Shown here piece by piece: positions 1-38,035 of a stretch of 38,035 nt of DNA; within the stretch, counting starts at the first letter, position 1; the number at the start of each line of letters is the position of its first letter. The notes under the pieces are model-generated. The model did not search any database. It saw nothing but the letters and a program-made list of their open reading frames with translations, and had not been told where the DNA came from. The DNA is from a virus. The translations under genes were made by a program, and so were the position numbers. The stretch is taken from IMG/VR virus record IMGVR_UViG_3300025301_000040, positions 1 through 38,035 of that record; one strand, 5' to 3'.

Positions 1-2637
1 GGAGAGGAGGCTCCAGGTGCGCCTACAGGTCGTAGGGCCGCTGGGCGCGGTCGTGAACGAGGAAGAGAAGCTGCAAGGGCTAGAAGGGGCACTTATGGTG
101 CTCAGCAAGCACAGGAAGCTCAGGATGTTGCGGAGCAAGCGGCTCGTAAGAAGGCTGCGATAAAGGCGAGTGCTGCGAAAAACGCCGTCGATAGAGTCAA
201 CCTCGATAAGTTTGATGAAGAGACCAGGGGTGTACTCAAAGAACTGTTACGTACTGATGCGGTGATAGATGCGATTCAGGTAGCGCAACGGGGTCGAATA
301 TCTGTGGCCGAGACCCAGAAGATGGCTAGAGATATAGCTGAAAAAGAATTAGGTCTAAAGATAAGTAAGGACTGGAAGCCAGGAAAGCCGTATAACGCCG
401 AAGAACTGACTGCCATCAGAATGCTTCTTGCTGGGTCGGCGCACAAGATGGCGACCATGGCTAGGAGTATGGCCGAGGCTGGCACTAGAAAAACTACTCC
501 AGAACAAACTGCAGATGCACTTCTTGGAATAATGCAGATAAAGCACAGCATGAAGGTATTTGCAGGCGGCTCTACTGAGAGTGGGCGTGCCTTACGCTCA
601 CTGCGGGAGGAGATACAGAATATCGGTAAAGGTCTTACGGATGACCAGTTGTGGAATCTCGCCGTTCGATTTGGCTTCAAGAAGAAGAAGAGCTTCGATG
701 AGATTCTTGCTATTTTTGCCCAGCATGGAGATGCCAGTGACCCAACCGCGATTTACCGCCTCATGCGCGATTTTGATAAGCCAACCTTTGGTGACTATAT
801 CGCCGCTTTCTTTATAAATGGCATTCTGTCGTCACCTAAAACTCAGATTATCAACTTGATGGGTAACCTCTCCGCGTTTGCTGCGCGCATTCCTGAGCAG
901 ACAGTGGCCATTGGAATAGAGAAGGTTGCAGCTACAGTCATGCGCCGTGAGGCGACACGTTACTGGGATGAGGTTCCTGCTGCACAAGTAGGCGCACTGT
1001 ATGGCCTGCGTGCGGGTATCCCTGCCGCATTCAAGATACTGAAGTTTGGTGTCCCTTCAATCTCGGCATCCAAGCTTGAGTATCGTCTGAACACCTTCCC
1101 TGTCTATGCGGAGAATAAGGCCAAACGATATGCGGCTCGTGCCATGAGCCTCCCAACGCAGATGCTAGAAACAATAGATACCTTCAACTTTACCCTCGCG
1201 CTAAATTCAAAGCTTGCAGAGCTTGCGACGAATAGAGCACGCCGAGCAGGACTGAAGGGCGATGCTGTACGGAAGCGCGTTGCTGCAATCTTAGAGAACC
1301 CAGGTGACGAACCAGATTTGATGAAAGAGGCAACGGAAGCTGCTAACTACCTACTCTTTCGAAATGAAGATGCGTTCTCTAACAAAATCATCGCAGTAAG
1401 AGAACACGGGACTTTGCTGGGTCTCCCCTTCGGTAGGATTCTTGTGCCATTCGTAAGGACTCCTACCAACCTACTGAAGTTTGGTATAGCGCGTTCGCCA
1501 GTGGGTCTTCTCAAGTTTCTGCCACCAGACAAGTGGAAAAAACTTGCGGCTGGTGAGCCCGGTGTTGCCGATGAGCTTGCACGAACAGTCCTTGGCTCCA
1601 TGGCGGCTACGGGCATCTACTTTGCATTCATCGACAGAAAGATTACTACTGCTGCGCCAACTGACCCAGGTGAGCGCGACCGCTTCTATCGTGAAGGAAA
1701 GATTCCTTTTGCAATCAAAATGGGAAGTACCTGGATTCAGTACCAACGCCTTGAACCGTTCAACCAAGTGTTCTCACAGATTGGAGCAGTCGCTAACTTT
1801 ATGGAAAGAGGCGAGGACGAGTCTGCTGCAGAGGCAGCAGGGCTAGCCATCATGAGCATGGCAGAGAACCTGACAAGCCAGACGTTCATGAATGGTGTTT
1901 CGGATTTGCTAGAGGTACTCAATTCAGGTGATGAGACGTACAAGATGGTGCGGTGGCTCCGCAAAATGGCAGGCTCTATGGTTCCCTATAGTTCTCTCCT
2001 GCGTACAACGGCGCAGGCGCTTGACCCCACATTTAGAACGATAGACCACTCATTCTGGCAGGCATGGCAGTATGGATTGCCTGGGATGACTGATGAGCTT
2101 GAGCCCCAGCTAAATGCGTTTGGTGAAGAATCGGTAAGACCTGGGTCATGGTGGCTGCCTATCCAGTATTCTCCTGATGCGATATCAACTATTGACGTTG
2201 AACTTGAAAATACTGGCGTAGAGGTAGGAAGGGTGTCCAGAAAACTGGGCGACATTGAACTTAGTCCTGCATGGCGTACCGAATACCAGCGTCTGTCAGG
2301 TTGTGGCATCACCGAGGCACTTGGTTCCACTATTGCTCATCCTATGTATCAGCGCCAGGATACAGAAACGAGGACGGTAATCCTTGAGGGGGTTATTCGT
2401 CGCGCTCGTGATGTGGCCCGTGCAGTGCTGAAAATGAGGATGGCACAAGAAGGTGATATTGCCCCATCAAGCGTTGACCCTCCTTGCGAGACGGCTGGCA
2501 AGACAACTGAGCCTCCTGTTGCACTACCACCAGCAACAACAGGTGTACCGACAGAGGCACCAACAGGTGTACCGACAGGGACAAAAACTCCGACAAGAAC
2601 GGGAAGTGACCTGATGAATCTCCAGCAAGCTCGTTGA
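1..2637 (+). CDS. Large polyvalent/internal virion protein, C-terminal part (5' end cut by window edge)
   Basis: The frame is open from base 1, so the gene starts upstream; an internal GTG at 262 is not the true start. The visible 878 aa begin with a Gly/Ala/Arg/Glu-rich stretch, then a mostly helical body. Near bases 808-866 is a motif (FINGILSSPKTQIINLMGN) that resembles the 'N-G-L-L-S-x-P-x-T-x-x-x-N' signature of phage large polyvalent or internal (ejection) proteins. The last 60 residues are Pro/Thr-rich with a doubled TGVPT unit from a 24-nt repeat (2539-2578). It most likely continues the gene at 36581-38035. The position between portal and scaffold fits a packaged protein ejected with the DNA. 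The role is inferred; I see no definite lysozyme or protease motif. Confidence 0.75.
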   Translation, partial: GEEAPGAPTGRRAAGRGRERGREAARARRGTYGAQQAQEAQDVAEQAARKKAAIKASAAKNAVDRVNLDKFDEETRGVLKELLRTDAVIDAIQVAQRGRISVAETQKMARDIAEKELGLKISKDWKPGKPYNAEELTAIRMLLAGSAHKMATMARSMAEAGTRKTTPEQTADALLGIMQIKHSMKVFAGGSTESGRALRSLREEIQNIGKGLTDDQLWNLAVRFGFKKKKSFDEILAIFAQHGDASDPTAIYRLMRDFDKPTFGDYIAAFFINGILSSPKTQIINLMGNLSAFAARIPEQTVAIGIEKVAATVMRREATRYWDEVPAAQVGALYGLRAGIPAAFKILKFGVPSISASKLEYRLNTFPVYAENKAKRYAARAMSLPTQMLETIDTFNFTLALNSKLAELATNRARRAGLKGDAVRKRVAAILENPGDEPDLMKEATEAANYLLFRNEDAFSNKIIAVREHGTLLGLPFGRILVPFVRTPTNLLKFGIARSPVGLLKFLPPDKWKKLAAGEPGVADELARTVLGSMAATGIYFAFIDRKITTAAPTDPGERDRFYREGKIPFAIKMGSTWIQYQRLEPFNQVFSQIGAVANFMERGEDESAAEAAGLAIMSMAENLTSQTFMNGVSDLLEVLNSGDETYKMVRWLRKMAGSMVPYSSLLRTTAQALDPTFRTIDHSFWQAWQYGLPGMTDELEPQLNAFGEESVRPGSWWLPIQYSPDAISTIDVELENTGVEVGRVSRKLGDIELSPAWRTEYQRLSGCGITEALGSTIAHPMYQRQDTETRTVILEGVIRRARDVARAVLKMRMAQEGDIAPSSVDPPCETAGKTTEPPVALPPATTGVPTEAPTGVPTGTKTPTRTGSDLMNLQQAR
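2539..2578 (+). repeat. 24-nt tandem repeat coding a Pro/Thr tail
   Basis: The 16-nt unit ACAGGTGTACCGACAG occurs at 2539-2554 and 2563-2578, period 24 nt. It encodes a doubled T-G-V-P-T segment in the flexible C-terminal tail of the polyvalent protein. Confidence 0.7.
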
Positions 2638-2678
2638 CAGTAACTACGTAGCAGCTTAGTCTTTGCACAGGCAGCAAC

Positions 2679-2694
2679 CCTGTACTTATACAGG
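2679..2694 (+). other. Short hairpin upstream of scaffold gene
   Basis: CCTGTA-CTTA-TACAGG is a perfect 6-bp stem with a 4-nt loop in the 78-nt gap before the scaffold gene, just ahead of its ribosome site (AAGGAG, 2703-2708). It could be a processing or translational control element. No T-tract follows, so it is not a clear terminator. Confidence 0.35.
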
Positions 2695-2715
2695 TGGACT
2701 ACCAAGGAGTCTGGA

Positions 2716-3447
2716 ATGGCTGATGACGATTTCCCGGTTACTTTGGAAGCGAGTCCTGCAGAAGAAGCGACACAAGCGTCGCCTGCGGAACAAACTACGG
2801 AAGATGTTGGCGGTCGTGACCAGAAGATTGACGAACTTACTAAGCAAGTCAATGACCTGAAGTCACAGCGTGGTGGACAAGTCAGTGCTCAGCGGCGTCA
2901 GGATGAGATTCTTTCTGCGCTGGATACGCTCCGATTGGAGCATGGCACTGAGATTGGAAGCCTTAGGCGAACAGTGGCCACACTCTTGGATAACTACACC
3001 AAGAACGGTGACCCTGCCGACCTAGCAGAAGCAGTCAGCACTATCCAAAGTGAAACTGAGAATGAAGCGTCAGAACAGCGGTTCGATGCAAGTTACCGAA
3101 AAGCGTCTGCGTTGATGAAACAGTCACTCGCTGGAACAGGGCTTGACCCTGCTGGCGAGGAGTTAGCAGAAGTGCGTGCTATGTGGCAGCAAGGTAGGAC
3201 AGCGAAAGACTCTGTTTCGTTGTTCGAGGCTGCAGCTATGGCAAACACCGTTGCCCTACAGGCTTTCAGAACACAGGCTACTGGCCAAACTTCATCGAAG
3301 AATCCCGACCTGGACATGGCTATCCCACGCAATGGCAGTGGGGCCGAAGTCTCAGACCAGGAACTCTATAACCGCTACGGTCGCGGTGAAGTAAACAGAA
3401 CAAAGGTAGTTATAGACGCTGCTAAGCGTCTTGGCTTGCCCATCTAG
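2716..3447 (+). CDS. Putative capsid scaffolding protein
   Basis: A 243-aa protein directly ahead of the major capsid gene (14-nt gap), the usual place for a scaffold. The first 40 residues are acidic and Ala/Glu/Thr-rich. Residues about 35-110 are heptad-like and predicted coiled coil (DELTKQVNDLKSQ, then a second Leu-rich helix). The C-terminal 40 residues are basic (ending AAKRLGLPI), as expected for a tail that contacts coat protein. AAGGAG lies 7 nt before the ATG. Scaffolds are poorly conserved, so the call rests on position, coiled coil and charge pattern rather than homology. I see no protease motif fused to it. Confidence 0.7.
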   Translation: MADDDFPVTLEASPAEEATQASPAEQTTEDVGGRDQKIDELTKQVNDLKSQRGGQVSAQRRQDEILSALDTLRLEHGTEIGSLRRTVATLLDNYTKNGDPADLAEAVSTIQSETENEASEQRFDASYRKASALMKQSLAGTGLDPAGEELAEVRAMWQQGRTAKDSVSLFEAAAMANTVALQAFRTQATGQTSSKNPDLDMAIPRNGSGAEVSDQELYNRYGRGEVNRTKVVIDAAKRLGLPI

Positions 3448-3461
3448 AAAGGAGTCCAGCT

Positions 3462-4334
3462 ATGGCTACTGGTGACAACACCACTCTAGTTCTGGCTGAT
3501 TCACTGGATACGGTTTCGGCTTCTGGCCGTTCCCGTCGAGAGTACGAAGGCGTCGTTGCCCAGTTGGTCGATAACGTCACGCTTGACGCCAACACGGGTA
3601 CGTCGTGGAAGGAACTGCTCTACGAGCAGTTGAACGCGATTTCCATTGATGAGACGACTCTCAATGAGAACTTCCAGCGGTACGATGACTCGGCAATCAC
3701 CATCACCCCACAGATGGTTCAGATTACGACCTTCATTACGGATAAGGCACAGCGCAATCTCTCGCGTGTCGGTCTTGCCCAGATGGGGTCACTCGCTGGT
3801 AACGCGATGATGCGGAAGAAGGACGATGATGGCATCACTGCCCTCGACACGTCCTCGAATACGATGGGCACGACGGGTACGCCCATCTCTGTTGGTGACA
3901 TAGCTGCGGCACGATACCGCATCACGTCCAACACGACAGAGCGTGGTGGTGTCACAGGTATCTCCTGTGTTGCACATGGCTTTGTTATCAAGGACATGTT
4001 CGATGAGTTGACCGCTGGTGTTGGGACATACCCGATTCCTGAGGGCAGCACAGCAACGGTGTTCACGGGTGGCTTCAACCTGCCTATCGCAGGAGTTGGA
4101 GTCTTCGAGGATGGCAACATCCCGATTGTTAGCTCGGACGCAAAGTCCTATGTGTTCGCCAAGGAAGCATGGGTTCTCGTAAGTGGTGCGACCATCAAGA
4201 CCGAGATGGAGCGGATGCCCCGTCGTGGTGGTGGTGGAAACGCCGTGACCATGACCGACGAGTTTGCCTACGGGCAGCGCTCGGCTGGTAACTGGTCGTT
4301 TGAAATCCTCGCTGACGCAACGACTCCATCGTAG
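3462..4334 (+). CDS. Putative major capsid protein
   Basis: A 290-aa protein with a strong ribosome site (AAAGGAG) and very regular codon use. Its N-terminal half has the texture of HK97-fold coats: a charged N-terminal arm (about 20-60), then 'ITITPQMVQITTFITDKAQRNLSRVGLAQMG' split over residues 78-108, resembling the E-loop and spine-helix region of P22/N4-type coats. The rest is beta-rich (about 155-285) and ends without a protease-processed propeptide. Its place after scaffold, and a hairpin-bounded downstream gene, support the call. It is short for a coat, so a smaller capsid or a neighbouring decoration protein would be consistent. The precise family cannot be assigned by eye. Confidence 0.7.
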   Translation: MATGDNTTLVLADSLDTVSASGRSRREYEGVVAQLVDNVTLDANTGTSWKELLYEQLNAISIDETTLNENFQRYDDSAITITPQMVQITTFITDKAQRNLSRVGLAQMGSLAGNAMMRKKDDDGITALDTSSNTMGTTGTPISVGDIAAARYRITSNTTERGGVTGISCVAHGFVIKDMFDELTAGVGTYPIPEGSTATVFTGGFNLPIAGVGVFEDGNIPIVSSDAKSYVFAKEAWVLVSGATIKTEMERMPRRGGGGNAVTMTDEFAYGQRSAGNWSFEILADATTPS

Positions 4335-4353
4335 TCGTAGCTAGTTAGAACAG

Positions 4354-4379
4354 CGCTCGCGCTTACCTGGGTGCGAGTG
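4354..4379 (+). terminator. Hairpin between capsid and lectin-like genes
   Basis: CGCTCGC (4354-4360) pairs with GCGAGTG (4373-4379) through seven pairs including one G-U. No U-tract follows, so it is more likely an RNA processing or partial attenuation site after the capsid gene than a full terminator. Confidence 0.3.
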
Positions 4380-4402
4380 ACTACCCCACAAAGGAGAAAG
4401 AA

Positions 4403-5170
4403 ATGGCTGAATCAGGCGTTGGTAAGATTCGTATCTTCGATGACTTCGTTGGGTTCGAGGTTCCAGAAGGTAGTACGGCTGCACCCGCAACTGTTCCCTT
4501 CTTCACACCTGGTGGTCTACGAGTAGTTGGTCAAGGACTGGCTGAGACTGACTCTGGCATCAACGGTCTTGACGCAGATGGCCTCAATGGTGTCGTGCAG
4601 CTTCAGACAACCGATGAGGCAGACCATTCCGTAGGCTTCACTACGAGCAAATGCTTCGACATGGCGCTGAACGGTGGCATCATGATTGAAGCGCGTGTTC
4701 GATTCGATGACCTTGATACTAAGCGCGCCTACTTCGGGCTGACCGATGTAGTTACCGATGGCGTTGGTGTCATCAAGGGTGAGCAGATGTTTGGTACGGG
4801 CACGACCCTTACCCTCACGGCATCTGACCTCTGTGGGTTCTTCATTGGTTCTGAACTTACCGATGATGAGGACTGGCATGGTGTCTACAACGGTGGGACT
4901 ACCACAGGCGCAACGACCTCAACGGATGTTGACCTGAATGATGATGCCGTTGCTGGTGAGTTCCAGGTTCTGAAGCTCACGGTCAGTAACGATGGCACGG
5001 CACGCTGGTATATAGATGGAGTTCTGCTGCAGACGGTAACAGGTGCGGTTTCAACGACTACCGACCTTGCTGTACTGCTCATGATTGACGCCGTGGATAC
5101 AACCGCTGGTGGCGTGGTCATGGATGTGGACTACATTCTCATCGAGGCCAACCGTGACTGGACAGTCTAG
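4403..5170 (+). CDS. Jelly-roll (LamG/concanavalin-like) structural protein
   Basis: A 255-aa, almost all-beta protein. Residues about 88-115 (ALNGGIMIEARVRFDDL then KRAYFGLTDV) and about 190-225 (EFQVLKLTVSNDGTARWYIDG) have the alternating pattern of concanavalin-A-like/LamG domains, where the 'W-Y-I-D-G-x-x' strand is typical. Strong AAAGGAG site. Lying directly behind the capsid gene it could decorate the head or bind surface sugars. No signal peptide or catalytic residues are evident. The fold is inferred from strand patterns, and the role is a guess from position. Confidence 0.6.
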   Translation: MAESGVGKIRIFDDFVGFEVPEGSTAAPATVPFFTPGGLRVVGQGLAETDSGINGLDADGLNGVVQLQTTDEADHSVGFTTSKCFDMALNGGIMIEARVRFDDLDTKRAYFGLTDVVTDGVGVIKGEQMFGTGTTLTLTASDLCGFFIGSELTDDEDWHGVYNGGTTTGATTSTDVDLNDDAVAGEFQVLKLTVSNDGTARWYIDGVLLQTVTGAVSTTTDLAVLLMIDAVDTTAGGVVMDVDYILIEANRDWTV

Positions 5171-5182
5171 TAAGTGACTCAA

Positions 5183-5216
5183 TTCCCCTCTCTTCCCTTT
5201 AGGGAAGAGAGGGGAA
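5183..5216 (+). terminator. Strong 15-bp hairpin after the capsid cluster
   Basis: Perfect 15-bp stem (TTCCCCTCTCTTCCC / its complement) with a TTTA loop, starting 12 nt after the stop of the lectin-like gene. Only a weak T-run (GGTTTGG) follows, so termination may be partial. The usual purpose of such a site is to keep capsid mRNA more abundant than downstream messages. The AAGG at the 3' end of the stem also serves as the ribosome site of the next gene, so folding would hide it. Confidence 0.65.
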
Positions 5217-5228
5217 GGTTTGGTAGAT

Positions 5229-5693
5229 ATGGCTGGAGTAACTAACGTCGGTAAGTTACCTGTAGGCGAGCAAATTGACACGTTCTACGTGCCGGTCAGT
5301 GACGTGATGTCTGACGAACCTGCAACTTACTTACGTGAGTACAACACCCCCATGTACGACGGGATGTCAAGAGGACGATTCCAAGAGGTTCACGTCCTGC
5401 GTGACACCTACGTTGGTACGTGGTTCTACTACCTTGGGCCATCTCTACTTTTCACAGCGGAGGAGTTCCAGATTGTGGGAGGGTCTGTTCGAGACCATCG
5501 TCAGGATATTGAGACCGTTGCCTCAATCAGGGACTACGCTGACTGGATGCGCGATAGGAATGGTTTTCCGAAAGAGGTTGACCCGGCTGCAAGAACAGTC
5601 ACTCAGGAGAACTTCTTGATTGGGTTGGAGAATACCGAGAAAGCGCAACTGCACCAGAGTGTGCATGGACGCTATATAAAGGTGGACAGATGA
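5229..5693 (+). CDS. Hypothetical virion protein, possible head-tail connector
   Basis: A 154-aa protein I do not recognise. ATG at 5229 is preferred over a TTG at 5220 because AAGG (5215-5218) is 10 nt before it. Mixed alpha/beta and rich in aromatic residues (GTWFYYLGPSLLF at about 60-72), with no membrane segment or Cys motif. It lies between capsid and tail genes, where adaptor and connector proteins usually sit. Its stop overlaps the next ATG (ATGA). Because its ribosome site is inside the preceding hairpin, translation may be low. Confidence 0.6.
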   Translation: MAGVTNVGKLPVGEQIDTFYVPVSDVMSDEPATYLREYNTPMYDGMSRGRFQEVHVLRDTYVGTWFYYLGPSLLFTAEEFQIVGGSVRDHRQDIETVASIRDYADWMRDRNGFPKEVDPAARTVTQENFLIGLENTEKAQLHQSVHGRYIKVDR

Positions 5694-6478
5694 CGACAAA
5701 CATCCAGCAGCAGGCACAGGCCATCTCAGACCAAGTAGAGGCAACTACGCTTACGTCAAACGTAAGCCCTGGGATGCAGGTTGGCGAGTCACTTTCCAGT
5801 AATGACAGCGAGATTTCTGGAGAAGTAACAGATATCCGCTACAGAAATCTCGTGTCTATGTGGGCAAGGGAGACAGGGATTCATTCCTATGCCCTACCCT
5901 ATATGGTGGGTGACCTTGCGAAACAGCGCATCAAGACCGGCCCGCTTACGGGGCAGTCGGTATTTGTGTTCAGGTACGAAGATGTACCGCTGTCCATTCG
6001 TGAGCGTCCCGAAGGAACAAAGTTGCCTTGCTACCTAAACTCCAATCACCCATTGGCAGCAAAGTGGCACGCGATGGGATTTGTAGCTTGTATCAAACAG
6101 AACATTCCCTCCCAGGCTGCACTAGAGTCACACATGGCTCACTCGCACAAGCGTGCTTGGGAGACTATCCAGAAGGATGAGGAAGACCGGGTTCGTGAAG
6201 AAGACCGTGAGTTCTCTCGTACCAACACACTTGCCTTGCAGGCACTCGTCGAGCGCCTTACATCAGGCCAGCAACTTACCCCAGCAGAGACAGTAGGGTC
6301 AGTTGGACAGGAGGCAATTCGTCAGGTCGTTAGCGAAGCGCCAGACGAACCTACACCAGCAGCTTCCTACACGGTAACTTGTGAGACCTGCAGTCTTGAA
6401 GTTACTGGTAAGTCTAAGGCCGGTGCGTTAGCATCACTGCGTGCCCATGAGAAGCGGGGGCATCGCACAACCGAATAG
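5690..6478 (+). CDS. Virion-module protein with C2H2-like zinc fingers
   Basis: A 262-aa protein coupled to the previous gene by ATGA. The first 50 residues are Gln/Ser/Thr-rich. A central part contains a Cys/His cluster (CIKQNIP...LESHMAHSHKRAWE, about residues 124-148) resembling a degenerate finger. The C-terminus has a clear C-x2-C ... H-x4-H finger (CETC near 230, HEKRGH near 254). A charged helix (EEDRVREEDREF) lies between them. Many uncultivated phages have C2H2-like fingers on small structural or regulatory proteins, but their function is unknown. Its role here, DNA contact or assembly, cannot be decided. Confidence 0.6.
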   Translation: MTTNIQQQAQAISDQVEATTLTSNVSPGMQVGESLSSNDSEISGEVTDIRYRNLVSMWARETGIHSYALPYMVGDLAKQRIKTGPLTGQSVFVFRYEDVPLSIRERPEGTKLPCYLNSNHPLAAKWHAMGFVACIKQNIPSQAALESHMAHSHKRAWETIQKDEEDRVREEDREFSRTNTLALQALVERLTSGQQLTPAETVGSVGQEAIRQVVSEAPDEPTPAASYTVTCETCSLEVTGKSKAGALASLRAHEKRGHRTTE

Positions 6479-6550
6479 CCTAGCTGGGGCAAAACTGAGC
6501 CCCTCCTAGAGTGCCAAGCCGTAACCAACCGGCAAGCAGGAGGAATGACT

Positions 6551-7099
6551 ATGGCAGGCCCACGTAGCGCTAGTTTCAAGGGTGTTTGGATTGACAACGA
6601 GAATTCCCGTGTAGATGTCTACTACGGAAATGGTGGTGCGTCTGACCCTGTTCGCAGCATCACCTGTGATGGCACGAACGTCATCATTCCCGTCAACCTC
6701 ACTATTAGCTCAACCCTCACTGCAGGGGCTGATGGCGTTGGTTCTGACGGAGAACAACTGACCTCTGGTGGTGCGGGTGCTGCACTTGATTGGGCCGCCG
6801 CTGGTTCAGTACGTGCCTTCAAGAACATAGAACGTGAACGCACTGATGCCCAAGCGACCCTCAGGCAGCTTATTGCAACGCCTGTCTACGACTTCCACTA
6901 CAAGCAAAAGAGTGAGTCAGACGAGCGCCTTACGACTACTGGTGACATCGAGACAACCTACACGGGCATCATGGCTGATGACGCACCGTGGGCGATGCAT
7001 CACCATGGTCGCATCCTCAACCCCGTCAATACCTTCGGCTACACCCTTCTCGGACTGAAGGCGCTGGATGAGCGCATCGCAGCCCTTGAATCGAAGTAG
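6551..7099 (+). CDS. Tail-spike-type protein with S74 intramolecular-chaperone-like C-terminus
   Basis: A 182-aa protein. ATG at 6551 is chosen over 6545 because AGGAGG (6538-6543) is 7 nt before it. Residues 1-85 are beta- and Gly/Ala-rich like a fibre shaft end. Residues about 110-182 match the look of the S74 peptidase/endosialidase chaperone domain: YDFHYK, then TGIMADDAPWAM, NPVNTFGYT and a final helix (LKALDERIAALE). In that family the domain trimerises a fibre and may cut itself off. It is usually the end of a long fibre; here it sits on a short protein. Confidence 0.7.
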   Translation: MAGPRSASFKGVWIDNENSRVDVYYGNGGASDPVRSITCDGTNVIIPVNLTISSTLTAGADGVGSDGEQLTSGGAGAALDWAAAGSVRAFKNIERERTDAQATLRQLIATPVYDFHYKQKSESDERLTTTGDIETTYTGIMADDAPWAMHHHGRILNPVNTFGYTLLGLKALDERIAALESK

Positions 7100-7275
7100 T
7101 GCCTGAGGATATCTATGATGCTTATGGCCATCTCTATATGACGCACCAGTCATTACGTCAGGCATTCATGGAAACGCTCAGTGTGATGAAGCAGTTGGCA
7201 GACGGTAGCCTGAGTACCGATGACATCGAGTTCACGGAGAATGGGTTCTCACTTCGTGAGAAGGAGACTGACTAA
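7099..7275 (+). CDS. Small hypothetical protein, 58 aa
   Basis: GTG at 7099 overlaps the preceding stop (TAGTG), and the TAA stop overlaps the next ATG (TAATG), so the frame fills the gap exactly. Acidic, starting VPEDIYDAYGHLYMT, with one amphipathic helix (SLRQAFMETLSVMKQLA). A later ATG at 7138 has no ribosome site. Probably a small coupled virion or assembly protein. Not recognised. Confidence 0.6.
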   Translation: MPEDIYDAYGHLYMTHQSLRQAFMETLSVMKQLADGSLSTDDIEFTENGFSLREKETD

Positions 7276-7574
7276 TGGCTAATTCAATTGCAGGGTCGCT
7301 TATCTCTGGCTACCAAGCGGTAGCTAGCGCAGGCACAGCAGAAGCGTTAGCTGCTGATAATGGCAAACGCTATAAGACTTTTACTATCGTTGCGGAAACT
7401 GATAACTCAGGCCGCATTTTTGTTGGTGGCTCGGATGTCGATAGCTCAACGAATAGTGGGCTTGCTGCTGGTGCCGTACTAAGCCTTGTAAGCTCACATG
7501 GCTGGCTACTTAGCGAGATTTATATCGACGCTGCCCAAAATGGTGATGGCGTTGATTTCTACGGGGTGTACTAA
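7275..7574 (+). CDS. Small beta-rich virion protein
   Basis: A 99-aa protein with AAGGAG before the ATG, coupled to both neighbours by TAATG. It reads as a small beta-sandwich (FTIVAETDNSGRIFVGGSDV, then GAVLSLVSSHGW and IYIDAAQNGDGVDFYGVY). This pattern is common in short phage structural proteins that precede tail fibres. No catalytic motif. Function not known. Confidence 0.6.
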   Translation: MANSIAGSLISGYQAVASAGTAEALAADNGKRYKTFTIVAETDNSGRIFVGGSDVDSSTNSGLAAGAVLSLVSSHGWLLSEIYIDAAQNGDGVDFYGVY

Positions 7575-9133
7575 TGACACTAGCAGATTCTAGATATACC
7601 CATTCATCGCCTCTCTCTTCTGCCAGTACGTGGACGGCTGACCAGACGTTCAACGACAACGTGAACATCACACTCGGAACGGGCGGGGATGTTGACCTGT
7701 TCTACGACGGTAACGACACCTACCTGGAAAATGTTGTGGGTACTGGCGGGGTGATGATTGGGCTAGGGACTAGCCCGCCCGCACCTGACGGGGATGGCTT
7801 TCATATCTGGAGGGCAACAGCGGACGGTGGTGGCAATACTGTCACTGCCAACGCCAACGGCGACGAGCTAATCCTCGAAAACTCAACCCACGGCGGCATG
7901 AGCATTCTCACGCCTAATTCTGCTTATGGGCTGATTTACTTCGGTGACCCGGACGCGAACAACGCGGCCTCCTTCGCTTACAACCACGGTGGCCCCCGGT
8001 TTGAGTATGCATTCGAGGGTAGCAACCGGCTGTTTTACTCCGCCGGAGCCTTCGCTTTCCAAGAAGCCACCACCATCAGCACCAGCAGCAGCGACCTGAC
8101 TATATCTGCTGCCAGTCAAGCCATAGTCACGACTAATCTGTTGCTGCGTTCCGACTCGACGTTCCTGTATCTGGGCGCTGGCGACGACGCGACGCTCAGG
8201 TATAACGGCACCAACCTGCTCATCAACCCCAAAGTTGAAGGCTCTGGGTTCGCGAATGTCACAGGGACTCTTGTAGTCGATGATGCGTTGGGCATCGGCA
8301 CTACTCCTGATGCTGCAAATGCAATAGATATTGACGTTGATAAGACATCCGGTAGTTCAGGTGACTCGTTCATAAAGGTTCGCGGTACTTACACTAGTGG
8401 CACCAATCACACCAATATTGGGTTGGATTTCAACGTTGGCTTTGTACGTGGGGGAACCATCGGTAGTATTGACGGGGCATTATTCCGCTCCTTCGAGGTT
8501 GCTGGCTCTGGGACTACGGTGCTGGCCTCGACGGTGCGTATCTCCGGTGCGCCTACTACCGCCACAGGGACTAACACCGCCGCATATGCCTTGTATGTCA
8601 ATCAAGATGATGTGTGGCTCGGTGGCGACCTCGTCATGGGCACCTCTGGCAAGGGCATCGACTTCTCTGCCACGTCTGACGCAGGTGGCGCAACCAGTGA
8701 GTTGCTGGACGACTACGAGGAGGGGACGTGGACGCCTGCACTCGGCTTTGTCACAGCGGGTAACCAGTCCATTGCGTACACTACTCAGGTCGGTCTATAC
8801 ACAAAGGTTGGCAGGTTGGTGCATGTCACGTTCTCAATCATCACCTCTGGATTCACGCACTCCTCAGCGAGCGGGAACCTCCAACTCACTGGGATTCCCT
8901 TTGATATCCATGCCCAATCAAACGTGCGGCAGAGCGGTGTCTTGTCACGAGTCAGCGGTTGGACTAAGGCCGACTTTACAGCAGTCGGGCTCTACGGAGA
9001 TACGAATGCTACGCATTTCCTGTTTGGGGCTAGTGGGTCTGGACAAGCCGCTGTGCTTATGAACGAAGGCGACTGGCCCACTGGCGGGTCGTTGGTGATG
9101 CACGGCTCAATGACGTACGAAACAGACGCCTAA
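7574..9133 (+). CDS. Tail fibre / host-contact protein
   Basis: A 519-aa Gly/Thr/Ser/Asn-rich beta protein. It has short repeated strand units such as GDVDLFYDGNDTYLE (about 38-52) and DATLRYNGTNLLI (about 210-222), typical of trimeric fibre shafts. The C-terminal third carries a motif (TYTTQxGxYTKxGRxVHVTF-like, about 398-425) often found at the ends of phage tail proteins, followed by a small beta domain. There is no S74 domain on this protein, although one is encoded two genes upstream. The ATG overlaps the previous stop. Receptor binding is inferred from fibre architecture. Confidence 0.7.
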   Translation: MTLADSRYTHSSPLSSASTWTADQTFNDNVNITLGTGGDVDLFYDGNDTYLENVVGTGGVMIGLGTSPPAPDGDGFHIWRATADGGGNTVTANANGDELILENSTHGGMSILTPNSAYGLIYFGDPDANNAASFAYNHGGPRFEYAFEGSNRLFYSAGAFAFQEATTISTSSSDLTISAASQAIVTTNLLLRSDSTFLYLGAGDDATLRYNGTNLLINPKVEGSGFANVTGTLVVDDALGIGTTPDAANAIDIDVDKTSGSSGDSFIKVRGTYTSGTNHTNIGLDFNVGFVRGGTIGSIDGALFRSFEVAGSGTTVLASTVRISGAPTTATGTNTAAYALYVNQDDVWLGGDLVMGTSGKGIDFSATSDAGGATSELLDDYEEGTWTPALGFVTAGNQSIAYTTQVGLYTKVGRLVHVTFSIITSGFTHSSASGNLQLTGIPFDIHAQSNVRQSGVLSRVSGWTKADFTAVGLYGDTNATHFLFGASGSGQAAVLMNEGDWPTGGSLVMHGSMTYETDA

Positions 9134-9169
9134 GCCACGCCCTATTGACGTGGTGGGAAAGGATACAAG

Positions 9170-9418
9170 ATGGCACTCAGCAAGACAGTAGTAGTCGATA
9201 GCATCGACGTGATAGAAAATGGGTCACTTCAAGTGCGGACACGCACTGACGTGATAGAGGATGGGGTGCGGCTCTCGCACTCGTTCCACCGGCATGTGCT
9301 TGCCCCAGGTGAAAGCACCAGTGGTCAGGACGCACGGGTAATCGCAATAGCAAATGCAACGTGGACAGATGCGGTGATTGCCGCATACGCAGCGGCGGTT
9401 GCAGCTAGGGAGGCATAG
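9170..9418 (+). CDS. Small tail-module protein
   Basis: An 82-aa protein with a good ribosome site (GGAAAGGA). The central part (LQVRTRTDVIEDGVRLSHSFHRHVLAPGE) matches a small protein often seen after phage tail-fibre genes, with 'FHRHVL.PG' as the most recognisable part. The C-terminus is an Ala-rich helix (WTDAVIAAYAAAVAAREA). No known function. The next gene has a similar size and start and may be a distant relative. Confidence 0.6.
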   Translation: MALSKTVVVDSIDVIENGSLQVRTRTDVIEDGVRLSHSFHRHVLAPGESTSGQDARVIAIANATWTDAVIAAYAAAVAAREA

Positions 9419-9420
9419 AG

Positions 9421-9639
9421 ATGGCAATTACAAAGACAGACGCAACCGTTGAGAGCGTGAAGGTGAACGGCAGCGTCATCACGGCGACCGTGAACCACGC
9501 GCTCACTGATGACAGCACCGACCCGGCGACTGAGGTGACGCGCGTACGCACGGACGTGGTGGTCAGCAATGCGACCGATGGTGAACTGACGGCGCTTCAG
9601 AGCATCGTCAGCAAGGCCGCAGTCCTGGCGGTGGCGTAA
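9421..9639 (+). CDS. Small tail-module protein, possible paralogue of its neighbour
   Basis: A 72-aa protein starting MAITKTDATVESVKVNG, beta-rich with a short C-terminal helix. It begins 2 nt after the previous stop and ends in TAATG overlap with the next gene. The opening (MA-x-x-KT-x-x-x-x-S/V) and the 'TRVRTDVVV' strand recall the preceding protein, so duplication is possible but weakly supported. Confidence 0.55.
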   Translation: MAITKTDATVESVKVNGSVITATVNHALTDDSTDPATEVTRVRTDVVVSNATDGELTALQSIVSKAAVLAVA

Positions 9640-9827
9640 TGAATATCTCAGAACGCATCGCCGAGCTCACCCAGCAGCAGCAGGTGCTCATGCAGCGGCA
9701 GCAGGAGGATGGGGTAAACATCCAGCGAGTCGCTGGTGCTATCGCGATTCTCAACGAGCAACTCAATGAGGAGACGCCTGCGGAGGCATCGCCTAACGGC
9801 AAGGTGAAAGAGGAAGTGAAGGCGTAA
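9639..9827 (+). CDS. Small coiled-coil protein
   Basis: A 62-aa protein, nearly all helix: residues 1-45 are Gln/Glu/Leu-rich with a heptad pattern (IAELTQQQQVLMQRQQ), followed by a charged tail rich in Glu and Lys. Overlaps the previous stop by TAATG. Such short coiled coils may be trimerisation or assembly aids near fibre genes. No family recognised. Confidence 0.55.
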   Translation: MNISERIAELTQQQQVLMQRQQEDGVNIQRVAGAIAILNEQLNEETPAEASPNGKVKEEVKA

Positions 9828-9862
9828 TGCCTACGGCCATCGAAGAGGCGAGGGATTAGCCA

Positions 9863-11149
9863 GTGGCAACAGTTACGCTAGCACGTCTTCGGGAGCTACT
9901 TGCTCGTGCTACTGGTTTCTTCCAGGAAGGAACAGCCAGTGGTGGGGGCACTACGACCGTTGCCGATAGCAATCCTGGCTCAATCGACCAATACTCAGCC
10001 CGCCAACTCATAGGTAAGTGGGTTCACATCACGGGCGGTTCTTCTGGAAGTGCCCCTGACTTTCAAGCACGTCGCATACAAAGCATATCCACCATCACGA
10101 TTACGGTAGATACCGCCTTTAGTGCGGCTGTCGTATCGTCAGACACGTACGAGATACTCTCCCACCATCCCAACAGTTATAGAGACGCTCTCCAAGAGGC
10201 CATTAGGACAACTTACCCTGACCTTTACTTGCCCATAATTGACCAGTCCCTGCGTATCGACAACCTTCTCAGTAACTGGCACATGGAGACCTTCACTTCC
10301 TCAAACGTACCTGACAACTGGACTGAGGTAGGAAGTCCAACCACCACTGAAGAGAATACGCGCGTCTTTCAGGGCACAAGCAGTATCAAATCGGTTTCAG
10401 GGGCTATCAACCAGGGCTATCTGCAGAACCTATTCACCTCTGTTGAGGTAAGAGACGCCGCAGGTAAGTCTATTAGATTCTGGGCACACGGATGGGCAGA
10501 TGGGGCGGTTGGTATGAAAGTTCGCCTGTCATTCGATGGAGGCACTACCTTCACTGACAGTGTGACCCACTCTGGTTCAAGTGAGTGGGAGCGGCTAGAA
10601 GTAATCACCACTATCCCAGAGACCGCTACGTCAGTGACTGCGTATCTGTGGAACAGTACCTCAGGGACTCCAACGGTGTACTGGGATGACTCCCACGCTG
10701 CCGTCGGTACCCTTACTCGTTACACGATGCCTACGACATTCACGACGTGGCCATCACAGGTGTTACAACAGCGCTACCTTTCTGAGCCTGACGGGTTGTA
10801 TGTTGCCGTCAATGGTGACAACCCCGCGGCGCCTGGACATATCCTGCGCCTCTACGGCCAAGGACGCTTTACTGTTCCTACGGATGATGCATCAGCGATT
10901 GAGTTGGATGAGTCACGGGCCGAACTCATCATCGCGAAGGCAGCGGTCGTTCTCTTCCGCAGGCTGGCGACCGAGGATGTCGTCAACCGTGATATGCACA
11001 TCGAGGATGCCCGAACTTGGAGTAACAGGGTCAATGAGCTAGTGAGACAGCCAGGAATACGCATGCGCGCTATTCCGGCAGTCAAGTCACACGGTGCTGT
11101 ACGATTCACTGACGACGGGACGAATAAGTATCTTGAACTCGTTCGCTAA
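9863..11149 (+). CDS. Tail/neck structural protein with carbohydrate-binding-like domain
   Basis: A 428-aa protein starting at GTG 9863. The N-terminal 100 residues plus the last 100 look like a connector-type helical platform (YRDALQEAIRTTYPDLYLP, about 107-125; SRAELIIAKAAVVLFRRLA, about 353-371). Residues about 135-280 form an inserted beta-sandwich resembling a carbohydrate-binding module (WHMETFTSSNVPDNWTEVG ... SIRFWAHGWADG ... VTAYLWNSTSGTPTVYWDD). In phages, such modules on neck or tail proteins are thought to hold the virion on surface sugars. A 10-codon frame (9827-9859) precedes it and may only be a coupling leader. Domain calls are by pattern only. Confidence 0.6.
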   Translation: MATVTLARLRELLARATGFFQEGTASGGGTTTVADSNPGSIDQYSARQLIGKWVHITGGSSGSAPDFQARRIQSISTITITVDTAFSAAVVSSDTYEILSHHPNSYRDALQEAIRTTYPDLYLPIIDQSLRIDNLLSNWHMETFTSSNVPDNWTEVGSPTTTEENTRVFQGTSSIKSVSGAINQGYLQNLFTSVEVRDAAGKSIRFWAHGWADGAVGMKVRLSFDGGTTFTDSVTHSGSSEWERLEVITTIPETATSVTAYLWNSTSGTPTVYWDDSHAAVGTLTRYTMPTTFTTWPSQVLQQRYLSEPDGLYVAVNGDNPAAPGHILRLYGQGRFTVPTDDASAIELDESRAELIIAKAAVVLFRRLATEDVVNRDMHIEDARTWSNRVNELVRQPGIRMRAIPAVKSHGAVRFTDDGTNKYLELVR

Positions 11150-11157
11150 GGGAATCT

Positions 11158-13914
11158 ATGGGTCAGGTCATCACCCTCAATGGTAAGAGTTACGTTGCAA
11201 AGAGCATCCGTCGCTACACCGTAGACCCGCGTGGTCTTCAGCAGCGTATGACCGGCGAACACCAGCGCTCCGATAACGGCAAGATTACTTCAGCCATCTA
11301 CGACAACTGGAATGAGATGGGTATCGGTTGGCGAAAGAACCGGCGTCGTACCGGGCGTGGTGTGGGTGGGATGTGGAAATCCACATCCGAGACTCGTTTC
11401 GCTGAATCGGCTTACAACGGCCTGATGGAGACCGAACAGACCCATGCTGCTCCGTTAGACCATCTTGTCCGATACATCAACTTCAACGGCGACCTATGGG
11501 GCATCTTCGAGAAGGACTATTCCACCGCGACGATTGGCATAGTTACCACTGGGAAGTACGCAGCAAGCACCCCTGGCTACGCCCTGACTGCTGGCAGCGC
11601 AGAAATCCCCCAACTAAACGGCTCAACGGCGGGCGGTCAGAACTCTGGCACGAGTCAGACGGTAAGTCACACGGTTCAGAGCACTTACGGGAATCGCATA
11701 GTGATAGCTCGCATCGTTTCGGGTAATACCGGGACGCCCGCAGCGCCTTCTGGTGTTACGCAAGCTGGCAACGCGATGACCAAGCTAGTCGAATCGGTCG
11801 GCGCGTCCATTATCTCAAGCATCTGGTACAGAGTGGCCCCATCGACGGGTTCTCAGGACGTGGTTGCGACCTGGGCAGAAAGCCAAGACCGTGGTTCAGT
11901 CATGTACGTAGGTGATTACTATTTCGTTGACCAGAGCACTCCATTCGGAGCCAATGCGGGGGCACATAATTCAAGCGCGCAAACTATCTCTACCGGAGTA
12001 GCCACGATTACTAAAGGAGGGCTTGCCCTTATCGCCGGTGGACACGAAGACCATTTGAACAATATGAGCGTCCTTGCCGACAGTGGTACCCCCACTGAGG
12101 AGAATGAGACCGCCACTACCAATATCCGTTCAGTGTTTGGCCGATTGCGCGAAGATTATGACCGTGCTGACCAGACTTATGGTGTTAGTACGCCTGGCAG
12201 TGCCAGCAGTATCGCGGTGACTTATGGCGTGCTCAGACCGCCTAGTGGTGTCATCGTCCATTCATCCAGTCTCACCGAAGGAGTTCGCGCATTTGATGCC
12301 TGTCTCCATAAGGGCATCTGTATCGTCATTGGGTCTGCGGCAGGTGGTAACGAGCAGCGCGTTATGGCTTGGAAGTCCACGGACATGACAACCTGGACGG
12401 AGATAGACGGTGCCAACTGGCCTACGGGGAACCTCCTAACAACAACAGTTACTCGTAGGAATAACTACAATGATGACTTCGCGCGACTCCTAGACGATGG
12501 TAATAAGCTCTGGGCCTTCGTCAGGGATGATGCGAATAATGAGATTGAGTGCCTTACGTCCGTAGATAGTGGGGCAAACTGGGTGGCTGAGTTCCAGATT
12601 CCGTCTACGGATGGCCCCAAAGGGGCCGCCATATGGTTTGACCGCGCTGGAACGCAGTTCCCCTTACTCGCAACCGCCGAAGGAATCTACTCACTGGATG
12701 CTGCAAATAACGTCTTCGTCAAGGAGATTGCTCTTGATGGGCAGGCTGGTAATGGAAGATTTATGACCGTTGGTGATGACGGGAATCTCTATATACCACT
12801 CTCTGATGACGATGTGCTTCAAGCCCGGTTCAGTGGACAGGGTTCAACAGGCGACCCGACCCTACATCTGGAGCGTATCGGGCCGATGGCTGCCCATGAC
12901 GGCCTCCCCGCTGTCTGGCGTGGTGATGCTCACTATGTCACCTCTGGTAACTCTGTAGGTGGGCTTGCCACTCGATGGCTCTGGACTGCCTATGGGGGTA
13001 GCGGGGCAGGCAAGACCGGAACAATCATGTGCTATGACTACGCTGCGAGTGCTAAGCAGGAATTCCCTGTGTGGCATTGCTTCCATGATGCACAGGAGAA
13101 TTCCGTTTCAGGCATGGGCCAGAACGTCGTGATTACGCAGTTAGGGCTTAGTGCAGAAGATGACGGTACGCCGCGCCTGCACGCCACGGCAGAGGCTGCC
13201 GCTGCATCGCTGATGTTTGAGTTTGCTGAGCCTACGGTCAATCACTTTGCTCAAGGTGTAACAGGTAAGTACCTTCAGAACTCATACATCCAGTTCGCAG
13301 AGGATGACCACGGAGACCCTCATACGTCAGGAGCACTTCACATAGGCCGCCTGGATGGCGCCGAACTTGCGAATGATGCCGATAACAACGAAGAGATTGA
13401 GTGGACATTTGGTCTACTGAATGACAATTTCACCTTCGGTACCGCGCCAGGGGCATTTGCGGCAGACGTTACGAGTATCGCTCTTGGGTCGGGACTCGGC
13501 GTATCTGCCACGGGCAGCGTTCACCAACTGACGTTTGAGCGCAGGTCTGGCACTACGAGCGAGCGAGCCGTCTTGCACGAATTTGAAGTTCAGTATTCCA
13601 AGCGAGTACAGACCCTCAAGGGTTATGAAATCCTCATTGACCTCGACCAGTCCAACAGGGCCGAGCCAACTTACACCACCTGGGAAGACAAGATAAGTTC
13701 AGTTGAGGACACCATTGCTCAGTTGGAAACCGTCGAAGCAAGTGCGGTGACCGTACCGCTAGTGATTGGCAGCCTGGCAACAATCAACGTAGAGGTGGTA
13801 GGAACTGACTGGGCACTTTCGCTTGATACTCAGGGCGAGGCGCTTTCAGGGCCTATCTATTCAGGCGCTATCGTCAAAGGTGATGTTACTCTTCGCTTGG
13901 AGGAGAGATTGTAA
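11158..13914 (+). CDS. Very large tail protein (nozzle-like, beta-propeller texture)
   Basis: A 918-aa protein, the second largest gene. Residues 1-130 form an N-terminal domain rich in Arg (IRRYTVDPRGLQQRM, KNRRRTGRG). About 140-370 is a beta-sandwich insertion (from SGNTGTPAAPSGVTQAG). About 370-640 has repeated 'x-S-x-D-x-G-x-x-W' units (KSTDMTTWTEID, SVDSGANWVAEF) like BNR/sialidase propeller blades. The C-terminal part is beta-rich. The order adaptor-like protein then large propeller protein recalls T7 gp11-gp12 adaptor and nozzle, which fits a short-tailed virion. That comparison is by architecture only. No hydrolase active-site set was identified. Confidence 0.6.
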   Translation: MGQVITLNGKSYVAKSIRRYTVDPRGLQQRMTGEHQRSDNGKITSAIYDNWNEMGIGWRKNRRRTGRGVGGMWKSTSETRFAESAYNGLMETEQTHAAPLDHLVRYINFNGDLWGIFEKDYSTATIGIVTTGKYAASTPGYALTAGSAEIPQLNGSTAGGQNSGTSQTVSHTVQSTYGNRIVIARIVSGNTGTPAAPSGVTQAGNAMTKLVESVGASIISSIWYRVAPSTGSQDVVATWAESQDRGSVMYVGDYYFVDQSTPFGANAGAHNSSAQTISTGVATITKGGLALIAGGHEDHLNNMSVLADSGTPTEENETATTNIRSVFGRLREDYDRADQTYGVSTPGSASSIAVTYGVLRPPSGVIVHSSSLTEGVRAFDACLHKGICIVIGSAAGGNEQRVMAWKSTDMTTWTEIDGANWPTGNLLTTTVTRRNNYNDDFARLLDDGNKLWAFVRDDANNEIECLTSVDSGANWVAEFQIPSTDGPKGAAIWFDRAGTQFPLLATAEGIYSLDAANNVFVKEIALDGQAGNGRFMTVGDDGNLYIPLSDDDVLQARFSGQGSTGDPTLHLERIGPMAAHDGLPAVWRGDAHYVTSGNSVGGLATRWLWTAYGGSGAGKTGTIMCYDYAASAKQEFPVWHCFHDAQENSVSGMGQNVVITQLGLSAEDDGTPRLHATAEAAAASLMFEFAEPTVNHFAQGVTGKYLQNSYIQFAEDDHGDPHTSGALHIGRLDGAELANDADNNEEIEWTFGLLNDNFTFGTAPGAFAADVTSIALGSGLGVSATGSVHQLTFERRSGTTSERAVLHEFEVQYSKRVQTLKGYEILIDLDQSNRAEPTYTTWEDKISSVEDTIAQLETVEASAVTVPLVIGSLATINVEVVGTDWALSLDTQGEALSGPIYSGAIVKGDVTLRLEERL

Positions 13915-14207
13915 TGCCCACAGCACAGGTCTCACATGGGGTGATTACGCTTAGCGATGACAACGCCAAGGGGTTCACGGTTGTACCGGATAGAACTTAC
14001 GGTGCCATGATTGCCTGCGAAGATAATGCAATACGCTGGCGTGCTGACGGGACTGACCCGACCGATAGCGTCGGCATACCGATGGCAGTTGGCGATACAC
14101 TTACTTTGACTGACGCGAACTATCACGACTTTCTTCGTAAGTTCAAGATTGTCAATAAAGCAGCGGGAAGTAATGGCAAGGTGCAGTGCGCCTTTTTCAA
14201 CGGATAA
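13914..14207 (+). CDS. Small beta-rich virion protein
   Basis: A 97-aa protein coupled to the large tail gene by TAATG. Its layout (AKGFTVVPDRTYGAMIACEDNAIRWRADG ... DTLTLTDANYHDFLRKFKIVN) resembles small phage proteins with one beta-sandwich often found at the end of tail modules. No metal or catalytic motif. Function unknown. Confidence 0.55.
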   Translation: MPTAQVSHGVITLSDDNAKGFTVVPDRTYGAMIACEDNAIRWRADGTDPTDSVGIPMAVGDTLTLTDANYHDFLRKFKIVNKAAGSNGKVQCAFFNG

Positions 14208-14221
14208 GGATAGTAAGTAAT

Positions 14222-14368
14222 ATGAAGCGTCTCTATCCATTCAGTATCTTGGTCAGTGGTACGTTGCTACTCGCCTGGCGTATGCTGCGCCGTAAGCCGA
14301 AGCACGTTCAGCCCGTTGAAGAACAGCAAGTGGACTACGATGGCGTTATCGTAGCGCCTACGTGGTAG
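14222..14368 (+). CDS. Small single-pass membrane protein
   Basis: A 48-aa protein. ATG 14222 is preferred (AAGGA upstream) over a GTG extension to 14186 that would overlap the previous gene. One hydrophobic segment (YPFSILVSGTLLLAWRML) is followed by a basic stretch (RRKPKH) and an acidic tail. It sits next to a two-helix membrane protein, so together they are the best candidates for holin or spanin-like lysis functions, although no endolysin was recognised. Confidence 0.5.
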   Translation: MKRLYPFSILVSGTLLLAWRMLRRKPKHVQPVEEQQVDYDGVIVAPTW

Positions 14369-14370
14369 CA

Positions 14371-14547
14371 ATGACGGGTAAGTTCAGGCCACAGATTATG
14401 GCAGCTATTGTCTGCGGCACCTTGTTCGGTGGATTCGGTATGTGGATTGGCCTCCAGATGGGTGCTACTGAGATTGTTACGGCGGTTATCGGTAGCGTGT
14501 TCGGCTTCCTTGGTGGAGTAAGCCTGAAAGTGTTAGAGCAAGAGTAG
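14371..14547 (+). CDS. Small two-helix membrane protein, holin candidate
   Basis: A 58-aa protein with two hydrophobic segments (IMAAIVCGTLFGGFGMWIGL and IVTAVIGSVFGFLGGVSL) separated by a short turn, and a charged end (KVLEQE). This matches the size and topology of small class II-type holins, but many other phage membrane proteins look alike. ATG 14371 is 3 nt after the previous stop; GTG 14362 would be an overlapping alternative. Lysis role is inferred from topology only. Confidence 0.5.
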   Translation: MTGKFRPQIMAAIVCGTLFGGFGMWIGLQMGATEIVTAVIGSVFGFLGGVSLKVLEQE

Positions 14548-14563
14548 AGAGGGGGAAATCACG

Positions 14564-14677
14564 ATGCCTAAGGTAGGACAGAAGCACTATCCCTACACAA
14601 AGAAGGGTCGAGAGCAGGCAAAGGCTGCAGCAAAGCGCAAGGGCACGACCGTCAAATACGGTAAGAAGAAGTACTGA
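14564..14677 (+). CDS. Small highly basic protein, 37 aa
   Basis: Too short for standard gene finders but well supported. AGAGGGGG is 7-8 nt before the ATG, and the TGA overlaps the next ATG (TGATG). It is 37 aa with about 14 Lys/Arg, starting MPKVGQKHYPYTKKGREQ. Similar 'MP-K-V-G-x-K-x-Y-P-Y-T-K-x-G' mini-proteins are seen in many uncultivated phages. Possibly a DNA-condensing virion component. No function is known. Confidence 0.65.
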   Translation: MPKVGQKHYPYTKKGREQAKAAAKRKGTTVKYGKKKY

Positions 14678-15765
14678 TGACGGCGCCGATTGCATTCGCG
14701 AAGTTGATGTGGGCCTCGTTCGTATGGGCTGGTCGCTGGACATGGCGGCTAGCGATATCGCCATTCTTGCTCATCTACTGGTTCGTGAAGTCTCTGTTCC
14801 TGGCAGTGGTTGCCACGCCGGGAATCCTGTGGCGTCTACCGTTCCGAGCGTATCGGCGCATCGTGGTGTTCCGCAACTGGCTACTCGCCAAGGTGGAATA
14901 CGCTCAAGCTGAGAGCGCCAAGTGGAAGACTACGTTCTCCATCGCACGAAGCCCCTACACGGCCCTCCGAGCGCTGGGGTTTACACCTCAGATGGCAGCG
15001 TCGTTGCTCATCGGAACGTCAGTGGTAGGTGGCGGTGTGGTGGTCAATGAGACAGTGTTCGCTGAGAAGTCATTCGCTCGTGGTGATAGTGGCGTGTACG
15101 CAGCACCCTCAGATATTCCCACTTCGTGGAGTGAAGGCGATAACACGCTGAAAATCTCACTGGGAACCACAGCCGTAAAGGCTGTGACGATAGACTCGGT
15201 GTCGGTCGGCACCGCATTCACGGGCTCAACTTTGCCTTCTGGGGCAACAACGACCATAGACATCGGGGGTAGTGGAGTCACGGATACGTGGTTACATGTG
15301 GGTACGCTCGTGTTTGAACGCAATCGCTGCGAAGTGCTGACGCTATCGAACATCAACGCGCACACCCTGAACATCACATCGAATGCCAGTGACGGCCAGT
15401 CACTCTCACCGTCGGCAGGGACTATTCGTGACCGTGCTGTGCTGGGAGGTCATGGTATGGCTCAAGACATGAGCACCAAGGGTGGGCTCTATGACCGGGT
15501 GGTCATCGAGGCTCCCACGTCCGGCGTCAACGGTCAGATTGACACACTGACGCTCTCAAATATGTACACGAAGGGTGGCCTCTGCCGACTTACTCGCATC
15601 AAGGCAGGCACAGTAACCATTCACCTCAATGAGACCGGCGGTGACTCAGACCTGGCGACTAAGGCGTTCACGGTGATGGACGATGTAACGGCGAGTGTCA
15701 TCAACCTTTCTGGAAACGTAGAGGTGTCGATGGCGGTGCCCGCTACCCAGACGATTGATTCGTAA
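14677..15765 (+). CDS. Membrane-associated N-terminus fused to beta-rich domain
   Basis: A 362-aa protein. The first 60 residues are Trp/Phe-rich with two hydrophobic stretches (FAKLMWASFVWAGRWTWRL; FLLIYWFVKSLFLAVV), then a basic amphipathic part to about 95. A further hydrophobic, Gly-rich segment (AASLLIGTSVVGGGVVV) is at about 107-123. The C-terminal 220 residues are Thr/Ser/Gly-rich beta strands like a structural protein. This build could suit a protein inserted in the host membrane during DNA delivery, or late membrane disruption. I do not recognise a family. Confidence 0.6.
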   Translation: MTAPIAFAKLMWASFVWAGRWTWRLAISPFLLIYWFVKSLFLAVVATPGILWRLPFRAYRRIVVFRNWLLAKVEYAQAESAKWKTTFSIARSPYTALRALGFTPQMAASLLIGTSVVGGGVVVNETVFAEKSFARGDSGVYAAPSDIPTSWSEGDNTLKISLGTTAVKAVTIDSVSVGTAFTGSTLPSGATTTIDIGGSGVTDTWLHVGTLVFERNRCEVLTLSNINAHTLNITSNASDGQSLSPSAGTIRDRAVLGGHGMAQDMSTKGGLYDRVVIEAPTSGVNGQIDTLTLSNMYTKGGLCRLTRIKAGTVTIHLNETGGDSDLATKAFTVMDDVTASVINLSGNVEVSMAVPATQTIDS

Positions 15766-15887
15766 TGAAATTACCGCCGAACATGAGCCTGGCCTGCGTG
15801 TATGAGGCACATGGGGATTGCCTCAAGGAGGATTGTGGCTGTGGATGTCATGAAGATGCTAAGAAGGAAGAAGATGCAGCCACCTGA
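15765..15887 (+). CDS. Small Cys-rich protein, 40 aa
   Basis: A 40-aa frame starting at the TAATG overlap with the membrane protein. It has five Cys and two His, ending its core in the tight motif CGCGCH (Cys at about 11, 19, 24, 26, 28). That is dense enough for a zinc site. Similar tiny 'C-x-C-x-C-H' proteins are common in actinophages and uncultivated phages. The end overlaps the next gene start. Function unknown. Confidence 0.55.
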   Translation: MKLPPNMSLACVYEAHGDCLKEDCGCGCHEDAKKEEDAAT

Positions 15888-16107
15888 CACTAAGCGCCGG
15901 AAAGCCGATGTCGGAGACACCGTGACGTTTTGCCTTGATAACCAGGGTTTGTCCCAATACTGGGCGCACAACGGTCACACTGGAATCGTGAGAGCAGTGG
16001 AACTCCGACCCCAACTCCACCGCCAAAGCGCTCGCGCTGTATATACCATCGAGTGTGGGTGCGGATTACATCTGCACCCACGAGCAAATGCTTTTCAAGT
16101 GATATGA
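15874..16107 (+). CDS. Small basic protein with C-terminal C-x-C motif
   Basis: A 77-aa protein from ATG 15874 (AAGGA 5 nt before). Alternatives are GTG 15841, 9 nt after AAGGAGG, giving 88 aa, and ATG 15802. The C-terminal half reads VYTIECGCGLHLHPRANAFQVI, a pattern seen in small phage proteins with an 'E-C-x-C-G' turn. The preceding part (VGDTVTFCLDNQG) suggests an SH3-like barrel. Function unknown. Overlaps both neighbours, as expected for coupled genes. Confidence 0.5.
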   Translation: MQPPDTKRRKADVGDTVTFCLDNQGLSQYWAHNGHTGIVRAVELRPQLHRQSARAVYTIECGCGLHLHPRANAFQVI

Positions 16108-16205
16108 GTAAGTACGCCATGCGTTGCCACAATGACGGGGGCTCAGGTTTCCGACGGGACGTGTCCCTGGCCCATGCGATGAAGCTGTTCTCGACTGTTA
16201 TGTGA
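16104..16205 (+). CDS. Possible 33-aa mini-protein
   Basis: ATG overlaps the previous stop as ATGA, giving a short frame beginning MSKYAMRCHNDGGSGFRRD. The coupling is the only support; no ribosome site of its own or known family is visible. Confidence 0.3.
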   Translation: MSKYAMRCHNDGGSGFRRDVSLAHAMKLFSTVM

Positions 16206-16238
16206 TGTTGGGTCATTCGTTTCCTCTAGGAGTTAGTG

Positions 16239-16487
16239 ATGCTACCGAAGCTCGTGACGAAATTTGTGATGAAGTTCGTGCCACCGAGATACAAAAAGGA
16301 GGCGCAAAAAGCACAGATGTACGCCGATGTCGGGATGCGGATGTTTGAGCATCTGAACACGAAGGCCGAGATTGAGGACGCCGCCAACTTCCTCATTACC
16401 TCACTAGAGAGTGATGGCTACCTTAGTGTTGGAGAATGGGGAAAGTTCGGCGGGAAGCTGGGTATCATCGGTAAGCGTAAGAAGTAG
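16239..16487 (+). CDS. Small basic helical protein at the end of the late block
   Basis: An 82-aa protein. ATG 16239 (AGGAG 5 nt before) is preferred to GTG 16236. Helical and Lys-rich at both ends (KLVTKFVMKFVPPRYKKEAQKAQ; GKLGIIGKRKK). The centre (AEIEDAANFLITSLESDGYLSVGEWGKFGGKLG) looks like a small helical domain. Last gene of the rightward transcript; its 3' end overlaps by 23 nt the end of the leftward gene coming from the other side. Function unknown. Confidence 0.6.
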   Translation: MLPKLVTKFVMKFVPPRYKKEAQKAQMYADVGMRMFEHLNTKAEIEDAANFLITSLESDGYLSVGEWGKFGGKLGIIGKRKK

Positions 16488-16992
16488 CTTTACGTCGCGC
16501 TTCGTTGAATCGCCTACCGGCTTCTCGATTCTCTCGTAGGTGCTTATCGCACTGAGCAGTACTTCCGCTAGCTAATGGCTTGCCGCATTGCACACAGACA
16601 CCATTAGCTTTGCGCGTGGCGTAAATAGAACTAACTCGGATAGACTCGGATTTCCGATGAGCAAGGCACTTGGACTTGCCAGCCCCTGACTGAAAGCAAC
16701 CAGGAACTGTACACCACCCTAGTCGTCGTTTTAGCGACTGTATGCCCTCTTTCGGCCAATGTGAACGCCGAGCGTATGTTGCTTGTTGCTTCTCAGTCAT
16801 CGCATCCCAACGAGCAAGGATTTCATCTGGATGTCGCCAGCGATGGTCATAGCGGCAGATATGATATTTCACTACTAACTGACGTACACGCTCACGCGTA
16901 ATACCAAGTATCTCTCCCGCTGCTGCCAGCGTTTTCTCTGGGAATAGAGCGGCCTCTACGTCCTCTTTGGTATAGTGGGCTAAGTGCGGCAC
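16465..16992 (-). CDS. Sigma-region-4-like HTH protein with two zinc knuckles
   Basis: A 175-aa protein, GTG start at 16992 behind AAGGAG. Residues 21-43 are a helix-turn-helix ending GITRERVRQL, the signature form of sigma-70 region 4. Two C/H clusters of the same type follow: C94-x4-C99-x9-C109-x2-H112 and C133-x2-C136-x11-C148-x2-H151, then a basic helix. No sigma region 2 is present, so it is not a full sigma factor. It could redirect host RNA polymerase or act as a regulator of late genes. It is the last gene of the early leftward block. Function is inferred from the HTH. Confidence 0.7.
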   Translation of the reverse strand: MPHLAHYTKEDVEAALFPEKTLAAAGEILGITRERVRQLVVKYHICRYDHRWRHPDEILARWDAMTEKQQATYARRSHWPKEGIQSLKRRLGWCTVPGCFQSGAGKSKCLAHRKSESIRVSSIYATRKANGVCVQCGKPLASGSTAQCDKHLRENREAGRRFNEARRKATSYAYR

Positions 16993-17001
16993 ACCTTCTC
17001 C

Positions 17002-17220
17002 TTAGTTATACTGCCGATGCCAAGTATGGAGACTAGCTTCTTGACGCTTTTGCCACTCTAAGTTCTTCTCGATGGCCCCATAGGCTCCAACGGTGTATTG
17101 CCACGTAGCGGCGGCAAGGCCCTTATGAGTGTGACGTTCGTTCATATAAAGTGCCCCACAGGCGGGACACTGGATAGCGAGAGGTATGGTTCTGATGTCT
17201 CGCGATTTACTGTCAGTCAT
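17002..17220 (-). CDS. Small hypothetical protein with one CxxC
   Basis: A 72-aa protein, ATG 17220 behind GAGGAG. One C-x2-C (CPACGALYMNERH, about 18-30) with His nearby could make a half zinc site. The C-terminal half is helical and Trp/Gln-rich. Lies 9 nt before the HTH gene and 14 nt after the helicase-loader gene. Not recognised. Confidence 0.55.
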   Translation of the reverse strand: MTDSKSRDIRTIPLAIQCPACGALYMNERHTHKGLAAATWQYTVGAYGAIEKNLEWQKRQEASLHTWHRQYN

Positions 17221-17234
17221 GTAGCTCCTCTACT

Positions 17235-18074
17235 TTACAAAGGGGTATCGCTTCGTTCCATTCTGTAGTCAGTTACCCAGTCTGGAATGACAACCACCTT
17301 AGTGTCTCCCGTGTTTTCGCCAAAGAGCCGAGAACCGATGCGGTCATATCCGACTTGATTGAACCAGCCCATTTGTCTATTGGTGGTGATTATGGTCGGC
17401 TTCCCGTTCGTCTGACGATAGTCAATGACCGAGAGTATCTCTTGCTCAGTGAACGCCGATGGCTTCTCGCCTCCTAACTCATCCAGCCAGAGTGGACGTG
17501 CTGTTTGGAGCGTAAATCGGAGAATGTCCCTGCGGTCTTCGCTTTGGTCTGCAGGGGGTTGAAGCGCCCGCATGAGTGCAGGCACCCGCTCTAGACGCAC
17601 ACGAGCATTGGCAGCTAAATATACACGGCAGATTGCTTCAGCTAAGTGTGACTTACCCGTGCCCGTGCCATCAGAAACCAGTACAAGCGTAGGTGGCGGT
17701 GTTGCGTCCTTCTCTACCATGGCATGGGCGGCGTTGTAAGCTTCTTCAGTGCCATGTCGGATATTGAAGTTCTCGAACGTTTTTGGTGGGCGTAGTTGTG
17801 ATGTCGGCGCTAGTCTTGACCAGTCAAATGCAGCCAGGACTTGCGCCCGTGCGTTAGCGTCACACTTACACTGCAGAGCGTTTGCTTCGTGCGCCCTCGA
17901 CAGACCCAACCGTTCAACAACTAAGTCCCATACCCCAGGTATGTGCATGTTCAACATGCCACACCCTGACCCTGGCATGTGCTTGCCGCTCTCAGACCGT
18001 TCTTCGTGGTACGCCCAGGCAGGCATAGGTTGTTTCAGGTTACTTACTAACGGGGTGAAAATAGAGCTATCCAA
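17235..18074 (-). CDS. DnaC/IstB-like AAA+ helicase loader
   Basis: A 279-aa ATPase. Walker A is at 135-142 (DGTGTGKS, followed by HLAEAI), Walker B at 195-200 (LWLDEL), sensor 1 at 230-232 (TTN), and Arg candidates R245 and R249 (DRIGSRLFG). This is the DnaC/DnaI/DnaA-like arrangement and normal family length. The N-terminus has a Cys group (C38, C69, C71) that may bind zinc. TTG 18074 is the best start: GGGAGG lies 9 nt before it and the frame overlaps the upstream stop by 8 nt. It probably loads the host replicative helicase, since the phage has no visible helicase or primase. Confidence 0.85.
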   Translation of the reverse strand: MDSSIFTPLVSNLKQPMPAWAYHEERSESGKHMPGSGCGMLNMHIPGVWDLVVERLGLSRAHEANALQCKCDANARAQVLAAFDWSRLAPTSQLRPPKTFENFNIRHGTEEAYNAAHAMVEKDATPPPTLVLVSDGTGTGKSHLAEAICRVYLAANARVRLERVPALMRALQPPADQSEDRRDILRFTLQTARPLWLDELGGEKPSAFTEQEILSVIDYRQTNGKPTIITTNRQMGWFNQVGYDRIGSRLFGENTGDTKVVVIPDWVTDYRMERSDTPL

Positions 18075-19272
18075 CTTGTGTTCCCTCCCAGTAGTTATCC
18101 ATTATCGGGTGTGAAGTCTTTCCAGATTTCACGTTATAAGTCTTGGGAATGTAGAGTGAGTTGGCCAGCCCGCGTTGATGCGCCCTTACGAACTCTACGG
18201 TGTCACGATAGGTGCCGTCGCCGAGCTTGTGTCGCCCGAACCGCAAGTGACCCATTACGTCATACCGATACGAATGCTGATTACCTATCTGACCCTTTGT
18301 ACCACCCGTGACTAGCGAGAAGCGCGGCTCCACCTGTACGACGTGCCACGGCTGCGGGATAACGCCAGCCCGTGTGGCCCTGCGCCGCTCCGACCGTCCG
18401 GCATCAATTCTGACGACGTGGATACCCTTCGCCATGATGTAGGTCAGTGTCCAAAAGAAAAGGTTCGCGAGGTGTAGAGCCTGCCGCTCATACCATCCGA
18501 CGTACCGCCCTGGCCGGTCTAATCCCTCGCCGAAGAATACCCACCCGCCCTGGCTAGGGTGTTCGATATCTACCTCATGCTCTTCGACCGGGTACACGCT
18601 AGCGTCAACCGTTTCGTAAATAGCCCGTAGGGAACCGAACACCCTGCCGGTCGATAACTCCACTTGGAAAGCCTCGTCCGTATAGAACTCAGGAGATGCG
18701 GGGTCGCCCTCGACGTAGAAAGCGACGCACTGAATTGCGGGCCTCAGGGTACGTTCGCCCCACTCCACATAGCCGTTAGGAACGACGTTATCAACAGGTG
18801 CGTTTTGGATGAAAAACCCGCGCAGATACTTGTCATCCCTGCCGGGCTCTTGCTCGCTTATCTGGATTGGCTCGTCGAACTCCATCCAGTATTGGTCGAA
18901 CGGAAGCCGGAGGAGTTTCCGGTAGCTGTCCGGTACAGACGAACCAGCGTCTTGAAACTGGCGCATCTGCGCGGCGCTGAATATCATCCGCTTCGTATTG
19001 GGGTCGTCCAGCAGCGAGAGGATATAGGCGGCCCGCTTGCGGCTGTATACGTAGTCAGCCTCAGCGCGGCGTTCGTTAGGCCGCATCAACGTAGCGTGCC
19101 CTTCGGTCACCTTTGAGGAGGACTCGATATCATCGTGACCTCCTGATGGCCAGAAGGACGAAGCCGTTGCCCGCGCGTTGTAGGTCTTCGGGTCTAGTGC
19201 AGCGTGCCAGCCCCTGTCAGGGATGGCGGTGTAAGTCAGAAGCCTAAGTCGTAGTTCGTCGAAGTAACTCAT
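18067..19272 (-). CDS. Conserved-type phage hypothetical, 401 aa
   Basis: ATG 19272 behind AGGAGG. Not assigned. The N-terminal 250 residues are mixed alpha/beta (RKLLRLPFDQYWMEFDEP is prominent). The C-terminal 110 residues have the order 'R-R-x-x-R-x-G-x-x-P-x-P-W', 'SYRYDVMGHLRFGRH', 'VEFVRAHQRGLANSLYIPK'. That recalls the 'V-R-G-H-W-R ... I-W-I-x-P-x-x-K-G' ending of a family of unknown function in actinophages and related prophages. It lies among replication genes. DNA binding via the basic C-terminal part is possible but not shown. Confidence 0.6.
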   Translation of the reverse strand: MSYFDELRLRLLTYTAIPDRGWHAALDPKTYNARATASSFWPSGGHDDIESSSKVTEGHATLMRPNERRAEADYVYSRKRAAYILSLLDDPNTKRMIFSAAQMRQFQDAGSSVPDSYRKLLRLPFDQYWMEFDEPIQISEQEPGRDDKYLRGFFIQNAPVDNVVPNGYVEWGERTLRPAIQCVAFYVEGDPASPEFYTDEAFQVELSTGRVFGSLRAIYETVDASVYPVEEHEVDIEHPSQGGWVFFGEGLDRPGRYVGWYERQALHLANLFFWTLTYIMAKGIHVVRIDAGRSERRRATRAGVIPQPWHVVQVEPRFSLVTGGTKGQIGNQHSYRYDVMGHLRFGRHKLGDGTYRDTVEFVRAHQRGLANSLYIPKTYNVKSGKTSHPIMDNYWEGTQVG

Positions 19273-19274
19273 GG

Positions 19275-19427
19275 TTATTCCTCCTGACGTGCCCTATCGG
19301 CGCAGTTACCACACATACGGTACCCGTCATCCACCGTGACATTTCCCGCACCACACCACCGACATATGCTGTTCGGTATCAGGTAGTCCGAGCCGTCATC
19401 CTCAATTTCGATAATGCGGTAACTCAT
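19275..19427 (-). CDS. 50-aa zinc-ribbon protein
   Basis: Short frame filling the gap exactly: ATG 19427 overlaps the upstream stop (TAATG), and its 3' end carries AGGAGG, the ribosome site of the next gene. A compact four-Cys ribbon (CRWC near 22-25, CGNC near 39-42) occupies the second half, and the first half is acidic. The spacing C-x2-C-x13-C-x2-C is right for zinc. No partner known. Confidence 0.65.
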   Translation of the reverse strand: MSYRIIEIEDDGSDYLIPNSICRWCGAGNVTVDDGYRMCGNCADRARQEE

Positions 19428-19621
19428 TAGTTGTCCTCCTGCGCTATAACCATATCTGCGTCTGGGGGCCAGCCGTCCTCAGTGCCTCCACCATTGAGCC
19501 ATGCCACGCGAGCGGCTGCCTCAGTCGTAGTACCGTAGTCACTTTCGGCGTGCCATTGTCCATTCGGTTCATAGAACCCGACAGTCCAGAGGTCGGGTTC
19601 AGAACGGATATATACCCACAT
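19427..19621 (-). CDS. Small phage protein of the 'WVYIRSEPxLWTVG' type
   Basis: A 64-aa protein. The start MWVYIRSEPDLWTVGFYEP and the later 'AAARVAWLNGG' match a small phage family met often in environmental and actinobacterial phages, with no known function. Its TAA overlaps the next ATG. Trp/Tyr-rich, probably a small single-domain fold. Confidence 0.6.
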   Translation of the reverse strand: MWVYIRSEPDLWTVGFYEPNGQWHAESDYGTTTEAAARVAWLNGGGTEDGWPPDADMVIAQEDN

Positions 19622-19623
19622 GG

Positions 19624-19887
19624 TTACTCCTCGCCAGTCTCGGCATCTGTGCAGATGATGACTTGCCCTACGACATAGTGCGGTGACGCTAGCTCACTTG
19701 CCCTCCTGTTATGAGTAAGTCTCTCCAGCAGCCCCTCCTCATTTACATACATGGACGTACCGTCCGGCAGGCCGATGCGCTCGATGTACCCACCGACGTA
19801 GCCCTGAAGTTCCTTGAGGGTAAATGCCTTATCGTTGTCGGGATGAGCCGTAAACTCATACCCGCCTATTGTGATAACCGTTGCCAT
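19624..19887 (-). CDS. DUF3846-like protein
   Basis: An 87-aa protein with the pattern of DUF3846: FTLKELQGYVGGYIERI (about 22-38), then VNEEGLLERLTHNRRA (about 48-63) and a closing strand near VVGQVIIC. These small proteins are common in phages and plasmids; function unknown. Coupled by TAATG to the upstream gene. Length and motif order are complete. Confidence 0.7.
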   Translation of the reverse strand: MATVITIGGYEFTAHPDNDKAFTLKELQGYVGGYIERIGLPDGTSMYVNEEGLLERLTHNRRASELASPHYVVGQVIICTDAETGEE

Positions 19888-20411
19888 TACGCGCCCCCCT
19901 CTTCTAGCCTGAGGCGCTTCTTGCGCTCACGTTGATATTCTCTTGAACGTACTCGGTTAGCCTCACGTTTCTGAAATCTTGCAAGACGCGCTGCCGCAAG
20001 GTCTTTCCAAGCCGATGCGGACTCCAGTGTCCTAGCCCAAATTGGTCTTGTTTCCACTCCAAGGACATTGCAATCCACATATTCGCAACTGCATCTAGAC
20101 CCATTCGGTCTACCTGTCGGCGAATGGTGCGACCTGTTGACCCAATTCTCAGCGAAGCCATCTTCATACCATGGCAGCGTCTGGGGCCTTGTATTGTCCA
20201 TGCGGCTGGGTATGTTTGAATAACCGACTCGCTCGATAGGGGTGAATTTAGTAGCACCCAGAATTTCTAATCCGCTTTGTGGGCGGAGAGCTATCTCATC
20301 CACTGTGCGACCCGTGAGATTGACCGTGACCCACGACAATCCTTGCGACGCTGGGATGATGCAGAACAACTGGGGCTGCCCCATATGTCTATCTCGATAG
20401 TCATAATGCAT
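19887..20411 (-). CDS. Hypothetical protein with basic helical C-terminus
   Basis: A 174-aa protein, ATG 20411. The first 70 residues are beta-rich, the middle has CSCEYVDC (about 107-114), a possible metal site, and the last 40 residues are a very basic helix (KREANRVRSREYQRERKKR). A competing frame on the same strand (19904-20257) lacks neighbours' coupling and is taken as a shadow. The basic end suggests nucleic-acid contact. Not recognised. Confidence 0.55.
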   Translation of the reverse strand: MHYDYRDRHMGQPQLFCIIPASQGLSWVTVNLTGRTVDEIALRPQSGLEILGATKFTPIERVGYSNIPSRMDNTRPQTLPWYEDGFAENWVNRSHHSPTGRPNGSRCSCEYVDCNVLGVETRPIWARTLESASAWKDLAAARLARFQKREANRVRSREYQRERKKRLRLEEGGA

Positions 20412-20434
20412 TACGCTTTTCTCCGTTCTACTTA

Positions 20435-20800
20435 CTACAGGAACAGAATGCCCTGTAGTGCGTCCTCGCGTTTCCAGTGGGCGTCTGGCAGGACTAACTG
20501 CTCGCCATGCCCAAAGTTTTTCTTATATGCCTTGCGATGAAAGTCACCTAAAGTTGCCTGGATACGTCGCACCCCCTTCCTATCCTTTATATAGATAACG
20601 ACCAGCGAGGAGTCATCCCCATCTGACTCTTGCTCAAGTGCATTGATGGCAGTGACATCTATCGCCCATGCACCAAGCTTATTGAGGTGGTGGCGAGTCA
20701 TGTCAGCTAGCCCATGGCGAACATACTGAACGCCTTCCGTATCTTCATTGACGCGAATCTCGCCGATGCACTGTTGGTTAGCATTGAAGATACGTGTCAT
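20435..20800 (-). CDS. Hypothetical protein, 121 aa
   Basis: ATG 20800 overlaps the RuvC-like stop (ATGA) with AAGGAG upstream. Mixed alpha/beta, with a central strand pair (SLVVIYIKDRKGVRRIQATLG) and no clear motif. Probably co-translated with the resolvase. Function unknown. Confidence 0.55.
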   Translation of the reverse strand: MTRIFNANQQCIGEIRVNEDTEGVQYVRHGLADMTRHHLNKLGAWAIDVTAINALEQESDGDDSSLVVIYIKDRKGVRRIQATLGDFHRKAYKKNFGHGEQLVLPDAHWKREDALQGILFL

Positions 20801-21276
20801 AGACCTAACTCCTTTAGTCCATATAAGGCGATGAGCAGGGCATCGGCACTCCAGTGATGCACGTTTATGTTCGGGAACAACTGCTGCGCGCGGCGCTTAG
20901 AGATATTCTTATCTCCTCCTGTGCGGCAATCCATTACCCCTTGCCATTTCTGAGGGGTCACCTCAGTGAAGGGGATGCTTGCAGCCGTCAAAGCCATAAG
21001 AAGCATCCCGTAGTTGCGCCCGAAGTTAAACGTCGAACTTACACCCTGGCCTGGCATTGCATGAACCTTCTCGATGAAGGCATGACTGAGCGCCAATTCC
21101 CGGTAAGAATGTTGCAGATTGTATGCCTGCCACCGAAGACCACCATGATGCAGCGCGTCCCAGATATCCATCTCGGTCTCAGGCATCTTCCAGACCTGGG
21201 CGGGGATAGCATGGTCATCGGTGTCCAGCAACGCCAGCCCGCCATTCTTGCCAGGGTCGATGCCAAGAATCTTCAT
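20797..21276 (-). CDS. RuvC-like Holliday-junction resolvase
   Basis: A 159-aa protein of the normal RuvC length. Motifs in order are the first strand IDPG with D7, E69 (FIEKVHAMPGQG with SSTFNFGRNYG following), PQKWQ near 108, and a final H140/H141-x3-D145 (ADALLIALYG). D7, E69 and D145 are the expected metal ligands of the RNase H-like fold. It would cut four-way junctions made by phage recombination or before packaging. ATGA overlap on both sides places it firmly in the early operon with the nuclease. Confidence 0.85.
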   Translation of the reverse strand: MKILGIDPGKNGGLALLDTDDHAIPAQVWKMPETEMDIWDALHHGGLRWQAYNLQHSYRELALSHAFIEKVHAMPGQGVSSTFNFGRNYGMLLMALTAASIPFTEVTPQKWQGVMDCRTGGDKNISKRRAQQLFPNINVHHWSADALLIALYGLKELGL

Positions 21277-21605
21277 GGTGTAACTTCCACGTTCTTGTAC
21301 ACAACGTCTATGGGAAATGACAGGTCAAAGTTGGGTGGCGCATTGAATACGAGTAACTTGTCACCCTCATGCGACGTATGGAAGTTATATCCATGCGTCC
21401 TTCCATAGCGGCGAATCCTATTCTGGATGCCACAGGCGTAGCGGCTACCGTTTGGCTGGTAGTAATGCTTGCCAGGACAATCAACTGAGAATCCTGACCC
21501 GACATCTAAGCCAAGGGCAGCAGCCAAATACTCGTTTGAGATTCCCCGGTGCGAGGTAGGAAATGCCTCCATGAAATGCTTCCCCGTGATATTGGTTACC
21601 TCCAT
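21273..21605 (-). CDS. Hypothetical protein, 110 aa
   Basis: ATG 21605 lies inside the end of the upstream gene (10-nt overlap), and its end overlaps the resolvase start (ATGA). It has a helix with 'ISNEYLAAALGLDVG' and a basic segment (QNRIRRYGRTHGYNFH) which could contact DNA. Cys42 and C58 are too far apart for an obvious zinc site. Its place between a possible ssDNA-binding protein and the resolvase suggests a recombination helper, but that is inference. Confidence 0.55.
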   Translation of the reverse strand: MEVTNITGKHFMEAFPTSHRGISNEYLAAALGLDVGSGFSVDCPGKHYYQPNGSRYACGIQNRIRRYGRTHGYNFHTSHEGDKLLVFNAPPNFDLSFPIDVVYKNVEVTP

Positions 21606-22186
21606 GAGATTTCCTCGCCCTCCTCAGTAAACCTTTCCTCGCTTTCCTCAGCCGACTCTAAGTCACTTGGCGCGGGCGTATTCTGGATACGGGAGATGAC
21701 GTGGTAGAACCACTTGTCCCAATCTTCTATGGTGGCATCGGACTTTTTAGTTGCAGCCTTTGCTGCTACCTGCCGCTCAATGCTGTCGCGTGTAGGGTCT
21801 ATGTATACAGGTGCAGGCACCGTTGATGACTCGCGTGGTGATTCAGTAGGCGTAATCGCTGTAGGCGTAATTTCGTCTATCGAGGGTGGAATAAAGGGAG
21901 TCGGAGCCATACCCTCATCGGCCAGACTTACGAAACGCCACTTCCAATGCCAGGGAGTGTCACCCTTATAACTCTCTTTGACTTTGCCATTGGTACGCAT
22001 GACGAGCATCTTGGGCGTACCGTCAAAGTTACTACCGACCTCAGCCGGGACGTAAAGCATAAGAGGAAAGTTGGAGCGCATAGCTGGACAGTCCAACTCC
22101 AACTTGTAGTCCATCTCCCCGTTGTTGTTGTAAGTTTCCGTCTTACCCTTCAGCGTTACCGTAGCGGTCATATATGTGTCTGCCAT
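21596..22186 (-). CDS. Possible single-stranded-DNA-binding protein
   Basis: A 196-aa protein. ATG 22186 overlaps the nuclease stop (TAATG), so it is chosen over a 27-residue upstream extension. The first 80 residues are five or so beta strands with aromatic residues (TATVTLKGKTETY, YKLELDC, WHWKWRFVSL), compatible with an OB fold. About 90-125 is a Pro/Thr/Ser linker and the last 30 residues are acidic (Glu-rich, ending SWR). An OB domain plus acidic tail next to an exonuclease is the usual look of phage SSBs. No homology was recognised, so this is inference. Confidence 0.5.
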   Translation of the reverse strand: MADTYMTATVTLKGKTETYNNNGEMDYKLELDCPAMRSNFPLMLYVPAEVGSNFDGTPKMLVMRTNGKVKESYKGDTPWHWKWRFVSLADEGMAPTPFIPPSIDEITPTAITPTESPRESSTVPAPVYIDPTRDSIERQVAAKAATKKSDATIEDWDKWFYHVISRIQNTPAPSDLESAEESEERFTEEGEEISWR

Positions 22187-23007
22187 TAGGCTCCCCCTAT
22201 CTCGGTGAACAATTTCTTCGCGCTTGCTAACGGATGGGACAGTATGTACTGGGCTAAAGCTACCCATTCCTCCTGTGCTCTATAAAGGTCGGTAACGTGA
22301 TGCGCTGTTAGGTGCGGCCCATCGTCATCCTCTGTAAATTGCAGGATGAAGGCAGCAGCAACTTGCTCATCGAAGCGTTGCTCAATCATCTGGGCATAGG
22401 CTCCTAATTGGAGCCAGTATTCGGGATAGATGTGCTTGGCCCGCTTGATGTCAATCAATACAAGCCGGTTATCGCCGTAAGTAGTTCGCGCCAGAATATC
22501 GAAGGTGCCCCCTACACCTAAGCCAAAGTCTACCACAGGTATCTCAATCTTCTCAACAGCCATCCCGTTAGCGGCAAGCCACTCGTTGAGCATGATGACT
22601 TCACGGTTCCATTTCTCTGGGGTAACTCCCCCTTCAAACGAGTCCGCGATGACTGCGTGTAACTCAGTGCCCTCATCTCTGGCATCAGTTCGTGATGCAG
22701 CGGCTAGCGCCTTAGCACTTATCTCCTCAATCACAGCGTCGGAGGGCACACCACCTCCTGCATTCCCGAAGTCTCTTGTACCAGCAATCACCGCTCGATA
22801 CTTTTCGTCCATCAGGTTCTGCATCCAGCCAACTAACCCAGGCTTGGGGATAACTCTGCCTATAACCGTAGTTACGCTAGGCATAGGCTCAACAGTTGTT
22901 CCATCATCGAACTCCACTTGATAGCGGTGCCCCTGGCCATACTTAACTCGCGAGACCGTGAAGCCCAGGCCGCCATTAGTTAGCTTATATTTGTAACTGT
23001 CAGTCAT
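22186..23007 (-). CDS. PD-(D/E)XK exonuclease, RecB/Cas4-like
   Basis: A 273-aa nuclease. The motif set is H117 (GTELHA), D170 (GGTFD), D186-x-K188 (VLIDIK) and Q200-x3-Y204 (LQLGAYA), the order of RecB/Cas4-type PD-(D/E)XK enzymes. The N-terminal 60 residues with PSVTTVIGRV are also normal for this group. It likely resects DNA ends for recombination or degrades host DNA. The downstream gene (possible SSB) is coupled by TAATG. No four-Cys iron-sulphur cluster is visible, so it is not a full Cas4. Confidence 0.85.
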   Translation of the reverse strand: MTDSYKYKLTNGGLGFTVSRVKYGQGHRYQVEFDDGTTVEPMPSVTTVIGRVIPKPGLVGWMQNLMDEKYRAVIAGTRDFGNAGGGVPSDAVIEEISAKALAAASRTDARDEGTELHAVIADSFEGGVTPEKWNREVIMLNEWLAANGMAVEKIEIPVVDFGLGVGGTFDILARTTYGDNRLVLIDIKRAKHIYPEYWLQLGAYAQMIEQRFDEQVAAAFILQFTEDDDGPHLTAHHVTDLYRAQEEWVALAQYILSHPLASAKKLFTEIGGA

Positions 23008-23035
23008 CTAAACAACTCCTTCTCCGTTCCTTTGG

Positions 23036-24634
23036 TTAGCCCTTCGACTCAATAACATAACTCAGCAGTCCCTCTATCGTCTGCCAGTCATCATCCTGCA
23101 TAGGGGACTCTACCTTTACCATCACCTCTGATGGATACACGCCATCTTTGGTGTCAAACCCAACGCAGATAGTGGCGTAGCGCAAGCCGCTTTCATAAAG
23201 CTGACGCGCTACCTCCCTGGTCGCATCCGGGTTATCAGGCGTGCCGTCGCAAATATGCACGAGCAAGACGTCATTGACCGTCTTAGCTTCCTGCTCAACG
23301 TAGAGGAGTGCCTCAGCGTCTGGTGTGAAGCCGCTCGATTTGATGTACTGGCCTTTTACAGCAAGATTACGGTCATTGTCGCCCGCTAGCTTATTACCAG
23401 CCTCAACCATACCAATAACAACGCCATGTTCTCGATGGTAGGTCATTACTGTCGCGTCGGTGAATAGTGCCGTTATCGCAGCAACGATATTCCACATCGT
23501 GTTCGCCCTGCCGTCGTGCATCGTGCTTGATGAGTTATCAACGAGCACGATGATTCTCGCTTGGTTGTGTTCGGGCGCTGCGAACACGCGAGTGTCGCCA
23601 TATCGCATACGGTAAATCTTCTTAGTGACTTTCCCATACTGACGGAGACGGTCAACAGACTGGCGCTTACCTTCGATATCTAACTTTACCCGCAACGCCT
23701 CCGACAGCGGATTCTCTACCTGCGCCGGAATAATCACGCGATAGTTATCTGGGGTAAAGATGGGAATGGGTACCTTGCGGCCACCCTTATCGTACTTCTC
23801 GCCATCCTGTTTGATTGAATCTAAGATAGCTGCGATTACATCGTTGTCAGCATCAGTGAGATAGTCGCTTAGCTTTTCCCCTTGGTCGCTGCCTTCGGGG
23901 CTATCACCATCAGGTTCATCGCTCTCGGAGTCATCAGTATCGGGGTCATCGCTAGTAACCTTGCTGTCCTGACTCTGACCGCCCTGCGATTCTCCCGTAT
24001 CGTCAGGTAAGTCATTCTCTGTATCAAGTTTGGCCTGTCTATCTTCAAACTCATGGATGAGTGCAGCATACTGTAACGCCGCTCGTACTCCTGCCACTTT
24101 ATCCTTTGACTGGACAGCCTCTTCGTAGGCTGGCAAAAATACCTTAGTCAGAACGTCAGCGCATTGAGTTGCCAGGGCTTCGTCGTTGATGCCATAAGCC
24201 CCTTTGTACTGAAGATTTATGACGGCTTCGTCATACCTGCCCTCGACAAGTCCCTGTAGTGCCGTGGCATAGCCTTGTGTAGGATGCTGTCCTGACATGT
24301 CTCTGCCATACCAGTCAGAAGCACGATGTTCGATGCGTTTGGTCTCGATGTAATCAAGTGAGTCACGGGTAGCATCATCGTCAATAACGCTATAAGGTAG
24401 CGTCAGCTTATCTATCCAAGACCAATGGCCCCATGCCGCATTGACTAATGACTGTTTCATCGACCACGTAGCCGAATCGGGCACGGAAATTGTCCCGTCA
24501 GCCATAGAAGGCGTGGCTTCTCTCCCGCCCTGTATTGTGCTATGGGCACCAGCAAGTATCCTTGAGATACCCGCTGCCGTTGCATAGTTACTTGGCCTAT
24601 CGAAGAAATCTAACTGGTCTTCGCTGTCCTGCAT
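23036..24634 (-). CDS. CobT-like VWA-domain protein
   Basis: A 532-aa protein. ATG 24634 is chosen because GGAGG is 5 nt before it; GTG 24658 would add 8 residues. Residues about 1-195 are helical, about 197-254 is a highly acidic Asp/Ser/Glu linker, and the C-terminus is a VWA domain with a complete MIDAS: D-x-S-x-S at 366-370, T437 (SGFTPD) and D463 (ICDG). Helix, acidic linker and VWA is the build of CobT and other partners of MoxR-type ATPases. The ATPase gene is directly upstream. The pair would act as a metal-dependent remodelling machine; its target is unknown. Confidence 0.8.
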   Translation of the reverse strand: MQDSEDQLDFFDRPSNYATAAGISRILAGAHSTIQGGREATPSMADGTISVPDSATWSMKQSLVNAAWGHWSWIDKLTLPYSVIDDDATRDSLDYIETKRIEHRASDWYGRDMSGQHPTQGYATALQGLVEGRYDEAVINLQYKGAYGINDEALATQCADVLTKVFLPAYEEAVQSKDKVAGVRAALQYAALIHEFEDRQAKLDTENDLPDDTGESQGGQSQDSKVTSDDPDTDDSESDEPDGDSPEGSDQGEKLSDYLTDADNDVIAAILDSIKQDGEKYDKGGRKVPIPIFTPDNYRVIIPAQVENPLSEALRVKLDIEGKRQSVDRLRQYGKVTKKIYRMRYGDTRVFAAPEHNQARIIVLVDNSSSTMHDGRANTMWNIVAAITALFTDATVMTYHREHGVVIGMVEAGNKLAGDNDRNLAVKGQYIKSSGFTPDAEALLYVEQEAKTVNDVLLVHICDGTPDNPDATREVARQLYESGLRYATICVGFDTKDGVYPSEVMVKVESPMQDDDWQTIEGLLSYVIESKG

Positions 24635-24647
24635 TGCATCCTCCATC

Positions 24648-25922
24648 TTAGTATTCACTCTCAGTTGGCATCGACGATGGAGCCAACGTGTTAGGTGCGA
24701 AGTGTGAGCGGGCCATATTGAGCACGCTATCTGCTACATCTACCGATGCCGTGAACTTAGGAATCAGTGAGTACCGCACCGCATCCAACGGCTCGAAGCC
24801 ATTAGCGATGGCCTGGCCCCACAGCTTCACGTCTCGTGAGCATACCCACGTATCTGCGCTACGCCTTAGCTCTACGACCAAGGCCATGCATCGGCGAGCC
24901 GTTTCCTCTGGCATATAGAGTTTCATCAACTGAGGTTCGTTTACCACGGTCTCGTTCAGCCTGAAGATATAGCCGAAGCGACGCATTACCGGCATTGGAA
25001 TCTTGTTAGACGTGTAGTTCTTGGCTGGCGGGTTATAGGACGCAACGTACCGGAAGTTTGCATCTACGCTGACGCTCCCTTCGGGTGACTCTACGAGGTC
25101 AAGGAACCTCCGTGACCCTTCGTCCATGACCTGGTGCAGTCGTGACAGCACGTCAGGGTCAGCGTTCGCCATCTCTTCGATGTGGTAGATGCCACCTTGC
25201 CTTGCCATCCTGGTCAACTTACCGTCATGCCATTCGACCAGCACGCTCGGGTCGGGCACCGGGTACATGCCGCCAACAAAGGCGTTGATGTCCATGCCAC
25301 GATGACATGCCTGAATCGCATAGGTGCCATTCCATGGTGCAGTGTCCGCAATCATGTCAATAATGGTGGACTTACCGTGTCCCGTGGGGCCTTCGACGCC
25401 GATTGGCACGGGCGGCTTAGCGTGTAGCGCCCTCTCGATGTCCTCGTACATCTTGTTACCAAAGGAAGTGAACAGGTCACGAGTAGGTTCACCCGCATCG
25501 GCATCGAATACGTGCTGCTGCACGGCTGCGATAGCTTCTGCATCGGGTGGTGATACGTTACTGATGACGTTGACCAGCCTCTGCTCAAGTTCTCGGCTGT
25601 TATCAACAGCGTTACCAACGACCATGTTCTGCTTCCCACCATGTCGGTGACGGTAATGCTGAGAGATGGCAAACATACTGGGGCCATCAAACTCTCGCCA
25701 GTCTATGGTGCATATCCATTTCCTGGTATTGGCATCGAAGATGACATTGTGCGAAAGCGGGTATATCGTCGCGCTTGAGTCTTCAGTAATGACAGGCTCA
25801 GTTACCGTGGGGTTAGCACACGTTGCACAGATGATGTTGCCATAGGAGAGTTGGGCATCTGTGGAGTATGGTGGAATCGCTCGGCCACACTTGCTGCAGT
25901 TAGTTTCAGTGATGATAAACAT
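24648..25922 (-). CDS. MoxR/CobS-type AAA+ ATPase with N-terminal zinc ribbon
   Basis: A 424-aa protein. The four-Cys ribbon is C9, C12, C32, C35, and a second Cys/His group (C71, H89, H91, H93) may bind another zinc. The AAA+ core has Walker A at 178-186 (GPTGHGKST), Walker B at 245-250 (IYHIEE), sensor 1 N297 (SYNPPA) and Arg candidates R314 and R315. This matches the AAA_5/MoxR-CobS group. ATG 25922 follows the previous stop directly. Its VWA partner lies 13 nt downstream, the standard arrangement of such pairs. Zinc ribbons are not typical of CobS, which is an unusual addition. Confidence 0.8.
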   Translation of the reverse strand: MFIITETNCSKCGRAIPPYSTDAQLSYGNIICATCANPTVTEPVITEDSSATIYPLSHNVIFDANTRKWICTIDWREFDGPSMFAISQHYRHRHGGKQNMVVGNAVDNSRELEQRLVNVISNVSPPDAEAIAAVQQHVFDADAGEPTRDLFTSFGNKMYEDIERALHAKPPVPIGVEGPTGHGKSTIIDMIADTAPWNGTYAIQACHRGMDINAFVGGMYPVPDPSVLVEWHDGKLTRMARQGGIYHIEEMANADPDVLSRLHQVMDEGSRRFLDLVESPEGSVSVDANFRYVASYNPPAKNYTSNKIPMPVMRRFGYIFRLNETVVNEPQLMKLYMPEETARRCMALVVELRRSADTWVCSRDVKLWGQAIANGFEPLDAVRYSLIPKFTASVDVADSVLNMARSHFAPNTLAPSSMPTESEY

Positions 25923-26141
25923 CTAATCTTCCTCTTGGTTGTGTATGTTTGGGTCGGTCTCAGTAAGTCCGCAGTCGAATAGAAATCTGTCTTTGCCGAA
26001 TTCTTTCTCTCGCTCGTTGGCGTCCTCCTCTAAGTAATCTGCAATATGGTTACCGATATACCACCGCATGTCCTCGGCGCTTTCGATATGCTCTGCCGCT
26101 TTGATGACCCTTGATATGCGTGCCCAATCTCTTCCCCACAT
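25923..26141 (-). CDS. Hypothetical acidic protein, 72 aa
   Basis: ATG 26141 is chosen; a longer start would overlap the neighbour by over 70 nt. Helical and acidic, with DMRWYIGNHIADYLEEDANEREKEF in the middle (two pieces, about 24-48). It ends next to the AAA+ start, so may be made together with it. Not recognised. Confidence 0.5.
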   Translation of the reverse strand: MWGRDWARISRVIKAAEHIESAEDMRWYIGNHIADYLEEDANEREKEFGKDRFLFDCGLTETDPNIHNQEED

Positions 26142-26145
26142 AGCG

Positions 26146-26529
26146 CTACCGAAGCTCGATGATGTTGTCTTTGACAGCCTGGGCACCCAACATAAGGCCG
26201 TCAGCAAACGCCCTCTGCACAAGGTCGCCTATATCTACGGCGAATGAGTGTATGTCTTCACTCTGCTTATCTTCGTCACTTAGTTTCGATTCCAGTGACC
26301 CGATAAAAGACTGAAGGTGACGCAGGGACATGTATTCAGTGATGAGCCGCCACGTCTTACCGTTGCGGGGGATAGGCGCGTCACCCTTATCCCATAAGTC
26401 GCATTGGTTACCCATCCACTCCAGTGAGGCTTTGTCGTACCCGTGCTCTGCTGCTGTCGCGATTGTCTCCTTGAAGTGACGGTCAGTGATGCCCTCTAAC
26501 ACGCTTCTGATTTCGCTCTCTATATCCAT
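26146..26529 (-). CDS. Hypothetical helical protein, 127 aa
   Basis: ATG 26529 has GGGAGG 6-7 nt before it. A long upstream extension to 26805 is rejected because it covers the leader and part of the neighbouring gene. All-helical, with EIRSVLEGITDRHFKETIA at the start and HLQSFIGSLESKLSDEDK in the middle. First gene behind the leader with the shared hairpin, and of a run ending with the AAA+/VWA pair. Function unknown. Confidence 0.55.
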   Translation of the reverse strand: MDIESEIRSVLEGITDRHFKETIATAAEHGYDKASLEWMGNQCDLWDKGDAPIPRNGKTWRLITEYMSLRHLQSFIGSLESKLSDEDKQSEDIHSFAVDIGDLVQRAFADGLMLGAQAVKDNIIELR

Positions 26530-26755
26530 CGTTTTCCTCCCGTTAGTTGCTCTCGGCTCCCTCGACCACACCCCCACAGGCTGCCAGAGGTGGCGAGAGG
26601 GTGCAAGCCCCGTGCAATCCTGAAGGATTGCCCTGCGCGCGATTGATTCTTGATTCCCTGGGTTCCTTGGGAAGGGAACTGGTACCGTTCCAGAAGAGTT
26701 AGTTCCAGACTCATATACAAGTTCCCTTCCCTCGGTAGTTATAAGCAAACGTGTG
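26530..26755 (-). promoter_or_regulatory. 226-nt non-coding leader with hairpins and direct repeats
   Basis: Gene-free stretch ahead of the 26529 gene. Contents: the shared GCAAG plus hairpin element (26603-26632), a perfect 12-nt inverted repeat GGGAAGGGAACT / AGTTCCCTTCCC (26669-26680 and 26720-26731), and inside it the direct repeat GTTCCAGA at 26687 and 26702 (period 15) plus the palindrome GGTACC (26681). The nested repeats look like an operator or a structured leader. A convincing -35/-10 pair was not found. Confidence 0.5.
26603..26632 (-). ncRNA. Leader hairpin element, copy A
   Basis: Plus-strand layout GCAAG, 6 nt, then GCAATCC-TGAA-GGATTGC, then C. The same 18-nt hairpin and the GCAAG at the same distance occur at 29958-29987. 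Here it lies 84 nt before the start codon of the 26529 gene. No T-run follows, so it is not a simple terminator. A cis-acting RNA or protein-binding site is the best guess. Confidence 0.5.
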
Positions 26756-27010
26756 TTACGCAATACGATGGACGTAAAAAGTCTTGTCCTTACATCGTGT
26801 AGCAAACTTCTTTTCGTTACGCTTACCTACTAACCACGCCATCGTTGCCCCACCGCACCCATTAGTTGAGCTATTATGTACCCAATGACAAGGTAACTTT
26901 ATAGCTTCACCCACGAGAAGATTACACATTGCAATTGCTACCTCGCTGGGGTTTCTTCCGTTACGCGGCCAACCTGGAATATCAGCAGGATTGATAGATT
27001 CGATAGTCAC
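26756..27010 (-). CDS. Hypothetical protein, 84 aa
   Basis: GTG 27010 with AGAGGA about 9 nt before it. Begins MTIESINPADIPGWPRNGRN; three Cys and three His are spread (C29, C41, C52; H42, H45), possibly a metal site but without standard spacing. The last gene before the 26.6-kb leader. Not recognised. Confidence 0.5.
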   Translation of the reverse strand: MTIESINPADIPGWPRNGRNPSEVAIAMCNLLVGEAIKLPCHWVHNSSTNGCGGATMAWLVGKRNEKKFATRCKDKTFYVHRIA

Positions 27011-27013
27011 TTC

Positions 27014-27226
27014 TTATTCCTCTTCTGGCTCGTAGGCCAATGGATGTATGGAATGGGCTAATAGCCCCTTTGCCTTCCGTGCTTCGTTGACTCTCTCGAC
27101 GCAATCAGGGCATATAGGCTCCTTTTCTCCTGTCGTTGGCGAACGAAACGATGGAACGTGTGCGGGGTTAGACCCGAAGACACGGTTACAACTGAAACAG
27201 TTAGCGAACAGCAGCATGTATCCCAT
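27014..27226 (-). CDS. Small phage zinc-ribbon protein, 70 aa
   Basis: Four-Cys ribbon, CFSC at 10-13 and CPDC at 39-42. The layout between and after it (VFGSNPAHVPSF; VERVNEARKAKGL; IHPLAYEPEEE) matches a small protein commonly annotated in actinophages as hypothetical with 'C-x2-C ... P-x-C-x-D-C-V ... Y-E-P'. Coupled to its upstream gene by TGATG. Role unknown; probably a small nucleic-acid or protein adaptor. Confidence 0.65.
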   Translation of the reverse strand: MGYMLLFANCFSCNRVFGSNPAHVPSFRSPTTGEKEPICPDCVERVNEARKAKGLLAHSIHPLAYEPEEE

Positions 27227-27471
27227 CAGTTACTCTCCTGAGCGTCTGCTATTGCTTCGGCCTCTGTTGCGAACGGCCCGTTGGGGTCGCCATCGGGCAG
27301 GCAACCAGGGAAGCACGACCACCAATACCATCCGATGGTTTTACTGCCCGGAAGCTTGCGCGCCGCTTCGGGCAACGCGTCCCCGTTTAGGCCATAGTCC
27401 ACTTCGAAAACCTCTACATCGGGCAGTGCGTGTGGGTCGCTCTCGCGTGTCGGGTCGCTGTAAATCTGCAT
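27226..27471 (-). CDS. Small protein of the 'GWYWW..GPF..EAEAIADA' type
   Basis: An 81-aa protein. C-terminal half GWYWWSCFPGCLPDGDPNGP followed by FATEAEAIADAQ is a pattern common in small phage proteins. A second copy of the pattern is encoded at 29130-29333. N-terminus acidic. TGATG overlap to the next gene. Function unknown. Confidence 0.6.
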   Translation of the reverse strand: MQIYSDPTRESDPHALPDVEVFEVDYGLNGDALPEAARKLPGSKTIGWYWWSCFPGCLPDGDPNGPFATEAEAIADAQESN

Positions 27472-27474
27472 CAG

Positions 27475-27807
27475 TTACCACCCCTTCGATTCTGCATAAC
27501 GTGAGTTCCAATCGACCGTATCGGCTATCTCTAAGACGTGGTGGTCGATAAATTCTGCGTATTCCTTTGGCGTCAGTAGTAAGTCACACATGCGTTGTAT
27601 GTAACCGACGTGGCTACTCGTAGTTTGGCTATGGAAGCAGCCTCCCATCGCCGTATGTTGGATGGCAATCTTGCGTCCATCTCTCAGCGTTACTCCAATG
27701 ATGAGAGCGTAGGAGCGAATGAGGCTACCATCAGTGCTCATAGAGCTATTGTTAGCAGCATTGCCGTGACGCCACGCATAAGTAACTTCAACATTACTGG
27801 TAGACAT
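27475..27807 (-). CDS. Hypothetical protein, 110 aa
   Basis: ATG 27807 with AAGGA upstream. Alpha/beta with central strands (SYALIIGVTLRDGRKIAIQH) and a C-terminal helical part (LLLTPKEYAEFIDHHVLEIADTVD, in two pieces). No metal motif. Not recognised. Confidence 0.5.
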   Translation of the reverse strand: MSTSNVEVTYAWRHGNAANNSSMSTDGSLIRSYALIIGVTLRDGRKIAIQHTAMGGCFHSQTTSSHVGYIQRMCDLLLTPKEYAEFIDHHVLEIADTVDWNSRYAESKGW

Positions 27808-27823
27808 TAGTTAGTTCCTTCGG

Positions 27824-28000
27824 TTAAAGATAGCGGCGTGTATCTCTGTGCTTGAATTGGTCAACGCCGTTATCGTCGGTGTACATATACATGTAGAGCA
27901 CCGCATCGTTATGCAGCGGCTTGCCCATCACTTTGCTAGACAATCGCCCCGACGCTATCGCCTCTCGAAACACTTTTGGAACGTCGCTCTTCACTATCAC
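27824..28000 (-). CDS. Small hypothetical protein, 58 aa
   Basis: GTG 28000 is chosen: AGGAGG lies 9 nt before it and GTGA overlaps the stop of the 31-aa gene upstream. A longer TTG-started version (28066) would run through that gene and lacks a ribosome site. Contains VKSDVPKVFREAIASGRL and a Tyr/Met-rich strand (AVLYMYMYTDD). Function unknown. Confidence 0.55.
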   Translation of the reverse strand: MIVKSDVPKVFREAIASGRLSSKVMGKPLHNDAVLYMYMYTDDNGVDQFKHRDTRRYL

Positions 28001-28092
28001 CTGGTTATCCCTCCTTTTGCTGTTACCTCTGACCTCGACACGGTAGCACAGTCTACTACAGACCAATAGCAGCCTGCAATACGGTTAGACAT
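27997..28092 (-). CDS. 31-aa mini-protein with strong ribosome site
   Basis: ATG 28092 has GGGAGGA 6 nt before it and overlaps the end of the upstream gene. The stop overlaps the GTG of the next gene. Starts MSNRIAGCYWSVVDC. The good ribosome site and couplings on both sides suggest that it is translated, either as a real mini-protein or as a leader that delivers ribosomes to the next gene. Confidence 0.5.
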   Translation of the reverse strand: MSNRIAGCYWSVVDCATVSRSEVTAKGGITR

Positions 28093-28402
28093 CGTAATCC
28101 TCCCTTCGTAATGCCATGACTACAGTCCGAATGATGTCGTTTGCCGTACCAGAGCTACCCTTTGGCGCAGCCTGTAACATTTTTACGCCTAACTTTGGAT
28201 ATTCCAGGCCAAGAATGAGTCCTTGCTGGATAGCCGCAGAGGCAAGTGTCCTTATGACATGATTGAGTAGCTCATTCATGTCAGTATTCGTCGTAAGGAC
28301 TGCCTCCATGAGGGCAGTCGCCGCTGTTGGGAATCCGTCAACGAGTAATTCATAGGCAATCACTGCCTCAGGTAATTCGTCCCTGTGGGAATGCATAGTC
28401 AT
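28085..28402 (-). CDS. Hypothetical helical protein, 105 aa
   Basis: ATG 28402 is preferred to 28420 because AAGGGG lies 6 nt before it. Nearly all-helical, hydrophobic-rich but without a clear membrane span (AVIAYELLVDGFPTAATALM; MNELLNHVIRTLASAAIQQG). Basic C-terminus. Not recognised. Confidence 0.55.
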   Translation of the reverse strand: MTMHSHRDELPEAVIAYELLVDGFPTAATALMEAVLTTNTDMNELLNHVIRTLASAAIQQGLILGLEYPKLGVKMLQAAPKGSSGTANDIIRTVVMALRREDYDV

Positions 28403-28427
28403 TTGCTGCCCCTTGTGCATGTGAGTG

Positions 28428-28601
28428 CTAGCTGATGAACGCCAGGATGGTTTTCAACGCGGTTTTCGCTTCGGCGGTATCGACGAAACCATGGATGCTT
28501 ACCTTTTCGCCTTTCACCATGCCGGTGATGTTCATGGCGACGGTAGTTCCGCGTCCGGTCGTTACCTCAAATTCCAGCGCTCCAAGCTTTACGGTCATCA
28601 T
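28428..28601 (-). CDS. 57-aa hypothetical protein
   Basis: Fills the gap exactly: ATG 28601 overlaps the upstream stop (TAATG), and a second ATG follows at once. Beta-rich (TVKLGALEFEVTTGRGTTVA, then KVSIHGFVDTAEAKTALKTIL). The last part looks like a beta-alpha unit with an amphipathic helix. No family recognised, but the coding texture is good. Confidence 0.6.
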   Translation of the reverse strand: MMTVKLGALEFEVTTGRGTTVAMNITGMVKGEKVSIHGFVDTAEAKTALKTILAFIS

Positions 28602-28876
28602 TACTTAGCCTCCTTGCGGGATTTCCAACTGGATGGCAGTAAGTCTGTATCGTAGTCAAGGCCAGGCCATGCTTTCTCGGCTTCCTCCGTGAATAGAGGC
28701 GCGAATTCGCCAAATACCTCGGCTAAGATGTACTCAGCGTCAGCGATGTTACTTATCTCAGTATGTGGTGCCGGTACGGCCTTCATCGCTTTGATGCCCT
28801 CAGTTAGCACCTGGGCCATGATGTACTGACCTCGCATACCTACCATAAACTTGATTGCTTCGTCCTTGATTGTCAC
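28601..28876 (-). CDS. Phage protein of the 'FMVGMRGQYIMAQ' type
   Basis: A 91-aa protein, GTG start coupled by GTGA. Helical; FMVGMRGQYIMAQVLTEGIK (10-29) and 'VPAPHTEISNIADAEYILAE' (34-53) form a pattern I associate with small early proteins of uncultivated phages, of unknown function. The C-terminus is Lys/Arg-rich. Confidence 0.55.
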   Translation of the reverse strand: MTIKDEAIKFMVGMRGQYIMAQVLTEGIKAMKAVPAPHTEISNIADAEYILAEVFGEFAPLFTEEAEKAWPGLDYDTDLLPSSWKSRKEAK

Positions 28877-29130
28877 TTCGTTACTCCTTTCTTGTGCCTG
28901 GGCTTTTTCGGTTGCCTAACCTGATTACTGAATGACGCCGCTATGATTGCGCGGTTACGAGTGTCGCATTCACGGCAGTACCATGCGTTGTTGAACTGCA
29001 CCGCATCGTCACCCATCACGACCCCTCCACAGTCGTGGCAGTGACGCCTTCGCCTCAACTTACCCGTGGGTTTATCGGGTGGGTTACGGAACAGATGCTT
29101 GTCTGACCAGCCGTAGCTGAGGAAATCCAC
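28873..29130 (-). CDS. Small zinc-ribbon protein, 85 aa
   Basis: GTG 29130 overlaps the upstream stop (TAGTG). Four-Cys ribbon C-x2-C (CHDCG, about 31-35) and C-x2-C (CREC, about 52-55), with the basic run KLRRRRH just before and a basic tail after. The charges suggest DNA or RNA binding. No family assigned. Confidence 0.6.
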   Translation of the reverse strand: MDFLSYGWSDKHLFRNPPDKPTGKLRRRRHCHDCGGVVMGDDAVQFNNAWYCRECDTRNRAIIAASFSNQVRQPKKPRHKKGVTK

Positions 29131-29333
29131 TATAACGCTCCTAAGTACTCATAGTTTTGATGTGAGTAACTCTCATGTGCGTCTGCGATTGCTTCGGCCT
29201 TCGCATCAAATGGGCCGAAGTTCTTGCCCACCTCTTCTGACCAGTACCAGCCTGACGTGTCGTCTATCTCACCCGCTTTGAGCGAATCGTGCAGGTGGTA
29301 GACATATGCCTGTATGAGGCCGTCTATCCACAT
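29130..29333 (-). CDS. Second 'GWYW..GPF..AEAIADAHES' protein
   Basis: A 67-aa protein, paralogue-like to 27226-27471: both carry SGWYW or IGWYWW, then GPF, then 'EAIADA' plus 'ES'. The N-terminus (QAYVYHLHDSLKAGE) differs. Coupled by TAATG to its upstream gene. Function unknown. Confidence 0.6.
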   Translation of the reverse strand: MWIDGLIQAYVYHLHDSLKAGEIDDTSGWYWSEEVGKNFGPFDAKAEAIADAHESYSHQNYEYLGAL

Positions 29334-29506
29334 TACCTCGCTCCTTTCTCGGCAGCTAGGCGGCTACCGTCCTTCGTGTGGAGGCTGCGGATAATGGCGT
29401 CCATGAATGACCCCCTACTCTCAACCTCCCACCCGAAGCGCTTTTTCAGCGCATCGGCCTGCTCGTTACTGAACATCCATCGCGGTGCCGCTTTGCGGTC
29501 TTGCAT
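29333..29506 (-). CDS. Small hypothetical protein, 57 aa
   Basis: ATG 29506, 2 nt after the previous stop, with AGGAGG 10 nt before it. A TTG 11 codons upstream would overlap the L12-like gene and is rejected. Basic and helical (EQADALKKRFGWEVESRG, then FMDAIIRSLHTKDG). Not recognised. Confidence 0.5.
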   Translation of the reverse strand: MQDRKAAPRWMFSNEQADALKKRFGWEVESRGSFMDAIIRSLHTKDGSRLAAEKGAR

Positions 29507-29508
29507 GA

Positions 29509-29868
29509 TTACTCGTCCTCCTGTAGTTCGCTCGCCCAACGTTCGATATCGAGGCGGCTGTCGTTGACATTGGTCTCTAGGGAGTCAATCGTTCGGTTCA
29601 TAGAAGCTATGTCTACCTTTGCGTTGGCGATTTCTCCTTCGAGCCATTCGCGATGTTCTGTGGTCATGCCAGGGTGGTCTATCGCATATTCGATAATCTC
29701 CTTTGCATCTCTAAGGCCAGCCCCGAACCTGTCACGAAATACCTTTATCGCGGATATTTTGTTGTGCGCCCCAACGCTTAGGACGATTTCTCGCGCCTCC
29801 TTGAGCGAGGCAGTCCTGGTAAACGAAAACTCCTTGCCCCTGTAGCCCGGTCTGATTTCCCATGTCAT
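29509..29868 (-). CDS. Protein with ribosomal L7/L12 C-terminal-like domain
   Basis: A 119-aa protein; ATG 29868 with AAGGAG 8 nt before it. Residues 36-63 (NKISAIKVFRDRFGAGLRD then AKEIIEYAI) match the L7/L12 C-terminal helix-loop-helix (N-K-x-x-x-I-K-x-x-R ... G-L-G-L-K-E-A-K). In the ribosome this part recruits translation GTPases. Residues 70-117 form a charged coiled coil in place of the L12 dimer domain. It is the first gene of the leftward early block. Known phages do carry L12-like genes. It may bind translation factors or replace part of the stalk, but that is inference. Confidence 0.75.
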   Translation of the reverse strand: MTWEIRPGYRGKEFSFTRTASLKEAREIVLSVGAHNKISAIKVFRDRFGAGLRDAKEIIEYAIDHPGMTTEHREWLEGEIANAKVDIASMNRTIDSLETNVNDSRLDIERWASELQEDE

Positions 29869-29957
29869 GACTGTTACTCCTTCTCGTTCTCTTGCTTTGC
29901 CCTTGGGTCGGCTCCTCGCCGCCTCTGCACACAGGACAACACAGCCCCACAACCACC

Positions 29958-29987
29958 GCAAGAGGCTCGCAATCCTGAAGGATTGCC
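29958..29987 (-). ncRNA. Leader hairpin element, copy B
   Basis: Same plus-strand layout as copy A (GCAAG, 6 nt, then the identical 18-nt hairpin with TGAA loop), 100 nt before the L12-like gene's start. Between the copies only the GCAAG, the hairpin and a few short downstream words are preserved, as expected for a functional RNA or protein site. Confidence 0.5.
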
Positions 29988-30061
29988 GCACCCGCGAGTA
30001 GTATTCGCACGGCGGTAACGGCACGCCCCCGCACACGCCTGTGCATGCGGGTATACGCTCG

Positions 30062-30070
30062 TGCGATAAT
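30062..30070 (+). promoter_or_regulatory. Putative extended -10 promoter
   Basis: TGCGATAAT: an extended TG-N followed by GATAAT (5 of 6 to TATAAT), 38 nt before the 30108 start. No good -35 is seen at 17-18 nt, which extended -10 promoters can lack. Would drive the small rightward pair. Confidence 0.4.
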
Positions 30071-30107
30071 CGGGTGGGCGTAAGCCAAACAGGGGGAGGC
30101 TAAGACG

Positions 30108-30317
30108 ATGTATCACATGCCCGTAAGCATCACGGCGACCGATGATGGAGCCGAAGTAACACTACCTGGCATAAAGGGATTGCGTGGATGGACACCAGCA
30201 ACTAAGACCATGCTGAGGCATCGCCTTAGAGGCATGTTGGGTGGGCAGCAAGAGGTCGTGGTAACAAGCGTAATCGCCAACGATTCGCCCGACTTAGTGT
30301 TTAGGGTGAGTGGGTAA
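30108..30317 (+). CDS. Small hypothetical protein, 69 aa
   Basis: ATG 30108 behind GGGGGAGG. A second Met is at codon 4. Beta then helix (VSITATDDGAEVTLPGIKG; TPATKTMLRHRLRGMLGG). Its TAA overlaps the next ATG. First gene of a short rightward unit lying opposite to both neighbours. Not recognised. Confidence 0.55.
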   Translation: MYHMPVSITATDDGAEVTLPGIKGLRGWTPATKTMLRHRLRGMLGGQQEVVVTSVIANDSPDLVFRVSG

Positions 30318-30691
30318 TGACTATCGGTCGTCCCTTTACACCCGGTATCTCCGGTAATCCTGGTGGACGCCCTAGGAGTATCGGCAGACTCGCACGGGAA
30401 GCGACCGATAACGGTGTCGATATCGTCGCCTTCTTCGTGTCAGTGTTTCACGGGGAAATGCCAACCGTTGGCGATGATGTCGTCTTACACGAACGCAAGA
30501 TAACGTTAGATGACCGTATCGAAGCCGCTCGCTGGCTTACTGACCGTGGATGGGGTAAGGCTGCGCTCAACGTATCTGTCGAGAATGACGAAATGGACTT
30601 ACCCCTGACTAAGTACAGCGTCGAAGAACTCTTAGCCATGCGCAACACGCTAGTTATGCTGACAGAGGGAGAGTTCAGCGAAAAGGCGTAA
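30317..30691 (+). CDS. DUF5681-like protein, small terminase candidate
   Basis: A 124-aa protein with the N-terminal motif GRPFTPGISGNPGGRPRS (4-21), typical of DUF5681 proteins. The remainder is helical (ITLDDRIEAARWLTDRGWGKA), as seen in small terminase-like or DNA-binding members. DUF5681 genes often sit near large terminases; here TerL begins 2.3 kb downstream. No other TerS candidate is visible. If it is the small subunit, it would recognise the packaging site. The stop is part of a 7-nt tandem repeat. Confidence 0.6.
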   Translation: MTIGRPFTPGISGNPGGRPRSIGRLAREATDNGVDIVAFFVSVFHGEMPTVGDDVVLHERKITLDDRIEAARWLTDRGWGKAALNVSVENDEMDLPLTKYSVEELLAMRNTLVMLTEGEFSEKA

Positions 30692-30706
30692 GGCGTAAGG
30701 CGTAAG
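30683..30706 (+). repeat. 7-nt tandem repeat (AAGGCGT)n
   Basis: Three full copies of AAGGCGT and part of a fourth, overlapping the stop codon of the DUF5681-like gene. It is the first part of a stretch with many GTAAG words that reaches to about 31446. Confidence 0.65.
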
Positions 30707-30797
30707 TCACGCGAGTAAGTGTAAGGACTAAAACTTAGTTAACTACCCCTATCCCATCACAAGGACGGGCTAAGTAGGCGGCTGCGTAAGGTCGCGG

Positions 30798-30843
30798 TCA
30801 GGGTTCGCCTTATATGTAGGTAGTCACCTAAGGCAAGCCCTGA
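30798..30843. terminator. Bidirectional hairpin between convergent genes
   Basis: TCAGGGTTCGCCTTA (30798-30812) pairs with TAAGGCAAGCCCTGA (30829-30843), 13 of 15 exact plus one G-U. A small inner stem TAGGT/ACCTA lies in the loop. It lies in the 199-nt gap between the ends of a rightward and a leftward gene. A second hairpin CACCCT-CAT-AGGGTG is at 30854-30868. No long T-run, so it may be a processing or Rho-assisted end. Confidence 0.5.
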
Positions 30844-30868
30844 TTCGCTTAGACACCCTCATAGGGTG

Positions 30869-31202
30869 GCAACAGTCGTAACTACGTCGCCTAGTAGTTT
30901 ATCTGACCTTCGATTCCTGACCTAGCACTAAGCCAGGAGCGGCACCGTTTGTAAGAATCCCAGACTTTCGGTAAGTCGGTATCAACACCGTCTGACTTAG
31001 CGCTGAGATACGCTTCGTGTAAATCGCGTAAGGCTACGATAGCCTTGTATACTAACTCGTTATGATAGGACGCATTGTCACGAATCGCCTGACTTAGTCC
31101 GTCTGACATTTGCGTAGCCTGAGCCCTATCGCCAATGTGTAGCGTAGATATGATGTTCACCCCGTAAGTAGTTGAAGCTTACGACGTGGCAACGACTGTT
31201 GC
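30869..31202 (-). repeat. Inverted repeat enclosing small gene 1
   Basis: Arms at 30869-30890 and 31181-31202 (22 nt each, 18 of 22 identical as DNA inverted repeat; in leftward RNA 20 of 22 pair, with two G-U and two mismatches). They sit 1 nt after the stop end and 20 nt before the start of the 30891-31160 gene. This is the weakest of the three enclosing repeats. The right arm abuts the left arm of the next pair. Confidence 0.55.
30891..31160 (-). CDS. Hypothetical protein, 89 aa (enclosed gene 1)
   Basis: GTG 31160; no clear ribosome site (CTTACGGG just before). Helical throughout: ATQMSDGLSQAIRDN, AIVALRDLHEAYLSAK, then KRCRSWLSARSG near the end. Looks like a small helical bundle. Not recognised. 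Lies between arms of an inverted repeat and shares the leader word CTACTTACGG with the next gene. Confidence 0.5.
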   Translation of the reverse strand: MNIISTLHIGDRAQATQMSDGLSQAIRDNASYHNELVYKAIVALRDLHEAYLSAKSDGVDTDLPKVWDSYKRCRSWLSARSGIEGQINY

Positions 31203-31479
31203 TTAGACACCCTCAGAATGGCGCGAGCCCCGTAAGTAGTTAGGCCGTAACTAGGTAGCGTTCACGAACGCTGTCAGGAATAATGTTGAACGCCTTCTGT
31301 AACTTCTCGCGACATTGGCGATGTACTCGCATGTTGTGTAAGTCGCCGTTGGGTAACTCGTAAGCCCAAAAGGCCGTAAGTCGCCCGTAATGGCCACATA
31401 CTGGACATTCCTTCTTATTCATGGTTAGTAAGTCTCTCCGTAAGTAGATTGACTCGCACCATTCTGAGGATGCCTAAGC
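31201..31479 (-). repeat. 29-bp inverted repeat enclosing small gene 2
   Basis: Arms 31201-31229 and 31451-31479. DNA identity is 25 of 29; all four differences are transitions that give G-U pairs in RNA of the leftward strand, so that RNA can form an unbroken 29-bp stem. In plus-strand RNA they would be A-C mismatches. The loop contains the whole 31240-31422 gene and its ribosome site. Confidence 0.8.
31240..31422 (-). CDS. Small zinc-finger-like protein, 60 aa (enclosed gene 2)
   Basis: ATG 31422. Starts MNKKECPVCGHYGRLTAFWA: C6 and C9 with H11, and a second group H34, C37 (VHRQCRE) make a plausible four-ligand zinc site. The rest is helical (EKLQKAFNIIPDSVRERYL). Ribosome site is weak (GGAG about 13 nt before). 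Small nucleic-acid binder is the likely role, unproven. Confidence 0.55.
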   Translation of the reverse strand: MNKKECPVCGHYGRLTAFWAYELPNGDLHNMRVHRQCREKLQKAFNIIPDSVRERYLVTA

Positions 31480-31512
31480 GATGCTGATAACAGCGGGTTA
31501 GCAGGTTTTGAT

Positions 31513-31986
31513 GATGCTTAGCTTCTAGGAACACCGGAAGCGCCACTAAGTGTTACTTGGTTAGCTTGGCGAGAATCGCGTCTAGCTTAGCGTCTGTCTC
31601 AGCTTTGCCAGCGTCAACCTTAGCCTCTAAGGCATCCATTCGCGATTCGGCGACCTTCTTGGGCTTCGCAGGTTTCTTAGGAGCAACGACGTAAATTCTA
31701 ACGTCGTTGTCATCGGTACCAGACTGCCAGAAATTGCAGACTGTACCTTCGGGAACGCCTTTACCAGTTTTGCCCTCTAAGGCGTGCTTAGGAGACAGCA
31801 TTTGCTGGATGGTGCGCCCACCCTTAGGCGAAACGCTGTATCCAGCTTCGGCTTGCTTCGCGGGGCTCATTGCCCTGACCTTAGCGAAGGCGTCCTTTAT
31901 CGTTTTGACCGCTTTGGCTTCTAGGGTTCGGTATTGCATTTAGCTTTCGCTTTCCGCGCCTCCGATGCTCCTAGAAACTAAGCATC
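31513..31986 (-). repeat. 31-bp inverted repeat enclosing small gene 3
   Basis: Arms 31513-31543 and 31956-31986. DNA identity 27 of 31; the four differences again become G-U pairs only in leftward RNA, giving 31 of 31 paired. The right arm can also fold on itself (GATGCT..TAG/CTA AGCATC). The gene 31553-31939 lies 10 nt from one arm and 16 nt from the other. Confidence 0.8.
31553..31939 (-). CDS. Basic protein with C-terminal coiled coil, 128 aa (enclosed gene 3)
   Basis: ATG 31939; GGAAA 10 nt before. Lys/Ala-rich. Residues 1-30 helix (KAVKTIKDAFAKVRAMSPAK), 34-80 mixed with GYSVSPKGGRTIQ and TVCNFWQSGTDDNDVRIYV. Then comes a basic Pro/Lys hinge (APKKPAKPKK), and the last 30 residues are a heptad-like coiled coil (MDALEAKVDAGKAETDAKLD). 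Nucleic-acid binding with oligomerisation is plausible. No family recognised. First gene of the leftward trio. Confidence 0.55.
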   Translation of the reverse strand: MQYRTLEAKAVKTIKDAFAKVRAMSPAKQAEAGYSVSPKGGRTIQQMLSPKHALEGKTGKGVPEGTVCNFWQSGTDDNDVRIYVVAPKKPAKPKKVAESRMDALEAKVDAGKAETDAKLDAILAKLTK

Positions 31987-32049
31987 CCTGCGGGTTATTC
32001 CGTAGCTGCGTTGAGCGCCTCAGGAGCGTTACTCGACATCCTGCGCGCT

Positions 32050-32061
32050 ACTCCCGGGAGT
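32050..32061. promoter_or_regulatory. 12-nt palindrome
   Basis: ACTCCCGGGAGT is a perfect palindrome, followed at once by the hairpin GTGAT..ATCAC (32060-32083) with an inner CCTC/GAGG. Possible operator or structural element. Confidence 0.35.
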
Positions 32062-32206
32062 GATGGCCCTCTTGAGGAATCACCTTAGTCCGTCACCGGG
32101 TCGCGAGTCCTACTGGCGTCTGTTTCACCGCCGTTGTAAATGTGCTGTAGAGGCGGGTGGCCTCAACGGGCAATACCTTACAGCAATGCACTTACGTATG
32201 GCAATA

Positions 32207-32241
32207 ACTTACGCCTAACAGAGGCGACTTACGCCTACCAG
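32207..32241 (+). repeat. Direct repeat ACTTACGCCTA-N-CAG, two copies
   Basis: Copies at 32207-32221 and 32227-32241 (14 of 15 identical, period 20). Two further CTTAC words lie at 32177 and 32191, so four CTTAC sites occur in 56 nt. Iteron-like arrangement ahead of a palindrome and possible promoter. Confidence 0.5.
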
Positions 32242-32297
32242 CGAACGCACCGAATGAGGCAAGCGCGCCCACCCCCGGCGGTACCATCTGGCGTATC

Positions 32298-32334
32298 TGA
32301 TACGTATCAACTAAGAAAATATCCGCGGCATAAT
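32298..32334 (+). promoter_or_regulatory. Palindrome plus possible promoter
   Basis: TGATACGTATCA (32298-32309) is a perfect 12-nt palindrome. Twenty nt later is CATAAT (32329-32334), 5 of 6 to a -10, behind an A-rich spacer; the palindrome occupies the -35 position. It would drive the structured leader and the late genes and could be controlled by a dimeric protein. Confidence 0.35.
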
Positions 32335-32629
32335 TTCAGAGGATTTGTGTAGGAGCAGGAGCAATCTCATTTACCGTCTGAGGGAGCCAGCGATGCCTAG
32401 AAGGGGAGGGGGTTTCTTTCGGGAGGAAATGGAAACCCGACCCCCTCCGTAGGTTCCCCCGCGGGGTGGAGCCGAAATTGAACCCCACCGGCGTCGTAGA
32501 CATGCTTCCTTCGTCCGGCTGCAATGCCGGAGGTGGCTTCACTTCCTCGGAGGAGCCCAGGAATGCCTGCGTGGGTATGGGGTTATGAGTAAGTCGGGGT
32601 TTTTACCTTGTAGCGATGGCTACGTATGA

Positions 32630-32674
32630 GGGGGAGAAAAGAAAAGGGCCGCTACGTGGACTGTTGCAGCGGCC
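32630..32674 (-). terminator. Leftward Rho-independent-type terminator
   Basis: GGCCGCT (32647-32653) and AGCGGCC (32668-32674) make a perfect 7-bp GC-rich stem. On the leftward strand it is followed by CTTTTCTTTTCT. No leftward gene lies upstream, so a short leftward RNA starting near 32740 is possible. Confidence 0.5.
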
Positions 32675-32742
32675 ATTCCGTCCTCGGTCACCAGTTTCGG
32701 CTGTCCCTAGCGGCCTCCCCGCGTCCGTTCAGCCGAACAGGG
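32632..32742 (-). ncRNA. Candidate small leftward RNA (about 105 nt)
   Basis: Between a possible leftward -10 (TATAGT on the minus strand, 32745-32750) and the leftward terminator are two strong stems: CAGCCGAA/TTCGGCTG (32696-32737) and GGCCGCT/AGCGGCC. TCCCT (32704-32708) can also pair with AGGGA (32739-32743), giving a pseudoknot order of strands. No protein frame fits. Transcription is inferred; no good -35 was found. Confidence 0.3.
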
Positions 32743-33001
32743 AGGACTATACACTTATTTTCTAAGCGGTAGTAGTGGGATTGACGGCTGTTTTGGTGCT
32801 GTGGCGCTGGGGGTTGAGTAAGAGAGACGTACGGGGTGGGGGTCTCTCATTACGATACCGATGATATATCCACAATTTAGGGAGGGTATGGACAATGCTT
32901 ACTGCGCGGCGCACACGCAGAGAGGTAATACCCCCAGCGACCACAGTAGTGCTACTCTACACCACAGCCGAGTGTACTGAGAAGAGGAGTTACCACCGCA
33001 T

Positions 33002-34537
33002 ATGGTTACTCAAGTCACGATGACTGACCTTGAGCGTGAGTTAGCCAAGCGCCGATTCACTGAATTCCTCACCTTCGTCAAGATTCAGAACACCGACAGT
33101 GAAGGTGGAGCCCAGATGGCCTTCGAGAAGTGGCCACACCTTCTTACTTCCGCAGCGATTCTTGAGAAACACCGCCGCGTTATCTTTCTCAAGGCCAGGC
33201 AGATTGGTATCACCTGGCTTATGGCGGCATATGCACTCTGGACGGCTACTTACCACGACGGCGCCGTTGTTCTTGTCCTCTCAAAGGGGGAGAACGAGGC
33301 GAAAACCTTCCTCAGGCGCATCAAATTCATCCACTCCCGTCTCCCTGAGTCACTTCAAGGTGTGGTTGTTATCGACTCGACGACTGAATTCGGGTTCAAG
33401 AGTGAATCCAAGATAACGGCACTGCCCGCAACCGAAGATGCAGGTCGTTCAGAGACCGCAACCCTCGTGTTGCAAGACGAAGCGGACTACCACAAACACC
33501 TTGAGTCCAACTTCGCGGCTGTCAGACCTACTGTTGATGCGGGTGGGCAGCACATCATGGCTTCTACGTCCAATTACGAGACCATCGACAGCTTCTTCAA
33601 GCGGATGTACCGCCGTGCGAACACCTTAGAGGGTACGGAAAGCAACCACGACGGTGAATCGCGTTACGTCCGGGTGTTCTTTGGGTGGGATGTCCGTCCT
33701 GGGCGTGATACGGAGTGGCGTTCTGAAGTTACGGCAGATTACGACCAAGACCAGAGGGACAAAGAGTACCCAGAGTCAGAAGAACAGGCACTCGCTCCAC
33801 CTCAGGCCATCGCTGCCTTCGATTCCGCTGCTCTCGCCAGCATGTTGGAGAACGCCGAGGAGCCATTGGTGGTAAAAGGGTTACCGCCTGATGCTCGCAT
33901 GTGGCGAAAGTTCGTTATCGGCGACAAGTACACCGCATTCACCGATACTTCCCACGGAACGGGGAAGGACTTCGCCGTCACCGTTGTCTATAACTGTGTT
34001 ACGGGACTTATCGTTGCAGATATCAAGTCCAATACCCTCGACCCTGACGCATTGGCCCTTCAGTCAGTCAAGTTACTCGGTGAATATGACAATCCCATCT
34101 GGGGTATCGAGGACAACGACTGGGGTATACAAACCATCAAAAAGGCTCAACAGTTGGGTTATAGGCAGTTGTACCATAGGCCCATAAGTACCCAGAATCA
34201 GAATAAGAAGGGTCAAGTTGGCTGGCATACGAGTGAGTCCAGCCGCAATAGCCTCTACGGTGACTTACAACAGGCAGTCAAAGACCGTTCAGTAACGATG
34301 TTCGCCAGAGATGGCATCGCTCAGTTCACCCAGACCATCAAGAATCCCGACAAGAATGGACGAGTAGAGGCTATCGAGGGTGGACATGACGACTACCCAC
34401 TTGCCGTTGGCGGGGCATTACAGATGATTAGGTACGCGCGTAAGGCAAGAGCCCACTCATTCACACCAGCAGGTGACTTCAGTTCCATGGGAGCTTTTCT
34501 TACCGAGCGCGTTGTTCAGACGAAAAGTAGGTGGTAG
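33002..34537 (+). CDS. terL: Terminase large subunit
   Basis: A 511-aa packaging ATPase-nuclease, normal length. Walker A variant KARQIGIT (64-71), Walker B and catalytic acid LVLQDEAD (155-162), coupling motif near STSN (188-191). The C-terminal RNase H-like nuclease has D315 (TDTSHGTGKD), E370-D371 (GIEDNDWG) and D463-D464 (HDDYP). AGAGGAG lies 12 nt before ATG 33002; ATG 33020 is an alternative. First gene of the late block, followed by the portal 9 nt later. It drives DNA into the prohead and cuts it; a circularly permuted genome would fit headful-type packaging. Confidence 0.9.
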   Translation: MVTQVTMTDLERELAKRRFTEFLTFVKIQNTDSEGGAQMAFEKWPHLLTSAAILEKHRRVIFLKARQIGITWLMAAYALWTATYHDGAVVLVLSKGENEAKTFLRRIKFIHSRLPESLQGVVVIDSTTEFGFKSESKITALPATEDAGRSETATLVLQDEADYHKHLESNFAAVRPTVDAGGQHIMASTSNYETIDSFFKRMYRRANTLEGTESNHDGESRYVRVFFGWDVRPGRDTEWRSEVTADYDQDQRDKEYPESEEQALAPPQAIAAFDSAALASMLENAEEPLVVKGLPPDARMWRKFVIGDKYTAFTDTSHGTGKDFAVTVVYNCVTGLIVADIKSNTLDPDALALQSVKLLGEYDNPIWGIEDNDWGIQTIKKAQQLGYRQLYHRPISTQNQNKKGQVGWHTSESSRNSLYGDLQQAVKDRSVTMFARDGIAQFTQTIKNPDKNGRVEAIEGGHDDYPLAVGGALQMIRYARKARAHSFTPAGDFSSMGAFLTERVVQTKSRW

Positions 34538-34546
34538 GAGTAACCA

Positions 34547-36337
34547 ATGCCAACACAGAAACCCGATGAAGGGTATATCCGTGACTATCGTGAATACCTA
34601 CGCGGTGTCTGGTCTGCAACTCACGCACACTGGCATGGAGTGATAGACCCTTGGTACTGGCAGACGGCGACCATCTGGCCCGGTGGCTCTCAGCGTTCGA
34701 CCTATCTTCCCTCCACTGCACGCGCCATCGTTGACCATGCTGCCGACGTACACATGGCATTCGAGCCCAAGTTCTTTCGCAAGCCTCCTCGTGGAGGACG
34801 CAAGCATGAGAAAGATGCAGACGCCGTAGAGGCTGGACTGGGAGCAGTCTTCCTCGATGCGATGCTCCATGAGCCAGAACTTGCCTTCAAACAAGGCGCT
34901 AAGTACATGGGTCAGTATGGGTACAGCGTTATCGAAGGCCCCATCTTGGACTTCGAGAATAGGCCGGAGGAGCCGAAGCAGGGCAGGGGCGAGAGCGCCG
35001 ACGAGTTTCGGTGGCGTGAGATTGACTATCGCAACAGCAAGCGGAGTTGGAATCCCATCCGCATCCGCGCTCCTCACCCCCGTCACGTATTGATTGACCC
35101 CACTGAGCGGATGCCGGGAGAGGTCGTCAAACACCAATACCTCTACGTCTCACGCATCCTTGGTCTGTTGGAAACGCTCCGCAGTCGAGAGCGCAAGGCA
35201 GAATTCATCATCAAGAAGAACAGTTACCCCTTCTCGATAGATAACCCATTCCTCAATGTGGAGACCACCGAATACTGGTCTGCTGAATATCACGCCATGA
35301 CCGCAGGCGATGCACTGCTCTTCGTGGAGAAGAACGCCTATGGGTTCGTGCCGTTCAACCATGGTTTCTCAGGATTCGGTGGGGAGATGACCGAGAGCTT
35401 CGGTGACCCCCGAACGAAAGCACAAGGACTACTCGACCCCGTTATCCATGCACTGAAGGTCGAGGCCCAGAGCATGTCTGCGAAACACAATGCCATCATC
35501 GAACGCTCTTATCTTCGTACGCGCGTAGGTACGACGACTGACCCTGCAGAGATAGCGGAGCAACTCGATACCGAGGATGGCGTCATCCAGGCAGACTTCG
35601 GTGAAGTTGGTTTCATCGACTACCCCGAACTTGGTCGCTCACTCTTCCAGGTAGGGAATGAGGTTAAGGACGACATCACCATCGGCACCTTTGCCCGCGA
35701 TATCGCTGGTATGCGCCAACAAGGAGTAAGTACGGTTGGCCAACAGGCCATCCTCTCTACTGCCGCAACTCGTAAGTTCGCCACGGTGAATAAACAACTC
35801 AACCTGATGGCAAGCATCGTTGGCATGAACATCCTTCGGTTGGTAGACCGACTGGACATCACTATCGAATTGGGCGGTGACTCACTTAGTCCTGCCATGC
35901 TCCATCACGACTACAACATCATGGCTGAGTTCCAGACACTCGACCCCATCCTCCAGCTTCAGGAGCGCGAGGTAGGGATGAGGGAAGTCCAGATGAAACT
36001 CAAGTCCAGTGAGTCCTACCGCGAGAATGACCTCCGGGTACGGAACGAGTCACTGGAGAAGAAGCGCCTTATCAAGGAACTCGTGCGCGAGTCACCCGAA
36101 TACATCCAGGCCATCTCCCGCGAGGTAGCTCGTGAGGATGGGATGCTGGAAGTCATCGAGAACCTTCGAGCAGAAGAGGCGGCAGGCCAGCAAGGAGGGC
36201 CTCCACCAGGAGCGGGGCCGATGCCTGAGATTTCGGCAGGTGCAGGCGGTGGTGCAACGAGAGCCTTGCGTGGTGCGCTTACGGGCAGTACGGCCAAGCC
36301 AGGCATCCCACCGTTGCCACCGAATGTGACACCGTAA
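34547..36337 (+). CDS. Portal protein
   Basis: A 596-aa protein directly after terminase. The N-terminal part (WHGVIDPWYWQTATIWPGG, then a long helix) and the strand-rich middle (about 165-320, with APHPRHVLIDPTERMPG) look like the clip and wing of portals of short-tailed phages. Residues about 395-530 are long helices with QLNLMASIVGMNILRLVDRL and a charged stem region. The Gly/Pro-rich tail (QQGGPPPGAGPMPE) is typical of flexible portal ends. The TAA overlaps the next ATG. Role: twelve-fold ring at one capsid vertex for DNA entry. Family unassigned but position, length and texture agree. Confidence 0.8.
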   Translation: MPTQKPDEGYIRDYREYLRGVWSATHAHWHGVIDPWYWQTATIWPGGSQRSTYLPSTARAIVDHAADVHMAFEPKFFRKPPRGGRKHEKDADAVEAGLGAVFLDAMLHEPELAFKQGAKYMGQYGYSVIEGPILDFENRPEEPKQGRGESADEFRWREIDYRNSKRSWNPIRIRAPHPRHVLIDPTERMPGEVVKHQYLYVSRILGLLETLRSRERKAEFIIKKNSYPFSIDNPFLNVETTEYWSAEYHAMTAGDALLFVEKNAYGFVPFNHGFSGFGGEMTESFGDPRTKAQGLLDPVIHALKVEAQSMSAKHNAIIERSYLRTRVGTTTDPAEIAEQLDTEDGVIQADFGEVGFIDYPELGRSLFQVGNEVKDDITIGTFARDIAGMRQQGVSTVGQQAILSTAATRKFATVNKQLNLMASIVGMNILRLVDRLDITIELGGDSLSPAMLHHDYNIMAEFQTLDPILQLQEREVGMREVQMKLKSSESYRENDLRVRNESLEKKRLIKELVRESPEYIQAISREVAREDGMLEVIENLRAEEAAGQQGGPPPGAGPMPEISAGAGGGATRALRGALTGSTAKPGIPPLPPNVTP

Positions 36338-36591
36338 TGCCAGAAACAGACAACATATTCACCGAGGTTGTGATTGAGTTACGCGAGGAGATGGCTGCTA
36401 TCCGTGAGGAGAGTGAGGAGTTCGCAACGAAGTTCCTCCACGAAAAAGTGCAGCCCAGCCAGGTGATGCGTCGTTCCAGCAAGATGACTCCCGCACAGCG
36501 CAAAGAGTCTATTGATTCTATCGGCGGGCGTGATGCACTTCTAAAAATGATTCATGATGAAAGTGCGCGGAGGAATTCAAATGGCGACTGA
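36337..36591 (+). CDS. Small head-module protein, 84 aa
   Basis: Coupled to the portal by TAATG and overlapping the next gene by 11 nt. Helical and acidic at the start (FTEVVIELREEMAAIREESE), with a basic middle (QVMRRSSKMTPAQRKESIDS). Carries the ribosome site (CGGAGGAA) of the polyvalent gene in its end. Possibly an assembly chaperone or accessory. Not recognised. Confidence 0.55.
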   Translation: MPETDNIFTEVVIELREEMAAIREESEEFATKFLHEKVQPSQVMRRSSKMTPAQRKESIDSIGGRDALLKMIHDESARRNSNGD

Positions 36592-38035
36592 TAGAGAGCT
36601 TAGATACGACACTACCGAGAACAGACTCTACAGTTACCGCGAAGCCGATGATTCGTGGCAAATATTTAGTTTTCGGCAGATGGAGGAAGCCATCCTGCGA
36701 TTATGGGGGACTGACGTTGATGGCATTGTACTTACTCCTGAATTGAATGACGCTTTCCAAGATTGGGTTCAAGGCTCAGACCAAAATCCACCGTCACTAG
36801 AAGAAGTAAGAACAGAACAAGAAGCGGCAGCGTTGCCTGGTGACGAAACAGACCCTGCTACTGAGACTGAACAGGGTATCTGGTCAGGACTTACAGGTTG
36901 GTGGCCTGGTGGCGGGACTGACAAAGTAGATGCACCGCCTGGGAGTGCAGTAGATGCACCGCCTGGGGACGAACCTCAATATGGCGATTTGACTATTGGA
37001 CTCAACGGTGACGTTTGGGTCTATGCCATAGACGAAAACGGGCAAGACAACTTTGTAAAGATGCGTGAGTTTGAAGAGGAGATTGGCGAGTATACCTTTG
37101 CTCAACATGCAGATTTGATACTTGAAAGATACACAGACGACGAGGGCGGCACGGATGGAATCGAAGGGCTGCGTTTCGATGAGGACTTCAAACTCGGACA
37201 AATCGACCTCCTAGAGGACAAAGGAGAGACAACTTGGACAGCCCAGGACGCTATTTCGAGGGACAGACTTGCTGCACTGCTGGAAAGAAAAGACCCTGAG
37301 CCCACTGATGAAGTGGGCGACTGGTATGACCAGTTGCGCGCACTGCCTGGCTATTCACACCTTCCAGAAGACCGGGGTGACCTGGGCTTGGTTGTTTCGC
37401 GTAACCCTGTGACTGGAAACGCCGACTTATACGAAAACGGTGACTATATTTATGTGCGAGACCCTAAGCGATTCCGAGCCGCAATGGATACGTATATAGC
37501 CATTGCGAAGGCTCAAGGCATCGACGTTGGCAAGATAGAAGAAGCGCCATGGACGCGAGACGATGCACGAGAAAACGCAGAAGGTGCTGGCCCTGGATTC
37601 ATGGCTGACTATACGCCTAAGGAAGGGTGGTTCATGCGAAGACGCACGATGAATGACCCATACGACACTGAGGCAGAGGCAGAGGCAGGAGCAATCGCGC
37701 AGGGCTATACGAACTATGAGATTGTTCCTAATCCTGACGGGCGTGGTGTCGTTATTAGTGTTGGCGCAGCAGGAAAGAAATATACCTCATCTCAAGCAGC
37801 CGAAGCTGATAAACCAGATGGGATGAGGGTCAAAGCAATTCAGCAAGATGATGGCTCTATCCTCTACGGGTATGAATACGCGCCTGAAGACCCAAAGATG
37901 CTCATTGATACCTGGGATGAGGTCATCATTGATGCATACCAGAAAGGCGGGCCAGCAAAGGCGATTGAGGCTGACCAATTACGTGACCGTATCGAGGCCA
38001 AGGCAGTCACTCCACTTGAAGCTCTTGAGTTCGCC
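36581..38035 (+). CDS. Large polyvalent/internal virion protein, N-terminal part (3' end cut by window edge)
   Basis: ATG 36581 with CGGAGGA upstream. The frame is open through the last base (485 codons, ending on a whole codon). It is acidic and Trp/Tyr-rich with repeated small beta units: GDVWVYAIDENGQDNFVKM, NADLYENGDYIYVRDPKRF, EIVPNPDGRGVVISVG, VKAIQQDDGSILYGYEYAP. A doubled VDAPPG comes from a 24-nt tandem repeat at 36926. Joined to the frame at 1-2637 it would give a 1363-aa protein. Such size and place, between portal and scaffold, suit an internal or ejection protein. No enzyme motif seen. Confidence 0.75.
   Translation, partial: MATDRELRYDTTENRLYSYREADDSWQIFSFRQMEEAILRLWGTDVDGIVLTPELNDAFQDWVQGSDQNPPSLEEVRTEQEAAALPGDETDPATETEQGIWSGLTGWWPGGGTDKVDAPPGSAVDAPPGDEPQYGDLTIGLNGDVWVYAIDENGQDNFVKMREFEEEIGEYTFAQHADLILERYTDDEGGTDGIEGLRFDEDFKLGQIDLLEDKGETTWTAQDAISRDRLAALLERKDPEPTDEVGDWYDQLRALPGYSHLPEDRGDLGLVVSRNPVTGNADLYENGDYIYVRDPKRFRAAMDTYIAIAKAQGIDVGKIEEAPWTRDDARENAEGAGPGFMADYTPKEGWFMRRRTMNDPYDTEAEAEAGAIAQGYTNYEIVPNPDGRGVVISVGAAGKKYTSSQAAEADKPDGMRVKAIQQDDGSILYGYEYAPEDPKMLIDTWDEVIIDAYQKGGPAKAIEADQLRDRIEAKAVTPLEALEFA
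36926..36967 (+). repeat. 24-nt tandem repeat coding VDAPPG
   Basis: GTAGATGCACCGCCTGGG occurs at 36926-36943 and 36950-36967, period 24 nt, exact. Same period as the repeat at 2539-2578 in the other half of the same inferred gene. Confidence 0.7.

Follow-up and report, generated by a model that had tools for sequence, protein, structure and literature searches.

Why should neighbouring small genes of a virus each lie between two stretches of sequence able to pair with one another, and at what level would such pairing act? We addressed this question in an IMG/VR record of 38,035 bases from an uncultured virus, probably a phage, analysed over its whole length (hereafter the window). Three leftward genes form an island on the minus strand of this DNA, between a small-terminase-like gene and a large terminase gene (terL) that are both on the plus strand (Table 1). 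A previous examination of the letters alone (hereafter the sequence-only reading) had proposed that each of the three is enclosed by its own inverted repeat, pairing best in leftward RNA.

A leftward island between the terminase genes

The large terminase has 78 related viral loci, and in 25 related contigs, several of which are near-copies of one another, a homologue of the small-terminase-like gene (terS) immediately precedes terL. Because the gap between the two genes spans 26-340 nt in these 25 loci against 2,310 nt in the window, the island would most simply be an addition in this lineage. It was seen in one genome, the near-identical partner contig (L004) starting at window position 32464 and not covering the island. 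A viral scan with the portal-like protein matched only this contig and the nearest relative (L005, terminase 54%), which carries HNH-like genes in the matching area and no gene-enclosing stems of this sort. Among cellular genome bins, a single terminase relative was detected, at 41% identity, in a Chloroflexi MAG.

The annotated frames of genes 1 and 3, which share a strand, carry a coding signal, with scores of 0.113 (top of six frames) and 0.22 (against 0.026 or less in the other frames), respectively. The short gene 2 has a weak coding score (0.037, not the top of its six frames); its CxxC...HxxC pattern and moderately confident predicted fold (pLDDT 78.9, weakly similar to ribosomal zinc folds of the L24e type) point to a genuine small zinc protein. 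The model of gene 3 was poor (pLDDT 52), and the structure models of both genes were uninformative. None of the three proteins had a homologue in IMG/VR, INPHARED, Pfam, PHROGs, NCBIfam or PADLOC, and two of them had no PDB match; relatives of the island may exist outside these collections. A consensus scan recognised neither promoter nor terminator at the island.

Several other features of the window were recorded. Between the island and terL, no convincing gene was recognised over ~1 kb (32000-33000), a stretch that holds several short inverted repeats and gave no Rfam or tRNA match. The flanks of the island (30684-30710 and 32204-32236) carry inverted copies of a AGGCGTAAGTC-like sequence, statistically weak, which could possibly be its ends; near the first of them, a three-fold GGCGTAA repeat spans the terS stop codon. 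The 7-mer GACTTAC/GTAAGTC is the most over-represented of the window (23 seen, 4 under a first-order expectation), with part of its copies clustered within or close to the island. Elsewhere, a perfect 16-bp hairpin (TTCCCCTCTCTTCCCT/AGGGAAGAGAGGGGAA, 2-nt loop) lies at 5183-5216 after the gene at 4403-5170, and on the minus strand at 23036-25922 an AAA_5 ATPase gene stands beside a 540-aa gene that by eye resembles a von Willebrand-type partner (no Pfam match), which would make the two a CobS/CobT- or MoxR-like pair.

Table 1. Features of the island and its surroundings, in window coordinates
Feature	Position	Strand	Remarks
Small-terminase-like gene	30317..30691	+	Left of island; weak DUF5681 match
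Outer 3' arm	30845..30861	-	Pairs with 31465-31481; second copy of gene 2 3'-arm end
Gene 1 3' arm	30869..30890	-	Immediately past stop codon
Gene 1	30891..31160	-	89 aa, GTG start
Gene 1 5' arm	31181..31202	-	Abuts gene 2 3' arm
Gene 2 3' arm	31201..31229	-	Last 15 nt = TGAGGGTGTCTAAGC, recurring at 30847-30861
Gene 2	31240..31422	-	60 aa; CxxC...HxxC, small zinc-binding-type protein
Gene 2 5' arm	31451..31479	-	Pairs 29/29 with 31201-31229
Gene 3 3' arm	31513..31543	-	Partner of 31956-31986
Gene 3	31553..31939	-	128 aa, lysine/alanine-rich
AGC-GAAA-GCU mini-hairpin	31942..31951	-	Between gene 3 GGAGG and AUG; in MFE and centroid structures
Gene 3 5' arm	31956..31986	-	Pairs 31/31 with 31513-31543; holds GGAGG (31963-31959)
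Large terminase gene	33002..34537	+	Right of island; PHROG terminase large subunit, E 2e-19

Stems around genes 2 and 3 and their strand bias

The two strong arm pairs were found exactly where the sequence-only reading had placed them. In minus-strand RNA, the gene 2 stem comprises 25 Watson-Crick and 4 G-U pairs and the gene 3 stem 27 Watson-Crick and 4 G-U pairs, with no mismatch in either. In a strand-specific, ungapped scan (loops of at least 60 nt, spans up to 1000 nt), they were the top two stems of the window, scoring 67 for gene 2 and 71 for gene 3, the next best (47.5) being the plus-strand reading of the gene 2 arms. Among the best scores of 100 whole-window Markov shuffles, the median was 37.5 and the highest 49.5, giving extrapolated p values of ~3e-6 (gene 2) and ~7e-7 (gene 3); the strong stems thus far exceed their shuffled controls, as the sequence-only reading had expected of minus-strand folding.

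Folded as minus-strand RNA with their arms, the units reached z scores of -6.6 (gene 2) and -5.9 (gene 3). Gene interiors alone behaved like shuffles (-0.4 to -1.1; -0.5 for gene 2 and -1.1 for gene 3), which locates the signal in the arms and led us to reject the units as structured non-coding RNAs. A partition function of the whole island forms both strong stems at a probability of ~1 (~1.0 for gene 3 except its two innermost pairs), save about six outer gene 2 pairs that exchange with an outer helix described below. From stop codon to 3' arm, the distance is 0 nt in gene 1, 10 nt in gene 2 and 9 nt in gene 3. Exact-pattern scans of the arm sequences with G-U ambiguity gave no match in IMG/VR, and no known RNA family was matched.

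All eight differences between paired arms, four in each strong pair, are transitions giving G-U in minus-strand RNA and A.C in plus-strand RNA. Predicted duplex energies are -54.7 (gene 2) and -57.0 kcal/mol (gene 3) for the minus strand against -39.7 and -40.4 kcal/mol for the plus strand, i.e. minus-strand duplexes more stable by ~15-17 kcal/mol. The strand-specific argument against random decay therefore holds: the chance of such an outcome in 8/8 cases, either strand being allowed, is ~3e-4 to 3e-3, assuming neutral decay with transitions at 67-90% of changes and leaving post hoc choice uncorrected. What the argument supports is pairing on the minus strand; it is not unique to RNA, since G.T pairs as well as G-U, so that a hairpin of minus single-stranded DNA (ssDNA), an option missing from the sequence-only reading, fits equally and the two are inseparable from sequence alone. 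We infer that the stems act in RNA.

The gene 1 unit, a possible outer helix and the ribosome sites

The stem of gene 1 (30869-30890/31181-31202) comprises 18 Watson-Crick pairs, 2 G-U pairs and 2 mismatches, and both strands are about equally stable, with no strand bias. With a score of 36, it does not stand out across the window; among shuffles restricted to the gene-1 flanks, 1 of 2000 matched it. The weaker third pair announced by the sequence-only reading is thus present, with a significance that is local and not window-wide. Enclosure of each gene by its own stem is consequently firm for genes 2 and 3, the only two independent strong stems (n = 2), and probable for gene 1.

A further helix, absent from the sequence-only reading, pairs 30845-30861 with 31465-31481 (15 Watson-Crick and 2 G-U pairs; equalled in 0 of 2000 local shuffles) and can enclose genes 1 and 2 together. 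On the minus strand, TGAGGGTGTCTAAGC has exactly two sites, 31201-31215 and 30847-30861, forming a 15-bp direct repeat that flanks the gene 1 unit, and the second copy lengthens the pairing with the gene 2 5' arm by two bases. In the whole-island fold, the first 8 pairs of the outer helix have probabilities of 0.5-0.97, and the outer pairs of the gene 2 5' arm favour the second copy, suggesting that the outer helix holds genes 1 and 2. To judge from this repeat, the gene 1 unit looks like an insertion into the gene 2 3' arm, accompanied by a 15-bp duplication resembling a target-site duplication; without it, the gene 2 stem would have 31 pairs, equal to that of gene 3. A second minus-strand sequence, AACTACTTACGGGG, occurs exactly before gene 1 (31160-31173) and after gene 2 (31228-31241), with an 86% version before gene 2 (31436-31449).

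The units differ in their ribosome sites. The GGAGG of gene 3 is fully paired inside the 5' arm, with a predicted accessibility of zero in the whole-island fold; once folded, the adjacent mini-hairpin reduces the GGAGG-AUG spacing from 19 to ~9 nt and may set the spacing of this gene. The GGAG of gene 2 (31439-31436) sits in the loop, 11 nt away from the stem, and gene 1 has no clear Shine-Dalgarno sequence. Timing of translation by a hidden ribosome site, as formerly suggested for the units, accordingly fits gene 3 and fails for gene 2, and a ribosome-binding site within a long-range helix is not a property of the whole set.

Proposed RNA processing, its alternatives and known systems

Most likely, the units are per-gene RNA domains under selection on the leftward mRNA, their stems being of an RNase III-type processing kind. 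A lineage-specific block of small leftward genes would have been gained between the terminase genes. In the leftward mRNA, the two flanks of each gene would form a long helix, shutting off the stretch from before its start codon to just past its stop. With 29-31 unbroken pairs, the two strong stems should suit RNase III-type enzymes, whose cuts would divide the transcript into mRNAs of one gene each, their ends base-paired. By burying GGAGG, the closing stem of gene 3 would leave its mRNA translatable only while nascent or after cutting; gene 3 could use processing and gating, gene 2 processing or end protection only. Unrelated arm sequences within a shared architecture are what would be expected if pairing, not sequence, is kept. 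We consider an RNA-level function of any kind somewhat probable, and assign a probability of about 0.4 to the view that the stems mainly serve RNA-level processing or end closure. More tentative is the complete scheme: each gene would make up a closed RNA domain by itself, further units would come to be nested by inserting into the arm of a neighbour, and one transcript would yield separately controlled single-gene mRNAs, as for rRNA.

If the main role were translational gating, the 3' flank would fold onto the 5' flank and mask the ribosome site once the mRNA is complete, restricting protein synthesis to the period of transcription or to 3'-trimmed molecules. The paired GGAGG of gene 3 fits this, and there are precedents. 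In hok and AapA mRNAs, the 5' and 3' flanks of one message pair, can hide the ribosome site and silence the full-length form (PMC6733600); in icaR of Staphylococcus aureus, the 3' UTR pairs with the Shine-Dalgarno region, blocking the ribosome site and creating an RNase III site (PMC3868564). However, icaR is a single gene with a short UCCCCUG motif, whereas long stems here close whole genes repeatedly, and hok and AapA likewise lack the uninterrupted 29-31 pairs around several genes in a row. Nor were the hydrophobic toxin and antisense RNA of type I toxin-antitoxin systems observed, inspection by eye revealing no hydrophobic toxin-like segment in the three proteins, no antisense RNA being known and no Rfam match being obtained. 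As the ribosome sites of genes 1 and 2 leave the common layout unexplained, we hold gating unlikely as the main role.

Slightly less probable still is that each gene forms a small mobile DNA unit with terminal inverted repeats, the arms being recombination ends and not RNA structures. The absence of the island from the 25 related terS-terL loci and the direct repeat around the gene 1 unit, whose empty site would give a 31-bp stem, lend some support to such units, one of the options in the sequence-only reading. Yet arm sequences are unrelated among the three apart from GCTTAG, unlike the shared terminal sequences of a transposon or cassette; units 2 and 3 have no direct repeats around them, no unit carries a transposase or recombinase, and double-stranded DNA ends would not need differences that keep minus-strand pairing in 8/8 cases. 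An integron cassette array does not fit, as attC would follow each gene within one intergenic region and the paired arms lie here on opposite sides of a gene. Packaging signals often sit near terminase genes, and hairpins of minus-strand ssDNA serving replication, packaging or ssDNA recombination would suit the site of the island while producing the same strand bias through G.T wobble; but arms that match gene limits, one set per gene, are not what a replication or packaging signal would require, and we judge this explanation improbable. We rate just as low the idea of recent inverted duplications under neutral decay, with the G-U pattern due to coincidence or transcription-linked mutation bias. 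Only eight differences are available, and the chance calculated above applies if transitions dominate; against this, none of the eight is a transversion and two separate pairs both track gene limits. Moreover, the minus strand is not keto-rich at the island (keto fraction 0.475, no excess), so that simple C>T/A>G drift, and with it a strong keto-type mutation bias, is not visible in the composition.

Processing of this kind has partial parallels. The early mRNA of phage T7 is an operon transcript cut by RNase III into smaller mRNAs, at sites that are local hairpins between genes; the cutting is alike, but T7 has no gene-enclosing stem above a score of 38 in the same scan, and the best stem of marine phage HTVC010P likewise scores 38 or less. 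Phage morons, described with a promoter and a local terminator, share with the island small foreign-looking genes in opposite orientation among conserved late genes, but the island has closing stems in place of any recognised promoter or terminator. A further likeness is with precursors of bacterial rRNA, whose stems are established to hold RNase III sites, and with bacterial and archaeal 16S/23S processing stems generally, in which, as predicted here, inverted repeats on either side of a unit pair over a long distance, so that every unit of a shared transcript sits in a loop (PMC7038931). Their long, near-unbroken flank duplex is found again around genes 2 and 3 and more weakly around gene 1, although our units are protein-coding viral genes without bulge-helix-bulge, and their cleavage is a prediction.

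No comparable unique gene-enclosing stem occurred in ~0.87 Mb of related sequence. High stem scores in two contigs came from dispersed multi-copy palindromic repeats, not unique gene-closing stems: in L048, long repeats (GGCCCCCGACGGTGTCGGGGTACTCCGG...) in both orientations upstream of terL (229-358, 1514-1577, 2025-2073 and 4862-4908), and in L076, four copies of the GGAAATAAATCTATTTCC palindrome just upstream of terL (5070-5582). Another 326 kb of related viral contigs did not contain the architecture of the island. Long-range closing stems are already known from the precursors of rRNA and from a small number of regulated mRNAs in bacteria; a limited search of the open-access literature, weak evidence for novelty, found neither a matching phage system nor any account of consecutive protein genes that are each so closed. 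If the processing reading is true, such closure would offer a phage a compact way to add a gene with its own RNA-level control, and strand-biased G-U pairs in gene-enclosing inverted repeats would provide a searchable pattern for other genomes.
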